Source: Parahoeflea alexandrii (lineage in GTDB: Bacteria; Pseudomonadota; Alphaproteobacteria; Rhizobiales; Rhizobiaceae). Taken from it: a DNA stretch of 64,000 bases. Of the stretch, positions 1 to 64,000 are shown piece by piece. The first letter of the stretch is position 1. Every line of letters starts with the position of its first letter. Under the pieces are notes generated by a model. It was not told where the DNA came from. It was given only the letters and a program-made list of their open reading frames with translations, and made no database searches. The stretch covers positions 62,001 through 126,000 of the forward strand of contig NZ_JAPWHB010000002.1 in NCBI RefSeq assembly GCF_027214025.1. Direction: 5' to 3'. A program made the position numbers and the translations under genes.

Positions 1-124
1 CGGTGTTTCGATAGGAAAAGCGATTGGCGTCCGAACTGCAGGCGGCGGCGGAGCCCGCCAGGAGCGCAACACCAAGCAAACGAGTTACCGATGTGCCGGA
101 AACGACAGTCTGTCTGAGACGCAT
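1..124 (-). CDS. N-terminus of a lipoprotein, probably NlpD-like (LysM/M23) (partial)
   Basis: Only the first 41 codons are inside the window; the gene runs off the left edge. The start is ATG at 124 on the minus strand. The translation has a basic N-terminus (MRLR), a hydrophobic stretch and then LLAGSAAAC, with a candidate lipidation cysteine at residue 29 followed by SSDANRFSYRN. The -3 residue is Ala, so the lipobox is imperfect. In many alpha- and gammaproteobacteria a LysM/M23 murein-hydrolase activator lipoprotein (NlpD type) follows surE-pcm, which is the order seen here. The lipoprotein signal is read from sequence; the NlpD assignment is inferred from gene order only. Confidence 0.6.
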   Translation of the reverse strand, partial: MRLRQTVVSGTSVTRLLGVALLAGSAAACSSDANRFSYRNT

Positions 125-229
125 AACACTACCCAATCAACGCAAAACCAACTGGGATGATTAAAGCGCGTTAGTGTTACTCATCGGTTAAGGCGGCTAA
201 AATCGGTGCTTTTTGTGATGATTTATGCC

Positions 230-883
230 TCAAAGCGCAGCTGCAACACCCGGGATGAAAGCCCTGTAAGGCACCGCGAAAAGGTCCTCGCGTTCAAAAC
301 GGCTGCCGATCTTGGTCAGGCGCACCATCTGCGCCCGCCCATTCTCCTGAAGGATGGGCGCCAGCATGACGCCCCCCGACGCCAGTTGATCGACAAACTG
401 GCGCGGCATGCCGTCAAAGGCGCACGTGGCAATGATCCGATCGAAGCTGCCCTCCCCGTTCATGCCCTTCAACCCATCCGCCTGACGCGAAACGACATTG
501 CCAAGCCCGAGATGGCCAAAGCGCTGCTGCGCCAGCTGGACCAGCGTCTTGTAACGGTCGACTGTCACCACCCGCTCGGCCAGCCGCGCCGCAACCGCCG
601 CCAGAAAACCGCTTCCCGTCCCGAGATCGAGCACCCGGTGACCCGCCTCGATCGCCGCAGCCATGATCAGCCTCGCAACCAGGTCGGCGCTTTCGGCGAA
701 ACTGCCGCAATCGATCGGCACCAGGCGGTCCTGGTAGGCGGCATCGGAGTAAGCGGCGGAAAAAAACAGCGTCCGCGGAGTCTGCTCAAGCGCCGTCAGC
801 AACGCCTTGTCAGCCAGACCCTCGGCCCTGAGGCGCAGGAAAAGTCCCGCGAACCCCTCCTTCTCCGCCAGCCGCGCATTCAT
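230..883 (-). CDS. pcm: Protein-L-isoaspartate O-methyltransferase
   Basis: The 217-residue protein transfers a methyl group from S-adenosylmethionine to L-isoaspartyl residues in damaged proteins, starting their repair. The SAM-binding motif I (VLDLGTGSGF) is at residues 84-93, and the family block GTGSGFLAAVAARLAERVV is easily recognised. Length is normal for the family. It starts 3 bp after the surE stop, so the two are certainly co-transcribed, and the lipoprotein gene follows after about 105 bp. This surE-pcm pairing is a classic stationary-phase survival pair. A second, more divergent methyltransferase of this fold lies at 25297-25971. Confidence 0.93.
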   Translation of the reverse strand: MNARLAEKEGFAGLFLRLRAEGLADKALLTALEQTPRTLFFSAAYSDAAYQDRLVPIDCGSFAESADLVARLIMAAAIEAGHRVLDLGTGSGFLAAVAARLAERVVTVDRYKTLVQLAQQRFGHLGLGNVVSRQADGLKGMNGEGSFDRIIATCAFDGMPRQFVDQLASGGVMLAPILQENGRAQMVRLTKIGSRFEREDLFAVPYRAFIPGVAAAL

Positions 884-886
884 CGC

Positions 887-1645
887 TCAGTCTTCCAGCC
901 TTTTGGCAATCAGTTCCTGAACCGCATGATTGGTCAGGTCCAGCTTCAGCGGCGTCACCGAAATGTAGCCGTTCGAGATGGCCTTGATGTCGCTGTTGGC
1001 TTCCGGAGAGAAATCACGGCGGCCGAATTTCAGCCAGAAATAGGGAAAGCCGCGGCCGTCGTGACGTTCCTCGATCGAAAGACCGTGCGTCATCTGCCCC
1101 TGGTCGGTCACGATCACACCCTTGACCTCATCGGCCGGGCAATTCGGGAAATTGACATTGAGCAGCGTGCCTGCCGGAAGATCGATCTTCACCAGCTTCT
1201 TGAGAAGATCCGGCGCAAGGGTCTCGACCACGTCCCACGGGACGATGCGGCCATTGACGAAATTGTAGGCCTGACTGATGGCGATCGAGCGGACGCCGAG
1301 CAGCGTGCCTTCCATGGCGCCGGCCACCGTGCCCGAGTAGGTCACGTCATCGGCGACATTCTGGCCCGAATTCACCCCCGAGAGCACCAGGTCCGGCGCC
1401 TCGTCCATCAGGCTCCGGATCGCCATGATGACGCAATCAGTCGGCGTGCCGCGCAGCGCATAGGTCTTGTCGCGGACCTTGCGCAGCCTGAGCGGCTCCG
1501 ACAGGGTCAGTGAATGCGCAAGCCCGCTCTGGTCGGTTTCAGGCGCAACGATCCAGACGTCGTCCGAAAGTGTGCGGGCAATGCGCTCGAGCACCTCAAG
1601 CCCCTCGGCATGGATGCCGTCGTCATTGGTGATGAGTATGCGCAT
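887..1645 (-). CDS. surE: 5'/3'-nucleotidase SurE
   Basis: SurE is a metal-dependent phosphatase acting on nucleoside 5'- and 3'-monophosphates. The N-terminus [10 protein letters not shown] carries the metal-binding Asp8/Asp9 pair. The GTPTDC block is at 66-71 and the SGVNSGQN block at 89-96; all three are SurE hallmarks. Length (252) is normal. A good ribosome site (AGGAGAG) precedes the ATG. It lies 25 bp downstream of serS and 3 bp upstream of pcm in one operon-like run on the minus strand. Confidence 0.96.
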
Positions 1646-1670
1646 TGCCTGCTCTCCTGAAATAAATAAA

Positions 1671-2954
1671 CTAGGACGCTTTCTCGATCTTCGTGAGCCC
1701 GCCCATGTAGGGACGCAGCACGTCAGGCACGGTGATCGAGCCGTCGGCGTTCTGGTAGTTTTCCATGACGGCGATCAGCGCGCGACCGACGGCCACACCG
1801 GACCCGTTCAGGGTATGGACGAAGCGCGTGGCCTTGTCCCCAGCCTTGCGGCAGCGCGCATTCATCCGCCGCGCCTGGAAATCGCCGCACACCGAGCAGG
1901 ACGAGATCTCGCGGTAGGCTTTCTGCCCGGGCAGCCAAACTTCGATGTCATAGGTCTTGCGCGCACCAAACCCCATGTCGCCGGTGCACAGCACGATGGT
2001 GCGGAAATGCAGTCCCAGACCCTTCAGCACGGCCTCGGCGCTCGCGGTCATCCGCTCGTGCTCCTCGAGCGAGGTATCGGGCGAAGTCACGGAGACCAGT
2101 TCCACCTTGGTGAACTGGTGCTGGCGCAGCATGCCACGCGTGTCGCGGCCGGCAGATCCGGCCTCCGAACGGAAGCATGCCGTTTGCGCCACGTAGCGCT
2201 TGGGCAGCTCTTCTTCGGCAAGGATCTCGCCGGCGGCCATGTAGGTCAGCGGCACTTCCGCGGTCGGAATCAGCCAGCGGCCATCGGTTGTGCGGAACAG
2301 ATCATCGCCGAACTTGGGCAGCTTGTCGGTGCCATAGGCCGCCGCGTCGTTGACCATCAGCGGTGGATTGACTTCCGTGTAGCCATGCTCGCCGGTGTGG
2401 AGATCGAGCATGTACTGACCAAGCGCGCGCTCGAGACGCGCAAGCGCGCCCGACAGGATGGTGAACCTGGCGCCCGACATCTTTGCCGCACGCTCGAAAT
2501 CCATCATCCCCAGCGCTTCGCCAAGCTCGAAATGTTCCTTGGTCTCGAAACCGAGATCGGGCTTCAAGCCGGAAACCCGGATCTCGACATTGTCGCTCTC
2601 GTCACGGCCCACCGGCACATCCTCGAGCGGGATGTTGGGCAGCACCGACAGCGCATGCTTGAGCGCTTCGTCGAGTTCGCGCTCTTTGGCCTCGCCGGCC
2701 TGCAGTTCGTCCTTGAGCTTGGCGACTTCCGCCTTCAGGCTGTCGGCCGCGGCCTGGTCCTTGGCGGCCATGGCCTTGCCGATTTCCTTCGAAGCGGCGT
2801 TGCGGCGCTCCTGCAGCGCCTGCAGCGCACCAACATGGCTCCGGCGCGCTTCATCGAGAGCGATCAGCTGTCCGGATTGCGCCTCAGCGCCCCGCTTGGC
2901 CAGCGCCGCGTCAAGAGCTTCGGGGTTCTCACGTATCCATTTGATGTCAAGCAT
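1671..2954 (-). CDS. serS: Serine--tRNA ligase
   Basis: Charges tRNA-Ser (and tRNA-Sec where present) with serine in the cytoplasm. The 427-residue protein has the N-terminal helical hairpin arm (about residues 1-110, starting [12 protein letters not shown]) that grips the long variable arm of tRNA-Ser, followed by a class II catalytic core. Motif 2 is visible as FRSEAG...[10 protein letters not shown] and motif 3 as [12 protein letters not shown] near the C-terminus. It sits between tatC and surE, an arrangement common in rhizobia. Identification is secure. Confidence 0.97.
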
Positions 2955-3035
2955 GGCAGGTTCCGGTACTTAAATGGCAGCGCCTGACCCGCAACCGTGC
3001 CGTCAGACGGCACAGCCTTCACATCAATCCGGAGC

Positions 3036-3872
3036 TCAGGCGTCCCGATCGGCATCGGTGGCCGCCGCCGATGCTGAATCAGCTTCCGCCAAGGCCGCAT
3101 TGGCTGCGCGCTGGCGCTCCACGAGTCGGGCGCAATAGATGGCAATCTCGTAAAGAAGGATGGTTGGCAGCGCAAGCCCGATCTGGGAGACCGGGTCCGG
3201 CGGCGTCAGGATGGCGGCCGCGATGAAGGCGGCAACGATGGCATATTTTCGCTTATCCTTCAGCCCCTCACTGCTGACCAGCCCGACACGCGCCAGCAAC
3301 GTGGTCACCACCGGCAACTGGAACACCAGACCGAAGGCGAAGATCAGGGTCATGATCAGCCCGAGATACTCCGAGACCTTGGGAAGCAGCATGATCGAGG
3401 CCTCGCCGGATCCGCCCACCTGCTCCATCGACAGAAAGAACCACATCACCATCGGCGTGAAGAAGAAATAGACCAGCGCCGCCCCCAACAGAAACAGAAT
3501 CGGCGACGCGATCAGGAACGGCAGGAAGGCGCCCCGCTCGTTCTTGTAAAGCCCCGGCGCCACGAATTTGTAGATCTGCGCGGCAATAATCGGAAACGCC
3601 AGCACAAGCCCGCCGAACATGCCGATCTTGATCTGGGTGAAGAAGAACTCCTGCGGCGCCGTGTAGATCAACTCGATCTTGCGATCGGTCATACCGGCCC
3701 AGTCGACGGCCCAGGTAAACGGCTGGACGAGCAGGTTGAACAACGGTTTCGCAAAGGAGAAGCACAACAGGAAGGCCACGAAGAAGGCGCCAATCGCCCA
3801 CATCAGGCGATTGCGCAACTCCATCAGGTGCGCCATCAGCGGCTGCGGCTTGTCATCGATGTCGTCGGTCAC
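3036..3872 (-). CDS. tatC: Sec-independent protein translocase subunit TatC
   Basis: TatC is the core membrane receptor for twin-arginine signal peptides. The 278 residues hold about six transmembrane segments (roughly 24-40, 82-101, 118-140, 167-187, 211-223, 231-248). Family blocks seen are HLMELRNRL (15-23), APQEFFFTQIK (72-82), FVAPGLYKNER (103-113) and LTPPDPVSQ (222-230). The start codon overlaps the tatB stop by four bases (ATGA), indicating translational coupling. The Ala-rich cytoplasmic tail is short. A likely client in this window is the Tat-signal CpdB at 45773. Confidence 0.97.
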   Translation of the reverse strand: MTDDIDDKPQPLMAHLMELRNRLMWAIGAFFVAFLLCFSFAKPLFNLLVQPFTWAVDWAGMTDRKIELIYTAPQEFFFTQIKIGMFGGLVLAFPIIAAQIYKFVAPGLYKNERGAFLPFLIASPILFLLGAALVYFFFTPMVMWFFLSMEQVGGSGEASIMLLPKVSEYLGLIMTLIFAFGLVFQLPVVTTLLARVGLVSSEGLKDKRKYAIVAAFIAAAILTPPDPVSQIGLALPTILLYEIAIYCARLVERQRAANAALAEADSASAAATDADRDA

Positions 3873-4576
3873 GCCTGGCCCTCGCCTTGCTTGGGTTTCT
3901 TGGCGCGAGGCGCACTTTTGGCCGCAGCCGGCTTCTCTGGCGCTTTCGCCGTGGTGCTCGCGGTCGTGGTCTTTGTCGCTGATTTGGGCGCTGCGGATTT
4001 GGATTTGGGGGCTGCAGCTTTCGGAGCCGCGGCCGCCTTTGCCTTTGCAGGCGCGGCTTTCACGGAAGCCGCGGACTTGGCGGTCTTCGTCGCTGCCGGC
4101 TTGGCCGCAGGCTCTTTCGCCGCAGCAGCGGGCTTGGAAGCGGATTTGTCCGAAACCTCGGAGGTCTTTGCCGCCGGCATGTCCGGCTTGAACTCGGGTG
4201 GACCATCCGCAAGCTTCATCGTCGGCTCGGGAGCCGACATCTTCGGCGGCTCCTGCGGTGTCGATGAAGGTGTATTGACCGCTTTTTCCAGGTCCGCCTT
4301 GATGTCCTTTGCCGTGTCCTTGAGCGGATTCACGGCATCGCGAATGCTCTGCATCGGATTGAGCTTGCGCGCGTCGTCAAACGTCTTCTTGACGTCGTCG
4401 AGCTCCGCTTCACGCAACGCCTCGTCGAACTGCCCGCGAAACTCCGAAGCCATGCCCCGGAGTTTCTTGGTGGTTCGCCCGAAGGCACGCAGCATGGGTG
4501 GCAGGTCCTTCGGACCAACCACGATGATCAGCACAATGGCTACGACCAGAAGCTCCGGCCAACCGATGTCGAACAT
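3869..4576 (-). CDS. tatB: Sec-independent protein translocase subunit TatB
   Basis: TatB binds TatC and passes folded precursors to TatA. An N-terminal membrane anchor (about residues 4-20, MFDIGWPELLVVAIVLIIVV) is followed by the GPKDLPPMLRAFG hinge and amphipathic helix typical of the family. The 235-residue length is above the usual range (about 130-180 in many bacteria) because of a long tail from about residue 120 that is very rich in Ala, Lys, Pro and Thr. The tail looks disordered and basic. The gene lies 41 bp after tatA and overlaps tatC by four bases. Confidence 0.93.
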   Translation of the reverse strand: MFDIGWPELLVVAIVLIIVVGPKDLPPMLRAFGRTTKKLRGMASEFRGQFDEALREAELDDVKKTFDDARKLNPMQSIRDAVNPLKDTAKDIKADLEKAVNTPSSTPQEPPKMSAPEPTMKLADGPPEFKPDMPAAKTSEVSDKSASKPAAAAKEPAAKPAATKTAKSAASVKAAPAKAKAAAAPKAAAPKSKSAAPKSATKTTTASTTAKAPEKPAAAKSAPRAKKPKQGEGQA

Positions 4577-4617
4577 TCAGGCGTCTCCTCACCCGTCAGG
4601 GCAACGGGATTGGGATA

Positions 4618-4821
4618 TCAGCCGCGATCCTTGGCTTCTTCGGCCTTGCTTTCGACGGTCTTGGTTTCGGCTGGCGGGGTTTCGTCCTCGCCCATGCCTT
4701 TTTTGAAGCTCTTGATACCCTTGGCAACATCGCCCATCAGTTCCGGGATCTTGCCGCGGCCGAAAAGAAGCAGAACGACGACCAGAACGATTAGCCAATG
4801 CCAAATGCTGAATGAACCCAT
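4618..4821 (-). CDS. tatA: Sec-independent protein translocase subunit TatA
   Basis: TatA oligomerises to form the Tat protein-conducting element. This 67-residue protein has one short N-terminal membrane helix ([15 protein letters not shown]), the conserved FGRGKIPEL hinge, an amphipathic helix ([17 protein letters not shown]) and a charged tail. Size and layout are typical. It is first of the tatABC operon on the minus strand. Its upstream neighbour is an ABC ATPase rather than scpB, which usually precedes tatA directly in rhizobia. Confidence 0.96.
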
Positions 4822-4859
4822 GATACTCTCCTGTATGCACCTACCCTGATTTAGGGTGT

Positions 4860-5984
4860 TTATCCGCTTCTTTCAAACACCAAAATGTCACGCTCGTTGA
4901 CGGTAACCGATACGTCGCGGACGCCGCCCCTCAATTGACCTGCGCGAATGCGCGCGTCAATCGGGTTTTCTCCGCCCGCAACCACCACCGTCACCAATTC
5001 CTCCACTCCGAGGAATCGCCGCGCCACAATCCGTGCCGACACGCCACAAGGCGTTTCCGTAACTTCAACGCCCGGAAGCCTTATGGCAATCGAGACGTTA
5101 GCACCATCTCTAAAACCCCTTGCCGCCACCGGACCCAGCGGCGTCGGCGCGGATTCGCTCGAAACCGTGCTCTCGAAGATGTTGATTTCAGAAAAGAATC
5201 CGGCCGCAAAAAGATTGGCCGGACGATGGTAGAGGTCTTCCGCCGTGCCGACCTGTTCCAGTGCGCCATCCTTCAGGAGCGCAATCCGGTCGCCCATCCG
5301 CATGGCTTCCTCGGCATCATGGGTGACCACGATGGCAGTGGCCCGCGCCTCGCGCAGGATCGCCAGCGTCTCGGCCCTGACACTGTCCTTGAGCCGCGAA
5401 TCGAGACCGGAAAACGGCTCATCCATCAGCAACACCGCCGGCCTTGGCGCCAGCGCCCGCGCCAGCGCCACGCGCTGCTGTTCGCCGCCCGACAGCGCAT
5501 GCGGGTAATTGTCGGCGTAATGCACCATGCCTACGCGGTCGAGGGCGGCGAGCGCTTCCCGCTTCGCATCCGCACTCGACAACGCGGTCAGTCCGAATTT
5601 CACATTGTCGAGGATGGTCAGGTGCGGAAACAGCGCGAAATCCTGGAACATCAGGCCGATGCCACGCCGTTCGGGCGGCAGGTTGACCTGAGGCCCGGCG
5701 ATCTCGCGGTCGTTGAGCAGCAGCCGTCCGCGGTGCAAGGGCTCGATCCCCGCCGCTAGCCTCAAGAGAGTTGTCTTGCCCGAGCCCGACGGGCCGAGCA
5801 GGCACAGCACCTCGCCTGGTTCCGCCGCCAGCGTCACGCCGCGCAGTGTCGGAAGCTCACCATAGGAATGATGAACATCCTCGAAGGCCAGACGCGCGGC
5901 AAAGGTAACACCGGCCGTCCTGCGCGCGATCGCCGTTCTTGTCTGCTGTGTAACGATGGTCGGAACCCTTGCAATCAGCTTCAA
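4860..5984 (-). CDS. ABC transporter ATP-binding protein (FbpC/PotA-like), no ATG start
   Basis: An importer-type ATPase of the CUT1/FbpC/PotA class. Walker A (GPSGSGKT) is at 64-71, the Q-loop Gln at 114, signature LSGGEQQ at 164-170, Walker B (VLLMDEP) at 184-190 and the H-loop His at 222. Residues from about 260 form a TOBE-like regulatory region. No permease or binding-protein gene is nearby, so the substrate is unknown; iron, polyamine or sulfate are family possibilities. The reading frame has no ATG or GTG before the conserved core; the first possible start is TTG at 5984, with a poor ribosome site, so the true start is uncertain. It separates scpB (29 bp upstream) from tatA (38 bp downstream). 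Confidence 0.85.
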
Positions 5985-6013
5985 GCGCCCCGGAAAGTTC
6001 CGGGACCGGACGC

Positions 6014-6772
6014 TTAGTCCTCCGCTTCACCCATCGGTGTCAAGAGACCGAGCTCTTCCAGGTCCATTTGGGTGATCGGATCTTCGTCCTCGGTCAGTTC
6101 GTCGCCGGAAGGCAGAAGCGGCGGCTGGAAGTTCGAAGGCACCCGTCCCGACAGCAGACCCGCGCCCTTGAGCTCGTCCATTCCGGGCAGGTCGCGCAAG
6201 TCTTCAAGGCCGAAATGATCGAGAAACGCCATCGTCGTGCCGTAGGTCACCGGTCGGCCCGGCGACCGCCGCCGGCCGCGCATCTTCACCCAGCCTGTCT
6301 CCAGAAGCACATCCAGCGTCCCCTTGGAGGTCGCCACGCCGCGCACATCCTCGATCTCCGCCCGCGTCACCGGCTGGTGATAGGCGATGGTCGAAAGCAC
6401 TTCGAGGCCGGCACGCGACAGTTTCTTCACCTCTGTCTCGTCCTGCCGGATCAGGAAACCCAGATCGGCCGCTGTCCGGAACGCCCAGGCATCGCCGATC
6501 CGGACCAGATTGACCCCACGCGAGGCATAGCGCTCGGCCAGCCGCTCCATCACCACTCTTACGGGCGTGTCCTGCGGCAGCTTGCCGGCAATCAGTTTCT
6601 CCGCAACCGGTTCGCTCGAGGCAAACACCAGTGCTTCGGCGACGCGTTCCGCCTCATGCAGGGCACGATCCTTGAGCGCATCCAGGGCGTCCGATCCCAT
6701 CACATTGTCCTCTGCGTCATCCGCTTCCGCCCCGAAGGCGAACGCGGTGCTGTGGCCCGGGTCCATTGTCAT
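6014..6772 (-). CDS. scpB: Segregation and condensation protein B
   Basis: ScpB forms the Smc-ScpA-ScpB condensin that organises and segregates the chromosome. The 252-residue protein shows the tandem winged-helix features of the family: LEVLSTIAYHQPVTRAEIEDVRGV and the block around GRRRSPGRPVTYGTT. It overlaps the scpA stop by four bases (ATGA). The N-terminus (about residues 1-30) is an unconserved extension and the C-terminus is acidic. Confidence 0.95.
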   Translation of the reverse strand: MTMDPGHSTAFAFGAEADDAEDNVMGSDALDALKDRALHEAERVAEALVFASSEPVAEKLIAGKLPQDTPVRVVMERLAERYASRGVNLVRIGDAWAFRTAADLGFLIRQDETEVKKLSRAGLEVLSTIAYHQPVTRAEIEDVRGVATSKGTLDVLLETGWVKMRGRRRSPGRPVTYGTTMAFLDHFGLEDLRDLPGMDELKGAGLLSGRVPSNFQPPLLPSGDELTEDEDPITQMDLEELGLLTPMGEAED

Positions 6773-7632
6773 GCTTTGCTCCCTGCGCTGACGGCAGCGT
6801 GTTGCGGCCGTCGCATGAAGATTGGCTGGAACGCGCCATCCTGACGAATTTCAAGCCGCCCTTCCCGAACCATCTCGAGACTGGCGGCAAACGAGCTGGC
6901 GATCGCCGTAGTCCGCTCTTCCGGATCGGACAGATAGCGCAGCAGATACTGGTCGAGCGCGGTCCAGTCCGCGAGCTCGCCGATCAGCCGGAACAGGATC
7001 ACCCGGGCATCGCTGAGCGACCAGACGCGCCGGCGCGAAATCGTCACCTGGGTAATGGTCTGGCGCTGCTTCTGGGCAGCATAGGCCGTCAGGAGGTCGT
7101 AAAGCGTCGCGTCGAAGTTTGACGTCTTGTCGATCACCATCGGTTCGGGCGCGCCGCGCGCGAATACGTCGCGGCCCAACCGGTTGCGGTTGACCAGCCG
7201 CGTCGCGGCTTCCCGCATCGCTTCCAGCCGCTTGAGCCGGAAGGCGAGCTGTGCCGCCATTTCCTCGCCACTCGGCTCGTCGCCCTTGGATGCCTGCGGG
7301 ATCAGCAGCTTTGACTTGAGATAGGCGAGCCAGGCCGCCATCACCAGGTAATCGGCCGCAAGCTCGAGTCTGAGCGCGCGGGCCTTTTCGACGAATTGCA
7401 GATATTGTTCGGCCAGCGCCAGCACCGAAATCCGCGCCAGGTCCACCCGCTGGGTGCGCGCCAGATGCAGCAGCAGATCGAGCGGTCCTTCAAAGCCCGC
7501 GACATCGATCACCAGCGCCGGATCACCGGTTGCCCGGTCAGCAGCGGCATCTTCCCACATGACGTCCATGGGCGTCCTGCCCTGGGCCGTCTTGCCGGGA
7601 TTGCCAGCGCTTTGCCGGTTGCCGTTGTTCAC
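6769..7632 (-). CDS. scpA: Segregation and condensation protein A
   Basis: Kleisin subunit of the Smc-ScpAB condensin. The core starts at FEGPLDLLLHLARTQRVDLARISVLALAEQYL, the diagnostic ScpA N-terminal block that contacts Smc, and is followed by the YLVMAAWLAYLKSKLLIP helix. The 287-residue length is normal for alphaproteobacteria. The start is GTG at 7632; an ATG at codon 22 is an alternative. It sits 24 bp behind nagZ and overlaps scpB by four bases, so nagZ-scpA-scpB look like one operon. Confidence 0.95.
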   Translation of the reverse strand: MNNGNRQSAGNPGKTAQGRTPMDVMWEDAAADRATGDPALVIDVAGFEGPLDLLLHLARTQRVDLARISVLALAEQYLQFVEKARALRLELAADYLVMAAWLAYLKSKLLIPQASKGDEPSGEEMAAQLAFRLKRLEAMREAATRLVNRNRLGRDVFARGAPEPMVIDKTSNFDATLYDLLTAYAAQKQRQTITQVTISRRRVWSLSDARVILFRLIGELADWTALDQYLLRYLSDPEERTTAIASSFAASLEMVREGRLEIRQDGAFQPIFMRRPQHAAVSAGSKA

Positions 7633-7656
7633 ACCTGCCGCCTTTCACATCTGGGG

Positions 7657-8673
7657 TTAGGAGGCCGCCATCAACCCCTCGAATTCATCACGCAATGCTG
7701 CCTCGTCGCTGTCATCGGGAGCACGGAATGCCGCCATGACGCTCCTGGCGCGCCGCAGGCTCTCGCCGCTGAGCTCCGGGGTGACCGACGCCACCGCTTC
7801 CATTTCGGCCCGATCGCCATTGCAGTGCAATGTGACATCGCATCCCGCGGCAAGAATTGCACTGGTCCTTGTGGCGAAATCCCCAGAAAGCGCGTTCATC
7901 GACACATCGTCGGACATTAAAAGCCCGTCAAAGCCGATTTCGCCGCGGATCACCTCGTCGACCACGCGACGCGACGTCGTCGCCGGATTATCCGGGTCTA
8001 TATCAGTAAACACCACATGCGCCGACATCGCCATCACCTCGCCGGCAAGCGCCTTGAACGGAACGAAGTCACGCGCCGACAGTTCCGCCCGGGATGCCTG
8101 AACACGCGGCAATTCGTAATGCGTGTCGGCACCTGCGCGTCCGTGTCCGGGAATATGCTTGATCACCGGCAACATCCCGCCTGCCTTCAGCCCTTCCGCG
8201 GCCGCAGCACCGAGGGTGCAGACCACGTCCGGCGTGATCCCGTAGGCACGGCTGCCGATCACCTCGTGTCCGCCAGGCGAAGGCACATCCAGCACCGGCA
8301 GGCAGTCGACGCTGATCCCGAGCGGGTAAAGATCGAAGGCATGCAGCCGCGACATGATCCATGTCGCCCGCAGGCCGGCATCCCGGTTGGCCAGGTAAAG
8401 CGCGCCGAGATCCGCCCCGGACGGATATTGCGGCACCAGCGGCGGCTTGAACCGCTGCACCCGCCCGCCTTCCTGGTCGATCAGCACCGGCGCGTCAGGC
8501 CGTCCAACGCTTTCGCGCAGGCTGGCAGTCAGATCCGCGACCTGGGCAAGACTTGCGATGTTGCGGCCGAAGAGAATGAAACCCCATGGCCGTGTATCGG
8601 CAAAGAAGGCTGCTTCCTCGGCAAGAAGCTCAGGTCCCGCGCATCCGAATATGACTGCTTTTGATTCGCTCAT
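7657..8673 (-). CDS. nagZ: Beta-N-acetylhexosaminidase (GH3), peptidoglycan recycling
   Basis: NagZ removes N-acetylglucosamine from anhydro-muropeptides in the cytoplasm, a step in murein recycling that also feeds AmpC signalling in some bacteria. Glycoside hydrolase family 3 motifs are clear: DQEGGRVQR (66-74), KHIPGHG (172-178) with the catalytic Asp183/His185 dyad in ADTH, and the nucleophile motif SDDVSM from 254. Length 338 is typical. A terminator precedes it, so transcription of nagZ-scpAB probably starts in the 108-bp gap after the SPOR gene. Confidence 0.96.
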   Translation of the reverse strand: MSESKAVIFGCAGPELLAEEAAFFADTRPWGFILFGRNIASLAQVADLTASLRESVGRPDAPVLIDQEGGRVQRFKPPLVPQYPSGADLGALYLANRDAGLRATWIMSRLHAFDLYPLGISVDCLPVLDVPSPGGHEVIGSRAYGITPDVVCTLGAAAAEGLKAGGMLPVIKHIPGHGRAGADTHYELPRVQASRAELSARDFVPFKALAGEVMAMSAHVVFTDIDPDNPATTSRRVVDEVIRGEIGFDGLLMSDDVSMNALSGDFATRTSAILAAGCDVTLHCNGDRAEMEAVASVTPELSGESLRRARSVMAAFRAPDDSDEAALRDEFEGLMAAS

Positions 8674-8735
8674 GGCGCAATGGTAGTCGAACTGCGGGCA
8701 TTTGACAGTCAGGCATCACCGGAAGAGCCGACATG

Positions 8736-8762
8736 AAAAGGCCGCGCATCCTGTGCGCGGCC
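8736..8762 (-). terminator. Rho-independent terminator after the SPOR gene
   Basis: On the minus strand GGCCGCGCA pairs perfectly with TGCGCGGCC across a 5-nt loop and is followed by TTTTC. It lies just past the stop codon of the SPOR-domain gene and before nagZ. Confidence 0.8.
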
Positions 8763-8781
8763 CCCTTGTTTCAGCGCGCAA

Positions 8782-11700
8782 TCAGCGCGAGACGAAGCAG
8801 CTGCCGCCCGCGGCCTTGTAGCGGCTGCAAAGCGCATTGGCCTGGTCCCGGGAGCCGGCGGGTATCCTGACCCGGTGAAACACGCCCTTGCCCGGAATGT
8901 CCGCGCGCTGGATGTCGACACCGAGCCCGCCCAGAACCGAACTGTAGCGGCTCGACAGGGTCCGCCAGGACGCCTGGGCGCCTTCCGCGGTCGGCTGGGA
9001 GGCGATCTGCACATAGTACCCACCGGGATTGGCAGCGGGCGCGGCGGTGGCAGGAGCCGAAGCAACGGCGACCGGCTCTGCGGCGGCGGGTGCCGCGGGC
9101 ACAGCGGGTGCGGCCGGCGCGGCGCCGACCCGACCCTCCTGGCTGACCGTCCCGACCACATTGACCGGCTGGTCCGCCGGACGGCCTTGCGGAACCGGCG
9201 CATTGGCCACGGGACGGATCAGCTGGGTCGTGACCACGCGCACCGGGGCAACGGTGCCCTCGGTCGCGGCAACATCCGTGCCTGCAGCCTGTTCCGGCTC
9301 TGACACGACGGTTTCTGCCGACGGCTGCGCCGCAACAGCCTCGGGAACCTGCCCCGGCTCAACGGAAAGCGCCGGTTCCGGTGCGGCTGCGGCCAGGGTC
9401 TGCGGAGCCGCTTCGGGGGCCGATGCCTCCGGCTCCGACACTTCCCGCGCCACGATGGAACCATCCGGCTTGACGATCATGGTGCGCACCTTGCGCGGTG
9501 ACACAACGGGGGCAGCGGCCGCATCCGGCGTGGCTTCGTCACCACCGCTGTCCGCCGACAGCCGTTCCTCGGATTTGACCGCGAAGTCCGATCGGCCTTC
9601 AAGCGGCAGGATTTCCGGATCGAGAGTCCGCTGAACCACATCCACCGGCTCTTCTGCAGAATTCACCAGCGCCGGCTGCCCGGGGGAAGCCCCCTCGCCG
9701 CCTGCGACACGGTCGTAGACCGCCTTGTCCTGGTTGGGTACGGTCACGCCACCCGGATTTTCGGGAAGAACCTTGACCGGATCCTTGTCTGCCCGGATGA
9801 TCCGCGGTCCGCCGTCAGCGGTGGTCTCATCACCCGACAGCATGCTCCAGCCAAATGCGGCAACGCCGGCCAGCAACGCCAGCCCCAGGACTGCGACAGC
9901 AAGAACCGGGCCTCGCGACCCGTTGTCAGTGCGCTCATCCCGGCCTGACATGTCCCCGGGGAACTCACCTTCTGCATGCATCGCATTGCCGGCACGCCCC
10001 GCAGCCGCGGTGGCAGCAAATCCGGACTGATCGACACCGGCGCCGAGCTCGCGTTCCAGCGCAATATAATCATCCGACATTTCATGGCCGCGCGAAGTGG
10101 TTGCAGCACGGCTCCAGTCTTCGGTTGAGCCAAAAGCGGCACCAGCAGCCTCAGCCGGATGTTCGTCCAAACCGGGCTCGTTGCGATCTATGATGTCGGC
10201 AAACTCGCGTTCGATCTCGGTCTCGTAATCCGGCTCGAACTGCTGAGGCTCGTCATGCACCAGCTCGGGAACATCGATATCGGTGACGATCTCGACCGTT
10301 TCGTCGGATTCGGAAATCAGCTCCGCATCGAAATAATAGTCCGACGAGGCGGAATGTGATCCTCCCGGCTGCACGAGGTGCTCGGTGGTGTCAAAGCCGT
10401 CAAGCCAGTCGTCCTGCTCCGGTTCTGTCGAAGCCCCCCCATTCGCAGACCCGTTGCCGGCCGCTCCCGTGACAGGCGCCGCTTCCGCAACCTGATCAAC
10501 ATCTTCCGGCACGAGACCGAGAAAGGCTTCGGCCAGTTCATCCCGCTGCACAGGCTGGACCGGTGCCGGACTGTGCGACAGCCAGTCATCAGCCTCGGAA
10601 ACCGGTTCCGCGGCTTGCGCCACCTCTACCTCGAGCGGTTCTGCCCAATCATCTTCAGAACCGTCGAAACTGTCTGCCAGCACCTGTTCGAGATCGAGTT
10701 CAAAATCATCATCGACATCCGCTTTTGCAACCGGCGGCTCCGCAGCACGTTCGGGCAGACTGATCATGTCGCCGAGTTCATCATCAAGCTCATCGGCTGC
10801 AGCTTCTTCGATACTGTCGAGAGACCAATCGGCAGTAGCCCCCCGCGATGCGCTGGCAGCTGATGCTGCCAGACTGCTGAACTCGACACCATCGTTGATC
10901 GCGGCAAGCAGTTCCTCGGCAGCGTCATCAAAAATTGCGACCTCGTCATCGAGCGACGCGTCATTGAGCGTATCCAGGGCGGTTTCGACATCAATATCGG
11001 CCACTTTATCGCGCGCATCGGCTTGCGCGGCGTCGCCGGTCTCGTAGTGATTTTCGCCGATTTCAACTTCCTGCTTGAATACATCGAGTTCGGTGGACAG
11101 ATATTCCTCGAAATCCAGCGCGGCCTCATCGCGATCGAAGTCAGACTGCGTTTCAGCCGTCAACACTGCGACATCGGCGCTTTCCGGGCCGAATGAAGGT
11201 TTCGAGCTCAGATCAAAGCGAACCATGTCGGCAAGAACTTCATCTCCCATATCAACCGCCGGCGCCATCGCGGACCCTGCTACTGTCTCAAGTCCAGCGG
11301 TATCCGCAACCGGTTCATGCGCCTGTCGAGTATCCACGCCCTCAGGCTCCGGACCATTCGCCGGTTCATCCAATACGAATTCATCCTGACCTGTATCCAG
11401 CGCCCATTGGCCGTCATCATCAAACGGCTCATCCGCAACCGGATCAGCATCCTGATCCGCCAGCTGATCTGCGCCCTGATCGACCGGGAATTCACTCTCG
11501 ATGGCCTTGAGCAAGGCATCGGACGACCGCCCCTCGACCGAAAGGAAATCGGCGCTATCGAGCGCCGGCACGTCGTCAACGGGAATTTCCGCCTGGACAT
11601 CGTAAGGATCGTCATGCTCAGCATCAGGAAGCAACTGCTCGGGCTCCTGATCAAAGACCGTGTCCGCCAGCACGGCATCGAGCGCTTCGTCGGCCTCTAT

Positions 11701-11919
11701 CCGGTCCAGTTCGTCGATGGAAGGCGCCTGCGGCACGTCGAGCTCGCGCATCAACTCCGCCTCGAGGTCGAATTCACTCGACTCCGCGGATTCGTCGGCC
11801 TTCACCGTATCCTCGGATGGCCGCTCGTAACCGATGATCCTGGCAAGTTCCGCCAAAGGATCATCGATTTCGGCATCCGGATGCGGGGACCGGGCGTTGT
11901 TATCGAATTGATCAGCCAT
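8782..11919 (-). CDS. Very large acidic SPOR-domain membrane protein
   Basis: A 1045-residue protein with one membrane segment near residues 664-690 (GPVLAVAVLGLALLAGVAAFGW) and a C-terminal SPOR domain (about 969-1045, beginning GGYYVQIASQPTAEGAQASW). SPOR domains bind glycan strands lacking stem peptides at the division septum. The first 660 or so residues, predicted cytoplasmic, are highly acidic (many D, E) with low sequence complexity. The periplasmic linker is rich in Ala, Pro and Val. SPOR genes upstream of nagZ are common in rhizobia, though many of these proteins are shorter. A role in cell-envelope division or polar growth is inferred; the acidic region has no known function. Confidence 0.88.
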   Translation of the reverse strand: MADQFDNNARSPHPDAEIDDPLAELARIIGYERPSEDTVKADESAESSEFDLEAELMRELDVPQAPSIDELDRIEADEALDAVLADTVFDQEPEQLLPDAEHDDPYDVQAEIPVDDVPALDSADFLSVEGRSSDALLKAIESEFPVDQGADQLADQDADPVADEPFDDDGQWALDTGQDEFVLDEPANGPEPEGVDTRQAHEPVADTAGLETVAGSAMAPAVDMGDEVLADMVRFDLSSKPSFGPESADVAVLTAETQSDFDRDEAALDFEEYLSTELDVFKQEVEIGENHYETGDAAQADARDKVADIDVETALDTLNDASLDDEVAIFDDAAEELLAAINDGVEFSSLAASAASASRGATADWSLDSIEEAAADELDDELGDMISLPERAAEPPVAKADVDDDFELDLEQVLADSFDGSEDDWAEPLEVEVAQAAEPVSEADDWLSHSPAPVQPVQRDELAEAFLGLVPEDVDQVAEAAPVTGAAGNGSANGGASTEPEQDDWLDGFDTTEHLVQPGGSHSASSDYYFDAELISESDETVEIVTDIDVPELVHDEPQQFEPDYETEIEREFADIIDRNEPGLDEHPAEAAGAAFGSTEDWSRAATTSRGHEMSDDYIALERELGAGVDQSGFAATAAAGRAGNAMHAEGEFPGDMSGRDERTDNGSRGPVLAVAVLGLALLAGVAAFGWSMLSGDETTADGGPRIIRADKDPVKVLPENPGGVTVPNQDKAVYDRVAGGEGASPGQPALVNSAEEPVDVVQRTLDPEILPLEGRSDFAVKSEERLSADSGGDEATPDAAAAPVVSPRKVRTMIVKPDGSIVAREVSEPEASAPEAAPQTLAAAAPEPALSVEPGQVPEAVAAQPSAETVVSEPEQAAGTDVAATEGTVAPVRVVTTQLIRPVANAPVPQGRPADQPVNVVGTVSQEGRVGAAPAAPAVPAAPAAAEPVAVASAPATAAPAANPGGYYVQIASQPTAEGAQASWRTLSSRYSSVLGGLGVDIQRADIPGKGVFHRVRIPAGSRDQANALCSRYKAAGGSCFVSR

Positions 11920-11979
11920 GCATCACTCACATACTCTCGCACACTCTACTGCCAGAGCAATGTGGGGAAAAGGTGTCGT

Positions 11980-13740
11980 TCAGCGCATTTCTTCGGGTGC
12001 ATCGGTCCCGGTAATCGCGAGACCTGACTTCAACACCGACGCTACTGCGTACACCAGACCCAACCTGGCAATTGTCGATTGTCTGTTTTTATCATTAACA
12101 AACCGCAAACCCGGCTCATCACGACCCTTGTTCCAGTGCGCATGCAGCAGGCTGGCAAGCTCATAGAGATAGAATGCCACCCTGTGCGGCTCCTGTCCGG
12201 AGGCCGCGGCCTCGATCATCCGGGGGTATTCGCCGAGTTTGGCAATCAGCGCCAGTTCACTCTCGTGGGCGAGATCCGACAGATCGGCGGAGGCAAGCGT
12301 TTCGGGCGAAAGGTCGAGATCCGGGAAGGTTTCGACGGCCTGCCGCATCACCGAAGCGCAGCGCGCATGGGCATATTGCACGTAAAAGACCGGGTTGTCT
12401 TTGGAATGCTCGGTGACCTTGGCGAAATCGAAGTCGAGCGATTCAGAGCTCTTGCGGTAAAGCATCATGAAGCGCACCGAATCGACGCCCACCTCGTCGA
12501 CCACGTCGCGAAGCGTGACGAAATCGCCCGACCGCTTGGACATGCGCACCGGCTCGCCGTTGCGGTAGATCTTGACCAGCTGGCAAAGCAGCACCGTCAG
12601 CTTCGCTTCACCCGCCGAAACCGCCTTGGCGACCGCCTCGAGCCGCTTGATGTAGCCGCCATGGTCGGCGCCCAGCACATAGATCATCTCGCTGAAGCCA
12701 CGTTCGAACTTGTCGCGGAAATAGGCAACATCGGCGGCAAAGTAGGTGTAGCTGCCATCCGACTTGATCAGCGGCCGGTCGATATCGTCGCCGACTTCGG
12801 TCGAGCGGAACAATGTCTGTTCGCGATCTTCCCAGTCTTCCGGCGACTGGCCCTTCGGCGGCGGCAGCTTGCCCTTGTAGACATGGCCCTTGAAGGTGAG
12901 GTCATTGATGGCGTTGCGGATGGCGCGTTCGCCATCGGCATGCAGGCTGCGCTCGGAAAAGAACACATCGTGCTCGACATTGAGCGCCTTCAGATCGGAG
13001 CGGATCATGTCCATCATCGCATCGATCGTGCGGTCCTTGATCAGGGCCATCCGCTCGGCTTCCGGCATCGTCCTGAGCGAGGTGCCGAACTCGTCGGCCA
13101 GCTTCTGTCCGACCGGAACAAGGTAATCCCCGGGATAGAGCCCTGCCGGGATTTCACCGATGTCCTCGCCCAGCGCCTCGCGGTATCTCAGATAGACCGA
13201 CTTCGCCAGCACGTCGATCTGCGAGCCGGCGTCATTGATGTAGTATTCCTTGGTCACCTGGTAGCCGGCAAACCCCATCAGGTTGGCCAGCGCATCGCCG
13301 ACAACCGCACCGCGGCAATGGCCCACATGCATCGGCCCGGTCGGGTTCGCGGACACATATTCGACATTGACCTTGCGGTCCGCACCCAGGGTGGACCGGC
13401 CGTAGTCGGCGCCTTCGCGGATGATCGTCGACACCAGCCGGCGCCAGAACGCCGCTGTCAGCCTGAAATTGAGAAAGCCGGGACCGGCCACGCTTGTCTC
13501 CGACACGTCGGCGTCGCCTGCGAACTGGGCCGCGATCATGTCCGCCAGCGCCCGCGGATTCATGCCCAGCGGCTTGGCCAGCACCATCGCCGCATTGGTC
13601 GAGATATCGCCATGCGCCGGATCCCGCGGCGGCTCGACGGTCAATCGCTCGAAGCTGACTTCGCCGCCCCTGTCCCTGACCACATCAAGCGCCTCGACGG
13701 CCTGCTTGATTCTGTTTTCGAAGTCCTTGAACACATTCAT
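11980..13740 (-). CDS. argS: Arginine--tRNA ligase
   Basis: Class I synthetase that charges tRNA-Arg. The HIGH-type motif appears as [14 protein letters not shown] and the KMSKS-type region as [11 protein letters not shown]. The C-terminal anticodon-binding domain ends with [21 protein letters not shown] chose the ATG at 13740 ([11 protein letters not shown]), giving 586 residues, the usual family length; a longer frame opens at 13794 but adds an unconserved Arg/Pro leader. It is 66 bp downstream of dgt and 60 bp upstream of the SPOR gene. Confidence 0.97.
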
Positions 13741-13806
13741 GGCTAAAGTCCGGATATGACGGAGAAACGGGGGCGAAACGGCTGCCCGCCCCAAGGTGAG
13801 CGCTGC

Positions 13807-15012
13807 CTATCGCAATTCCGGCGTATCGTCAAACAAGCGCCGGTGCGCCGCGATCGCGTAGGTGTCGGTCATTCCCGCGAGGTAATCCCTGACCTTCCGC
13901 GCCCGCTTGTCCACGGCCATCTCCTCGATCCCCGCGTGCCGGTGCTTCTCCCCCATGGCCGATGGATCTGCCATGAAGGCCGCGAACAGGTCACGGACGA
14001 TGCGGGTGGCCGACGCCCTCACCCGCATCACGTCGGGATGCCGGTACAAATGACGGTACAGGAACGCCTTGATGTGCCGGTCGGCCTCGACGAATTCTTG
14101 TGAGAAATGCGCCATCGTCCGGCCCGCGTGACGCACGTCGTCGGCCGTTTGCGGCTTGATCTCCTTGATATGCGCCTGGGTGACCGCGATCACGTCCTCG
14201 ACCATCCGGGTGATCTGCCGCCGCATCACCTCGTGGATCAGCCGCGGCTCTTCAAGACCGGGATACCGGTCCCGGACCTCGGCAAGCAAACGCGAAATCA
14301 GCGGCAGCTCTTCCAGCATTTCCAGCGTGATCAGGCCGGACCGCAGACCGTCGTCAATGTCATGGGTGTTGTAGGCAATATCATCGGCGATCGCCGCAAC
14401 CTGGGATTCGAGGCTCGAATGGGTCGCAATCCACAGGTCGTGAGCGGCATTGTACTGCGCGATCGGCTCCGGCACCGGCTTGCTGCCCTGCCCGGTCAGC
14501 GGTCCGTTGTGCTTGACCAGCCCCTCGAGCGTCTCCCAGGTAAGGTTGAGCCCGTCGAAGTCGGCGTAGCGTTGCTCGAGCTTGGTGACGATGCGCAGCG
14601 ACTGTGCGTTGTGATCGAAACCGCCAGCATCCGCCATCAGTTCATCGAGCGCCTCTTCCCCGGTATGGCCGAACGGCGTGTGGCCGAAATCATGCACCAG
14701 CGCCACGCCCTCGGCCAGATCCTCATCGAGCTTCAGCGCTCGTGCAAGAGCACGCGCGATCTGCGCCACCTCGATCGTATGGGTCAGCCGGGTGCGGTAG
14801 TGATCGCCCTCGTGGGCGACGAACACCTGGGTCTTGTGCTTGAGCCGCCTGAACGCGGTGGTGTGGATGATCCGGTCGCGGTCGCGCTGAAACTCCGAGC
14901 GGGTCGGGCTCACCGGTTCGGCAAACAGCCGGCCGCGGCTCGACCACGGATCAACCGCCCAGGGCGCACGCGCCGTGGTTCCGAACCCCAGTTGCTCGAT
15001 GTCAATTTCCAT
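13807..15012 (-). CDS. dgt: Deoxyguanosinetriphosphate triphosphohydrolase-like protein
   Basis: HD-domain dNTP triphosphohydrolase, thought to adjust dNTP pools. The N-terminal [26 protein letters not shown] block and the metal-binding HD pair in [16 protein letters not shown] are characteristic. The ATG at 15012 ([11 protein letters not shown]) matches the usual rhizobial start and gives 401 residues; an upstream ATG at 15036 is also possible. It is divergent from erpA across about 140 bp and co-directional with argS. Confidence 0.93.
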
Positions 15013-15151
15013 GCCTATCCCGTCAACAGGCGCCAATCAGATCCCGACTCAGTCCGTCCAAGCATTGACGCCGGGCCAGCGCCTTCATACCTATAGAGCA
15101 ACTGATTTGAAACCTGTCTCTTCCGGACCTTGACCCCGGCAAGGAGGTACC

Positions 15152-15487
15152 ATGACTGAAAACGCAACCGTCACGCTCTCGGAATCCGCCGCCCGCAGGA
15201 TCAGGGAAATCGTTTCCGCCGAAGCCGGCAAATCCGCTCTTCGGGTTTCCGTCGAAGGCGGCGGATGTTCCGGCTTTTCCTACAAGTTCGACCTCGCCGA
15301 CCAGCCCGCCGAAGATGACATCGTGCTTGAAAAGGACGACGCAAAGGTGCTTATCGACCAGGTCTCGCTCGTCTACATGGCCGGATCGGAAATCGATTTC
15401 GTCGACAATCTGATGGGCCAGGCTTTCCAGATCAGGAACCCGAACGCCGTCGCCTCCTGCGGCTGCGGCACAAGCTTTTCAGTCTGA
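15152..15487 (+). CDS. erpA: Iron-sulfur cluster insertion protein ErpA
   Basis: A-type carrier that delivers Fe-S clusters to apoproteins. The three cluster-ligand cysteines are visible in GGGCSGFSY and near the C-terminus in SCGCGTSF. Its 111-residue length is typical. A strong ribosome site (AAGGAGGT) precedes the ATG. It is divergent from dgt and followed 55 bp later by xthA. Choosing ErpA rather than IscA/SufA rests on general similarity and on isolation from isc/suf genes. Confidence 0.9.
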   Translation: MTENATVTLSESAARRIREIVSAEAGKSALRVSVEGGGCSGFSYKFDLADQPAEDDIVLEKDDAKVLIDQVSLVYMAGSEIDFVDNLMGQAFQIRNPNAVASCGCGTSFSV

Positions 15488-15542
15488 CCAGTCAAGTCTT
15501 GCCCGCCATGGATCCGCGCCCGAGCGGATCGTCTGTTGAAGG

Positions 15543-16334
15543 ATGACCGCCTTGAAAATCGCCACCTGGAACATCAATGGCGTCAAGGCGCGGATCGACA
15601 ACCTGCAGGCATGGCTGAAGGAGAGCGATCCGGACATCGCCTGTCTGCAGGAAATCAAGTCGGTCGACGAGGGTTTTCCGCGGCTCGAGATCGAAGCGCT
15701 CGGCTACCACGTTGAAACTCATGGCCAGAAGGGCTTCAACGGTGTTGCCATCCTGTCGAAGAAAAGCCCCGACGAGGTCAATCGCGGCCTGCCCGGCGAC
15801 GACGATGATGAACAGGCCCGTTTCATCGAGGCGGTGTTCTCGGTCGATGGCGGTGTGCTGCGCGTCGTCTCGCTGTATCTGCCCAACGGCAATCCCGTCG
15901 ATACGCCGAAATTTCCCTACAAGCTCTCCTGGATGGAACGGCTGCAAACCTTCGCCAGGGACCGGCTGGCGCTGGAGGAACCGCTGGTGCTCGCCGGCGA
16001 CTACAATGTCATCCCCGAGCCCGTCGACTGCCACGACCCGAAAGTCTGGGAAGGCGACGCACTGTTCCGTCCCGAATCCCGCAACGCCTTCAGAAAACTC
16101 GAAAATCTTGGCTTCACCGACGCGTTGCGTGCGGTCAACGACGCCCCGGAAACCTACACATTCTGGGATTATCAGGCAGGCGCCTGGCCGAAGAACAACG
16201 GCATCCGCATCGACCATCTGATGCTCTCGCCCGAGGCCGCAAGCCTTCTGCAATCGGCAACCGTGGAAAAACACGTCCGCGGCTGGGAAAAACCGTCGGA
16301 CCATGTCCCGGTGGCGATCCAGCTCGACCTCTGA
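15543..16334 (+). CDS. xthA: Exodeoxyribonuclease III
   Basis: AP endonuclease and 3'-5' exonuclease of base-excision repair. The 263-residue protein begins with the diagnostic KIATWNINGVKARIDNL and continues with CLQEIKSVDEGFP (metal-binding Glu), HGQKGFNGVAILSK, LAGDYNVIPEPVDCHDP and GIRIDHLMLS, closing with the catalytic His block EKPSDHVPV. Every XthA motif is present. The ATG lies 55 bp after erpA. Confidence 0.96.
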   Translation: MTALKIATWNINGVKARIDNLQAWLKESDPDIACLQEIKSVDEGFPRLEIEALGYHVETHGQKGFNGVAILSKKSPDEVNRGLPGDDDDEQARFIEAVFSVDGGVLRVVSLYLPNGNPVDTPKFPYKLSWMERLQTFARDRLALEEPLVLAGDYNVIPEPVDCHDPKVWEGDALFRPESRNAFRKLENLGFTDALRAVNDAPETYTFWDYQAGAWPKNNGIRIDHLMLSPEAASLLQSATVEKHVRGWEKPSDHVPVAIQLDL

Positions 16335-16414
16335 TCGCCACCGCCAACGGCGCGGTTCGCGCCCGTGGGCTCGCCAAGCTTGCCAAAGACCCGCAGTGGG
16401 TGCATTATTCACCT

Positions 16415-16702
16415 ATGAAACTTGCGCCGCCTTATCGACTGGCATTGAGCATCGGTTTTCTGACCGTGGCGTTTCTTGCGGGTTCGCCCGCTTTCGCCGG
16501 ACAGGATTGCGAGTGCTTGGGCAATGGCAAGAGGGTCAAGGAAGGCGGTGTGATCTGCCTGCAGATCGGCTCATCCCAGCGCTATCTCGCGCGCTGCGAA
16601 CGCAATCTCAACAATACCAGCTGGAAGAAGATTTCGGACGGATGTCCGGTGTCTCAAATGTCGCCGTGGACTTCAAGACCGCCGGCTCCGGCACACGGCT
16701 GA
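16415..16702 (+). CDS. Small secreted cysteine-containing protein, unknown function
   Basis: A 95-residue protein starting MKLAPPYRLALSIGFL (an ATG at 16400 would add five residues). It has a Sec signal peptide with probable cleavage after AFA (SPAFA/GQDCE). The mature part has five cysteines (DCEC, VICL, ARCE, DGCP) and the phrase NLNNTSWK. I recall similar small proteins in other rhizobia, with no assigned role. The odd cysteine number allows two disulfides plus one free thiol. Confidence 0.7.
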   Translation: MKLAPPYRLALSIGFLTVAFLAGSPAFAGQDCECLGNGKRVKEGGVICLQIGSSQRYLARCERNLNNTSWKKISDGCPVSQMSPWTSRPPAPAHG

Positions 16703-16767
16703 TTCCCCGCACCACTGACAGCCAGCCTGCACCGGAATGCAAAAACTCCGGATAATCCGACGGCTTG

Positions 16768-17565
16768 TCAGTTCAGGCCCTTGGCCAGCATATCCTGGGC
16801 CAGCGCGATGGCTGTGCGCCGGTCGGCTTCCCCAGCCAGCGAGAAGGCGCGCTCCTGCATTGCCTGGATCCAGGCCTTGTCGGAAGCCGGTGACCGTTCA
16901 AGCGCGGTGGTCATGAAGGCAAGCCCGCGCACGGTCTGGCCTTCCTCGAACACCACGTTGCCGAGCACCGCTGCGGCGGCGGGATGGCCGCTGACCCGGG
17001 CCCGGTTCAGCCATTTCTTCGCCTGCTGGATGTCGTTGGCGCCGCCCTCACCCTGGAGGATCATGCGGCCCAGCCGGTATTGCGCTTCCGGCACGCCGAA
17101 GGCTGATGCGGCCTGAAAATACAATTGCCGCGCAGCACCCAGATTGGCCTTGATCGGGCTGCCGGGAATACCCTTCTGATAATAGGTCGCCAGCGACAAC
17201 AGCGCGTTGACGAAATAGCCGGTGTCCTGCGACCCCGGCTCGACGCCCTGGCGGGCTATATCATCATAGATCTTGAAGGCTTCGTAGTCGTTCTCGACCA
17301 CGCCGTCGCCATAGGCGTACATGTTGGCAAGCGCCCAGCGCGCGCCGGGATGACCCTTTTCGGCGGCATATTTGTAGGCTTCGACGGCCTCGTCCTTGCG
17401 ACCCTTCTTGTAGGCGGAAAAACCGAACTTGAACAAATCGAAGGGACCGGATTCGCGGGTGACGCCCGCATTGGGATCCAACGCAAAGGCCTGGCCGCCG
17501 CAGCCAACGGCCACGGCAAGCACTAGACCAAAAAGACCCGTCCGGGTGCGACTAGATGTCTGCAT
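16768..17565 (-). CDS. exoR: Periplasmic regulator ExoR (Sel1 repeats)
   Basis: ExoR is the periplasmic brake on the ExoS/ChvI two-component system, which controls succinoglycan production, motility and the acid/symbiotic switch in rhizobia. The product closely follows Sinorhizobium ExoR: an export signal, then [40 protein letters not shown], and [15 protein letters not shown], with several Sel1-type repeats. I chose ATG at 17565 ([10 protein letters not shown]), giving 265 residues against about 268 in S. meliloti; the longer frame from 17727 lies inside ilvD. The start overlaps the end of ilvD by 14 bases, suggesting read-through transcription. Degradation of ExoR on acidification is known from relatives, not shown here. 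Confidence 0.93.
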
Positions 17566-19276
17566 AGCAGTGTTTTTCTTTCGCTCCGCCCGGATGGGTA
17601 ACCGCGCCGTAGCGCGCCGACCCCACCGTCTGGGCGTATTTCCACAGCGCGCCCGATGCGTAATCGGTCTCGCGCGCCGTCCATTTTTCCTTGCGCGCAG
17701 CCAGTTCCTCGTCGGACAGCTGCACATTCAATGTGCCGGCAACGGCATCGATCTCGATGATGTCGCCATCCTGCAACAGGCCGATCGGCCCGCCTTCTGC
17801 GGCTTCCGGGCCAACATGGCCGATGCAGAAACCGCGGGTTGCGCCGGAGAACCGGCCGTCGGTGATCAGCGCAACCTTGTCGCCCATGCCCTGGCCGTAA
17901 AGCGCCGCGGTGGTCGACAGCATTTCGCGCATGCCCGGACCACCCTTGGGGCCCTCGTAGCGGATCACCAGAACTTCGCCTTCCTTGTACGTGCGATTTG
18001 TGACCGCATTGAAGCAGTCTTCCTCGGAATCGAAACACCGGGCCGGGCCGGTGAATTTCAGCTTCGACATGCCCGCAACCTTCACGATGGCACCGTCTTC
18101 GGCCAGGTTGCCCTTCAGGCCAACGACACCGCCGGTCACCGTGATCGGCTTGTTGGCCGGGTGCACCACGTCCTGCTCGTCATTCCAGCGGACATGCTCC
18201 ATGTTTTCAGCCAGCGTCCGCCCGGTCACGGTCATGCAGTCGCCGTGAAGATAGCCATGCTCGAGCATGGTCTTCATCAGCACCGGAATGCCGCCGGCCT
18301 CGAACATGTCCTTGGCGACATACTTGCCGCCCGGCTTCAGGTTGGCGATGTAGGGTGTGCGTTCGAAAATCTTGGCGACGTCGAACAGATCGAACTCGAT
18401 GCCGCATTCATGCGCGAGCGCCGGCAGGTGCAGCGCCGCGTTGGTCGATCCGCCGGTTGCCGAAACCACCGCCGCGGCGTTCTCAAGCGACTTCCGGGTG
18501 ACGATGTCGCGCGGCCGGATCTGCTTGGCGACCAGTTCCATCACCTTCTCGCCCGCCGCATAGCAGAACTTGTCGCGCATGTCGTAGGCCGCCGGCGCAC
18601 CACAGGAATAGGGCAGCGCCAGTCCGATCGCCTCGGCCACCGTTGCCATTGTGTTTGCGGTGAATTGCGCGCCGCAGGAGCCGGCCGAGGGGCAAGCGGC
18701 CTGTTCGATCTCGAGCAGGTCCTCGTCCGAAATGTCGCCGACCGAATGCTGGCCGACGGCTTCAAAGACGTCCTGGATCGTGATCTGCCGGCCGCGGTAG
18801 CTGCCGGGAAGGATCGATCCGCCATAAAGAAAGATCGAGGGCACGTTGAGACGGACCATCGACATCATCATGCCCGGCAGCGACTTGTCGCAGCCGGCCA
18901 GCCCGACAATGGCGTCGTAGCAATGGCCGCGCATGGTCAGCTCAACCGAATCGGCAATCAGGTCACGGCTGGCCAGCGACGCCTTCATGCCCTGGTGGCC
19001 CATGGCGATGCCATCGGTCACGGTAATCGTGCAGAACTCGCGCGGCGTGCCCTTGCCGGCGGCGACGCCCTTCTTGACGATCTGCGCCTGGCGCATCAGC
19101 GAAATATTGCACGGCGCCGCTTCGTTCCAGCAGGACGCCACTCCGACCAGCGGCTGGGCAATCTCCTCGCTCGACAGTCCCATCGCGTACAGGAAAGAGC
19201 GGTGCGGAGCACGCTCCGGCCCAACCGTCGTGTAACGGCTTGGAAGTTTGGACTTGTCGAATGGTGTGGCGCTCAT
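17552..19276 (-). CDS. ilvD: Dihydroxy-acid dehydratase
   Basis: Dehydrates 2,3-dihydroxy-acids in valine, isoleucine and pantothenate synthesis using an iron-sulfur cluster. Cluster cysteines lie in [10 protein letters not shown] and [11 protein letters not shown]. The C-terminal block [19 protein letters not shown] is typical. Its 574 residues match the shorter family branch. The last codons overlap the start of exoR. ilvA (49376) is the other branched-chain gene in the window but is far away. Confidence 0.97.
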
Positions 19277-19654
19277 GAAATCCTCAGACGCGTCTGGCCT
19301 CGTTGACCGAGCCGCGGGGCTGGACCGATGCCTTGCCCTGCGCCCCGTTTGTGGCGGGAAATGGGCACAACAAGCCCCCGGAATTTCATAGCAGATGCTT
19401 TGAAAAAATGTGTTGCGGATTCGTCACAATTCGTGATCTCCGTCATCCCGATGCTCGGGAATATGCCCGGATTACAATGAAAAGCGGCCCGACCGGAGCA
19501 GCCAGCAGGCCCGGCAAGCCAAATCGTTCGGCGATCACCCGGCACCAACAATCGCCCGGCAAACGAAGAAAGGCGGCCCGTTCTGCCGGACCGCCTTTCT
19601 GGTGTGCTGGATTACGTTGATCTCAGCCCGCGCTGACCTCAACCGGGCATGATA
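19277..19654. other. Intergenic region between ilvD and valS
   Basis: 378 bp between the ilvD start and the valS stop. It holds the valS terminator hairpin (19569-19600) and, next to ilvD, presumably the ilvD promoter. I see no convincing gene or leader-peptide attenuator in it. Confidence 0.6.
19569..19600 (-). terminator. Rho-independent terminator of valS
   Basis: AAAGGCGG (19569-19576) pairs with CCGCCTTT (19591-19598), with an inner CCG/CGG pairing. On the minus strand the hairpin runs into CTTTCTTCG, just past the valS stop. Confidence 0.75.
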
Positions 19655-22468
19655 TCACCCTGCCTGCGCGAGCCGGTCGATCGCCGCGCCCAGCTTGTCT
19701 TTCTGCCCCAGAAGATCGGCCAGCTTCTCGCGCTCCGCCGCAACCACTTCCGGCTTGGCGTTGGCGACGAATTTCTCGTTGGCCAGCTTGCGTTCGATCT
19801 TGTCGACGTCGTCGGCCACCTTGGCCAGCGCCTTCTCGAGCCGCGCCTTTTCGGCACCAAGGTCGATCAGGTCGCCCAGCGGCAGGCAGGCGGTCGCCTC
19901 CCCGACCACGATCTGGGCCGATCCGGACGGCACTTCGCTCTCAAGCACGATCTCCGTCACCCGGGCCAGTTGCTGGATTGCCGGCTTGTGGCGCAGCAAT
20001 CGTTCCTCTGTCGTCGCGGTGGTGCCGACCATGACCAGCGCCGCTTTCGCCGATGGCGGAACATTCATTTCCGAGCGAACCGACCTCAGGCCCGAGACCA
20101 GGTCGACCAGCCAGTTGATTTCCGCAGCCGCCGCCTCGTCGGTAAACACCGGTTCCGGCCATGCCGCGTGGCAGGCAAGCCCGGCGCCCGCGCCAGCCAG
20201 ATGCTCCCAGAGCTCTTCCGTCATGAACGGCATGAACGGATGCAGGAGCTTGACTGCTTCCGCCAGGACATGCGCGGCACAGGCGCGTGCCTCGACCTTG
20301 GCCGCTTCGTCTTCGCCGTTGAAAACCGGCTTGAGCAGCTCCAGGTACCAGTCGCAAAGCTGGTTCCAGACAAAGCGATAAAGCGCGCTCGACGCCTCGT
20401 TGAACTTGTAGGCCTCGATCGCCGTCTTCACCTCGTTGGCGGTCCGTGTCAGCTCGGTCAGGATCCAGCGGTTGATCGTCAGCTTCGCCGCCGACGGGTC
20501 GAAGGCCGGATCCAGCACCGCGCCGTTCATGTCGGCAAAACGGGTGGCGTTCCACAGCTTGGTGCCGAAATTGCGGTATCCGGCAATCCGCGACGGATCG
20601 AGTTTCACGTCGCGGCCCTGCGCCGCCATGATCGCCAGCGTGAAGCGCAGCGCATCGGCGCCGTACTCGTCGATCAGCTCCAGCGGATCGATGACGTTGC
20701 CCTTGGACTTCGACATCTTGGCGCCGTCCTTGTCGCGCACCAGCGCGTGGACATAGACCGTGTGGAACGGCTCCTCGTCCATGAAGTGAAGCCCCATCAT
20801 CATCATCCGGGCAACCCAGAAGAAGATGATGTCGAAGCCGGTCACCAGCACGTCGGTCTGGTAATAGCGCGCAAGTTCCGGCGTCTTGTCCGGCCAGCCG
20901 AGTGTCGAGAACGGCCACAAGGCGGAGGAGAACCAGGTGTCGAGCACGTCCTCGTCGCGGGTCAGGATCTCGCCCGGCTGGAAGTTCTCGAGCTTCTCCT
21001 CGACCCAGGCCTTCCACGGCCCCTCGTGGGCGAGGTAATGCTGGATCGCCGCATCCAGCGCGGTTTCCTCATCCTTCTCGACGAACACCTGTCCATCCGG
21101 ACCATACCAGGCCGGAATCTGGTGCCCCCACCACAATTGCCGGGAAATGCACCAGGGCTGGATGTTTTCCATCCACTCGAAATAGGTCTTTTCCCAGTTC
21201 TTCGGAACGAAGTTGGTCCGGCCCTCGCGCACGCTTTCAATCGCGGGCTTGGCCATCTCGGCGGCATTGACATACCACTGGTCGGTCAGGAACGGCTCGA
21301 TCGGCACGCCGCCTCGGTCGCCATGAGGAACCATGTGGGTGTGCGGCTCGATGTGATCGAGACAGCCGATCTCATCCATCTTGGCGACGACTTCCTTGCG
21401 CGCGGCAAAGCGGTCCATGCCATCGAGCTCTTCCATCACCTCGATCAGCTTGCCCTCGACCTTGAGGTCTTCGAGGAAGTCCTCATTGTCCTTGAGCGCC
21501 ATCCGCCCGTCGGTGGTCAGGATGTTGATCGCCTTGAGGTGGTGGCGCTTGCCGACTTCGAAGTCGTTGAAGTCATGTGCCGGCGTGATCTTGACCGCGC
21601 CGGAACCGGCGGTCTGATCCGCGTAGTCGTCGCCGACAATAGGAATGCGGCGCCCGACCAGCGGCAGAACGACTTCCTTGCCGATCAGGTCCTTGTAGCG
21701 GATGTCTTCCGGGTTGACCGCAACTGCGGTGTCGCCAAGCATGGTTTCCGGACGGGTGGTGGCGACGATGATGTAGTCGCGGGTCTCGTAGGTGAAGATC
21801 TCGGTGTCCTCGTCATAGGAAACCGGATGCTCATAGGTGACGCCATCGGCGAGCGGGTAGCGGAAGTGCCAAAGGTTTCCCTGGACCTCGACCTGCTCGA
21901 CCTCGAGGTCGGAAATCGCCGTCAGCAGCTTCGGATCCCAGTTGACCAGCCGCTTGTCCTTGTAGATCAGCCCTTCCTTGTAGAGGCTGACAAACACTTC
22001 CAGCACCGCGCGCGACAGCCCCTCGTCCATGGTGAAGCGCTCGCGCGACCAGTCGCACGATGCGCCAAGCCGCTTGAGCTGGTTGAAGATCATGCCGCCG
22101 GACTGGTCTTTCCACTCCCAGACCTTTTCGATGAACGCTTCGCGCCCGATCTCGCGGCGGTGGATCTGCCGCTCGGCCAGCTGCCGCTCGACCACCATCT
22201 GCGTGGCAATGCCCGCGTGGTCCATGCCCGGCTGCCAGAGCACGTTCTCGCCCAGCATGCGATGGTAGCGCACCAGGATATCCTGAAGCGTGTTGTTGAG
22301 CGCGTGCCCCATGTGCAGCGAGCCGGTCACATTCGGCGGCGGGATCACGATGCAAAACGAATCCCGCTCCGGCTGGGCGCCGGCGCCAGCGGCGAACGCA
22401 TTCGCCTCTGCCCAGCGTGTCGCGATTTTCGGCTCTATGGCCGCGGCGTCATAGGTTTTTTCGAGCAT
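19655..22468 (-). CDS. valS: Valine--tRNA ligase
   Basis: Class I synthetase for valine, 937 residues. The HIGH motif is in PPPNVTGSLHMGHALN; the KMSKS loop is in KDGAKMSKSKGNVIDP. The large editing (CP1) domain that hydrolyses Thr-tRNA-Val lies between them, recognisable by TTRPETMLGDTAVAV. The C-terminal coiled coil (GAEKARLEKALAKVADDVDK) is typical of ValS. ATG at 22468. The popZ-valS order is common in rhizobia. Confidence 0.97.
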   Translation of the reverse strand: MLEKTYDAAAIEPKIATRWAEANAFAAGAGAQPERDSFCIVIPPPNVTGSLHMGHALNNTLQDILVRYHRMLGENVLWQPGMDHAGIATQMVVERQLAERQIHRREIGREAFIEKVWEWKDQSGGMIFNQLKRLGASCDWSRERFTMDEGLSRAVLEVFVSLYKEGLIYKDKRLVNWDPKLLTAISDLEVEQVEVQGNLWHFRYPLADGVTYEHPVSYDEDTEIFTYETRDYIIVATTRPETMLGDTAVAVNPEDIRYKDLIGKEVVLPLVGRRIPIVGDDYADQTAGSGAVKITPAHDFNDFEVGKRHHLKAINILTTDGRMALKDNEDFLEDLKVEGKLIEVMEELDGMDRFAARKEVVAKMDEIGCLDHIEPHTHMVPHGDRGGVPIEPFLTDQWYVNAAEMAKPAIESVREGRTNFVPKNWEKTYFEWMENIQPWCISRQLWWGHQIPAWYGPDGQVFVEKDEETALDAAIQHYLAHEGPWKAWVEEKLENFQPGEILTRDEDVLDTWFSSALWPFSTLGWPDKTPELARYYQTDVLVTGFDIIFFWVARMMMMGLHFMDEEPFHTVYVHALVRDKDGAKMSKSKGNVIDPLELIDEYGADALRFTLAIMAAQGRDVKLDPSRIAGYRNFGTKLWNATRFADMNGAVLDPAFDPSAAKLTINRWILTELTRTANEVKTAIEAYKFNEASSALYRFVWNQLCDWYLELLKPVFNGEDEAAKVEARACAAHVLAEAVKLLHPFMPFMTEELWEHLAGAGAGLACHAAWPEPVFTDEAAAAEINWLVDLVSGLRSVRSEMNVPPSAKAALVMVGTTATTEERLLRHKPAIQQLARVTEIVLESEVPSGSAQIVVGEATACLPLGDLIDLGAEKARLEKALAKVADDVDKIERKLANEKFVANAKPEVVAAEREKLADLLGQKDKLGAAIDRLAQAG

Positions 22469-22775
22469 AATCGGGTAACCGTTTGCATCTGAAGGAATAG
22501 GACGGTGATAAACCGGAACGGATTGGTGGAGTCAACACAGGCTGCGTCCGACGGAAGCAATGCGATTGCATTCACCGGCCGCACACGCGCCTCAAGCTGC
22601 TTGCCCGGATCAACGCGCACCACCGGATTAAAATCCTAGCATTCTTCGATCATGATGGCGTCATGCAATATGCCGCAGCACAACCCCTCCCGCTCCGGCC
22701 CGCGTGCACGGACCGACCGGCGCTCGCCCGCAGGCTGTCAGACGATGAAATGACAGCCGTTCAGGGCGACGCGGC
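22469..22775. other. Intergenic region between popZ and valS
   Basis: 307 bp between the popZ stop and the valS start. The stretch presumably contains the valS promoter. I saw no gene, strong hairpin or repeat worth naming. Confidence 0.5.
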
Positions 22776-23588
22776 TTAGCGGCGATTGCCGCGCGACACG
22801 CGCTCGATTTCCTCGCGCACCAGCCGCTCGACCAGGGTGGGCAGATTGTCATCGAGCCACTGGGTCAGCATCGGCCGCAGCATCTCTTCGGCAATCTCGT
22901 CGAAAGACCGTCTCTGACCCGCCGCAATGGCCGCATCGAGTTCGCCAAAGGCCGCAGCGACCTTCTCGCCGGTTTGCAGCGATACCAGTTGCCCGCCACC
23001 GGACTGCCCAACATTGGACTGCTCGCTACCGGACTGTTCGGCGGCAGGCGCCCGGCCTTCGGAGGTCCGAGGATCTGAGGATGGTGCGGAACGGACAGGC
23101 TCGGGCTGTGGTTCTGCCTGCACGGCAACCGGTTCGGCTTCCGTCTGCTTGGCCGCGGCGGCGACAACCTCTGCCAGGGCTTCGACCGGCTCCTCGGAGG
23201 TCAAGGCTTCCCGGAGTTCTTCGGCCGCCGCATCCATCACGTCGGCTGCGCCGTCGGAGACTTCCTGGTGAACTTCAGGGCTGTGCACATTCGCTGACCG
23301 GCTTTCCGGAACCGCGCGTGCCCGTGCTGCAACGTCGGCGAGCGAAACCGGCTGGGCAACAGGTGCGTCATTGGCGACAGCCCGCTGCCTCTCGGAGGCC
23401 TGTTCCCTCTGGTCCATGTCATAGGCATCGTCATCCGCGGCACTCTCGTCAGCATCGTGCTGGCTGAACGCCTCAGCGGAATTAACCGGATTGCCATCCG
23501 GTCCAGGCTCGTTGTTTTCGATGATCCTGCGGATGGAAGCCAGGATTTCTTCCATCGACGGTTCGCGCTGCGCGCCGGCCTGTCCCAT
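22776..23588 (-). CDS. popZ: Polar organizing protein PopZ (DUF2497)
   Basis: PopZ self-assembles at cell poles and anchors ParB and other pole factors in alphaproteobacteria. The protein has the N-terminal client-binding helix (PSMEEILASIRRIIENNEPG), a central acidic, Pro/Ala/Gln-rich disordered region, and a C-terminal oligomerisation region (FDEIAEEMLRPMLTQWLDDNLPTLVERLVREEIERVSRG). At 270 residues it is longer than Caulobacter PopZ (about 177), as is usual in rhizobia, owing to the linker. It sits between tolC and valS, the usual rhizobial order. Confidence 0.93.
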   Translation of the reverse strand: MGQAGAQREPSMEEILASIRRIIENNEPGPDGNPVNSAEAFSQHDADESAADDDAYDMDQREQASERQRAVANDAPVAQPVSLADVAARARAVPESRSANVHSPEVHQEVSDGAADVMDAAAEELREALTSEEPVEALAEVVAAAAKQTEAEPVAVQAEPQPEPVRSAPSSDPRTSEGRAPAAEQSGSEQSNVGQSGGGQLVSLQTGEKVAAAFGELDAAIAAGQRRSFDEIAEEMLRPMLTQWLDDNLPTLVERLVREEIERVSRGNRR

Positions 23589-23760
23589 GATTACGCTCCG
23601 TTACTCTCGTCGCCAGGCTCATGCCAACCGGCGAATCACCTTGCCAGCTTATGGCATCGGCCCCGATTTGAGAATCGCGTCCGGCGAAGCTTCGGCGTTC
23701 ATGCACAGGAATTCACGTCAGGCGCCGCAAAAGCCGGTTCGCGCGCTCGTCAGGACCGGC

Positions 23761-25095
23761 TCAGCGTCCGTCGACGGTCCGCAGGCCGTACCAGCGGTCC
23801 TTGGTCGCTTCATAGTGAACTTCGGGCCGGTAGTTGGCCACCTGCAACCCGAGACGGTCGATGGTCAGCTTGCCGGTTGACGCAAGCACGGAGAAGCTTG
23901 CGACGATGGCGTTGCGTTCCGACTGGGAAATCGCTTCCTTGGCGTTGAGCACCGTTTGCTGCGCATTGAGCACGTCAAGCGTGGTGCGCTGGCCGACACG
24001 GCGCTCCTCGACCACGCCGTTGAGCGCGAGGTTCGCGGCAGAGAGCTGGGCCCGGTTGGCCTCGATGGTAGCGATTGCGGCCTCCATCTGCGTCCAGGAC
24101 GACACCACCGACTGCTCGATCGAGCGGCGGGCCGAATCAACCAGTATCCGCTGCTGGCCCAGTTTTTCCTTGGCCTGGCGAACCGATGCCGACGCGGCCC
24201 CGCCCTGGTAGAGCGGAATGGTCACCTTGGCCTGGACCGAGCTTGTGCTGATGCCGCCACTGGCCTCGGCAACCGAACCGGTGACCTTGACGCCCGGCAG
24301 GAACGTTCCTTCCTCGGACTTCACCTTATAGCCGGCTGCATCGACGCCATAGAGCGCAGCCAGTACGGCCGGATGCTCCTTGGTCCCTTGCGCCACCGCA
24401 ACATCAATCGAACCAGGAAGCAGCTTGCGTGGCAGCGGAACAGGCTTGAGATTCTTCGGCACCGAACCGACGATCTGGGCATAGACCGCGGCACTGGACT
24501 TGGCCTGGGCAACGGCTGCCGTCAGGCTCGCCTTGGCGCCCGCAAGCTGTGCCTCGGCGAGACTCACGTCCGTCCGTGTGCTCTCGCCCACATCGAAGCG
24601 GGCGCGGGCAGCAGCGAACTGCTCCTGAAGGAAGGCAATGTTCTGCTTGCGGTAGACGACAATCTGGTTGTCGCGGTTGACGTTCGCATAGGCCTGGACG
24701 GTGGCAAGCAGGATGTCGATCTCGGTGCCACGCAGGTTCTCGCGGCCGGCAAAAACCGCAGCTTCCGCCGCACGCACATTGTTGCGGGTCTGGAATCCGT
24801 CGAAAAGGGTCTGGCTGATCGAGACGCCGACGCTCGCCGATTTGACGACGCGCCCCTCGGTATTGACGACTGATGTGCTCGCTTCCGCGCCGATGATCGG
24901 GCGGTATCCCGATTTCGCCAGCGCCACACCTTCGTCGGTAGCGCGAAGGCCGGCACGTGCGGCGTTGAGATCGGGGTTGTTCTCGTAGGCTTTGGCCATC
25001 GCCTGATAGATCGTTTCGGCAAAAACCGGCTGAGGAGCCAGGGCCATCATCGAAACGACGGCAACGCAGGCGAGTGAATTCTTGACAAATGACAC
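23761..25095 (-). CDS. tolC: TolC-family outer-membrane efflux channel
   Basis: Outer-membrane channel for type I secretion and multidrug efflux. After a signal peptide (cleaved near QPVFA/ETIYQAM), the protein shows the two repeated outer-membrane-factor halves, including AYENNPDLNAARAGLRATDEG, SQTLFDGFQTRNNV and RVGQRTTLDVLNAQQTVLNAKEA. I chose the GTG at 25095 because GGAG sits nine bases before it; an ATG at 25113 would add six residues. Predicted length is 444. No pump genes are adjacent, so it probably serves several systems. The downstream partner is popZ. Confidence 0.92.
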   Translation of the reverse strand: MSFVKNSLACVAVVSMMALAPQPVFAETIYQAMAKAYENNPDLNAARAGLRATDEGVALAKSGYRPIIGAEASTSVVNTEGRVVKSASVGVSISQTLFDGFQTRNNVRAAEAAVFAGRENLRGTEIDILLATVQAYANVNRDNQIVVYRKQNIAFLQEQFAAARARFDVGESTRTDVSLAEAQLAGAKASLTAAVAQAKSSAAVYAQIVGSVPKNLKPVPLPRKLLPGSIDVAVAQGTKEHPAVLAALYGVDAAGYKVKSEEGTFLPGVKVTGSVAEASGGISTSSVQAKVTIPLYQGGAASASVRQAKEKLGQQRILVDSARRSIEQSVVSSWTQMEAAIATIEANRAQLSAANLALNGVVEERRVGQRTTLDVLNAQQTVLNAKEAISQSERNAIVASFSVLASTGKLTIDRLGLQVANYRPEVHYEATKDRWYGLRTVDGR

Positions 25096-25296
25096 GAGTA
25101 TGTACTCCAGCATGCGCGAAAACGGTGCCCCCGATCTGGCGCAGGACACTATCATGGTGTTCCGACAATATATGATGTGTAGCGCCGCAGGACGCAATCG
25201 CGCACAGTGAATAATCGTTCACTAATCCCCACCAAGTTGCCATCGCGCAACAGCGCGACAATTGGCAGCACGTTTGGCTCGCTTGGCCGCGAGGGA

Positions 25297-25971
25297 CTAG
25301 AAAACGAATTCTTCGGCTTTGCGGAAACCCGGCAGCGGCTTGATGGAGACGTTGAAAGCCGGCCTGCCCGAAACGACGCCCCCATCCTTGACGAACAGTT
25401 GCGCCTGCGCCGAAAGCCCGAATCCGACGGCCGCAACCAGCCGCCCGCCTTCGCGCAGCTGATCGAACAGGGCCGCGGGCACAGTTTCGACCGCACCATT
25501 GATAAAGATCAGGTCATAGGGACCTTCCGCAGCGTAGCCCTTCTCGAGATCTCCGGTGACCACCGCCACATTGTCATAGCCGCTGCCACTCAACCGTTCG
25601 CTCGCGGCGTCGGCCAGCTCCGAATCGCTTTCGACGGCCACGACCGATCCCGCAAGCAACGACAGCAGCGCCGCGCAATAGCCGGATCCGCAGCCGATTT
25701 CGAGCACCACGTGATCGCGGCTGATCTGGGCCAGTTGCAGCAGCTTGGCAAGCGGCGACGGCTCCATGACGAAGCGCGCCACGCCATCAGCCCCGCCCGC
25801 GGAAATCTGAATGTCGCTGTCGATATAGGCCAACGGCTTGAGCGGCGTCGGAATGAAATCCTCGCGCGCAACCGTCAGGAAGGCCTTCAACACCGAATGC
25901 GATGTCACGTCCGTCGTGCGGATCTGGTTGTCCACCATTTTCTGGCGCGCGTCTTGATAGTCGGTGCCCAT
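25297..25971 (-). CDS. Divergent protein-L-isoaspartate O-methyltransferase family protein
   Basis: A 224-residue SAM-dependent methyltransferase of the Pcm fold, starting MGTDYQDARQKMVDNQIRTT with GGAGA upstream. Motif I (VVLEIGCGSGY) is at 88-98. It resembles Pcm overall (REDFIP near the start, LREGGRLVAAVG near the end), but the family's Ser-Gln-Pro substrate loop is replaced by ISAGGADGVARFVMEPS. A bona fide pcm is at 230-883, so this paralogue may act on another substrate. Its position directly upstream of tolC is conserved in rhizobia as far as I know. Confidence 0.8.
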   Translation of the reverse strand: MGTDYQDARQKMVDNQIRTTDVTSHSVLKAFLTVAREDFIPTPLKPLAYIDSDIQISAGGADGVARFVMEPSPLAKLLQLAQISRDHVVLEIGCGSGYCAALLSLLAGSVVAVESDSELADAASERLSGSGYDNVAVVTGDLEKGYAAEGPYDLIFINGAVETVPAALFDQLREGGRLVAAVGFGLSAQAQLFVKDGGVVSGRPAFNVSIKPLPGFRKAEEFVF

Positions 25972-26173
25972 CCGGTCTCTCCGATGCATCTGGTCTTGCG
26001 CTTCAATAAAGCGCCGCACCGCTAGATTCAAGCTGATCCGCAGACAAGCCGGTCGAATTAGAGGTTTTCAACCAAACAAGTCATGGAGAAACCAACGCTG
26101 GCAATCAACATGCCCCTTGCGCCGCTTCGATTCTCCGTCTATTTGCCAGCCGTCCGGTCAGTGACCGGCACGA

Positions 26174-26247
26174 GGCCTCGTGGCGGAGTGGTTACGCAGA
26201 GGACTGCAAATCCTTGCACCCCGGTTCGATTCCGGGCGAGGCCTCCA
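26174..26247 (+). tRNA. tRNA-Cys (GCA)
   Basis: A complete cloverleaf including an encoded CCA end. The acceptor GGCCTCG pairs with CGAGGCC, the anticodon loop CTGCAAA gives GCA, and the T-arm has GGTTCGATTCC. A single tRNA-Cys gene is normal in this group. Confidence 0.95.
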
Positions 26248-26253
26248 CTTCTT

Positions 26254-26580
26254 CTACTCCCCCGTCTTTTCCCTGCCGGCTTCGGGTTTCCCCGTTGCCC
26301 CGCCATTGCGCGCGGGTCGTTTTCCGTTGCGCCGCTCCCGTTTGACCACGAAAGACCGCCGCCAGCGGCGCACCGCCGGAAGATCCAGCGACAGCACCAG
26401 CAGGCCGAGCGGAATCATCCAGAAGCCGAGCACCGGAAGAAACCCCAGCATGCCACCGACGATCAGGCCGATCCCCAGCGTGATTCTCCCCGATGCCCGC
26501 TGCGGCAGGCGGAAATGCCTGGATCCGATCTGAACCTCGCCCCGGCCGGCGTGGAAATTGAAAAAGCGCTTCTGGGACAT
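26254..26580 (-). CDS. Small PGPGW-like membrane protein
   Basis: A 108-residue protein with a basic N-terminus, two close hydrophobic helices (about 33-67, GRITLGIGLIVGGMLGFLPVLG then FWMIPLGLLVLSLDLP) and a long basic tail rich in Arg, Lys and Gly. The hairpin layout resembles the PGPGW transmembrane family, though the Pro-Gly-Pro-Gly-Trp signature itself is degenerate. Function is unknown. It ends six bases from tRNA-Cys on the opposite strand. Confidence 0.65.
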   Translation of the reverse strand: MSQKRFFNFHAGRGEVQIGSRHFRLPQRASGRITLGIGLIVGGMLGFLPVLGFWMIPLGLLVLSLDLPAVRRWRRSFVVKRERRNGKRPARNGGATGKPEAGREKTGE

Positions 26581-26753
26581 CGGCGGCGGATCTGCCTTTG
26601 GTCGTTGCGGGATCGTTTGATAGACCCTCGAATTATGCCCAGAACATGGGCTTTGACGGTGGGCTTAGCAAGAACGACACATTTTCTTCAAAAACCGCTT
26701 GGCAAATCAGAGAGGCATTTGTTATAGGCCCCACACGCTGCCTGACGCAGTGA

Positions 26754-26828
26754 TCCCCGGTAGCTCAGTGGTAGAGCAATCGACTGTTAATCGATCGGTC
26801 GCTGGTTCGAATCCGGCCCGGGGAGCCA
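26754..26828 (+). tRNA. tRNA-Asn (GTT)
   Basis: A complete cloverleaf with encoded CCA. The acceptor TCCCCGG pairs with CCGGGGA, the anticodon loop CTGTTAA gives GTT, and the T-arm has GGTTCGAATCC. It is followed by a clear terminator. Confidence 0.96.
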
Positions 26829-26838
26829 GAATTCATTT

Positions 26839-26872
26839 AGACCGCATCCTCTCGAGGATTGCGGTCTTTTTG
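26839..26872 (+). terminator. Rho-independent terminator after tRNA-Asn
   Basis: AGACCGCA...TGCGGTCT with an inner TCCT/AGGA pairing forms a long hairpin, followed by TTTTT. It could also serve the opposing cyclase gene, which ends at 26945. Confidence 0.85.
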
Positions 26873-26944
26873 TTGGGTTTGATCGCGACCGGCGAAGCTG
26901 CGGATTTACTGCAGTTTACGGCCGGCATCACACTGAAAACCGGA

Positions 26945-27913
26945 TCAACCGTCCGTGCCGCTGGCGAGTGCACGGATGCTCCCGGCTGCATTCCCGATCA
27001 CAACCTGGTTGCGACCTGCGTTCTTTGCCTCGTAAAGCGCGTTATCCGCATCCTTGATCACTTGCTGAAGCGATATCCTTCCACCACGGATATCGGACAC
27101 TCCAATGCTGACGGTCACAGAGAAGGCTTCAAAGCCGATCGCTTCGAATCGCCGAATGGCCAGGGCTTCCCGAATTCTCTCGGCTATGGACCGCGCAGAG
27201 CGAAGATCGGTATGCGGCAGCGCAGCGACGAATTCCTCACCGCCCCAGCGGCCAAACAAATCGATATCGCGCAAGGAAGACCGGACCAGTTCGCAGAACC
27301 CTCGAATCACCTGATCGCCCAAATCATGTCCGTAGGTGTCATTGATCGACTTGAAGCGGTCGAGATCGAACATCAGCAGAGATAGCTCTGTTTTGTAGCG
27401 AATAGCACGATGCCATTCCCGCTCCAGTGATTCCAGGAACGCCCTTCGGTTGAGCTGTCCCGTCAGAGGATCCGCGCTTGCCATGTGGGCAAGCTCCTGC
27501 TGCAGCTTGATGCGTTCACTGATATCCCTGAGCATCGCCACCATGATCGGCCCGTCGTCAGTTGCCACGGTGAGAATGGTCGCTCCAAGCATCACCTCCG
27601 TGCCATCGGCATGCAGGCCGAGAAGGTGCGATTTACGATCGCCCATGTATCGGGCGGGACTTCCATTGCTCTGGAATTCGTTCACCTTGGCGGCATGTCC
27701 GCTTCTGTAGCGATGCGGCAGCAGCGTATCGAGCGGCTTACCGACGATCTCATCGCGTGAATAGCCGAACAGTTTTTCTGCCGCTGGGCTGAAAAGCACC
27801 AACTTCTGATCCCGGTTGACCGCGACAACAGCATCGGCAGATTCCATGACTATGCGCCGGAAGAATTCACCCGACTCGCGGGCACCAGCGTCAAGCGGCA
27901 TGTCTTCCGTCAT
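26945..27913 (-). CDS. PAS-GGDEF diguanylate cyclase
   Basis: Makes cyclic di-GMP from two GTP. From ATG 27913 (GAGG nine bases upstream) the protein has 322 residues: a PAS sensor (about 19-135, ending AMLRDISERIKLQQEL) and a GGDEF domain (about 145-305). The active-site loop is GGEEF (224-228), a functional variant, and the metal-binding DLDRFKSIND block is at 183-192. The RDID at 215-218, five residues before GGEEF, is a product-inhibition I-site. There is no membrane segment, so it is cytoplasmic. A longer frame upstream looks non-coding. It is divergent from phrB. Confidence 0.9.
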   Translation of the reverse strand: MTEDMPLDAGARESGEFFRRIVMESADAVVAVNRDQKLVLFSPAAEKLFGYSRDEIVGKPLDTLLPHRYRSGHAAKVNEFQSNGSPARYMGDRKSHLLGLHADGTEVMLGATILTVATDDGPIMVAMLRDISERIKLQQELAHMASADPLTGQLNRRAFLESLEREWHRAIRYKTELSLLMFDLDRFKSINDTYGHDLGDQVIRGFCELVRSSLRDIDLFGRWGGEEFVAALPHTDLRSARSIAERIREALAIRRFEAIGFEAFSVTVSIGVSDIRGGRISLQQVIKDADNALYEAKNAGRNQVVIGNAAGSIRALASGTDG

Positions 27914-28233
27914 ATGTACAGCCCTCTGCAGAACGGCCTTGTTCGAACAATATCGTAAAGGCTGCATCAATCGATAATCTCGATTCCTTAATAGCTTGTT
28001 TCTTTTGAAGATAAGTCGAGTTCCCACGGGTTTTATCCGGGCAAACAGACCGTCTGCACCCTGCCCCGCCCCAAAGCCGCACCTTTCAGGTTCGAGCCAT
28101 CGTTCACGCCTTGTCTCGTCAGCAGCAACATGGTGGAAGAACAGCATTTTTTCGTGAAACTTTTGATCCGCCTTTTCCGTAGATCCGTAAGAGACAGTCA
28201 AAAGGCCCGGCGACTTTCGCCACAACGGAAAAA
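27914..28233. other. Divergent promoter region, cyclase / phrB
   Basis: 320 bp between the starts of the cyclase gene and phrB. It contains the sigmaE-type promoter of the phrB operon (28164-28192) and presumably the cyclase promoter. I see no further gene. Confidence 0.6.
28164..28192 (+). promoter_or_regulatory. Predicted sigmaE (RpoE/ECF11)-type promoter of the phrB operon
   Basis: TGATCC at 28164-28169, 16-bp spacer, then CGTAAGA from 28186. This is the -35 (TGATCC) and CGTA-type -10 arrangement I associate with ChrR-linked ECF sigma factors. It is about 40 bp upstream of the phrB start, and the same signature precedes three other units of this module. Confidence 0.75.
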
Positions 28234-29697
28234 ATGCATCGAATGGAACACGACACACCCATCTGCAACCGCCCGGCGATTGTCTGGTTCCGCAATGATC
28301 TGCGGGTTGGGGACAACCAGGCTCTGGTTGCGGCAAGCCAGCACCGATCGCTCGTTCCGGTCTATATCCGCGAAACGGCAAGCCCAGCGCGGCCTCTCGG
28401 TGGCGCACGTGCCTGGTGGCTGCACCATTCGCTTTCGAACCTGTCTGAAACACTTGAAAAGCTTGGCGCACCGCTCGTTCTGCTCAGCGGCGATCCGGCC
28501 GATCTTGTTCCGGCGCTGGTGAAAGCCACCGGGGCCTCGGCCGTCTACTGGAACCGGCGCTACGACCCAGCCTTTCATGATGCCGATTCGACGCTCAAGG
28601 CGGGCCTGCAGGCAAGAGACCTTGTCGCCGAGAGCTTTGCCGGCCAACTGCTGCATGAACCGACGAGGCTGCGCACCGGGACGGGAACCTATTACAAGGT
28701 CTACAGCCCCTTCTGGCGGGCGCTGGAACCGGACGCGGAGACCCGGGTTCCCCTCGATGCGCCGCAATCCCTGAAAGCCGTTACGGGCGGTTACGGCAGC
28801 GAGTCGGAAGATCTGGACACATGGAATCTGCTCCCGACCAGGCCCGACTGGTCCGGCGGCCTGGCGGAAGCCTGGACGCCCGGCGAGGCCGGCGCGCATG
28901 CGCGGCTGACCGATTTCATCGAAAACCGCATGCATGGCTACTCGGACCGGCGAGACATCCCCGGTGTGGACGCCACGTCGGGCCTGTCACCGCATCTTGC
29001 CAATGGTGAAATCACCCCGGCACAGATCCTTGACGCGCTGAAATCCGCCGAGGCGGCGCCCGCCGACACGGCCAAGTTCCGCAAGGAAGTCGGCTGGCGG
29101 GAGTTTTCCTGGCATCTGCTCGCCAACGAGCCGGCATTGGCGAAAAGGAATCACAATCCGAAATTCGACGGGTTCCCCTGGCTCGACAATGAAAAGGCGT
29201 TTTCCGCCTGGCGGAAGGGGCTGACCGGTTATCCGATCGTCGATGCCGGCATGCGCCAGCTCTGGCAGACCGGCTGGATGCACAATCGCGTGCGAATGGT
29301 CGTCGCCTCCTTCCTGACCAAGCACCTGATGATCGACTGGCGCAAGGGCGAGGACTGGTTCTGGGACACCCTCGTCGATGCCGACCCCGCCTCCAATGCC
29401 GCAAGCTGGCAGTGGGTTGCCGGTTCCGGCGCCGATGCCGCACCCTATTTCCGGATCTTCAACCCGGTGCTGCAGGGCGAAAAATTCGATCCCGACGGCG
29501 ACTACGTTCGCACATTCGTGCCCGAACTGGCGGAAATGCCGTCCAGATACATCCACAAGCCGTGGAGCGCGCCAGAACAGGTCCTCGGGGCTGCCGGCGT
29601 CCGCCTCGGCGACACCTACCCTCACCCGGTTGTCGACCATCAACTGGCGCGCGATCGCGCGCTGGCCGCCTATCAGCAGATCAAGGATGCCGCATGA
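28234..29697 (+). CDS. phrB: Deoxyribodipyrimidine photolyase
   Basis: Light-driven repair of cyclobutane pyrimidine dimers. The 487-residue protein starts the antenna domain with PAIVWFRNDLRVGDN and has the FAD-binding C-terminal domain with TGYPIVDAGMRQLWQTGWMHNRVRMV and DWRKGEDWFWDTLVDADPASNAASWQW, all class I photolyase marks. GGAA precedes the ATG at 28234; a second ATG nine bases on is possible. It is the first gene of a four-gene run and overlaps the next gene by four bases. Photolyase genes belong to the sigmaE-ChrR singlet-oxygen regulon in Rhodobacter, in line with the promoter found here. Confidence 0.95.
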   Translation: MHRMEHDTPICNRPAIVWFRNDLRVGDNQALVAASQHRSLVPVYIRETASPARPLGGARAWWLHHSLSNLSETLEKLGAPLVLLSGDPADLVPALVKATGASAVYWNRRYDPAFHDADSTLKAGLQARDLVAESFAGQLLHEPTRLRTGTGTYYKVYSPFWRALEPDAETRVPLDAPQSLKAVTGGYGSESEDLDTWNLLPTRPDWSGGLAEAWTPGEAGAHARLTDFIENRMHGYSDRRDIPGVDATSGLSPHLANGEITPAQILDALKSAEAAPADTAKFRKEVGWREFSWHLLANEPALAKRNHNPKFDGFPWLDNEKAFSAWRKGLTGYPIVDAGMRQLWQTGWMHNRVRMVVASFLTKHLMIDWRKGEDWFWDTLVDADPASNAASWQWVAGSGADAAPYFRIFNPVLQGEKFDPDGDYVRTFVPELAEMPSRYIHKPWSAPEQVLGAAGVRLGDTYPHPVVDHQLARDRALAAYQQIKDAA

Positions 29698-31046
29698 ACG
29701 TTCATATGAAGCCTTTTCCAGTCGCAACCGGGCCCGAGCGCATGCCAGAGCGTTTGAAAGTGGCCGTTGTCGGTTCCGGTATTTCCGGTGCATCGGCTGC
29801 CTGGGCGCTGCGCGACATTCACGATGTCACCCTCTACGAAGCCGAGAAGCGCCCCGGCGGCCACACTGCAACCGTCGACATCGACTATGACGGCGCGCAC
29901 CTTTCGGTCGACACCGGCTTTATCGTCTACAACGAACTCAACTATCCCAACCTGACCGCGCTGTTTGAGCATCTCGGCGTGAAAACCCACGACAGCGACA
30001 TGAGCTTCGCGCTCTCGCTGGATCACGGCAAGCTGGAATGGGGCGGCGACAATCTGTCGACCCTGTTCGCCCAGAAGCGCAACCTGCTGCGGCCCTCTTT
30101 CCTGCTGATGCTGCGCGAAATCCTGCGCTTCAACAAGATCTGCCTGCAGGATCGCGCCGAAGGCCACCTGGCCGCCCGCTCGATTGGCGACTACTTGAAC
30201 TGGCGCGGCTTCTCGCCGGGTTTCATGAACAACTATCTCGTGCCGATGGCCGCGGCGATCTGGTCGACGCCGGCCAAGCGGATGATGGAGTTCCCCGCCA
30301 CCTATTTCGTCAATTTCTTCGAGAACCACCGCCTCATCTATTCCGAGCGGCCGACCTGGCGCACGGTAACCGGTGGAAGCCGCAACTATCTCACCAGGCT
30401 GCTGGCGCCGCTCGGCGACCGGGTTCGCCTGGATGCGGGTGTGGTCTCGGTGCGCAGGAGCGCCGAGGGCGTCGGCATCCTCGACACGACCGGCGCCACG
30501 AAATCCTATGACCGTGTGATCCTCGCCTGCCACACCGATCAGGCGCTTCGCATTCTCGACCGGCCGACCGAACAGGAAACGTCGATCCTGAGCGCCATCC
30601 CCTACAGCCCCAACCGCGTGGTGCTGCACCGCGACGAGCGGCTGATGCCGACCCGCAAGAAGGTCTGGGCGTCCTGGAACTACCTTCGCTCGTCCGACCA
30701 GCGCAGCGATGCCAATGTCGCCGTCTCCTACTGGATGAACCGGCTGCAGGGCATCGATCCGTCCCGGCCGTTGTTCGTGACCCTCAACCCCGACCGCGAA
30801 CCGCGCCCGGAACTGGTCTTCGGCGAGTACAGCTACGATCATCCGCAGTTCGGCACGGACGCGATGGACGTCCAGGCAAGGCTCGGCCGGATCCAGGGTG
30901 ACAACAACACCTTCTTTGCCGGCGCCTGGACCGGCTACGGCTTCCACGAGGACGGGCTCACCTCCGGCATTCTGGCGGCGGAAGCGCTGGGCGCGGTCCT
31001 GCCCTGGCGTGCCGGCGCCGTAAGCGCGGAGGAAGTGGCTGCATGA
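29694..31046 (+). CDS. FAD-dependent (amine-oxidase-like) oxidoreductase of the singlet-oxygen cluster
   Basis: A 450-residue flavoprotein of the NAD(P)/FAD amine-oxidase superfamily. The dinucleotide-binding motif GSGISGASA is at 27-35, followed by the acidic strand end (LYEAEKRPGGHT). The C-terminal GAWTGYGFHEDGLTSGILAAEAL block is typical of the superfamily. The ATG at 29694 overlaps the phrB stop (ATGA), and its own stop overlaps DUF1365 by four bases, so translation is probably coupled. Orthologues travel with DUF1365 and Cfa-like proteins in Rhodobacter, Caulobacter and others. The substrate is not established; a lipid is plausible given the neighbour. Confidence 0.88.
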   Translation: MNVHMKPFPVATGPERMPERLKVAVVGSGISGASAAWALRDIHDVTLYEAEKRPGGHTATVDIDYDGAHLSVDTGFIVYNELNYPNLTALFEHLGVKTHDSDMSFALSLDHGKLEWGGDNLSTLFAQKRNLLRPSFLLMLREILRFNKICLQDRAEGHLAARSIGDYLNWRGFSPGFMNNYLVPMAAAIWSTPAKRMMEFPATYFVNFFENHRLIYSERPTWRTVTGGSRNYLTRLLAPLGDRVRLDAGVVSVRRSAEGVGILDTTGATKSYDRVILACHTDQALRILDRPTEQETSILSAIPYSPNRVVLHRDERLMPTRKKVWASWNYLRSSDQRSDANVAVSYWMNRLQGIDPSRPLFVTLNPDREPRPELVFGEYSYDHPQFGTDAMDVQARLGRIQGDNNTFFAGAWTGYGFHEDGLTSGILAAEALGAVLPWRAGAVSAEEVAA

Positions 31047-31900
31047 CCATAATGCCAGCCCAGACCACCTTCGTGCCCGAACCGGATGCCGCAAGACCGC
31101 CCGCATGCCTCTATGCGGGCGATGTGATGCACCAGCGCATGAAACCGGTCGGTCACCGGTTCCGCTACCGGGTCTATTCGCTGCTGATCGATCTCGACCG
31201 TCTCGACGAGGCCGATCGGCTTTCGCCGCTGTTTTCGGTCAATGGCGCGAACGTGGCGTCTTTCCACGAAGCCGACCATTTGCGCGGCGCGGATCAGCCA
31301 TCCCTGCGCGCCCATGTCGACGCGCTGCTCGCCGAGGCCGGCCTTGAACAGCGGGCTGCCCGCATCGAGCTCGCCTGTTATCCGCGCATCTTCGGCCAGG
31401 TGTTCAATCCGCTGTCGGTTTATTACGCCTACGACGACGCCGGCCAGCCGCTAGCGCTGGTCTACGAGGTGCGCAACACCTTCGGCGAGAACCACACCTA
31501 TGTCTGCAGGATCGAGTCCGGAGACGTGACGCCGGCGGGCATTCGCCAGAGCCGGAGCAAGCTTTTCTACGTCTCGCCATTTGTCGAAATGGAAGCCCGC
31601 TACAATTTCCGCATGAATGTCCCAGGCAAGCAACTGAAGTGGCGAATCCTCGAGACCGACCGGTCCGGGCCGCTGCTGGCAGCGACGTATAATGGCAACA
31701 GGCGGGCCCTGACCACCGGGGCAATTTTGAGCTGCCTCTTGCAGATTCCGCTTCTGACGTGGAAGATTGTCGCTGGCATCCACTTCGAGGCACTGAAACT
31801 CTGGCTCAAGGGGATGCGTTATGTGCCGCGTCCGGCACCGCCTCCCAATGCGAGCTTTCGCGATCAGGGAAAGTTCGAACGTCAGGTGGCCAAGCCGTGA
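31043..31900 (+). CDS. DUF1365 family protein
   Basis: A 285-residue member of DUF1365, recognised by LYAGDVMHQRMKPVGHRFRYRVYSLLIDLD near the start and by CYPRIFGQVFNPLSVYYAYD and SPFVEMEARYNFRMN further on. There is no signal peptide; a weakly hydrophobic stretch lies near 225-245. The enzymatic role is unknown. Its start overlaps the FAD gene stop, and cfa follows 37 bp later. The DUF1365-FAD-Cfa grouping points to lipid modification under oxidative stress (inference). Confidence 0.9.
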   Translation: MTIMPAQTTFVPEPDAARPPACLYAGDVMHQRMKPVGHRFRYRVYSLLIDLDRLDEADRLSPLFSVNGANVASFHEADHLRGADQPSLRAHVDALLAEAGLEQRAARIELACYPRIFGQVFNPLSVYYAYDDAGQPLALVYEVRNTFGENHTYVCRIESGDVTPAGIRQSRSKLFYVSPFVEMEARYNFRMNVPGKQLKWRILETDRSGPLLAATYNGNRRALTTGAILSCLLQIPLLTWKIVAGIHFEALKLWLKGMRYVPRPAPPPNASFRDQGKFERQVAKP

Positions 31901-31937
31901 CGAGTGAAACACTGGCGAGACGGCGGAGGCTGCGATC

Positions 31938-33188
31938 ATGAAGACTGAAGCCACGTGGAATGAACATCAGGCTGTAGAAAAGCTCTCGACCGACAATCTG
32001 TCGGCCTATCTGCGCGGATTGCCGGCAAAGGCCAAGATGGCGTTGCGCGGACTGGTGCACATGGGACACGGACGATTGTCGATCCGCATGCCCGACGGCC
32101 GCACCGTGCTGATCGAGGGCCGCTCGGAAGGCCCCGAGGCAACCTTGATCCTGCACAACTGGAACCTTGCGCACCGGGCGCTCACCGGCGGAACCATCGG
32201 CGTGGCGGAATCCTACATGGACGGCGACTGGGAAAGCCCCGACGTGACAGCGTTTCTTGAGTTGTTCCTGGTCAATGTCGAAGTTGGAGACACGCTGGCC
32301 GGCGGCGCCCGCGGCATCGCCCGGGTTGTCGAACTGATACGCCATTGGCTCAGATCGAATTCGCGCGCCCAGGCGAAAAAGAACATTTCCGCCCATTATG
32401 ATCTGGGCAACACGTTCTATTCGAAATGGCTCGACGAAACCATGACCTACTCGTCGGCGCTTTATCAGGATGGCGCCAATGATCTGGCCAGCGCCCAGAC
32501 CGCCAAGTACCGGGCGCTGGCGCGGGCTGCGGGTCTGAAGGCCGGCGACCATGTGCTCGAAATCGGCTGCGGCTGGGGCGGGTTCGCCGAATACGCAGCC
32601 AGCGAGATCGGCTGCCGCGTCACCGGCCTCACGATTTCCCGGGAGCAGCTGGCCTTTGCCCGCCAGCGCATTGAGAAGGCGGGCCTGTCCGACAAGGTCG
32701 ACCTGCGGTTCCAGGACTATCGCGACGAAACCGGCAAGTATGACGGCGTCGTCTCGATCGAGATGTTCGAGGCGGTCGGCGAAAAGTACTGGCCGACCTA
32801 TTTCTCCAAGGTGCGGGAATGCCTCAAGCCCGGCGGCCGCGCCGGACTGCAGATCATCACCATCAAGCCCGAGGCCTACCAAGCCTACCGCGCCAACCCC
32901 GATTTCATCCAACGCTATGTCTTCCCCGGCGGCATGTTGCCAACGGAGAACCACCTGACATCGCTGGGCCAAGCCGCCGGCCTCGAGATGGTCGGACACC
33001 GTGCGTTCGGTCCCGATTACGGCCGCACGCTCGCCGAATGGCGCCAGCGTTTCTGGAACGCCTGGGAGGAGATCCAGCCGATGGGCTTCGATCTCCGCTT
33101 CAAGCGGCTGTGGGAGTTCTACATGTATTATTGCGAGGCAGGCTTCCGCTCCGGTCACATCAATGTCCGGCAGGTGGTCTACAGCTGA
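31938..33188 (+). CDS. cfa: Cyclopropane-fatty-acid-phospholipid synthase-like methyltransferase
   Basis: SAM-dependent methyltransferase that modifies unsaturated acyl chains in phospholipids. The 416-residue protein has the Cfa block NISAHYDLGNTFYSKWLDET from 149, SAM motif VLEIGCGWGGFA (206-217) and the C-terminal WRQRFWNAWEEI region. GGAGG precedes ATG 31938. In R. sphaeroides a Cfa homologue of this sigmaE-controlled cluster has been tied to methylated and furan-containing fatty acids rather than simple cyclopropanes, so the product here may not be a cyclopropane. A hairpin follows the gene. Confidence 0.9.
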   Translation: MKTEATWNEHQAVEKLSTDNLSAYLRGLPAKAKMALRGLVHMGHGRLSIRMPDGRTVLIEGRSEGPEATLILHNWNLAHRALTGGTIGVAESYMDGDWESPDVTAFLELFLVNVEVGDTLAGGARGIARVVELIRHWLRSNSRAQAKKNISAHYDLGNTFYSKWLDETMTYSSALYQDGANDLASAQTAKYRALARAAGLKAGDHVLEIGCGWGGFAEYAASEIGCRVTGLTISREQLAFARQRIEKAGLSDKVDLRFQDYRDETGKYDGVVSIEMFEAVGEKYWPTYFSKVRECLKPGGRAGLQIITIKPEAYQAYRANPDFIQRYVFPGGMLPTENHLTSLGQAAGLEMVGHRAFGPDYGRTLAEWRQRFWNAWEEIQPMGFDLRFKRLWEFYMYYCEAGFRSGHINVRQVVYS

Positions 33189-33207
33189 CCGGCCCACATC
33201 TTTGACA

Positions 33208-33240
33208 TCACCCCGCCGATACCTGGCATCGGCGGGGTGA
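33208..33240 (+). terminator. Strong hairpin after cfa (terminator-like)
   Basis: TCACCCCGCCGAT pairs perfectly with ATCGGCGGGGTGA (13 bp, 7-nt loop), 20 bp past the cfa stop. There is no U-tract after it, so termination may be weak or factor-dependent. Its last three bases are the first bases of the predicted -35 of the next promoter. Confidence 0.6.
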
Positions 33241-33264
33241 ACCATTTGAGGACCTGGGACGTAT
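33238..33264 (+). promoter_or_regulatory. Predicted sigmaE-type promoter of the MFS gene
   Basis: TGAACC (33238-33243), 16-bp spacer, CGTAT (33260-33264), about 55 bp before the MFS start. It has the same geometry as the promoter of the phrB operon, with one base changed in the -35. Confidence 0.65.
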
Positions 33265-33319
33265 TCAAGGGCGCAACTGACTTTCTCAAGGTCCTGACCG
33301 CAAGGGTTCGGCCAAGCCC

Positions 33320-34687
33320 ATGGATAGAACATTGGCCACAAGCCTGGATACCGCCTCACGCCAGCAACCGGCGCCTGCACCCCTCGCCCTGTCCAGCATC
33401 ATCGCCTACGCGCTGCCGGCCATACCGCTCGCGGCCCTGACGCTGCCGCTCTACGTGCTGGTTCCAACCTTCTACACGGAGACGCTTGGCCTGTCGCTAG
33501 CCTCGGTCGGCTTCGCGCTGCTGCTGGTGCGCATATTCGACGCGGTCAACGATCCGCTGATCGGCTTTGCGGCGGACCGGTTCCGGCCGAGCTTCGGCCG
33601 CCGCAGGGCGCTGTTTGCGATCAGCCTGCCGTTGACCGCGCTTTCCGCCTTCATGCTGTTCTGGCCACCGGTCGATGCGACCGTCGTCTGGCTGGCCGGA
33701 TGGGGGCTGATGCTGTCGCTCGGCTACACCGCCGCCCTGATCCCGTTTTCAGCCTGGGGCGCGGAACTGGCGACCGACTATCACGGCCGCTCGCGGATCA
33801 CCGCCTGGCGCGAGGGACTGACCCTGATCGGCACCCTGATTGCGATTGCCCTGCCTTTCTCGATCGGATTTGACCAGGCCGGCGGCATCCATGGCCTGGC
33901 AGCACTTGGACTGCTCATTCTTGTTGCTTTGCCGCTTTTCGGCGCCGCGGCTGTGGCACTGACCCCCGAACCGGTTGAACACTCGCGCACCCGGGTCAAC
34001 TTCAGATCGGGCCTCACGCATCTCGCCCGCAACCGGCCGTTCGTCCGCCTGATCGTGGCATTTTTCCTCAACGGACTGGCCAACGGCATTCCGGCGACGC
34101 TGTTTCTGTATTTCGTTTCGGCCCGTCTCGGACTTCCCGATGCACGCGGCCCCCTGCTGTTCTTCTATTTTCTCTGCGCCATTGCCGGCGTGCCGCTCGC
34201 GGCCTGGGCGGCCCGCCGCCTCGGCAAGCACCGGGCGTGGTGCTACGGCATGCTGGCCGCCTGCGCCGCCTTCGCACCGGCGCCGCTGTTGCCGGAAGGC
34301 AGCCTCATCGCCTTTGCCGCGATCTGCGCCGTGACCGGCCTGCTGCTTGGCTTCGATCTCACCTTGCCGCCGGCCATCCAGGCCGATGTCATCGATGTCG
34401 ACACCGCGGCCTCGGGCGAGCAGCGCTCCGGCACCTATTTCGCCGCCTGGAATCTCGCCACCAAGCTCTCGCTTGCCGGTGGTGTCGGTGTCGCCTTCCC
34501 GGCGCTTGCGGTGTTCGGCTTCGATCCTTCTGAAAGTGCCGCGACCGGAGAAGGGCTGACGGCGCTCGCGGTCGCCTATGCCTGGGTACCGATTGCCGCG
34601 AAACTCGCCAGCATCGCCATCATGTGGAACTTCCCGCTCGACGAGGCCGCGCAGAGAACGCTGCGCAACCGCATAGAGGCAGCCTGA
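33320..34687 (+). CDS. MFS transporter, GPH (sugar:cation symporter) type
   Basis: A 455-residue, roughly 12-helix permease. The family signature DAVNDPLIGFAADR follows the second helix, with RFRPSFGRRRALF in the next cytoplasmic loop, as in glycoside-pentoside-hexuronide symporters. A homologue belongs to the sigmaE-ChrR operon of R. sphaeroides, where the cargo is also unknown. It has its own predicted sigmaE-type promoter and ends convergently, 10 bp from the SDR gene stop. Despite the family name, a sugar substrate should not be assumed. Confidence 0.88.
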   Translation: MDRTLATSLDTASRQQPAPAPLALSSIIAYALPAIPLAALTLPLYVLVPTFYTETLGLSLASVGFALLLVRIFDAVNDPLIGFAADRFRPSFGRRRALFAISLPLTALSAFMLFWPPVDATVVWLAGWGLMLSLGYTAALIPFSAWGAELATDYHGRSRITAWREGLTLIGTLIAIALPFSIGFDQAGGIHGLAALGLLILVALPLFGAAAVALTPEPVEHSRTRVNFRSGLTHLARNRPFVRLIVAFFLNGLANGIPATLFLYFVSARLGLPDARGPLLFFYFLCAIAGVPLAAWAARRLGKHRAWCYGMLAACAAFAPAPLLPEGSLIAFAAICAVTGLLLGFDLTLPPAIQADVIDVDTAASGEQRSGTYFAAWNLATKLSLAGGVGVAFPALAVFGFDPSESAATGEGLTALAVAYAWVPIAAKLASIAIMWNFPLDEAAQRTLRNRIEAA

Positions 34688-34697
34688 ACGATCCCGG

Positions 34698-35501
34698 TCA
34701 ACGGGTCTCGAGCGGCCGTTTCTTCCATCCGGTCGCAGCGTTCATCAGCCAGAAATAGGCCGGATAGGGCAGAAATTGCAGCGCCTTGAGCACATAGGTG
34801 AAGCGGCGCGGAAAGGTGATCTCGAAGGACCCGGACTTCAGCCCCCGTGCGATGCGTTTGGCCGCCGTCTCCGGCTGAACCAGCGCCGGCATCTCGAATG
34901 CATTGTCCGCGGTCGCCGGGGTGTCGACAAACCCGGGATTGACCACCTGGATGCGCACCCCAAACTTGTCGAGATCGAATTTCAGGCTTTCCGCCATGTT
35001 GATCAATGCCGCCTTGGTCGCGCCATAGGCAGCACTTGTCGGCATGCCGCCATAGCCGGTGACCGAAGAGACGATGGCGATCTGGCCGCGGCCGCGGGCC
35101 TTCATCCGCTCGATGGCGGGAACCAGGCCGTTGACCACGCCCGACAGGTTGACGGCGAACGTCTTGTCGAAATCCTCGACCTTGAGCGTCTCGCCGTGGA
35201 CCGGCAGGTAGACCCCGGCATTGAACACGGCCAGCGCCAGCCCGTTGCCGTCCGCACCGATGCGTTCGACTATCGCGGCCATCGCCTCGGTATCGGTGAC
35301 ATCGCCCGGCGTGGCGATGATCCGGCCCCTGAGCGCGGTCGACTGTCCGGCAAGCTCATCCAGGGCCTCCTTGCTGCGCGCCGTCGCATAGACCGTGAAC
35401 CCCTCGCCCGCCAACTCCAGCGCCAGCGCCTTTCCGATGCCGCTGGATGCACCGGTCACCCAGGCGGAGCCGTCTGCGGGGGTGGCGGTGAAACTGGTCA
35501 T
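34698..35501 (-). CDS. Short-chain dehydrogenase/reductase of the singlet-oxygen cluster
   Basis: A 267-residue NAD(P)-dependent classical SDR. The cofactor motif TGASSGIG is near the N-terminus, NAG follows strand 4 (FNAGVYLP), and the catalytic Ser and YGATK motif are in SSVTGYGGMPTSAAYGATKAA. ATG 35501 has GGAG seven bases upstream; an in-frame ATG 12 bases earlier is less likely. A C-terminal hydrophobic stretch (LQFLPYPAYFWLMNAA) may touch the membrane. It is convergent with the MFS gene and carries the sigmaE-type promoter signature. Confidence 0.88.
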   Translation of the reverse strand: MTSFTATPADGSAWVTGASSGIGKALALELAGEGFTVYATARSKEALDELAGQSTALRGRIIATPGDVTDTEAMAAIVERIGADGNGLALAVFNAGVYLPVHGETLKVEDFDKTFAVNLSGVVNGLVPAIERMKARGRGQIAIVSSVTGYGGMPTSAAYGATKAALINMAESLKFDLDKFGVRIQVVNPGFVDTPATADNAFEMPALVQPETAAKRIARGLKSGSFEITFPRRFTYVLKALQFLPYPAYFWLMNAATGWKKRPLETR

Positions 35502-35516
35502 GCATGTCTCCAATCA

Positions 35517-35557
35517 AAAAGGCCGTCTGGAACCTGATACGTTCCAGACGGCCTTTT
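35517..35557 (-). terminator. Perfect 17-bp terminator hairpin between the ChrR-like gene and the SDR gene
   Basis: AAAAGGCCGTCTGGAAC (35517-35533) pairs with GTTCCAGACGGCCTTTT (35541-35557) over a 7-nt loop. On the minus strand the stem ends in TTTTTGATT. It terminates the ChrR-like transcript. The SDR promoter overlaps it. Confidence 0.88.
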
Positions 35558-35563
35558 GGTTCA
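35537..35563 (-). promoter_or_regulatory. Predicted sigmaE-type promoter of the SDR gene, inside a terminator
   Basis: On the minus strand TGAACC (35563-35558), 16-bp spacer, CGTAT (35541-35537), 36 bp before the SDR ATG. The spacer is one arm of the terminator stem and the -10 falls at its loop. Confidence 0.65.
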
Positions 35564-35586
35564 GATTCTTCGCTGTTAAAGCCGGC

Positions 35587-36231
35587 TCAGCCGATGATGT
35601 CGCCGATCAGCTGACGGAACGAACCGGTCAGTTTCAACGGCGCATCCATCACCGCAAATCCAATGCAGGGGCGGCCCGAATCGGCATGCGGACGGTGATC
35701 GACGCTGTCGTCGGCAACCGAGATGTCGCCGCGGCCATAATGACCGCGCGCGTCGCTGAACGCGCCATCGAGCACCAGCGACAATTCGCTGCCTTCGTGG
35801 GTATGCGCCGGCACGGTGCGGCCCGGCTTGATCCAGAACAGGTTGACGTGGCAACCCTCGATATCGCCGAGGTCATATTCCTTGAAACCGGGCATCCGCG
35901 TCCGCCACGGCACGTCGTCGGCATCGAAGCCGACAAAATCGTAAAGCGCCTTGGGGAAAACCCGCGCTTCGCCGCCGCGTCCGGCAACGGGGGATTCCGG
36001 GATCTTCGATGCAAGCACCCTGGCCAGCATCGCGTCGCGGTCATCAAGCGGAGCGGGATCCATCGCCATCAGCTCTAGCCCCGCCATGGCTTCCAGGTTG
36101 GCAACCTTGATCCGGCTTTGCGGCTTGAGTTCCAGATGGGCTTCGACCAGCACCCGCGCAGGGGTCGGAAGAGTTCCCGCGACATACCTGGCCAGCAGCG
36201 AGTCGATCGTATCGATATGTTCACGCACCAT
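35587..36231 (-). CDS. ChrR-like cupin regulator with degenerate zinc anti-sigma domain
   Basis: A 214-residue protein of the same size and layout as ChrR (about 213), the zinc anti-sigma factor that releases sigmaE on singlet oxygen. The N-terminal helical domain has RYVAGTLPTPARVLVEAHLEL; His32 is kept, but the two cysteines of the usual HxxxCxxC zinc motif are Lys36 and Ser39. The C-terminal cupin keeps its metal-site pattern HTHEGSE and a later DHRPH. ATG 36231 (MVREHIDTID) is preferred: the predicted promoter lies at 36316-36342, so the longer frame from 36333 would start upstream of the transcript. No sigma-factor gene is adjacent. Confidence 0.82.
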   Translation of the reverse strand: MVREHIDTIDSLLARYVAGTLPTPARVLVEAHLELKPQSRIKVANLEAMAGLELMAMDPAPLDDRDAMLARVLASKIPESPVAGRGGEARVFPKALYDFVGFDADDVPWRTRMPGFKEYDLGDIEGCHVNLFWIKPGRTVPAHTHEGSELSLVLDGAFSDARGHYGRGDISVADDSVDHRPHADSGRPCIGFAVMDAPLKLTGSFRQLIGDIIG

Positions 36232-36315
36232 GCGTATTAAGCTTTCTTCAATTTCAAAGGCTTGCGCACATAGCACCAGCCAAAGACCGTTTCCGGCCAC
36301 TTTGATTTTCACTCT

Positions 36316-36342
36316 ATACGCCCGGAGAGACAATATGGATCA
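36316..36342 (-). promoter_or_regulatory. Predicted sigmaE-type promoter of the ChrR-like gene
   Basis: On the minus strand TGATCC (36342-36337), 16-bp spacer, CGTAT (36320-36316), about 85 bp before the chosen ATG. Its -35 is identical to that of the phrB operon promoter. Confidence 0.7.
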
Positions 36343-36503
36343 CCGGAACATGCCATTTCTCATTTTTGCCGATCGAAGGCAAATTTTCCCTTATGCTCCG
36401 GCATCCGGAGAGCAGGTTTCTTGCAACATTTCTCTTGAGAAGCCAGAACTGGCTGCCTAGTCTCCTCCAGCCTGTGCACTCACAGCCAATAACAGGAAAA
36501 ACC

Positions 36504-37541
36504 ATGCCAGCCATCAATTCCGTTCTCGACGCCATCGGCAATACCCCCTTGATCCGCCTCAAGGCGGCGTCGGAGGCGACTGGCTGCACCATCCTGGGCA
36601 AGGCGGAGTTCCTCAACCCGGGACAGTCGGTCAAGGACAGGGCCGCACTGGAGATCATCCGCGATGCCGAATCGCGCGGTCTGCTGCGCTCCGGCGGAAC
36701 CATCGTCGAGGGTACCGCCGGCAACACCGGCATCGGACTGGCGCTGGTCGCCCGCGCGCTCGGCTACAAGACCGTCATCGTCATTCCCGAAACCCAGAGC
36801 CAGGAAAAGAAGGACGCCCTGCGGCTGCTCGGCGCAGAACTGGTCGAGGTGCCCGCCGCCCCCTATCGCAATCCCAACAACTATGTCCGCCTCTCCGGCC
36901 GGCTGGCCGAGCAGATTGCCAAATCCGATCCCAACGGCGCGATCTGGGCCAACCAATTCGACAACGTCGCCAACCGCCAGGCGCACGTGAAGACCACCGC
37001 GCCGGAAATCTGGCGCGATACCGATGGCAAAGTCGATGGCTTCATCTGCGCGGTCGGCTCCGGCGGCACGCTGGCGGGCGTGGCCGAGGGGCTTCGCAGC
37101 AAGAACAAGTCCATCAAGGTCGGCCTTGCCGACCCCGATGGCGCGGCCCTCTACAATTTCTACACATCCGGAGAGATGACGTCTTCCGGCAGCTCGATCA
37201 CGGAAGGCATCGGCCAGGGACGGATCACCGCCAACCTGGAGGGGTTCACCCCTGACATGAGCTTCAACATCCCCGATTCCGAGGCGATCCCGCTGGTCTT
37301 CGACCTGCTTGAGCATGAAGGCCTCTGCCTCGGCGGCTCCTCGGGAATCAATGTCGCGGGCGCGATTCGCATGGCGCGCGAGATGGGACCCGGCCACACC
37401 ATCGTCACCATCCTTTGCGACTACGGCAACCGCTACCAGTCGAAGCTCTTTAATCCCGAGTTCCTTTCGTCGAAGGACCTGCCGGTCCCCGAATGGCTGA
37501 CCCGGGTGAGCGATCTTTCCATCCCCTATGTGAGTGAATAA
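36504..37541 (+). CDS. cysK: Cysteine synthase A
   Basis: PLP enzyme making cysteine from O-acetylserine and sulfide. The protein opens with SVLDAIGNTPLIRLK and carries the PLP lysine in NPGQSVKDRAA, the substrate loop EGTAGNTGIGL and the C-terminal CLGGSSGINVAGA block. The ATG at 36504 gives 345 residues, matching the long rhizobial CysK form; an upstream in-frame extension to 36366 has no family similarity. alaX follows five bases after the stop, so the two are in one operon. Confidence 0.94.
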   Translation: MPAINSVLDAIGNTPLIRLKAASEATGCTILGKAEFLNPGQSVKDRAALEIIRDAESRGLLRSGGTIVEGTAGNTGIGLALVARALGYKTVIVIPETQSQEKKDALRLLGAELVEVPAAPYRNPNNYVRLSGRLAEQIAKSDPNGAIWANQFDNVANRQAHVKTTAPEIWRDTDGKVDGFICAVGSGGTLAGVAEGLRSKNKSIKVGLADPDGAALYNFYTSGEMTSSGSSITEGIGQGRITANLEGFTPDMSFNIPDSEAIPLVFDLLEHEGLCLGGSSGINVAGAIRMAREMGPGHTIVTILCDYGNRYQSKLFNPEFLSSKDLPVPEWLTRVSDLSIPYVSE

Positions 37542-37546
37542 GTTCG

Positions 37547-38272
37547 ATGACCGCCCTTTTTCTTGAAGATGCCTACCTTTCCACTGCCGAAGCGCTGGTC
37601 ACCGGCGTTCGCGAGGATGGCGGCATCCAGCTCGACCAAACCTGTTTTTACGCGACCTCTGGCGGACAGCCGGGCGACACAGGATTCCTGGAGCGCGAGA
37701 ACGGCGACAGGATCGAGATTGCCGGAACGGTCACCGGCGATACCAAGGCGGAGATCATCCTGATCCCGGCGCCAGGCCAGCCGGCGCCTCAAGTGGGCGA
37801 AAAGCTGGTCCAGCATATCGACTGGGACCGGCGTTACCGGCTGATGCGCATGCACACCGCCTGCCATCTGCTTTCCGTGGTCTGCCCCTACCCCATCACC
37901 GGCGCCTCGGTGAGCGAAACCGACAGCCGCGTCGATTTCGACATGACCGACACCATCGACAAGGCCGAGGTGACGGCGAAGCTGATGGAACTGGTCAACG
38001 CCAATCATCCGGTCTTCCATCAGTGGATTTCGGAACAGGAGCTGGGGGCCAATCCAGATCTGGTCAAATCGAAGAATGTCCGCCCGCCGCGCGGTCAGGG
38101 ACGCATCCGCCTGGTCTGCATCGGCGAAGGCTCCTCGATCGACAGCCAGCCCTGCGGCGGCACCCATGTCGGAGAAACCGCGGAAGTCGGCGAGATCCAC
38201 ATCGGCAAGATCGAGAAGAAGGGCAAGGAAAACCGCCGCTTCCGCATCCGCTTCGGCCCGCTTCCCGATTGA
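37547..38272 (+). CDS. alaX: Alanyl-tRNA editing protein AlaX
   Basis: Free-standing editing domain that hydrolyses Ser- or Gly-tRNA-Ala. In 241 residues it has the N-terminal TSGGQPGDTG block (38-46), the zinc ligands His103 and His107 in HTACHLL, and Cys203/His207 in CGGTH, so all four zinc-site positions are present. It starts five bases after cysK. The operon link to cysteine synthesis is suggestive, because serine is both the precursor of cysteine and the main mischarging amino acid for AlaRS (inference). Confidence 0.9.
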   Translation: MTALFLEDAYLSTAEALVTGVREDGGIQLDQTCFYATSGGQPGDTGFLERENGDRIEIAGTVTGDTKAEIILIPAPGQPAPQVGEKLVQHIDWDRRYRLMRMHTACHLLSVVCPYPITGASVSETDSRVDFDMTDTIDKAEVTAKLMELVNANHPVFHQWISEQELGANPDLVKSKNVRPPRGQGRIRLVCIGEGSSIDSQPCGGTHVGETAEVGEIHIGKIEKKGKENRRFRIRFGPLPD

Positions 38273-38499
38273 TATTTGCGTTTGCCGTGCTGCCGGCCTT
38301 CGGTGAAGCATCCATATTCGCCCGCCAGTTCCGCAATAGGCACATTTCCGGACAATTTGAACCATCTCCTTGATGATGTATTAGGGGGCGGTGCGTAAGC
38401 ATTGGCGTGCGTTCGGCAGCACTCCGGCTTGCCGTGCGCGATCAATAGGCAGAACCGGCCGCCCGGGCCGGATTTCGCCATGCATGGAAGAGCGCCCTG

Positions 38500-38913
38500 A
38501 TGCCCTCGATCATCGGAACTTCATACCCCGTCTCCGCGATGGTGCCGAGCGTCATGCCCGCACCAACCTCAACTCCTGACAACAGGCAGGCGGTCCAGAA
38601 ACCCGACGGGGTTTCGTCGGCGGAACCCTCCCGCGTCCTCTCCGAGCGCGTCACCGCCTTTCTTTCCTCTGAACCGGCAGCCATGCCCAAGGGGCCTCGC
38701 CCCGATGGTCCGGCAGGCGGCGGCCAGGGCACTCGCAGCGCCTCGCCACGCGCGAACTCGGCAAGCACCGGGGCCGAAACGGCCCTGACACTGCCTGAGG
38801 AAACCGGGGCCGGGACGGAAGAGAGCGACGGTTCGACTTCCCAGACAGGGACCGGGACCGTCTCGATCCTGTTCGACGAAGCCAGGATCTATCGGCCCAC
38901 CTCCCTCTATTGA
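38500..38913 (+). CDS. Low-complexity Ser/Thr/Pro/Gly-rich hypothetical protein
   Basis: A 137-residue protein not recognised. It starts MPSIIGTSYPVSAMVPSV with GGAAGAG upstream, runs through a Pro/Ser/Thr/Gly/Ala-rich low-complexity middle, and ends with a more ordered-looking VSILFDEARIYRP. There is no signal peptide or membrane helix. Codon third positions are GC-rich like the neighbours, which supports coding. The opposite strand also has open frames here (for example 38651-39091), but those look like compositional shadows. Confidence 0.5.
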   Translation: MPSIIGTSYPVSAMVPSVMPAPTSTPDNRQAVQKPDGVSSAEPSRVLSERVTAFLSSEPAAMPKGPRPDGPAGGGQGTRSASPRANSASTGAETALTLPEETGAGTEESDGSTSQTGTGTVSILFDEARIYRPTSLY

Positions 38914-39089
38914 TCAGGGACACCCCCGGCACCTGAACACGGGCTGGCTCACGGCGCAGGTTTTTTGCCGATATCCCCGGCTGCGGGCTGCACCTGACAT
39001 TGCGATAGTCTTCGGCCATGGCGTAACATGCGAACCGATCCGGCGTCGACAGCCGGGCTTCCCGCCACGCTGCTTGCAAGGACATTGCC

Positions 39090-39953
39090 ATGACCGATCC
39101 CGCCGACCAGAGCCCGTTCGTGGTTTCCTTTGAGTGGCTGGCGCAGTCCCTGGGTCAGCCCGGCCTCAAGATCGTCGATGCCTCCTGGTATTTGCCGGCA
39201 CAAAACCGCGACAGTGCGGCCGAATATGCAGCGTCGCGCATTCCCGGCGCCGTCTTCTTCAACCAGGACGAGGTCGTGGACCCCGCTTCCGACCTGCCGC
39301 ACACGATTGCCGGTGAAGCCGATTTTGCCCGTTCCGCCGGAGCGCTCGGCCTGGCCGAAACCGACACGATCGTGGTCTATGACGGCCCGGGCATGTTCAC
39401 CGCGCCCCGGGTCTGGTGGCTGCTGCGCCTGTTCGGCGCGGCCAACACCTATGTGCTGGACGGTGGCTTCGATGCCTGGAAGGCACAGGGACTGCCGCTG
39501 GAAACCGGTACTCCGGCCACGCCGTCGCCAACTCGCTTCAATGCCGCGGTGAATTCCGGCGCGATCACCAGCTTCGAGCAGATGAGGTCGATTGTCGAAA
39601 GCCGCGCGTCCCAGATCGCCGACGCGCGCGGACTGGGCCGCTTTACCGGGGTCGAGCCCGAACCGCGTCCGGGCATGCGCTCCGGCCATATGCCCGGTGC
39701 CCGCAACGTGCCCTTCGCCAGCCTGTCCGAAGGCGGCAAGCTGAAGCCGCTCGAAGAATTGCGCAGCGTGCTCGAGAACGCGGGACTTGATCTCGAAAAA
39801 CCGGTCGTCACCACCTGCGGTTCCGGCGTGACCGCGGCGGTGATCAGCCTGGCGCTGCAGTCCATCGGGCATCGCGACAACACGCTTTACGACGGGTCCT
39901 GGTCCGAGTGGGGCGGCCGAGATGACACGCCTATCGACACCGGAGAAGCTTGA
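39090..39953 (+). CDS. sseA: 3-mercaptopyruvate sulfurtransferase (rhodanese family)
   Basis: Transfers sulfur from 3-mercaptopyruvate to thiophilic acceptors. Two rhodanese domains (about 10-140 and 155-285) are seen; the catalytic Cys243 is in the loop CGSGVTA, the form typical of mercaptopyruvate enzymes. VYDGPGMFTAPRVWWLLRLFG in the first domain and DGSWSEWG at the C-terminus are family blocks. Length 287 is normal. It is followed at once by a GNAT gene. Confidence 0.93.
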   Translation: MTDPADQSPFVVSFEWLAQSLGQPGLKIVDASWYLPAQNRDSAAEYAASRIPGAVFFNQDEVVDPASDLPHTIAGEADFARSAGALGLAETDTIVVYDGPGMFTAPRVWWLLRLFGAANTYVLDGGFDAWKAQGLPLETGTPATPSPTRFNAAVNSGAITSFEQMRSIVESRASQIADARGLGRFTGVEPEPRPGMRSGHMPGARNVPFASLSEGGKLKPLEELRSVLENAGLDLEKPVVTTCGSGVTAAVISLALQSIGHRDNTLYDGSWSEWGGRDDTPIDTGEA

Positions 39954-39954
39954 G

Positions 39955-40536
39955 ATGGCCAAGGCAGCAAAACCGAAATCGCTCAAGGCGACAGTTACCC
40001 ATCTGGAGATGACCCGCAGGCCGCGTGCGATCACCCCCCTGCCCGTCAACCTGCATGCGACATTGATGAAGGCAACCAGCATCCCGCTGCATTTTTATCG
40101 CTATCTGCAGTGGCAGGTCGGCCGGGAATGGAACTGGGTTGCCCGGCTGCGCATGACCGACGAACATCTGTCGAAAATCGTGCATGCCAAAACCACCCGG
40201 ATCTTCGTGCTCAGCGTCGATGGCGCCCCGGCGGGATTTTTCGAGCTGGCCGATCTCGAGGAATCTACCGTCGAGCTGTCCTATTTCGGCCTCATGGGCC
40301 ATGTGCGCAAACGCGGGCTTGGCGAATGGATGCTTGGCCAGGCGCTGACCACCGCCTGGTCGACCACCCCTGCCCGGGTCATCGTCTCCACTAACACGCT
40401 CGATCACCCTGCCGCCCTGCCGCTCTACCAGAAGATGGGCTTCGAGCCGGTGAGCCAGAACCAGGCCATCATCCGGCCGCTGGCCGATGAGGAGATTCTG
40501 GCCCTGATGAAAGCCGAAAGCGAGATCACCGGCTGA
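39955..40536 (+). CDS. GNAT family N-acetyltransferase
   Basis: A 193-residue acetyltransferase. The acetyl-CoA loop is visible in VRKRGLGEWMLGQAL (a R-x-x-G-x-G/A type motif), preceded by ELSYFGLMGH and followed by STNTLDHPAALPLYQKMGFEPV. The ATG at 39955 is one base after the sseA stop with GGAG ten bases upstream; a frame opening at 39922 inside sseA is less likely. The substrate is unknown. Translational coupling to sseA is likely. Confidence 0.85.
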   Translation: MAKAAKPKSLKATVTHLEMTRRPRAITPLPVNLHATLMKATSIPLHFYRYLQWQVGREWNWVARLRMTDEHLSKIVHAKTTRIFVLSVDGAPAGFFELADLEESTVELSYFGLMGHVRKRGLGEWMLGQALTTAWSTTPARVIVSTNTLDHPAALPLYQKMGFEPVSQNQAIIRPLADEEILALMKAESEITG

Positions 40537-40606
40537 AATCGGGTGGCGCGCGGCCTATACCCGCCGCACAAGCTCGCATGATGTTAACCCACCATGCGAG
40601 GAAAAG

Positions 40607-41086
40607 ATGCCGTTCACATTCGAACCCATGGACGAGGCCACCGCCGCGCATTTCCGCTCCGGCGGCGCGGATTCCTATGGCAACGCGCCCGAGCGCCGTA
40701 TCTCCGATGGAGCCGGTGTTCCCTGCCGGCGCTGCATGCGGATGGTGGGCCGGGATGAACCCTTTCTGATCGTCGCCTGGCGGCCGTTTACCCGGCTGCA
40801 CGCCTATGCGGAAACCGGCCCGGTGTTCCTCCATGCCGACAACTGTACCCCCTGCAAGATCGAACCTGACGGGTTGCCGGATTTCCTGACAAGTCCGGAC
40901 TACATCCTGCGCGGCTATGATGCCGACGAGCGCATCGTCTATGGAACCGGCGGCGTGATTGCCCGCGACGCCATTCCGGCCCGTATCGAGGAATTGCTGG
41001 CAACAACGGCGGTCAAGGCCGTCCACATCCGCTCGTCACGCAACAATTGCTACCATTGCAAGGCGGTTCCGAGCGCGGAAGCCTGA
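40607..41086 (+). CDS. DUF1203 family protein
   Basis: A 159-residue DUF1203 protein, recognised by CRRCMRMVGRDEPFLIVAWRPF and by FLHADNCTPC in the middle. It has several Cys/His pairs (CRRC, HADNCTPC, NNCYHC) that could bind a metal. Ribosome site GAGGAAAAG precedes the ATG. Function is unknown. It is convergent with ald. Confidence 0.82.
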   Translation: MPFTFEPMDEATAAHFRSGGADSYGNAPERRISDGAGVPCRRCMRMVGRDEPFLIVAWRPFTRLHAYAETGPVFLHADNCTPCKIEPDGLPDFLTSPDYILRGYDADERIVYGTGGVIARDAIPARIEELLATTAVKAVHIRSSRNNCYHCKAVPSAEA

Positions 41087-41104
41087 GCCGGGCAGCCGCT
41101 CAAC

Positions 41105-41139
41105 AAAAAGCCCGCCCGCATGACATGATGCGGACGGGC
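41105..41139 (-). terminator. Rho-independent terminator of ald
   Basis: GCCCGtCCGCAT pairs with ATGCGGgCGGGC on the minus strand and runs into TTTTTGTTG, about 45 bp past the ald stop. Confidence 0.88.
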
Positions 41140-41181
41140 CGGGCCTGTGGACAAGCCCACGGAGCTTGATGGTGCGGGCGG

Positions 41182-42300
41182 TTATGCCACCTTAAGCACC
41201 TTGTCGAGATCGGCCAGCTCATAGCCGAGTGCATCGGCCACCGGACGGCTGGTAATACGGCCCTTGTGCACGTTAAGGCCCGCGCGCAGGTGCCGGTCTT
41301 CGGCAATCGCCTTGAGCCCCTTGTCGGCCAGCATCAGGCCATACTGCAGCGTCGCATTGTTGAGGGCGTGGGCCGAGGTGATCGGCACTGCGCCCGGCAT
41401 GTTGGCGACGCAGTAGTGAATCACACCGTCGACCTCGTAGGTCGGTTCCGCATGGGTGGTGGCGTGCGAGGTCTCGAAGCAGCCGCCCTGGTCGATGGCG
41501 ACATCGACGATCACCGAGCCCTTCTTCATGCCCGAGAGCATTTCGCGGGTAACGAGCTTGGGAGCCGCAGCGCCCGGGATCAGAACCGCGCCGACCACCA
41601 CGTCAGCCGAGAACACTTCTTCTTCCAGCGCCTCGATGGTCGAGTAACGGGTGTGAACCCGGCCGTTGAAGATATCGTCAAGCTGGCGCAGGCGCGGCAG
41701 CGAGCGGTCGAGGATGGTCACGTCGGCGCCAAGGCCGATGGCCATCTTGGCCGCATTCAGCCCGACCACGCCGCCGCCGATGACCGTGATCTTGGCAGGA
41801 AGCACGCCGGGAACGCCGCCCAGAAGAATGCCGCGGCCGCCATTGGCCTTCTGCAGCGAGGTGGCGCCGGCCTGGATCGCCAGACGTCCGGCGACTTCCG
41901 ACATCGGCGCCAGCAGCGGCAGGCCGCCGCGGTCATCGGTCACGGTCTCGTAGGCAACCGCCGTGCAACCCGATTCGATCAGACCCTTTGTCTGGTCCGG
42001 ATCCGGAGCCAGGTGCAGGTAGGTGTAGAGAAGCTGTCCGTCGCGCAGCTGCATCCATTCCGACGGCTGCGGCTCCTTCACCTTGACGACCATGTCCGAG
42101 CGCTCGAAGACTTCCCGTGCGCTGTCGACGATCCTGGCGCCGGCGGACTGATAGGCCGCGTCGTCCTCGCCAATGCCCATGCCTGCCTTGGTTTCGACAA
42201 TCACCTCGTGGCCATGCGCCACATATTCGCGCACCGCGCCGGGTGTCAGGCCGACGCGATACTCGTGGTTCTTGATTTCCTTGGGGCAGCCTACGCGCAT
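41182..42300 (-). CDS. ald: Alanine dehydrogenase
   Basis: Reversible NAD-dependent deamination of L-alanine to pyruvate. The 372-residue protein has substrate-binding Lys75 (VKVKEP) and catalytic His96 (TYLHLAPD), the nucleotide fold [15 protein letters not shown], and the block [12 protein letters not shown]. Length and start ([20 protein letters not shown]) match the family exactly. It is divergent from an Lrp-type regulator, the known ald-aldR arrangement in rhizobia, where the regulator activates ald in response to alanine. Confidence 0.96.
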
Positions 42301-42466
42301 TGACGTCTCCTCCGAGCGTTGACCGGCGATTCAAGCGCCAGGTCCGGTTTCAATGCAGCCAATTCAAACATTTGCGCCCTGAAATGTCCTTGCAAACTGG
42401 CCTTGTTCCGCCTGCCTCATTCGAATATTGTTGCACAAAATACATCTTTGTTCGGATTTTCTGCGC

Positions 42467-42931
42467 ATGAACCACCTTGATTCAATCGATACTACCATTC
42501 TCAGAACCCTTCAGAGCGAAGGCCGAATCTCAAATGCGGCATTGGCCGAACGGGTGGGCCTCTCGGCATCGGCCTGCTCCCGGCGGCTCGACATTCTGGA
42601 AAAATCCGGCGTCATCAAGGGCTACCACGCGCGATTGTCGCATAAGGCGCTCGACTACCGAATGATCGCGATCGTACACATTTCGCTGTCGGGCCAGTTC
42701 GCCAAGACGCTGGCCGAGTTCGAGGCGGCGGTGAAGCGCTGTCCCAATGTTCTGGTCTGCTACCTGATGAGCGGCGAGTATGACTATATCCTGCGCATCG
42801 CCGCGCGCGATCTCGAGGACTATGAGCGCATCCACCGCGACTGGCTGTCCGCCCTGCCCCACGTGGTCAAGATCAACTCCAGTTTCGCCCTTCGCGAGAT
42901 CATCGACCGCCCCAATGTCGGCCTTGCATGA
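42467..42931 (+). CDS. Lrp/AsnC-family regulator, probably of ald
   Basis: A 154-residue feast/famine regulator: N-terminal helix-turn-helix (SNAALAERVGLSASACSRRLDILEKSGVI) and a C-terminal RAM effector-binding domain (VSYLMSGEYDYILRIAARDLEDYE region). ATG 42467 gives the standard length; the frame extends upstream to 42428 without support. The 166-bp intergenic region shared with ald should contain its operator. By analogy with AldR/AlaR of rhizobia, it probably activates ald in response to alanine (inference). Confidence 0.9.
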   Translation: MNHLDSIDTTILRTLQSEGRISNAALAERVGLSASACSRRLDILEKSGVIKGYHARLSHKALDYRMIAIVHISLSGQFAKTLAEFEAAVKRCPNVLVCYLMSGEYDYILRIAARDLEDYERIHRDWLSALPHVVKINSSFALREIIDRPNVGLA

Positions 42932-42932
42932 T

Positions 42933-42953
42933 ACATGAGTATTTTACTCATGT
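42933..42953. promoter_or_regulatory. 21-bp operator-like palindrome upstream of the siderophore-interacting protein gene
   Basis: ACATGAGTA and TACTCATGT are perfect inverted repeats separated by TTT, about 60 bp before the ATG at 43012 and right after the regulator stop. An AT-rich stem followed by TTATTTT could also be a weak terminator, but the symmetry and spacing suit a dimeric repressor site. Confidence 0.6.
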
Positions 42954-43011
42954 TATTTTCTGAAAGACCTGCTAGACAGGCTCCCGAAGTTTGAACCCAA
43001 GGAGCGCTGAC

Positions 43012-43755
43012 ATGGCCCGGCCCGAACCAAGACAACTCGATGTGATCGCCAAGCGGCAGGTGACACCCAACATGCTCCGGGTCACGCTCGGCGGTCCCGG
43101 ACTGGCGGATTTCCCGGACGACCAGACCAGCGCCTATGTCAAACTCAGGCTGCCGGATCAGGCGGCCGGCCGCGACGTGGTCCGCACCTACACGGTTCGC
43201 TCGCACCGTTCCGATGAGATCGACGTCGACTTCGCCCTGCACGAGGAATGCGGCCCGGCTACGCTCTGGGCGATGAACACCCGGCCCGGAGACAGCATCA
43301 TGGTCGGCGGCCCGGGCCCGCGCAAGCTCGTCCATCCGGGCGCAGACTGGTACCTGCTGGTCGGAGACATGACCGCACTGCCGGCGATCTCCGGCAATCT
43401 CGAATTGCTTGCCGACACGGCAAGGGGAACAGCCGTGATCGAGGTCATGGATGAAGCGGATATCCAGGACCTTGAGAAGCCGCCGCATCTGAACATCGAG
43501 TGGGTGATCAATCCCCGGCCCGGTCACGACAGCGTTCCGCTGGTCGAACGGGTCCGGTCTGTCGCCTGGGCACCAGGCGCTGCCTCGGTCTGGGCGGCCT
43601 GCGAATTTACCAGCATGCGTCAATTGCGCGACTACTTCCGCACCGAGCGCGGCCTCTCCAGCGGCAATCTCTACATCTCCAGCTACTGGAAGGCGGGGCT
43701 GACCGAGGACAATCACAAGATCGCCAAGCGCGAGGATGCGAACGCCATGGCATGA
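43012..43755 (+). CDS. Siderophore-interacting protein (NfeF/ViuB family ferric reductase)
   Basis: A 247-residue FAD- and NAD(P)H-linked ferric-siderophore reductase of the SIP family. The flavin motif RTYTVR follows the N-terminal beta-barrel, and the C-terminal half has DWYLLVGDMTALPAI and VWAACEFTSMRQLR (nucleotide-binding half) and ends YWKAGLTEDNHK. ATG 43012 has a perfect AAGGAG seven bases upstream. It stands alone, preceded by a palindromic candidate operator and followed by a terminator, so it is probably an iron- or metal-regulated single gene. Confidence 0.9.
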   Translation: MARPEPRQLDVIAKRQVTPNMLRVTLGGPGLADFPDDQTSAYVKLRLPDQAAGRDVVRTYTVRSHRSDEIDVDFALHEECGPATLWAMNTRPGDSIMVGGPGPRKLVHPGADWYLLVGDMTALPAISGNLELLADTARGTAVIEVMDEADIQDLEKPPHLNIEWVINPRPGHDSVPLVERVRSVAWAPGAASVWAACEFTSMRQLRDYFRTERGLSSGNLYISSYWKAGLTEDNHKIAKREDANAMA

Positions 43756-43775
43756 GGACGCGATTGCCACAGACG

Positions 43776-43811
43776 GATCGACCGCCGAACAGTTCGGCGG
43801 TCGATCTTTAA
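43776..43811. terminator. Hairpin terminator between SIP and PRC-barrel genes
   Basis: GATCGACCGCCGAA pairs perfectly with TTCGGCGGTCGATC, followed by TTTA on the plus strand. It lies between two convergent genes and may work in both directions. Confidence 0.75.
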
Positions 43812-43874
43812 GTCAGGCTTCGGGTCTGGCGCAAAACACGGTGGTTTGAACGCCATGTATCGCTACCCGGTTGC

Positions 43875-44240
43875 TCAGCGCCAGTAAGGCGGGTTGCCGT
43901 AGTGGGCATACAGCCGCTCCTGGGTCGAGGGATTCCAGTCGTAATCTGAGCCTGCACGATATTTCGGCGCACCTTCCACCTGATCCTTGGTGACATCGGC
44001 GCGGTAGCCGCCCAGTTCCTCGTCATACTGCAGCTTTTCCCAAGGCAGCGGATAGTGATCGTCGCCAATGCCAAAGAAGCCTCCGAAGCTCAGCACGGCA
44101 TAGGTCACCTTGCCGCCAACCTTCTCTATCATGACTTTTTCAATCGAGCCGATGTGCTGCCCGGACCGGTCATAGACCTCGGTGCCTGCGACCTTGTCGC
44201 TGCCGATCACAGAAATTGTTTCCTTGGTGAGTGTGGACAT
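43875..44240 (-). CDS. PRC-barrel domain protein
   Basis: A 121-residue protein with one PRC-barrel (GSDKVAGTEVYDRSGQHIGSIEKVMIEKVGGKVTYAVLSFGG, then DDHYPLPWEKL). The barrel is a small binding module seen in photosynthetic reaction centre H subunits and RimM; stand-alone forms in rhizobia are of unknown function and often stress-related. ATG 44240 has AAGGAG seven bases upstream. The C-terminus is Tyr/Trp-rich and hydrophilic. Confidence 0.85.
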   Translation of the reverse strand: MSTLTKETISVIGSDKVAGTEVYDRSGQHIGSIEKVMIEKVGGKVTYAVLSFGGFFGIGDDHYPLPWEKLQYDEELGGYRADVTKDQVEGAPKYRAGSDYDWNPSTQERLYAHYGNPPYWR

Positions 44241-44554
44241 GCGTTTCTCCTTCAGGGTGACAGAAGCCATAGGGGTTCAATTGAGACCGACAGTTTGCGA
44301 GGCGTCCGACAAGCCTTTGCCCACGCTCCGGTCCTGATCGATCAACGCTGCAAGCCCCTCAGCGTTCCGAGATCCATTGTGAAATTTTCAAGGCATCCGG
44401 GCTGCAACGGAGCCGCATTTCAGCGCAACTTGATGGGCACTGCACGGCAGCCCGATGAGACAAATCGGACATCAAATGCCCGCTCGAAACCGGTTCGCAG
44501 CCGGTCCCTCGGATTGCTCCGCTGACGCCGGACAATGGAGTGAAGTGGGGAAGC
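44241..44554. other. Gap upstream of the PRC-barrel gene
   Basis: 314 bp with no convincing gene. Short open frames exist on both strands but none has a ribosome site plus recognisable protein features. It presumably holds the PRC-barrel gene promoter. Confidence 0.4.
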
Positions 44555-44758
44555 ATGTGCCTGTCGAAGAAACAGCTTGACCGGCGCGAGCGGATGGCAG
44601 AGATCGTGGCGCGCGCTGATCCGCTTCGACAGACCGAAGCCCGGCAGCGCTCGGCGCAGCTTGCACAGGCGTTCCAGCTTCCGGATCTTCGCATCAACCA
44701 ACATGCGACGGCAGACGGCCCACGAATTGTGATGCGAACGCACCGAAGGCCGGAATGA
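44555..44758 (+). CDS. Possible small basic hypothetical protein
   Basis: A 67-residue frame starting MCLSKKQLDRRERMAEIVARAD with GGGGAA before the ATG. Its third codon positions are GC-rich, as in neighbouring real genes, and residues 5-45 could form a charged helix. There is no known similarity and no membrane segment. Overlapping frames on the other strand are equally open, so it may be spurious. Confidence 0.35.
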   Translation: MCLSKKQLDRRERMAEIVARADPLRQTEARQRSAQLAQAFQLPDLRINQHATADGPRIVMRTHRRPE

Positions 44759-44778
44759 CAACCACCACGGGGACTAAG

Positions 44779-45147
44779 ATGAAACTTCTCTATTTAAGCG
44801 CCGCCCTGACTTTCGCTTCGCTCGTATCGGCAACAGGAGCCCTTGCTCAAACCGGATCCGAATGCGTGTTCACGATCCACAACGACACCGCAGAGAACAC
44901 CTTGACCGGCTTCTATACCAGTGAAGACGATGGCGCGACCTGGAGCGCCAACTGGATCGCCCGGAACATGAAGCCCGGCCAGTCCGCCGTCGCCGAATTC
45001 ACTGCCGACACCTGCGCCTGCGATCAGGTTTTCCAGGCCGGGTGGCTCGATGTGAACGGCGGCGAAACCCTGGACGAGGAGCACACGATCGACATCTGCG
45101 AAGCCAGCAACGTCTATCTCGGCGACAACGAAGTCAGCTTCGACTGA
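44779..45147 (+). CDS. Small secreted protein, unknown function
   Basis: A 122-residue protein with a clear Sec signal peptide (MKLLYLSAALTFASLVSATGALA, cleaved before QTGSE). The mature part has four cysteines (SECVF, TCACD, DICEA) and is acidic, with aromatic-rich phrases GFYTSEDDGATWSANWIAR and QAGWLDVNGGE suggesting a beta-sandwich. GGGGA precedes ATG 44779; an upstream in-frame ATG at 44755 would add eight residues. I recall conserved proteins of this type in rhizobia but know no function. A strong hairpin follows. Confidence 0.75.
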   Translation: MKLLYLSAALTFASLVSATGALAQTGSECVFTIHNDTAENTLTGFYTSEDDGATWSANWIARNMKPGQSAVAEFTADTCACDQVFQAGWLDVNGGETLDEEHTIDICEASNVYLGDNEVSFD

Positions 45148-45178
45148 CCCGTTGGCTCCTCACTGATCCGAAAGCAAT

Positions 45179-45210
45179 AGATGGCGCGGAATCGAAGATC
45201 CGCGCCATCT
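45179..45210. terminator. Hairpin between convergent genes
   Basis: AGATGGCGCGGA pairs perfectly with TCCGCGCCATCT over an 8-nt loop, between the small secreted protein gene and hlyU. No long U-tract is present on either side. Confidence 0.6.
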
Positions 45211-45258
45211 GGTAATTTGGCGTAGATTTGCCGAACTGTTAACGCAGTCCGTTGCGGC

Positions 45259-45555
45259 CTACCTAAACAACGCATCCCCCTGCTCGTCGATGATCTGCCG
45301 CGCCTTGCGCATTGTCGCCGCCTCCACATCGTCCCGGCTTGAGAAAATGTCGGCGCGGATGAACTTGTGCTCCCGAGCGGCCTCGCCATCGCCCTTGACG
45401 ATGCGTCCGGCCAGCCGCCACTGCCCGCCCTCGGCCATCGGCTCGGCATAGATCAGGCAATCCTTGTAGGTATCGGGCTCATTGGCAGCCTGCGGCGGAC
45501 CGGATTCGGACCTGCCGCCGAACATATTGCGGATGCTGTCCAAAATGCCTGCCAT
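45259..45555 (-). CDS. HlyU-family transcriptional regulator
   Basis: A 98-residue protein of the HlyU family (PF10115 type), seen from YKDCLIYAEPMAEGGQWRLAGRIVK and HKFIRADIFSSRDDVEAATMRKARQIIDEQG. Length is typical. Despite the family name, drawn from a Vibrio haemolysin activator, these short alphaproteobacterial members have no recognisable DNA-binding motif and no proven target. Confidence 0.85.
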   Translation of the reverse strand: MAGILDSIRNMFGGRSESGPPQAANEPDTYKDCLIYAEPMAEGGQWRLAGRIVKGDGEAAREHKFIRADIFSSRDDVEAATMRKARQIIDEQGDALFR

Positions 45556-45772
45556 GCCATGCTCCTTACTGTCGCAATCGGTTCTGGTGACGGCGATGAA
45601 AGGGTCAGACTAGCCCTGCCGATCCTGCCGTCGAATTCGGTTGCACAAGTGTCATGTCGGGATCACACTCGGCATTTAAGGCTTGTCGTCAGACATGACG
45701 GAAAGCCGCTCGCCGATGCGTGGCGATGCATCCGGCAAGCACCTTTCTAGGCCAACTGCAGGGAGAAAGTCC

Positions 45773-47764
45773 ATGAAAGACCAACGCATTCTCGACATGC
45801 TGCATCCGATCTCGCGCCGTTCTCTTCTTGGTGGCCTCGCTGCCACCAGCGCTCTGGTCATGGTGCATCCGTTCACCGCGCGCGCCAATGCCAACCAGGC
45901 ACATCTGCGCATCATGGAAACGACCGACCTGCATGTGCATGTGTTCGCCTACGACTATTACGGCGACAAGCCCAACGACACGATGGGGCTCGCCCGAACC
46001 GCATCGATCATCGACCAGATCCGCGCCGAAGCGCAGAACTCGATCCTCGTCGACAATGGTGACTTCCTGCAGGGCAACCCGATGGGCGATTACATCGCCT
46101 ATGAGCGCGGCATGAAGGAAGGCGATCTTCACCCGATCATCGCCGCGATGAACGTGCTCGGCTATGACGGCGGAACGCTCGGCAACCATGAGTTCAACTA
46201 CGGCCTCGATTTCATGTTCAAGGTCATAGGCGGCGCCAACTTCCCGATGGTCTGCGCCAACCTCGCCAGGGGCGCGCTTGCCGAAAACCCGCGCGACGAC
46301 GACCTGTTCCTCAAGCCCTACATGATCCTTGACCGCACCATCAAGGATGGCGCCGGCGCCGAACATCCGATCAGGATTGGCCTCATCGGATTTGTCCCGC
46401 CGCAGATCATGACCTGGGACGCCCGTCACCTGAGCGGCAACGCCGCCACCCGCGACATCGTCAAGGCGGCGGAAGCCTGGGTGCCGCAGATGCGCGAGGA
46501 AGGCGCCGACATCGTCATCGCGCTTTCGCATTCCGGCATCGGCCAGCAGGAATGGGCGGAAAACCTCGAGAACGCATCCGTTCCGCTTGCAGCTGTTCCC
46601 GGCATCGACGCGATCGTCACCGGCCACAGCCACCTCGATTTCCCCGGTCCGAAATTCGACGGCGTCGCCGGCGTCGACAACGCCAAGGGCACCATCTCCG
46701 GCAAGCCGGGCGTCATGGGCGGCTTCTGGGGATCGCATCTCGGCCTCATCGACCTGATGCTCGAGCGCGACGGCAATGCGTGGAAGATCGTCGGCCACAC
46801 ATCCGAAGCCCGGCCGATCTACCAGCGCGTCGACCGCAAGGTCAATGCGCTGGTGGCCGACAAGCCCGAAGTGCTGGCCGCAGCCAAAGCCGACCACGAG
46901 GCCACGCTCGCCTATGTCCGCACCGCCGTCGGAAAGACGTCTGCGCCGCTGCATTCGTATTTCGCCCTGGTCGCCGACGATCCCTCCGTGCAGATCGTCA
47001 GCCAGGCGCAGACCTGGTACATCACCGACATGCTCAAGGACACCGAGTGGAAGGACCTGCCGGTGCTCTCCGCCGCAGCCCCCTTCAAGGCCGGCGGCCG
47101 CGGCGGTGCCGACTATTATACCGATGTGCCCGCAGGCGACATTGCCATCAAGAACGTGGCAGACCTCTACCTCTATCCCAACACGGTGCAGGCGGTGGTG
47201 ATCACCGGCGCCCAGGTCAAGGACTGGCTGGAAATGTCGGCCGGGATCTTCAACCGGATCGAACCCGGCGCCAAGGACGCCGAGCTGATCAATGGCGAGT
47301 TCCCGTCCTACAATTTCGACGTCATCGACGGCGTGACCTATCAGGTCGACCTCACGCAACCCGCCAAATACACCCCCAAGGGCGATCTGCAGGACGCCGG
47401 CGCCAGCCGGATTCAGAACCTCAGCTTCAACGGACAACCTGTTGATCCTGAGCAGAAATTCGTCGTCGCCACCAACAACTACCGCGGCGGCGGCGGCGGC
47501 AAGTTCCCCGAAATCGGCCCGGACAAGGTGATCTTCCAGGCGCCCGACACCAACCGCGACGTCATCGTCCGCTACATTGTAGACCAGGGCACCATAAACC
47601 CCTCGGCGGATGGCAACTGGAGTCTGGCTCCGGTGGAGGGTGCAACCGTGCTGTTTTCGACCGGCCCCAAGGCGAAAGAATTTGCCGGCGGTGTGAAGGG
47701 CGTTTCAATCGAACCGGCGGGCGAAGGCGCGGATGGCTTTGCCCTGTTCCGCATAACCTTGTAG
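45773..47764 (+). CDS. cpdB: 2',3'-cyclic-nucleotide 2'-phosphodiesterase/3'-nucleotidase with Tat signal
   Basis: Periplasmic bifunctional nucleotidase that salvages nucleotides. The 663-residue protein starts with a twin-arginine signal (SRRSLLGGLAATSAL at 14-28, cleavage near TARANA). The calcineurin-like metal site follows: TTDLHVH (50-56), VDNGDFLQGN, LGNHEFNYG and GHSHLD. The C-terminal 5'-nucleotidase domain has VATNNYRGGGGGKF. ATG 45773 has GGGAGAAAG upstream and gives the signal a normal n-region; a longer frame exists from 45683. The Tat route implies folding with its metal before export. Confidence 0.92.
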   Translation: MKDQRILDMLHPISRRSLLGGLAATSALVMVHPFTARANANQAHLRIMETTDLHVHVFAYDYYGDKPNDTMGLARTASIIDQIRAEAQNSILVDNGDFLQGNPMGDYIAYERGMKEGDLHPIIAAMNVLGYDGGTLGNHEFNYGLDFMFKVIGGANFPMVCANLARGALAENPRDDDLFLKPYMILDRTIKDGAGAEHPIRIGLIGFVPPQIMTWDARHLSGNAATRDIVKAAEAWVPQMREEGADIVIALSHSGIGQQEWAENLENASVPLAAVPGIDAIVTGHSHLDFPGPKFDGVAGVDNAKGTISGKPGVMGGFWGSHLGLIDLMLERDGNAWKIVGHTSEARPIYQRVDRKVNALVADKPEVLAAAKADHEATLAYVRTAVGKTSAPLHSYFALVADDPSVQIVSQAQTWYITDMLKDTEWKDLPVLSAAAPFKAGGRGGADYYTDVPAGDIAIKNVADLYLYPNTVQAVVITGAQVKDWLEMSAGIFNRIEPGAKDAELINGEFPSYNFDVIDGVTYQVDLTQPAKYTPKGDLQDAGASRIQNLSFNGQPVDPEQKFVVATNNYRGGGGGKFPEIGPDKVIFQAPDTNRDVIVRYIVDQGTINPSADGNWSLAPVEGATVLFSTGPKAKEFAGGVKGVSIEPAGEGADGFALFRITL

Positions 47765-47942
47765 CCGAGGCGGTTGAGTACGCTTACGAGCAGGTGACGA
47801 CTGCCGGGAGGATAGGGGCGCGCTCCGCGCCTTCCCGCCTCCCGCTTCATCACAACAGGGAGTTCAATCCGTCCTCGTCTTAGCAATTTGATTACCGCCG
47901 GATGCGAGACTGCGCGCTCAGTCAGCGAGGAAACAGATTGCA

Positions 47943-48260
47943 ATGACGGGTTTGACCGGCCGCGCCTTGAAGCGGGACAAGACTAGGGTGAAGGCGAAAA
48001 TCGACTGCATGGGGCAGAAGACCACCGGCGCCGTTATCGATCTCTCCCAGCAGGGAATCTGCCTGCAGCTTGATGCCGGCATCCCCATGGCACGCGGCGA
48101 CAAGATCCACGTCGAGACCGAGGAAATGGGCCTGCTCATCGGAACGATCCGCTGGATCCGCGGACCGCGCATTGGCGCGGCCCTGGTGCTGACCTCCAAC
48201 AACCGCGCCAAGGTTGAAAGCTACTACAAGATGTTCCTGCACAACCGCCAGCCGGCATGA
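47943..48260 (+). CDS. Single-domain PilZ c-di-GMP-binding protein
   Basis: A 105-residue stand-alone PilZ domain. The two c-di-GMP motifs are intact: RxxxR at 11-15 (RDKTR) and DxSxxG at 33-38 (DLSQQG), followed by GTIRWIRGPRIGAAL. It should bind c-di-GMP and act on a partner protein. The cyclase at 26945 shows c-di-GMP signalling in this organism, but a direct link is not implied. No partner gene is recognisable beside it. Confidence 0.9.
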   Translation: MTGLTGRALKRDKTRVKAKIDCMGQKTTGAVIDLSQQGICLQLDAGIPMARGDKIHVETEEMGLLIGTIRWIRGPRIGAALVLTSNNRAKVESYYKMFLHNRQPA

Positions 48261-48365
48261 CTGCGGAGACGGCAGGCCTGTCTTGCACCCCAACCACCGG
48301 CAATCTAAGCTAACCTCAGCAGACGGCGACACGCCGACGAAGACCGGGCAGGCAGGGCATTTTCC

Positions 48366-49352
48366 ATGGCCAAGACCATAACGAGGACGCGCATGGTGCT
48401 CTATTTTCTTGGCCTGCTGCTCCTCGCCGGCGCAGCGGCCTTCGTGCTGGGCCCGAGGCCCCAGGCTGACGCTAGCGTCAGCTTCGACGAAACCACGCTG
48501 CCCGACGATCTCGAAACCTATCTCGACGAGTCCGAATCGCGGTTTGCCGACCTGCGGCCCGCCAATGAGCGGCAGATCATCTGGGCCTACCCGGCGTCCC
48601 GCGCCCGCACGCCGCTGGCGATCGTCTATATCCACGGCTTCTCCGCCAGCCCCGGCGAATTGCGCCCGTTGCCCGATCTCGTCGCCAAAGAGCTTGGCGC
48701 CAACCTCTACTATGCCCGCCTCAAGGGTCATGGCCGCAGTGGTGACGCCATGCTCGAGGGGTCGGTGCACGGCTGGGTCAACGACTTCGCCGAGGCCGTC
48801 GCCATCGGGCGCAGGCTGGGCGAACGCGTCGTGGTGATGGCGACGTCGACCGGCGCATCGCTCGCCACCTGGGCTGCAACCCGGCCGGAGCTGATGCGCG
48901 ATGTGGCGGGGTTGGTGCAGGTCTCGCCGAATTACGGAATCCAGGCCGCCGGTTCGGGCATGCTGACCATGCCATGGGCGAAACAGATGCTGCGGCTGAT
49001 CGTCGGCGAACGCCGCTCGTTCGTCCCCAGGAACGATCTTCATGCGCAATTCTGGACCTACGAGTACCCGAGCGCCGCCCTGCTTCCGATGGCGGCGCTG
49101 GTCGATCTTGCCGATGCCACGGATCCGCAAAGCATCAAGGTTCCCTCGCTGTTCGTCTATTCGCCGCTGGACCAGGTTATCCGCCCGGAACTGGCCAAGG
49201 CGAAGGCCGGCAACTGGGGCGGTCCGGCCACCATCATCGAGGTCACCGACGACGGTGACCCGAGCCACCACGTCATTGCCGGGGCTGCGCTTTCGCCCTC
49301 CACCACCGAGAGACTGGCGGCCGAAACGGCCCGATGGATCGCAGGCCTCTGA
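48366..49352 (+). CDS. Membrane-anchored alpha/beta hydrolase
   Basis: A 328-residue alpha/beta-hydrolase with an N-terminal hydrophobic anchor (MVLYFLGLLLLAGAAAFVLG). The oxyanion region is VYIHGFSASPGELRPL, the nucleophile elbow is ATSTGAS (an A-x-S-x-G form), and the catalytic His is in DDGDPSHHVIAG, with an Asp candidate in YSPLDQVI. It resembles carboxylesterase/monoglyceride-lipase-like proteins. The substrate is unknown. It is convergent with ilvA. Confidence 0.85.
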   Translation: MAKTITRTRMVLYFLGLLLLAGAAAFVLGPRPQADASVSFDETTLPDDLETYLDESESRFADLRPANERQIIWAYPASRARTPLAIVYIHGFSASPGELRPLPDLVAKELGANLYYARLKGHGRSGDAMLEGSVHGWVNDFAEAVAIGRRLGERVVVMATSTGASLATWAATRPELMRDVAGLVQVSPNYGIQAAGSGMLTMPWAKQMLRLIVGERRSFVPRNDLHAQFWTYEYPSAALLPMAALVDLADATDPQSIKVPSLFVYSPLDQVIRPELAKAKAGNWGGPATIIEVTDDGDPSHHVIAGAALSPSTTERLAAETARWIAGL

Positions 49353-49375
49353 ACCCGCGCCACACTGCCCTATCC

Positions 49376-50650
49376 TCAGATCACCAGGTTGGCGATGATC
49401 TCGTTATCGGTGATATCCTGATAACTCAGGCCAGCCCGGTCAAACGCCTCCACCAGGCGCAGGAAGTTGTCCGGCGAACCTGTCTCGATGCCAATCAGGA
49501 TGGAGCCAAAATTGCGGGCGGATTTCTTCAGGTACTCGAACCGGGCAATATCGTCTTCCGGGCCCAGCAGGGACAGCAGGTCCCGCAGCGCTCCCGGACG
49601 CTGCGGCAGGCGCAGGATGAAATATTTCTTCGTGCCCGCGTACCGCATGGCCCGTTCCTTGACGTCGGGCAGCCGCTCGAAATCGAAATTGCCGCCGGAG
49701 ACCACCGCCACCACCGTCTTGCCGGCCAGCTTGTCCGGCCCCAGGGCCTCGAGTGCCGAGATCGACAAGGCGCCGGCCGGCTCAAGCACAATGCCCTCGG
49801 TGTTGAGGATCCGCGTCATGGTCAGGCAGATGGCGTTTTCCGGCACGGTCATCACCTGGTCGGGCCGGAACCGCTTGAGGATCTCGAAGTTGCGCTCGCC
49901 GATTTCGGCCACCGCGGCGCCATCGACAAAATTGTCGATCCTGCCGAGCTTGACCCGGTGGCCGGCGCCAAGGCTTTCCTTCAGGCTCGGGGCCCCCGCC
50001 GGCTCGACCAGCAGGAAGTTGTCCGTATCGACCCGGCCTTCAAGATAGCGCGCTATTCCGGCGGAAAGACCGCCGCCGCCGACCGGCAGCACGATCAGAT
50101 CGGGCGCTTCGCCCTCCGGCAGCTGGGCTGAGAATTCCGCGGCAACGCTCGCCTGCCCCTCGATGATGTCATCATGGTCGAACGGCGGCGTCATCAATGC
50201 GCCCTCGGCCGCGGCGAACTCCCGCGCCGCGTCGTAACAGGCATCGAAGAAATCGCCGGTCAGACGGATTTCGATGAACTCGCCGCCGAAGACCCGCGTC
50301 TTGTCGATCTTCTGCTGCGGCGTCGTCACCGGCATGAACACGACGCCCTTGCGACCGAAATGCCGGCACACATAGGCAAATCCCTGGGCGTGATTTCCCG
50401 CCGACGCGCAAACGAACAGGCTCTGTTGCGGATTTGCCACCAGAGCCTTGCGGATGAAATTGAACGCGCCCCGGATCTTGTAGGACCTGACCGGAGACAA
50501 ATCCTCCCGCTTGAGCCAGATCCGCGCGCCAAATCGCGCCGACAGATGATCATTGAGCTGCAACGGCGTTTCCGCAAACAGCGCCCGCATCTCGGCAAGA
50601 GCGCTGTCGACGGAACGGCGGAAGGCATCGGGAGATTGTTTTTCGGTCAT
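49376..50650 (-). CDS. ilvA: Threonine dehydratase
   Basis: PLP enzyme converting threonine to 2-oxobutanoate, first step to isoleucine. The PLP lysine is in PVRSYKIRGAFNF, the phosphate-binding glycines are in PVGGGGLSAGIARYL, and a C-terminal ACT-like domain (KKYFILRLPQRPGALRDLLS and IGIETGSPDNFLRLVEAF) indicates allosteric control. ATG 50650 (MTEKQSPDAFRRS) gives 424 residues, typical of the single-ACT biosynthetic form. It is divergent from trkH with a 64-bp gap. Confidence 0.93.
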   Translation of the reverse strand: MTEKQSPDAFRRSVDSALAEMRALFAETPLQLNDHLSARFGARIWLKREDLSPVRSYKIRGAFNFIRKALVANPQQSLFVCASAGNHAQGFAYVCRHFGRKGVVFMPVTTPQQKIDKTRVFGGEFIEIRLTGDFFDACYDAAREFAAAEGALMTPPFDHDDIIEGQASVAAEFSAQLPEGEAPDLIVLPVGGGGLSAGIARYLEGRVDTDNFLLVEPAGAPSLKESLGAGHRVKLGRIDNFVDGAAVAEIGERNFEILKRFRPDQVMTVPENAICLTMTRILNTEGIVLEPAGALSISALEALGPDKLAGKTVVAVVSGGNFDFERLPDVKERAMRYAGTKKYFILRLPQRPGALRDLLSLLGPEDDIARFEYLKKSARNFGSILIGIETGSPDNFLRLVEAFDRAGLSYQDITDNEIIANLVI

Positions 50651-50714
50651 GACGGGTCTATGCCACGGGAACCTGCCGGTTGCCAACCGGATCCGGTTTT
50701 TGAGAGGGCAAGGG

Positions 50715-52169
50715 GTGCACGGTCTAACCATCAGATACGCGATCTTCATCGCATCCATGACGGGACTGTATCTTTCAGTGGCCATGCTGGTTCCGGCCGC
50801 TCTCGACCTCTACAACGGAAATCCCGACTGGATGGTGTTCACCGCCGCAGCCTTTTCGGTCGGCGCGGTCTGCCTCGCCTCGGCAACCGCCAATCGCGGT
50901 TCGGCCGCACCGTTTTCGCGGCGCATGGGATTTCTTCTGGTCAATTTGTTGTGGCTGACGCTTTCGGTGACAGGAGCCGTTCCGCTCTACCTTTCAGGCC
51001 TTGGGCTAGACATGGCCGACGCGCTGTTTGAATCGGTGTCCGCTGTCACCACCACCGGTTCAACTGTGATTGCCGGTCTTGATTCGGCCCCGCCCGGCCT
51101 GCTTCTATGGCGCTCGATGCTGCAATGGTTCGGCGGCATCGGCATTGTCGCGATGGGGCTTCTGGTGCTGCCGTTCCTCAAGGTCGGCGGCTTCACCGTA
51201 TTCAAGATCGAATCTTCCGACACCTCCGAGAAGCCCTTCGCCCGCTTTGCCGTTTTCGTGCGCGCCTTTTTCGCTATCTACATCGGGCTGACCTTGGCCT
51301 GCGCCATTCTGTACGCAATATTCGGAATGAGCGGGTTCGACGCCGTCAACCATGCCATGACCACGATAGCCACCGGCGGCTTTTCGACCCATGACGCGTC
51401 ATTCGGCGCATTCGATTCCCTTGCGCTGATCTGGACGTCGACACTGTTCATGGCGCTTGCTGGCCTTCCCTTTTCGGTCATGATCCTGTTTGCCGTGCGC
51501 GGCAGGCTCGATGCCTTGCGCGATCCGCAGATCGTTGCCTATATCGGCCTGATAGTGGTTCTCTCCATCATCGTCGCACTCAGCCTGCGGCTGAGCCAGG
51601 GCGAGAGTTTCGCCTACGCGCTGACCCATGCCGCGTTCAACATCGTTTCAGTTGTCACCACCACCGGCTTCGCCAGCAGCGACTACACGCTCTGGGGGCC
51701 GTTCGTCATCGTGATTTTCTTTGTCGCCACGTTCCTGGGTGGCTGCTCCGGATCGACCTCCGGCGGCATCAAGGCATACCGGCTGGTGATCATTTTCGGC
51801 TCAATCCGTTCCGGTCTCCTGCGGTTGATTTATCCCAACAGTGTCCGTCCGGTTCGATACGGCACTGTTGCCGTCGATTCGGAGATGCAGCGAACTGTGT
51901 TTCTGTTCGTCTGCGCCTATATCGGGATCTGGGCGCTGGGTTCGATGGCTCTGGCCGCCACTGGCCTTGATGTCGAAACCGCCATCTCCGGATCGATCAC
52001 TGCGCTCGCCAATGTAGGCCCGGGCATCGGACCGGTGATCGGACCGTCCGGCAACTTCAGTTCTGTCGGGGATCCAGCAAAGATCATCCTGATTTTCCTG
52101 ATGCTGATGGGACGGCTGGAAATACTGGCGGTTCTTGTTCTGCTGATGCCCGCTTTCTGGCGCGAATAG
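50715..52169 (+). CDS. trkH: Trk-type potassium uptake protein TrkH
   Basis: Membrane subunit of the Trk K+ importer, 484 residues, about ten or more membrane helices. Selectivity-filter loops appear as SAVTTTGSTV, MTTIATGGFS, SVVTTTGFAS and TALANVGPGIG. LQWFGGIGIVAMGLLVLPFL and GGCSGSTSGGIKAYR are family blocks. I chose the GTG at 50715 (preceded by GAGAGG) because it yields the usual length; the frame stays open upstream to 50553, inside ilvA. The regulatory subunit TrkA is not in the window. Confidence 0.92.
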   Translation: MHGLTIRYAIFIASMTGLYLSVAMLVPAALDLYNGNPDWMVFTAAAFSVGAVCLASATANRGSAAPFSRRMGFLLVNLLWLTLSVTGAVPLYLSGLGLDMADALFESVSAVTTTGSTVIAGLDSAPPGLLLWRSMLQWFGGIGIVAMGLLVLPFLKVGGFTVFKIESSDTSEKPFARFAVFVRAFFAIYIGLTLACAILYAIFGMSGFDAVNHAMTTIATGGFSTHDASFGAFDSLALIWTSTLFMALAGLPFSVMILFAVRGRLDALRDPQIVAYIGLIVVLSIIVALSLRLSQGESFAYALTHAAFNIVSVVTTTGFASSDYTLWGPFVIVIFFVATFLGGCSGSTSGGIKAYRLVIIFGSIRSGLLRLIYPNSVRPVRYGTVAVDSEMQRTVFLFVCAYIGIWALGSMALAATGLDVETAISGSITALANVGPGIGPVIGPSGNFSSVGDPAKIILIFLMLMGRLEILAVLVLLMPAFWRE

Positions 52170-52253
52170 TGGCATCGGGACTGTATTAGAGCTAAATTAT
52201 CCAAAGCTTAACCAAGATCTGATTTTCTTCACCAAGCTGGAGGACAGAATCGC

Positions 52254-53756
52254 ATGCACGCTTTGCAGGTTTCCTATCCCGATCAACCGGATACTCTCAC
52301 GGATGAAGGATCAGATGAAGCTCACATCTTGACGCCCCCCGCGGAAGATCAGGCCAGACTCGAGCGAGCCATGAACGTGATCGGTTCGCAGATCGGTGAA
52401 TTGTCGGTCAATATTGCCGATACCAGTGGCATGGTCGGCGACGTTTCCAGTTCGATGTCGCGCCAGGCCGAGGAATTCCACTCGCTCACCCGCGACATTT
52501 CGATGATTGCCAGGTCGAACCAGACCGTGGCCGACGCCTCCCGCGGCGCGATCGAGGCCGCCAGGACCACCCAGGCGGGTCTCGACACCACCACGCAAAG
52601 CGTCAACGGCATTCTTGTCAACGCGGTCTCCGACATCAAGTCCATGGCGACCAACGCCACGGAGATCACCGGCGTTCTCAACTCCGTCTCCGGGCAGATC
52701 AAGGAAATCCACTCGTTTTCGGAATCGATCCAGGGCATTGCCACACAGACCCAGTTGCTCGCCGTCAATGCCGGCATCATGGCGGCCCATGCGGGCGAGG
52801 CAGGGCGCGGATTTGCCGTTGTCGCCGACGCGGTCAAGCAGCTGGCCGACAAGACCGGCACCGTCTCGCGTGACATTGTCTCCCGGCTCGAAGCCCTGCG
52901 CTCGATTGTCGACAAGCTGCAGAAGCAGAACGCCGACAACGAGATGGTGGCGACCGCAGCGCACCAGCGCTCCACTGAAATAGACGAGGAATTGCAGAAA
53001 TTCACCGGCTTCAGCCAGACCGTGGCGGGAATGATCAGTGAAATCGAACGGATCAGCGATCCGGTCGAAGAGACCACACGAGCCTGCTCGACAGTCCTTG
53101 CCAAGGTTTCGGATCTCGACAAGCAGGTGCACTTGAGCGCCGACATGCTGACAGCGGCCAGCGCCAAGATCGACCGCCTGGTGTCCTTCTCCGAGGACGT
53201 CATCGGCGAGGTCGCCGAGAGCGGCATCGAGACCGAGGACACGCCGCTCATCCGCCATTGCATGGCCAAGGCCGAGGAAGTCGCCTCGCTCTTCGAACAG
53301 GCTGTCCGGTCCGGCGCCATGTCGCTCTCGGATCTGTTTGACGAAAACTACACGCCCATCGCCGGAACCGATCCGCAGCAGCACATGACGCGGTTCACCA
53401 GCCACACCGACCGCCTGCTGCCGCCCATCCAGGAGGCGATGCTGGAATTTGATCCGCGCGTCACCTTCTGCGCCGCGATCGACCGCAACGGCTACCTGCC
53501 CACCCACAACAAGATCTATTCGCAGCCGCAGAGTTCCGATCCCGTCTGGAACGCCGGCAACTGCCGCAACCGCCGCATCTTCAACGACCGCACCGGGCTT
53601 GCGGCCGGCCGCAACACCAAGCCGTTCCTGCTGCAGACCTACCGGCGCGACATGGGCGGCGGGAATTTCGTGCTGATGAAGGACCTCTCCGCGCCGATCG
53701 TGGTCAACGGACGCCACTGGGGCGGCCTCCGCATCGGCTTCAAGATCGCCGTTTGA
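52254..53756 (+). CDS. Soluble chemoreceptor with N-terminal signalling and C-terminal sensor domain
   Basis: A 500-residue methyl-accepting chemotaxis protein without membrane helices. The signalling hairpin is N-terminal (about 40-320) with a divergent tip (IATQTQLLAVNAGIMAAHAGEAGRGFAVVADAVKQLADKT, 162-201, where canonical receptors have [18 protein letters not shown]). The C-terminal 150 residues form a distinct domain (FDENYTPIAGTDPQQHMTRF..., FCAAIDRNGYLPTHNKIYSQPQ, RIFNDRTGLAAGRNTKPFLLQTYRRDMGGG, HWGGLRIGFK) recurring in cytoplasmic alphaproteobacterial receptors. This layout is the reverse of a standard receptor. The ligand is unknown. GGAGG precedes the ATG. Confidence 0.88.
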   Translation: MHALQVSYPDQPDTLTDEGSDEAHILTPPAEDQARLERAMNVIGSQIGELSVNIADTSGMVGDVSSSMSRQAEEFHSLTRDISMIARSNQTVADASRGAIEAARTTQAGLDTTTQSVNGILVNAVSDIKSMATNATEITGVLNSVSGQIKEIHSFSESIQGIATQTQLLAVNAGIMAAHAGEAGRGFAVVADAVKQLADKTGTVSRDIVSRLEALRSIVDKLQKQNADNEMVATAAHQRSTEIDEELQKFTGFSQTVAGMISEIERISDPVEETTRACSTVLAKVSDLDKQVHLSADMLTAASAKIDRLVSFSEDVIGEVAESGIETEDTPLIRHCMAKAEEVASLFEQAVRSGAMSLSDLFDENYTPIAGTDPQQHMTRFTSHTDRLLPPIQEAMLEFDPRVTFCAAIDRNGYLPTHNKIYSQPQSSDPVWNAGNCRNRRIFNDRTGLAAGRNTKPFLLQTYRRDMGGGNFVLMKDLSAPIVVNGRHWGGLRIGFKIAV

Positions 53757-53891
53757 ACGAACTGCACAAGCTCGAAAAAGCGACAGATTGCGCAAAATCC
53801 GGAACATCTGGACGAAGGCCCATCAAACCGACAAAGCGGATATCGATCGCCAATAGACCAGACGCGAGCGAATGATCCATATCAGCCGGAA

Positions 53892-53978
53892 TGGTGCGGA
53901 CGACGGGAATCGAACCCGTACAGCCTTGCGGCCGAGGGATTTTAAGTCCCTTGCGTCTACCAGTTTCGCCACGTCCGC
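53892..53978 (-). tRNA. tRNA-Leu (TAA)
   Basis: Class II tRNA of 87 nt with long variable arm and encoded CCA. The acceptor GCGGACG pairs with CGTCCGC, the anticodon loop CTTAAAA gives TAA, and the T-arm has GGTTCGATTCC. Confidence 0.95.
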
Positions 53979-54039
53979 ACGTCAGCTAGTCGGTACCGGA
54001 CGATCCGCATGCAGGCAAGGGTTCCGGCGCGGTTTGCGC

Positions 54040-54080
54040 AAAAAACAGGGACACCCCGCTGTCACCGACAACGGGGCGTC
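54040..54080 (-). terminator. Rho-independent terminator of wrbA
   Basis: On the minus strand GACgCCCCG pairs with CGGGGtGTC with an inner TGT/ACA pairing, followed by CCTGTTTTTTG. It begins about 40 bp past the wrbA stop. Confidence 0.82.
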
Positions 54081-54119
54081 TTGGTACGGAGCCGGCAAAC
54101 CAGGCTGCCGTCAGTCCTG

Positions 54120-54719
54120 TCAGGCGACAAGCTTGGCCGTGATTTCAGCAACCCGCTTGCCCTGGAATTCCGCGCCTTCAAGCTCCTGTGCCGAGGGCAT
54201 CCGCGATCCATCGCCATTGCTGGTCGTTGTCATGCCGTAGGGCGAACCGCCACGGACCACGTCATTGCCCATCTGGTCCTGGTAGGCGTAGGACAACGGC
54301 ACGATGATCATGCCGTGGTGCTGCAGGGCCGCCTGGGTGCTGACAATCGCCAGTTCCGCGCCACCGTGCTGCGTCCCCGTCGACACCATCACCGAAGCGA
54401 CCTTGTTGATGAGCTTGCCTTCCGCCCACAGCGGACCGGTCTGGTCGAGGAAGTTTTTCAGCTGTGACGACATCATGCCGTAACGGGTCGAGACACCGAA
54501 GATGATCGCGTCGTAGTCGGCCAGATCAAGCGGATCGGCGATCGCGGCTTCCTGGTCCAGCTTGTAGTGCGCAGCCTTGGCTACCGCCTCCGGCACCAGT
54601 TCAGGCACGCGCTTGATTGTCACGTCCGCTCCGGCCGCCGCCGCGCCCTTCGCAGCCGCCTGCGCCATGGCCTCCATGTGGCCCCAGCTCGAGTAGTAAA
54701 GCACCAGTACCTTCGCCAT
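54120..54719 (-). CDS. wrbA: NAD(P)H:quinone oxidoreductase WrbA
   Basis: Flavodoxin-fold FMN enzyme giving two-electron reduction of quinones, protective in oxidative stress. The 199-residue protein has the FMN phosphate loop [12 protein letters not shown] near the start and [25 protein letters not shown], plus [10 protein letters not shown] and the [11 protein letters not shown] block. ATG 54719 has AAGGAG upstream; the longer frame to 54860 is not conserved. A terminator follows. It is divergent from the CinA-N gene. Confidence 0.95.
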
Positions 54720-54908
54720 AATCGTCTCCTTGTTTGTGTCGCCGCCCGAAGCGGCCGATGCCCGAGAGATAGGCGTTTTATTGTTCATCGAAACCCGTAA
54801 AATGCAGCACGGATTGTTCACAGTCTGAAGCGATCCGAAACATAACGCGCCCTTGCGCAAACCCAGAGATCAGGTCTATTCAAGTCGATTTCGCCAAGGA
54901 GCACGACC

Positions 54909-55670
54909 ATGAGCGACGCCCGTACCGTTACCGCCGCAGCGCTCGCCATCGGCGACGAACTGCTGTCAGGCCGCACCAGGGACAAGAACATCGGCCATCT
55001 GGCCGAACTGCTCACCGCCGCCGGCATCGATCTCGAGGAGGTCCGCATCGTGCCGGACGATCAGGACCGGATCGTCGAAGCACTCAATGCGCTGAGAAAC
55101 CGCTACGATTACGTGTTCACCTCCGGCGGCATCGGCCCTACGCATGATGATATCACCGCCGATGCCGTGGCGGCGGCCTTTGGCGTCGCCTGCACCCATG
55201 ACGCCGACGCGCTGGCGCTGCTGGGCGCGCACTATGCCGAGCGCGGCCTGGAATTCACCGAGGCCCGGCGCCGCATGGCCAGGATGCCGGTCGGCAGCCG
55301 CCACATCGACAACCCGGTCAGCCGTGCGCCGGGATTCGTCATCGGCAACGTTCACGTCATGGCCGGCGTTCCGTCCGTCTTCCAGGCCATGCTGGACAAT
55401 GTGCTGCCGACATTGAGCACGGGAGTGAAGATCCTATCCGAGAAGGTCAGTTGCCCGTTCGGAGAGGGCGATATCGGCGATCCGCTGAGCGCCATCGCCA
55501 AGGCCCATCCCGAGGTCAACATCGGCTCCTATCCGCGTTTTACAGGCGACAGTTTTTCCACAGAGATCGTCATCCGCGGCCGCAGGCAGAGCGCAATCGA
55601 TGCGGCCAGGGCCGATGTCGAGGCGATGCTCGCAAATGTCGCTTCCAAGCTCGGCGCCAGGACCGTTTGA
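54909..55670 (+). CDS. MoCF/CinA-N domain protein (molybdopterin-binding-like)
   Basis: A 253-residue protein with the MoaB/Mog-type fold of the CinA N-terminal domain: AAALAIGDELLSGRTRDKN, then FTSGGIGPTHDDITADAVAAAFGV and ARMPVGSRHIDNPVSRAPGFVIGNVHVMAGVP. The CinA C-terminal deamidase domain is absent, as is usual for this short alphaproteobacterial form, often annotated competence/damage-inducible or molybdopterin-binding. Real function is uncertain; metabolite repair (ADP-ribose or NMN chemistry) is possible by analogy. Confidence 0.85.
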   Translation: MSDARTVTAAALAIGDELLSGRTRDKNIGHLAELLTAAGIDLEEVRIVPDDQDRIVEALNALRNRYDYVFTSGGIGPTHDDITADAVAAAFGVACTHDADALALLGAHYAERGLEFTEARRRMARMPVGSRHIDNPVSRAPGFVIGNVHVMAGVPSVFQAMLDNVLPTLSTGVKILSEKVSCPFGEGDIGDPLSAIAKAHPEVNIGSYPRFTGDSFSTEIVIRGRRQSAIDAARADVEAMLANVASKLGARTV

Positions 55671-55753
55671 TAAGGATCAATGCGTCCGCACTGCGTGCAC
55701 AGCATGATGTCTCCATAGACGCATTTTTCGCGCCGTTCAGAGGAGACTTCATT

Positions 55754-56596
55754 ATGGCCTATCATACGATCCTTGCCGTCTACGCAACACTGGCTGACGT
55801 GGCGCCGGTCACTTCGGCCATTGCGGGCTTCGCGGCAGGCACGGACGTGCATCTGATCGGCTGCCACGGGGAACCGTCCCAGTTCGTCGTCCTGTCGGCT
55901 CCGATCGATGTCCCCGACGCGGCCACCATCGCCGCGCTCTACGAACAGGCCGATGTCCGCATGCGCGAAGTCGGCGAAGCCTTCGACAAGGCCTGCGAAG
56001 CCGAAGGTCTGTCGCACGAGTGGCGTCCAGTGCGCTCGCCCGGCGGCGACAGCGCGATTTCCGCCCTTGTCAGCGCCCGCTCCGCCGACCTGGTGGTCGT
56101 GCGCCAACCCGACCGCGCGGCCAACGAGGACATGGCCACCAATGTCGAGGCGCTGCTGTTCGAAGGCGGGCGTCCGGTTCTGTTTCTGCCGTCGAGCGGC
56201 AAGCTGGCAACGCCGATCAAGCGCATTGTCGTTGCCTGGGACGGATCCCGCGAGGCCGCCCGCGCCACCCACGACGCGCTGCCCCTGCTCAAGGCGGCCG
56301 AAGCCGTCGAAATCGTCATTGTCGACCCCGACAAGCTGCCCGACATCGATGCACCGCTCGCCGGCACTGATATCGCAAGCTGCCTGTCGCGGCACGGCAT
56401 CCATGTCAATGTCACGACCGTTTCCAAGGGATCGGGTTCGACCGCCGAGGCCATTTCGGTCCAGGTCACTGCCAGCAATGCGGACCTTGTGGTGATGGGC
56501 GCATACACCCATCAGCGTCTCCGGGAATGGCTGTTCGGCGGCGTCACCAGGGCGTTCCTGGAAAACTCCCCGGTTCCGGTTCTGATGTCACGATGA
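55754..56596 (+). CDS. Tandem universal stress protein
   Basis: A 280-residue protein with two UspA-like segments: a first degenerate domain (about 1-150) and a second with the ATP-binding style ending VVMGAYTHQRLREWLFGGVTRAFLENSPVPVLMSR (a G-x-x-G/S-x9-G variant). It starts MAYHTILAVYAT at 55754 with AGGAG upstream; the frame runs open from 55451 but is not coding there. It is convergent with the LysE gene. The stress to which it responds is unknown. Confidence 0.88.
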   Translation: MAYHTILAVYATLADVAPVTSAIAGFAAGTDVHLIGCHGEPSQFVVLSAPIDVPDAATIAALYEQADVRMREVGEAFDKACEAEGLSHEWRPVRSPGGDSAISALVSARSADLVVVRQPDRAANEDMATNVEALLFEGGRPVLFLPSSGKLATPIKRIVVAWDGSREAARATHDALPLLKAAEAVEIVIVDPDKLPDIDAPLAGTDIASCLSRHGIHVNVTTVSKGSGSTAEAISVQVTASNADLVVMGAYTHQRLREWLFGGVTRAFLENSPVPVLMSR

Positions 56597-56641
56597 TCTG
56601 ACCATTCCGGTCTGGCGTGCGGTGCAGCACCGCCGCACGCC

Positions 56642-57238
56642 CTATTTCAACAGCATCCACAGCGCCACGCCGGCCAGCAGAAGAGCAAAACCGCGGTTGA
56701 GCCATCGTGCGTAGCCCTCATTTCGGAACAGCCGCCCCAGCGCATCTCCGGCAAGCGTCCACAGCAGAAAAGCCAGGAAGTTGTTCAACGTGAACACCAG
56801 CGCAATCATCGCGATGTGATCATACTCGCCGGTGACAACGAGCCCGCCGAACTGGGAATACATCAGCAGGATGATCAAATAGGCTTTCGGGTTGAGGATC
56901 AGAAGCCAGACCCCGTCAAGAAAACCCGCTCCCCGGACGGACGATCCCGTATCTGCCCGACCGGAAGTCGCCATCCGCCAGGCCAGCCAGAGCACGTAGA
57001 GGGATCCGGCGGTCTTCAGGATGAAGAACAGCCGCGAACCGGGATCAAGTACCGAAACAAACCCTGCACCAATGCATCCCGTCACCAGCAGCGTGGCAAT
57101 ATGATAGCCCGCATTGGCAGGGAGCGTTGCAGCCATGCCGAACCGGGCGCCTAGTGCCGCGAAGAACATGTTTCCCGGACCGGGACTGTAGGCCAGTGGC
57201 AACAGGAACGCCAACAGCGGAAAAATCAGTGAGTTCAT
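56642..57238 (-). CDS. LysE/RhtB-family exporter
   Basis: A 198-residue membrane protein with about six helices. The family N-terminal motif is present as LAYSPGPGNMFFAALGARFGMAAT, followed by TAGSLYVLWLAWRM and FLDGVWLLILNPKAYLI, both LysE/RhtB blocks. ATG 57238 has GGAGGAG upstream; the longer frame to 57331 lacks support. The substrate is probably an amino acid or a related metabolite; the sequence does not say which. Confidence 0.88.
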   Translation of the reverse strand: MNSLIFPLLAFLLPLAYSPGPGNMFFAALGARFGMAATLPANAGYHIATLLVTGCIGAGFVSVLDPGSRLFFILKTAGSLYVLWLAWRMATSGRADTGSSVRGAGFLDGVWLLILNPKAYLIILLMYSQFGGLVVTGEYDHIAMIALVFTLNNFLAFLLWTLAGDALGRLFRNEGYARWLNRGFALLLAGVALWMLLK

Positions 57239-57438
57239 CGGGACAACTCCTCCAGTTGGGAGTGTTGATCCTTGCGCGCGGCCCCGTGTTGCCGCCACCC
57301 GATTCCATCCAGACTGACGACAATGGTTCATAGTTGCGCCGGCTGGCTTGCATTCGCCAGGAGATTCCGGCTATTTGCCGCGCTTGGATCATCAAACGGC
57401 AGCCACTGCGGCTGCCATCTCACTCGAGGAAGCCAGCC

Positions 57439-57936
57439 ATGTCTCTTCCAGACAAAGCCTTTCCGGTCTCATGGGACCAGTTCCACCGTGACGCGCGCGC
57501 GCTTGCATGGCGGTTGAGCGGAAGCGGGCAAGTCTGGAACGCGATCGTCTGCATTACCCGCGGCGGGCTTGTTCCGGCTGCCATCATTTCCCGCGAACTC
57601 GACATCCGCCGCATCGATACCGTCTCGGTTGCCTCCTATCATGATTATGTCAATCAGGGCGAAATGCAGGTCCTCAAGGAAATCAATTCGGATATCCTGG
57701 AAACAGAGGGCGAAGGCGTCCTCATTGTCGATGACCTGACCGACACCGGAAAGACAGCGGCAATCGTCCGGGCGATGCTGCCCAAAGCCCACTTTGCCAC
57801 CGTTTATGCCAAGCCGAAGGGCCGGCCACTGGTCGACACCTTCGTCACCGAAGTCAGTCAGGACACCTGGATCTACTTCCCCTGGGACATGGGCTTTGCC
57901 TATGTCGAACCGATCGCCAAGGACTCCCGCGGCTGA
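57439..57936 (+). CDS. gpt: Xanthine (hypoxanthine-guanine) phosphoribosyltransferase
   Basis: Purine salvage enzyme, 165 residues. The PRPP-binding motif is [14 protein letters not shown], and [29 protein letters not shown] is the diagnostic Gpt N-terminal block. The ATG at 57439 has GAGGAAG upstream and gives a start ([18 protein letters not shown]) like other rhizobial Gpt proteins; the frame open from 57334 is not conserved. Confidence 0.93.
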
Positions 57937-58241
57937 TCTGCCCCCGGCTTGCGGCCGGGCGCAACTCGAAAGCGGCTCCGGCGCGCTTGCTCGACTGGCT
58001 GGTTTGAGCACACCCTCCCCCGATCCATTCTCCGGCGGATGACGGCAGCAGCATTGCGCTGATTCCGTTTCAGCCGTCGACTTGGCCGACCTCAGAATTT
58101 GGAAGGGCAGCATTAACCGTCCCTTACACATATGTGTAACATTATAGGGCGACCATTAATGATCCCCGGCTGGAATGATATCAGCTTGTCAAAGCCCGTG
58201 ACGGGCATGCACCGCAGCCAATCGGCATATCATTCACCACC
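57937..58241. other. Intergenic region after gpt, with a palindrome
   Basis: 305 bp without a gene. Near its right side is the 16-bp perfect palindrome at 58124-58139; the region should hold the promoter for the small membrane protein and the chemoreceptor. Confidence 0.5.
58124..58139. promoter_or_regulatory. 16-bp perfect palindrome TTACACATATGTGTAA
   Basis: Perfect dyad centred between 58131 and 58132, about 100 bp upstream of the small protein gene that overlaps the chemoreceptor. It looks like a dimeric regulator operator; the cognate regulator is not apparent. Confidence 0.45.
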
Positions 58242-58577
58242 ATGCGACAATCCGCGCCAGATTCCGGCAATACGTTCAGGCAGTGCCGCATCGTCGGTAT
58301 GAACCTCGCTGTGATCCTTGTCGTTCTCTCCGCGGCCGCGATCGTTCCGCGCAACGGCAAGGCATTGGTGATTGTTTCCCCCTGGAGTGACCCCGGGCGG
58401 GTCATCGAGGTCATTGCCGACGCCGGTGGATCGGTCATGAACGGCACCGGCGCGCCCTATGCCGCGATCGCCCATTCCGATGAACCCGGGTTCGCCTTCC
58501 GCCTTTTTAAATCCGGCGCAATGCTGGTCCTCGACGGTAGTCTCGCTTTCTTTTGCAGGAGTAATTTTTCGCCATGA
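58242..58577 (+). CDS. Small membrane-anchored hypothetical protein
   Basis: A 111-residue protein with one hydrophobic segment (about 20-35, [16 protein letters not shown]) followed by [30 protein letters not shown] and a C-terminus [21 protein letters not shown] recall proteins with the same pattern in other rhizobia, without function. Start choice is uncertain: no good ribosome site precedes either the ATG at 58242 or the one at 58299. Its stop overlaps the ATG of the downstream chemoreceptor by four bases (ATGA), so the two are probably translated together. Confidence 0.65.
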
Positions 58578-60277
58578 ACTACATGACCTCGCTCCGTACC
58601 CGCGCAGCCATCGCTATCGTTTCGCTGCTTTGGATCAACCTCGGCATGATGATCCTGCGTTACCTCTGGGGCATGCAAGCCGACCCCGTCGTCGTGCTGG
58701 GCGGCGGCGCAGCCATCGCCGCTGCTGCCACCCTGACATGGTGGCGTGACCGGACCGGCACGGCAACGCAGATCTCCACGGCACTGGCGCACGCGGCAAG
58801 CGTTGCGCTTCTTGTCTATGCGTTCTCCGGCTCTCCACTGCAGATCGACATGCACATGTACTTCTTCGCCAGCCTGGCGATCTGCGCATCCTGGGTCAAC
58901 TGGCAGCCGATTCTGGCCTTTGCCGGCCTGACGGCGGTGCACCATCTGGCGCTGTTCTTCCTGATCCCGGCGGCCGTTTTTCCCGGTGAGACCGATTTCA
59001 GCCGCGTCGTATTGCACGCGGTCATCCTGATCCTCGAGGCCGGCGCACTGGTGGCTTTGGGCCACTCGCTGGCAAGCGCCTTCGCCCAGAACGACGAGGC
59101 GATGCGCGAAACCGAAATCGCCAACCGGCAGGCCGGTGAAATGTCGCGCAAAGCCGAGGCGGCACAGCAGCAGAACCTCGAGGATGCAAGGAAACGCGAA
59201 GCCGAACGCGCGTCAGACACCGAGCGCCTGCAGTTTGCCATGCAATCGCTTGGCCGCGGGCTTCGCCAGCTGGCGGAAGGCGACCTCCGTTTCCGTCTCA
59301 ACGACCGGTTCGACGATACGCTGGAAGTTCTCAGAAGCGATTTCAACTCCTCGATGGAATCGCTCGAGCAACTGGTGGCCGAACTTGGCGCTTCCGCGCG
59401 TCAGATAAGCGAAGGCTCCAACGGCGTCTGCGCCGATGCGGAGCGCATTTCGCAGCGCACCGAACAGCAGGCCGTATCGCTGGAAGAAACCGCCGCTGCA
59501 ATCGGCCGCATCACCGAAAACGTCCAGACCGCGTCCAAGCGCGCCGGAGAGGCCGGAACCCTGGTCGACGAAGCGACGAAGAACGCCTCGGTTTCAGAAC
59601 AGATCGTCTCCAAGGCCGTCAGCGCCATGACCGAGATCGAAGGCTCATCGCGCCAGATCGGCCAGATCATCACGGTGATCGACGAAATCGCCTTCCAGAC
59701 CAATCTTCTGGCTCTCAATGCCGGCGTGGAAGCGGCGCGCGCCGGCGAGGCTGGCAAGGGCTTTGCGGTGGTGGCGCAGGAAGTGCGCGAACTGGCGCAG
59801 CGCTCGGCAAGTGCTGCCAAGGAAATCAACGCCCTGATCGAAACCTCGTCGACGCAGGTCAGCAGCGGCGTGACACTGGTCAACCAGACCGGCGAGGCTC
59901 TCCGGTCGATCGGCGAACAGGTCAAGCATATCAACGACTACATCGCCAAGATTGTCGACACGGCCCGCGAACAGGCAGCCGACATTTCCGAGATCAACTC
60001 GGCCGTCGTCAACATGGACCAGACAACCCAGCAGAACACCGCGCTGGTTGCCGACACCACGAAATCGATCCGCAACCTTGCGGTCGACGCCGACGGACTT
60101 GTCGCCAAGCTTGCCGTGTTCAGCGTCAATGAGCGCACCATGTCGACCCCTGCCCCGGCTGCCAGGGCCAGGCCCGCGGCTCCCGCCCCCCGGGCTGCGG
60201 CCAAGGCCGCAAAACCGGTCCGGCATGCAGGCGGTGGCGCCGCCGCCGCGGTGGCACAGGAATGGGACGAGTTCTGA
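58574..60277 (+). CDS. Membrane chemoreceptor with His-rich multi-helix sensor and CheR tether
   Basis: A 567-residue methyl-accepting chemotaxis protein. The N-terminal 170 residues form about five or six membrane helices rich in His (73, 94, 123, 124, 148, 164), with the phrases [27 protein letters not shown] and [13 protein letters not shown]; a metal, haem or gas-sensing role is possible. A HAMP-like segment (about 220-270) leads to a canonical signalling hairpin (tip [22 protein letters not shown] from 371). An Ala/Pro-rich linker ends in the pentapeptide EWDEF (563-567), the xWxxF type that tethers CheR/CheB. A strong terminator follows. Confidence 0.92.
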
Positions 60278-60344
60278 TCCCGCCGCGACCACGCGAGGTC
60301 TCCGGTCTCCGGAATATTGGCCTTGTGAAATGAAGCACTATATT

Positions 60345-60373
60345 GGGGACACAGCGCGCTGTGTCCCCTTTTT
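60345..60373 (+). terminator. Rho-independent terminator of the chemoreceptor gene
   Basis: GGGGACACAG pairs perfectly with CTGTGTCCCC (CGCG loop), followed by TTTTT, about 70 bp past the chemoreceptor stop. Confidence 0.92.
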
Positions 60374-60536
60374 GGTTACGCTCGCTCCGGCAACCGCCGG
60401 TCCCACCGGGATTGCGACGGCGCCGTTCGGCGATCGGTGTGCCATTGCCGGCTGGACAGGCTCCGGCATCCGGCTACATGTATCAATTCGGTCATAAACC
60501 CATGAGAACATCGACCCAGGAGGCGATTCGCTCAAC

Positions 60537-61037
60537 ATGACGGCATTCGACAGGCTCAAACATCTGCTGGACCTGTTCAGGCTTCCCGACGAACCTCGGG
60601 CGGGACTGAAACAGAAATCCAGACGGCAATCGGCGGCTGCTGTTTTCCGCGGCTCCGGCGATGAGCGTGAGCTGTTGCTGGTGACCAGCCGCGACACCGG
60701 CCGCTGGATCGTACCCAAGGGCTGGATCGAGGACGGTGAAGACGGCGCCGAGGCCGCGTTGCGGGAAACCTGGGAAGAAGCCGGCCTGATCGGCGAAGTC
60801 CTGCCGGGCGGCCCTGTCGGGCATTATCGCTACATCAAGCAAAGGCAGCGGCGCCGCGACGCCGTCTGCGATGTCGATGTCTATCTTCTCATGCTGCGCG
60901 AGGAACGCGACCAATGGCCGGAGCAGGGCCAGCGCCGGCGCAAATGGTTTCCGATCGCCACGGCCATCGGCCTGATCGGCGAAGACGGATTGAAGGAAGT
61001 CATTCGCGACGCCTTCCAGATTCTCAAGGCCGCGTGA
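60537..61037 (+). CDS. Nudix hydrolase (diphosphoinositol/diadenosine polyphosphate type)
   Basis: A 166-residue Nudix protein. The Nudix box is complete, from GWIEDGEDGAEAALRETWEE to the following AGL (G-x5-E-x7-REUxEExGU), after an N-terminal RRQSAAAVFRGSG strand and TSRDTGRWIVPKG. The general form resembles the DIPP/DDP1-like subgroup, acting on Ap-n-A or similar diphosphates, but substrate cannot be read from sequence. AGGAGG lies 13 bases before the ATG, slightly far. Confidence 0.88.
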   Translation: MTAFDRLKHLLDLFRLPDEPRAGLKQKSRRQSAAAVFRGSGDERELLLVTSRDTGRWIVPKGWIEDGEDGAEAALRETWEEAGLIGEVLPGGPVGHYRYIKQRQRRRDAVCDVDVYLLMLREERDQWPEQGQRRRKWFPIATAIGLIGEDGLKEVIRDAFQILKAA

Positions 61038-61578
61038 CGGCGCCGGCCGCAAAACAACGCCGGCCCCTCTTCCTTCACCAACCAGTCCTGGTCAAATATA
61101 CATCTGGCAGCCTGGCCCTCCCGAAACTTGAGGCCGGATGATTACTTGACCTCGTCACCGATATAGGCAACCCCGCAAAGCAGAGCCTAAATGCTTGATT
61201 GATCACGCAACCTGGCTGACCTGAGTCGGGCATCACTCACCAGCCTGCCGCCTGTGGCGTTTCCTTTGCGTTTCTGCGGGCAATGGCCAAAGCGCCCAAA
61301 CACGTTTTTGTCCTCGTTTTCCACAGTCGCCATCCACTAGATATGGTGTGCAAGAATCTGCCACCGACAACCCCTTGACGCATCCAGCCGAGTCGCTGCT
61401 TATAGGACAGACGTTGCGGCGGCAGCGCGGCTGGGATGTTACGAGGCCAGTCAAATCCCGACATTTTTCGGTTCAGAGCATCTTTCACCGTGGCTTCCGC
61501 GGTGCATTGAGGGCGCGCTTTGACACGGAAAAAGAAGCGGCGACCTGCCAAGAGGGGACTGGCATAAATGAGTTGTTA

Positions 61579-61594
61579 ACACTATATTTAGTGT
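61579..61594. promoter_or_regulatory. NrdR box 1
   Basis: ACACTATATTTAGTGT matches the 16-bp NrdR consensus (ACACwATATATwGTGT) at 15 positions. NrdR is the ATP/dATP-sensing repressor of ribonucleotide reductase genes. Confidence 0.82.
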
Positions 61595-61609
61595 TTACAG
61601 CCAACCTAC

Positions 61610-61625
61610 CCACAAGATAGAGGGT
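61610..61625. promoter_or_regulatory. NrdR box 2 (degenerate)
   Basis: CCACAAGATAGAGGGT matches the consensus at 12 of 16 positions and starts exactly 31 bp after box 1, the three-helical-turn spacing expected for paired NrdR boxes. Confidence 0.6.
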
Positions 61626-61754
61626 TCCCCACGCGGGAATCAAACGAGTGACCGAGTTGTGAAACTGGCTGTACAATGAGTGTGCGGCCTGCGGGGAAGA
61701 TTTTGTCGTGACGCAAGAATGCGTTCGGCTGCGAATTCAAAAAAGAGGACGACA

Positions 61755-64000
61755 ATGCGCATTGAACGCCGGTTCACCAAAGAGGGCCAATCAGCCTACG
61801 CGGATATCGAATTCCGCAAGGCCACCAGCGAGATCAGGAACCCTGACGGCTCGATCGTTTTCCGCCTCGCCGACATCGATGTGCCGGTACAGTTCAGCCA
61901 GGTCGCAGCCGACATCCTGGCGCAGAAATATTTCCGCAAGGCCGGCGTTCCCGCACGCCTGAAGAAGGTCGAGGAAAACTCGGTGCCGTCATGGCTGTGG
62001 CGTTCGGTCGCCGATGAAGAGGCCCTCGCCTCGCTTCCCGAGGACGAGCGCTACGGATCGGAAACCGATGCCCGCCAGGTCTTCGACCGGCTCGCCGGCA
62101 CCTGGACCTACTGGGGCTGGAAGGGCGGCTACTTCACCAGCGAAGAAGACGCCCGCGCCTTCATGGACGAGCAGGCCTACATGCTCGCCACCCAGCGCGT
62201 CGCCCCCAACTCCCCGCAATGGTTCAACACCGGCCTGCACTGGGCCTACGGCATCGACGGCCCCGGCCAGGGCCATTTCTATGTCGATCCGTTCACCGGC
62301 AAGCTCACGAAGTCCAAGTCCTCCTACGAGCACCCGCAGCCGCATGCCTGCTTCATCCAGTCGGTCGAGGACGATCTCGTCAACGAGAACGGCATCATGG
62401 ACCTGTGGGTGCGTGAAGCCCGCCTGTTCAAATACGGCTCCGGCACCGGCTCCAACTTCTCCCACCTGCGCGGCGAAGGCGAAAAGCTCTCGGGCGGCGG
62501 CAAGTCGTCGGGCCTGATGAGCTTCCTCAAGATCGGCGACCGCGCCGCCGGCGCCATCAAGTCGGGCGGCACCACCCGCCGTGCGGCCAAGATGGTCGTT
62601 GTCGACATCGATCACCCCGATATCGAGGCCTACATCAACTGGAAGGTCAAGGAAGAGCAGAAGGTCGCAGCCCTCGTCACCGGCTCGAAGATCGTCGCCG
62701 GCCACCTGAAAGCCATCATGAAGGCCTGCATGAACTGCGAGGCCGACAACGACGCCTGTTTCGACCCCAAGCAGAACCCGGCGCTGAAGCGCGAGATCAA
62801 GGCTGCCAAGAAGAACCAGGTGCCTGAAAACTACGTCAAGCGCGTCATCCAGTTTGCCCGTCAGGGCTACACCGACATCGAATTCAAGACCTACGACACC
62901 GACTGGGATTCGGAGGCCTACCTCACGGTTTCGGGCCAGAATTCCAACAACTCGGTCTCGATCAAGGACGACTTCCTGCAAGCCGTCGAAGCCGACGGCG
63001 ACTGGAACCTGACCGCCCGCAAGGACGGCAAGGTAATGAAGACGCTGAAAGCCCGCGACCTGTGGGAACAGATCGGCCACGCCGCCTGGGCCTCGGCCGA
63101 TCCGGGCCTGCACTACAACACCACCATGAACGACTGGCACACCTGCCCGGCGGCAGGCCCGATCCGCGCCTCCAACCCGTGCTCGGAATACATGTTCCTT
63201 GACGACACGGCCTGCAACCTGGCCTCGCTCAACCTGCTGCGCTTCAAGGACAAGGACACCAAGCGCATCAACATCGCCGATTACGAGCATGCCGTCCGGC
63301 TCTGGACCATCGTGCTCGAAGTCTCGGTGATGATGGCGCAGTTCCCCTCCCACCAGATTGCCGAGCTGTCCTACAAGTACCGCACGCTCGGCCTCGGCTT
63401 CGCCAATATCGGCGGCCTCTTGATGACCACCGGCATTCCCTACGATTCCAAGGAAGGCCGCGCCATCTGCGGCGCGCTGACCGCGATCATGACCGGCGTT
63501 GCCTATGCCACATCGGCTGAAATGGCCGGCGAGATCGGACCGTTTGCCGGTTACAAGGACAACAAGAAGAACATGCTGCGGGTGATCCGCAATCACCGCC
63601 GCGCAGCCCACGGCGAAATGACCGGCTATGAAGAGCTGTCGGTCAACCCGGTGGCGCTGATCCACGAGGATTGCCCCGATCAGGACCTGATCGCCCACGC
63701 AACGGCTGCCTGGGACAAGGCGCTCGAGCTCGGCCAGAAGCACGGCTTCCGCAACGCGCAGGCCACCGTGATCGCCCCGACCGGCACCATCGGCCTGGTG
63801 ATGGACTGCGACACCACCGGCATCGAACCCGACTTCGCGCTGGTCAAGTTCAAGAAACTCGCCGGCGGCGGCTACTTCAAGATCATCAACAATGCCGTCC
63901 CCGAGGCGCTCCGCACGCTCGGTTATTCCGAAGCCCAGCTCGCCGAGATCGAGGCCTATGCCGTCGGTCACGGCAACATCAACCAGGCACCCGGCATCAA
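61755..64000 (+). CDS. nrdJ: Vitamin B12-dependent ribonucleotide reductase, class II (partial)
   Basis: Reduces ribonucleotides to deoxyribonucleotides using adenosylcobalamin, independent of oxygen. The first 748 codons are in the window; the frame stays open to the right edge. The start (MRIERRFTKEGQSAYADIEFRKATSEI) matches rhizobial NrdJ, with GAGG upstream. Family blocks are VAPNSPQWFNTGLHWAYG, FKYGSGTGSNFS, GQNSNNSVSIKDDFL, the active-site loop NPCSEYMFLDDTACNLASLNLL and APTGTIGLVMDCDTTGIEPDF. The Cys-rich C-terminus lies outside. Upstream tandem NrdR boxes indicate repression by NrdR. A 660-codon open frame on the opposite strand is only a shadow. Confidence 0.96.
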   Translation, partial: MRIERRFTKEGQSAYADIEFRKATSEIRNPDGSIVFRLADIDVPVQFSQVAADILAQKYFRKAGVPARLKKVEENSVPSWLWRSVADEEALASLPEDERYGSETDARQVFDRLAGTWTYWGWKGGYFTSEEDARAFMDEQAYMLATQRVAPNSPQWFNTGLHWAYGIDGPGQGHFYVDPFTGKLTKSKSSYEHPQPHACFIQSVEDDLVNENGIMDLWVREARLFKYGSGTGSNFSHLRGEGEKLSGGGKSSGLMSFLKIGDRAAGAIKSGGTTRRAAKMVVVDIDHPDIEAYINWKVKEEQKVAALVTGSKIVAGHLKAIMKACMNCEADNDACFDPKQNPALKREIKAAKKNQVPENYVKRVIQFARQGYTDIEFKTYDTDWDSEAYLTVSGQNSNNSVSIKDDFLQAVEADGDWNLTARKDGKVMKTLKARDLWEQIGHAAWASADPGLHYNTTMNDWHTCPAAGPIRASNPCSEYMFLDDTACNLASLNLLRFKDKDTKRINIADYEHAVRLWTIVLEVSVMMAQFPSHQIAELSYKYRTLGLGFANIGGLLMTTGIPYDSKEGRAICGALTAIMTGVAYATSAEMAGEIGPFAGYKDNKKNMLRVIRNHRRAAHGEMTGYEELSVNPVALIHEDCPDQDLIAHATAAWDKALELGQKHGFRNAQATVIAPTGTIGLVMDCDTTGIEPDFALVKFKKLAGGGYFKIINNAVPEALRTLGYSEAQLAEIEAYAVGHGNINQAPGI

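Follow-up and report, generated by a model that had tools for sequence, protein, structure and literature searches.

A probable sigmaE-ChrR regulon in Hoeflea and related genomes with a ChrR that lies apart from rpoE and lacks the zinc cysteines of its anti-sigma domain

The photolyase and lipid-modification genes of the DNA analysed here, a stretch of 64 kb hereafter called the window, belong to a sigmaE-ChrR regulon, a system of known kind; we make this attribution because its promoter motif is conserved, tracks an ECF11 sigma factor and is lost together with rpoE and chrR in one Hoeflea genome (G009). We read the lineage as a zinc-free variant of that system with negative feedback only. The zinc cysteines of the anti-sigma domain (ASD) are missing in all 30 ChrRs examined of this clade, which are encoded apart from rpoE (split type), and in some that are operon-borne, while the cupin ligands are intact in every row examined, and such a detached, zinc-free ChrR offers a natural test of bacterial singlet-oxygen sensing. 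It is likely that the four motif sites of the window are promoters of the sigmaE encoded at locus L017, held by this zinc-free ChrR in a circuit from which all but the negative loop has gone.

The sequence-only reading of the window had proposed TGAWCC-N16-CGTAW as the promoter signature of four transcription units. The sites lie where it placed them (Table 1), all with the same 16-base spacer, and there is indeed no further match on either strand of the whole 64 kb. Four matches compare with a mean of 0.02 expected, and none of 100 shuffles reached that number. From the end of the motif it is about 55, 55, 35 and 84 bases to the start codons of phr, mfs, sdr and chrR, these being the starts judged likeliest. 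The exact pattern occurs 11 times in the 5.54-Mb host genome against 2 for a reversed control, and 17 times against 7 when the last W is dropped; the motif itself thus stands, with its enrichment, and only its final W was drawn too strictly, because an additional site near rpoH2 surfaces without it. With G009 set aside, the remaining 17 Hoeflea genomes together have 203 motif matches against 46 control matches. A spacer of 16 gives 67 matches across 29 related regions and any other spacer at most 2, which rules out the other lengths between 10 and 22, and 200 scrambled motifs yielded in the same regions a mean of 1.5 and a largest value of 15. A chance origin of the motif is ruled out by these shuffles, genome controls and scrambled motifs taken together.

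Table 1. Predicted features of the regulon in the window
Feature	Position	Strand	Basis
sigmaE-type promoter of phr-ufaD-ufaO-ufaM, TGATCC-N16-CGTAA	28164..28190	+	motif search, conservation
Deoxyribodipyrimidine photolyase phr	28246..29697	+	PF03441 E 8.7e-93, PF00875 E 8.9e-47
FAD amine-oxidase-family protein, probable UfaD (desaturase)	29694..31046	+	PF01593 E 1.1e-27
DUF1365 protein, probable UfaO (oxygenase)	31043..31900	+	PF07103 E 4.9e-77
Cfa-like SAM methyltransferase, probable UfaM	31938..33188	+	PF02353 E 1.5e-84
GC-rich hairpin downstream of ufaM, reaching the start of the MFS promoter	33210..33238	+	read in sequence
sigmaE-type promoter of MFS gene, TGAACC-N16-CGTAT	33238..33264	+	motif search, conservation
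GPH/MFS_2-type transporter	33320..34687	+	PF13347 E 6.8e-78
Short-chain dehydrogenase/reductase SDR	34698..35501	-	PF00106 E 1.1e-45
17-bp terminator-like hairpin after chrR	35517..35557	-	intergenic fold, -40.4 kcal/mol
sigmaE-type promoter of SDR gene, TGAACC-N16-CGTAT	35537..35563	-	motif search, conservation
ChrR-type anti-sigma factor, 214 aa	35587..36231	-	TIGR02451, 2z2s_B, structure model
sigmaE-type promoter of chrR, TGATCC-N16-CGTAT	36316..36342	-	motif search, conservation

Orthologous clusters carry the motif as well, so that a conserved promoter precedes the photolyase and lipid genes. It lies upstream of phr in 21 of 22 split-type genomes with rpoE (all 10 fetched Hoeflea and 11 of 12 others; the 22 genes include one, from L146, of only 42% identity), in one of two joined-type regions, where rpoE and chrR share an operon, and in none of seven genomes without rpoE. 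The chrR site recurs in 10/10 fetched Hoeflea and in 15 of 19 other split-type regions, being missing in four, and the MFS site in 10/10 and 0/10, respectively. The sdr site is exact in six of the ten other fetched Hoeflea and in two of 17 other split-type regions (missing in 15); the remaining four Hoeflea still show, by eye, CGTA 16 bases after NNAACC.

Across 121 genomes, 61 have both rpoE and chrR, 56 neither and only four a single one (rpoE without detected chrR in G004, G008 and G069; chrR without rpoE in G007), three of the 67 rpoE matches (G019, G051 and G054; 31-34% identity) being treated as other ECFs. Hoeflea G009 has no match to rpoE or chrR and has kept the structural genes, and the motif is absent before its phr, mfs, sdr and rpoH2; it thus resembles a natural regulon-loss strain, with effectors that persist without sigma, anti-sigma and promoter motifs. 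Regions around ufaD were taken from 13 of the 14 genomes with ufaD and without rpoE (G009 and 12 others, leaving out G007, which is 77% complete), and in just one of them, G103, the motif stands immediately ahead of a cluster gene and points the same way. There it precedes ufaD, and since the assembly consists of 770 contigs, its rpoE may be unassembled; G056 and G099 have a match at another place in the region or one that points the other way. The motif is therefore mostly absent where rpoE is absent, in keeping with a motif that tracks its sigma factor.

The ECF11-type sigma that ought to accompany such a regulon was found on contig C31, at L017, by comparison with solved structures: the best PDB match is R. 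sphaeroides RpoE (2q1z_A, E 1.6e-46), the next reaching 1.4e-17. As the host genome holds eight Sigma70_r2 matches, among which L017 alone was compared with solved structures, another ECF sigma might read the motif and the L017 rpoE be incidental. We regard this as very improbable, given that 24 of 26 joined rpoE-chrR operons of relatives have the same 26-base motif ahead of rpoE itself (within 250 bases) and that the motif is mostly missing where the L017-type sigma is missing. Motif conservation, enrichment and this sigma together support the match to the R. sphaeroides regulon that had been claimed from gene content.

In the host genome sigma and anti-sigma do not share an operon, rpoE being on contig C31 and chrR on C21, and in a one-contig genome (G001) the two are 1.9 Mb apart. 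A chrR overlooked beside rpoE was ruled out at L017, where the downstream DNA was read, and a second TIGR02451 match (C10, L021) was rejected as the sigma partner, the match covering the cupin part only, with no ASD in its 235-aa frame. None of 35 split loci has a sigmaE motif within 300 bases before rpoE, so that this gene lacks the sigmaE promoter of an autoregulated rpoE. With chrR under a sigmaE promoter of its own, predicted to give negative feedback, and rpoE without one, the negative loop alone would remain. In the RpoE tree and in the ChrR tree alike, a 100/99 branch sets the split rows apart.

The gene that had been called ChrR-like does encode a ChrR-family protein with ASD and cupin domain: it scores 147.9 bits against TIGR02451 (cut-off 124.5), matches 2z2s_B at E 7.5e-32 and gives a structure model of mean pLDDT 87.8 whose best fold match is the ChrR of 2q1z. 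It is not of the usual kind, however, and the earlier reading had missed that its ASD zinc cysteines are gone. The ASD helices are present, yet the ZAS motif H-X3-C-X2-C has become H-X3-K-X2-S, Cys35 being replaced by Lys and Cys38 by Ser. Both cysteines are absent from all 30 split ChrRs of the clade in the order-level set, where K, R, S, N, Q or T stands at the first position and N, S, A, Q or R at the second. The window protein has the cupin ligands His141, His143, Glu147 and His177, and all four are kept in 55/55, 48/48 and 40/40 sampled ChrRs, sets that share rows and so are not independent. As to scope, 33 split-type genomes have both genes, three of them (G005, G012, G016) being in the 48-row set and not in the 30-row set; G025, with no tblastn ChrR match and a weak one in another search, is outside the ligand count, and G075 and G076, joined by position, are outside the fetched set.

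The ASD of R. sphaeroides ChrR must bind zinc in order to inhibit (PMC6852236), and a ChrR without the cysteines might therefore not inhibit. If so, sigmaE would be governed either at the level of its own transcription or through a different protein, and ChrR would persist only because of its cupin part, say as a lipid-peroxide enzyme; the separation of rpoE from chrR would fit, its conserved neighbours being instead an IalB gene (PF06776, 30 of 30 split loci) and a DUF1232 gene (PF06803, 27 of 30). Both neighbours, however, lie on the strand opposite to rpoE and therefore outside its operon, the ASD core is conserved, is under purifying selection in seven Hoeflea (dN 0.013-0.150) and is modelled with a block-mean pLDDT of 91-97 over residues 11-50, and chrR and rpoE are jointly missing in G009, so that we hold a non-inhibiting ChrR to be unlikely, though by no means negligible. 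It is also conceivable, and in our judgement improbable, that the mechanism is unchanged, with other residues of the substituted ASD still holding zinc. All but one of the 30 split ChrRs retain His31, and donation could come from the cupin ligands, an idea put forward for oxidised ChrR (PMC6432622); against this, no constant ligand stands at either cysteine position, and His6 is His in 11/11 Hoeflea rows but in only 1/19 other split rows, in an alignment that is unsure at that end and misplaces His6 in joined rows too. We retain as likely the reading in which the zinc-free ChrR holds sigmaE; what speaks against it, besides the role of zinc in R. sphaeroides, is the lack of coupling between zinc loss and detachment across the class, the chrR, sdr and rpoH sites missing outside Hoeflea, and the genomes with only one of the two genes.

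Within the clade zinc loss and detachment coincide; elsewhere in the class they separate, and the idea that they were a single event is not upheld beyond this clade. Among 25 order-level joined ChrRs, 23 have both cysteines, the exceptions being L127, with one missing, and L157, with neither. A systematic sample of 40 class-level ChrRs comprised 32 with both cysteines (28 adjoining rpoE), two with one (both adjoining) and six with none (four adjoining), and the 28 best-scoring class loci, biased toward zinc-free proteins because they were chosen by similarity to a zinc-free query, comprised 16 with both (14 adjoining) and 12 with none (six adjoining). Zinc-free class-level rows adjoin rpoE in 10 of 18 cases (counting L219, a duplicate of L145), as does the order-level L157. 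Around six both-Cys and seven no-Cys ChrRs no rpoE relative was found at E 1e-3 with all 61 RpoE queries, within the fetched stretch of about 1.5 kb on either side. A quick tree of 122 rows, without L219 and with both cysteine columns blanked, needs five changes, two of them forced by supported branches.

As to the targets, the lipid-modification part of the earlier reading can now be named by domain: the FAD, DUF1365 and Cfa-like genes are probably ufaD, ufaO and ufaM of furan fatty acid synthesis, in which UfaO is the DUF1365 protein (PMC7380195, which also guides the assignment of UfaD from its domain and place in the gene order). As judged by domain types, the methyltransferase, the FAD desaturase and the DUF1365 oxygenase are encoded together; the start of ufaD overlaps the phr stop, and UfaM reaches 281 bits on the cyclopropane synthase model, short of its 400-bit cut-off. 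Hairpins similar to the one after ufaM lie ahead of the MFS motif in several of nine relatives folded. The SDR promoter sits within the terminator-like hairpin that follows chrR, its spacer forming the first arm and its -10 element opening the loop; a simple hairpin occupies the chrR-sdr gap in nine of ten other Hoeflea, L106 being the one without. The regulon had been described as compact, with four units, and these do share a promoter signature, but it reaches beyond the cluster: with the last W relaxed, the motif also stands ahead of the heat-shock sigma gene rpoH2 of the host genome, 35 bases from its assumed start, and it precedes rpoH2 in 17 of 18 Hoeflea, G009 being the exception, which makes rpoH2 a predicted fifth direct target. 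Outside Hoeflea one of 12 rpoH homologues has the motif, and G082 and G079 have none before rpoH despite a split rpoE.

In the explanation that we favour as likely, the L017 sigmaE would in unstressed cells be bound and held by the ChrR of the window, whose ASD would inhibit without a zinc site, presumably, like RseA or RskA, through the packing of side chains. Upon singlet oxygen or lipid peroxides, perceived by the conserved cupin metal site, ChrR would release sigmaE or be degraded, and the free sigma would transcribe the photolyase, furan fatty acid, transporter, SDR and rpoH2 genes as well as chrR itself. That this ChrR lineage senses singlet oxygen without ASD zinc, in a circuit rewired to negative feedback alone, we consider about an even chance. 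A 2019 model-peptide study proposed photo-oxidation of the ASD zinc site as a key sensing event (PMC6432622); were our proposal true, a whole lineage would do without that zinc, and photo-oxidation of the zinc finger could therefore not be the general sensing mechanism, the signal being carried by the cupin site or by furan lipids from the same regulon. Since this ChrR is present in named Hoeflea species, among them H. alexandrii, H. halophila and H. olei, the sensing question is directly addressable there.

No report of a detached or zinc-free ChrR turned up in the literature we searched, and its novelty is relative to that search. RseA and RskA, zinc-free class I ASDs, share with it a helical ASD that, in the present case presumably, does without zinc; they are membrane-bound and belong to other families, whereas the present protein is of the ChrR family and carries a cupin domain. 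The UfaM-UfaD-UfaO pathway, which makes 9M5-FuFA and is a predicted one here, is matched by three domain types in adjacent genes, and differs in that these stand in one apparent operon with a photolyase. Photolyase is a target in the R. sphaeroides sigmaE-ChrR regulon. Zinc and non-zinc ASDs are intermixed across the ASD tree (PMC7406223). With R. sphaeroides the present system has in common an ECF11 sigma and a two-domain ChrR (PMC6852236), furan fatty acid genes, here probable ones, in the core regulon (PMC7380195) and rpoHII as a direct target (PMC3441632), here a predicted one. It differs in that chrR is separated from rpoE and has a promoter of its own, rpoE has no sigmaE promoter, the ASD cysteines are missing, and phr and ufaD-ufaO-ufaM are gathered into one apparent operon; and whereas the textbook rpoE-chrR operon couples positive with negative feedback, here the negative feedback alone would operate.

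The motif TGAWCC-N16-CGTAW, which the sequence-only reading had placed before phr, mfs, sdr and chrR as the mark of a sigmaE-ChrR singlet-oxygen regulon, was recovered at these four sites and nowhere else in the window (four matches vs 0.02 expected). The gene calls (photolyase, FAD amine-oxidase family, DUF1365, Cfa-like methyltransferase, MFS_2 transporter and SDR) were confirmed, as was that of ChrR, the window's ChrR-family anti-sigma factor scoring over the curated family cut-off. The phr, FAD (probable ufaD) and DUF1365 (probable ufaO) genes overlap and the Cfa-like gene (probable ufaM) follows 37 bases further on; therefore, the promoter before phr probably serves all four genes. Running divergently from this operon is a frame for a diguanylate cyclase of PAS-GGDEF type (PF00990, PF13426); as an open frame it extends into the phr promoter region, although the start itself may lie short of it. 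The SDR promoter lies within the chrR terminator hairpin, its spacer forming the first arm and its -10 element falling at the loop. This hairpin is kept in nine of ten other Hoeflea, cases with a weakened -35 element included, and thus RNA terminator and DNA promoter appear to occupy identical bases.

Positions of the features discussed (window coordinates unless a contig is named)
Feature	Position	Strand
Window	C21:62001-126000	
Diguanylate cyclase frame	26945-28471	-
sigmaE motif before phr	28164	
sigmaE motif before mfs	33238	
SDR promoter within chrR terminator hairpin	35517-35563	-
sigmaE motif before sdr	35563	-
sigmaE motif before chrR	36342	-
rpoE frame (locus L017)	C31:342684	

Across the whole genome (5.54 Mb, 68 contigs), TGAWCC-N16-CGTA gave 17 matches vs 7 for the reversed control, which suggests that about seven of them are due to chance. 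Five of the 17 are targets named here; the remaining 12 include matches within long frames as well as matches that precede frames. Matches at five loci (L027, L030, L033, L034 and L007) stand 8-138 bases 5' of open frames and, judged by position, are possible extra targets, to be read against the roughly seven chance matches that the control predicts. The sigma factor that the regulon demanded was found among eight Sigma70_r2 matches: the best solved relative of the L017 frame is R. sphaeroides RpoE (E 1.6e-46; next 1.4e-17). No chrR occurs in the DNA downstream of this rpoE, which is followed by a convergent DUF1232 gene and preceded by a divergent IalB gene, and the window's ChrR is the sole one in the genome over the family cut-off. 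Alignment of 16 Hoeflea revealed two strongly conserved blocks roughly 200-250 and 100-150 bases upstream of rpoE (L039), one with TTTTGACTTAATCCTGGTTACCAAA and one with TTTGTAACA and a CAGTTTGACC-like sequence; neither is the sigmaE motif, and the blocks may represent the rpoE promoter and that of the divergent IalB gene.

Among 121 genomes, a tally that leaves out three weak rpoE matches, 61 encode rpoE and ChrR, three rpoE only, one ChrR only and 56 neither. Two types are distinguished by position: joined rpoE-chrR operons and a split type, in which chrR mostly adjoins cysK and is in many cases accompanied by sdr, mfs and the phr-ufa operon; in the split genome G001, assembled as one contig, 1.9 Mb separates rpoE from chrR. 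In trees of RpoE (35 split, 26 joined) and ChrR (30 and 25), computed with the Cys columns included, a branch supported at 100/99 separates the split rows from the joined ones. The sigmaE motif precedes rpoE in 24 of 26 joined genomes and is missing within 300 bases of rpoE at all 35 split loci (0/35); chrR has its own motif in 25/29 split regions vs 0/25 joined. The feedback would accordingly have changed: judging from these promoter positions, the joined operon should combine positive and negative feedback, and the split type should retain the negative only.

The promoters are conserved in relatives, as the regulon required. The 29 chrR regions of split-type relatives hold 67 matches with a spacer of 16, vs at most 2 for other spacers between 10 and 22; 200 scrambled motifs gave a mean of 1.5 and a largest count of 15. 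ChrR is 80-88% identical in ten named records, all Hoeflea, which makes a Hoeflea (Hyphomicrobiales) the most likely host of the window. Within 250 bases upstream of each gene, the motif was found in ten fetched Hoeflea before phr (10/10), mfs (10/10), chrR (10/10) and sdr (6/10), and in other split genomes before phr (11/12), chrR (15/19), sdr (2/17) and mfs (0/10); cysK had none (0/10 and 0/17, respectively). The rpoH2 gene is preceded by the motif in 17/18 Hoeflea, the window's genome among them, and outside Hoeflea only one of 12 rpoH homologues is. In R. sphaeroides, rpoHII is reported to be under direct RpoE control (PMC3441632).

The motif also follows the presence of the sigma factor. 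G009 (96% complete, 20 contigs), the sole Hoeflea of 18 with neither an rpoE nor a chrR match, keeps the order phr, ufaD, ufaO, ufaM, mfs, sdr, cysK with chrR absent between sdr and cysK; no motif stands upstream of its phr, mfs, sdr or rpoH2, and its genome-wide count is 4 vs 2 in the control. Twelve further genomes have ufaD without rpoE: one, the fragmentary G103, shows the motif directly before a cluster gene, and two show it elsewhere or in opposite orientation. Before phr, the motif occurs in 0/7 genomes without rpoE (G009 included) vs 21/22 split genomes with it (Fisher p 5e-6, ignoring shared ancestry), and in 1/2 joined genomes. Another Hoeflea, G004 (98% complete, 140 contigs), has rpoE and the rpoH2 promoter motif; chrR and the phr-ufa cluster were not detected there, through either loss or an assembly gap.

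The anti-sigma domain (ASD) of R. sphaeroides ChrR is reported to bind zinc through His6, His31, Cys35 and Cys38, and sigmaE inhibition to require this binding (PMC6852236). All 30 split ChrRs lack both cysteines; among 25 joined ones, 23 have both, L127 lacks one and L157 has neither. His141, His143, Glu147 and His177, the ligands of the cupin site, are present in 55/55. Both cysteines are likewise absent from 20 further ChrR rows with no rpoE in the stretch, several being the same genomes from another collection. The 30 split rows all belong to a zinc-free group (support 87, one test) that numbers 38 rows, and of its other eight members seven have no rpoE in the fetched stretch. In a class-level systematic sample of 40, both cysteines are present in 32, one in two and none in six (four of these beside rpoE), and the cupin ligands in 40/40; six class-level ChrRs (L247, L264, L271, L274, L227 and L231) keep both cysteines with no detectable rpoE in the fetched stretch, which is detachment without zinc loss. 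Therefore, zinc-site loss is recurrent and the cupin site constant, and zinc loss and detachment coincide in this clade, not as a general rule. Three genomes (G309, G222 and G382) encode two ChrRs each: one (L221, L224, L225) is zinc-free, carries Tyr at position 31 and has no rpoE in its vicinity, and the other lies elsewhere; in G222 this second copy (L259) adjoins rpoE and lacks one Cys.

The zinc-free domain is still under selection. For seven Hoeflea (21 pairs), dN of the ASD core (residues 1-51) is 0.013-0.150 at dS 0.29-3.06, the larger dS being saturated; the cupin domain is alike (0.021-0.126) and the linker unlike (0.14-0.64). The ChrR model has block-mean pLDDT of 91-97 over residues 11-50 and 85-91 over residues 51-80, and the six solved chains that match it best are those of ChrR in 2q1z and 2z2s.

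The regulon reading was correct as an observation and largely so as an interpretation. In R. sphaeroides, UfaM, UfaD and UfaO, the latter a DUF1365 protein, are reported to make a methylated furan fatty acid (PMC7380195), singlet oxygen to destroy furan lipids, and ChrR turnover to depend on furan-lipid-making proteins (PMC6852236); the output is therefore predicted to comprise photorepair, rpoH2 and the synthesis of furan lipids. Systems of this kind are known, and zinc-free ASDs as such have precedents: the zinc motif is reportedly missing from about 44% of class I ASDs (PMC7406223). Our literature searches did not find the detached, zinc-free, non-autoregulated form of the system, which makes the role of the ASD zinc testable.
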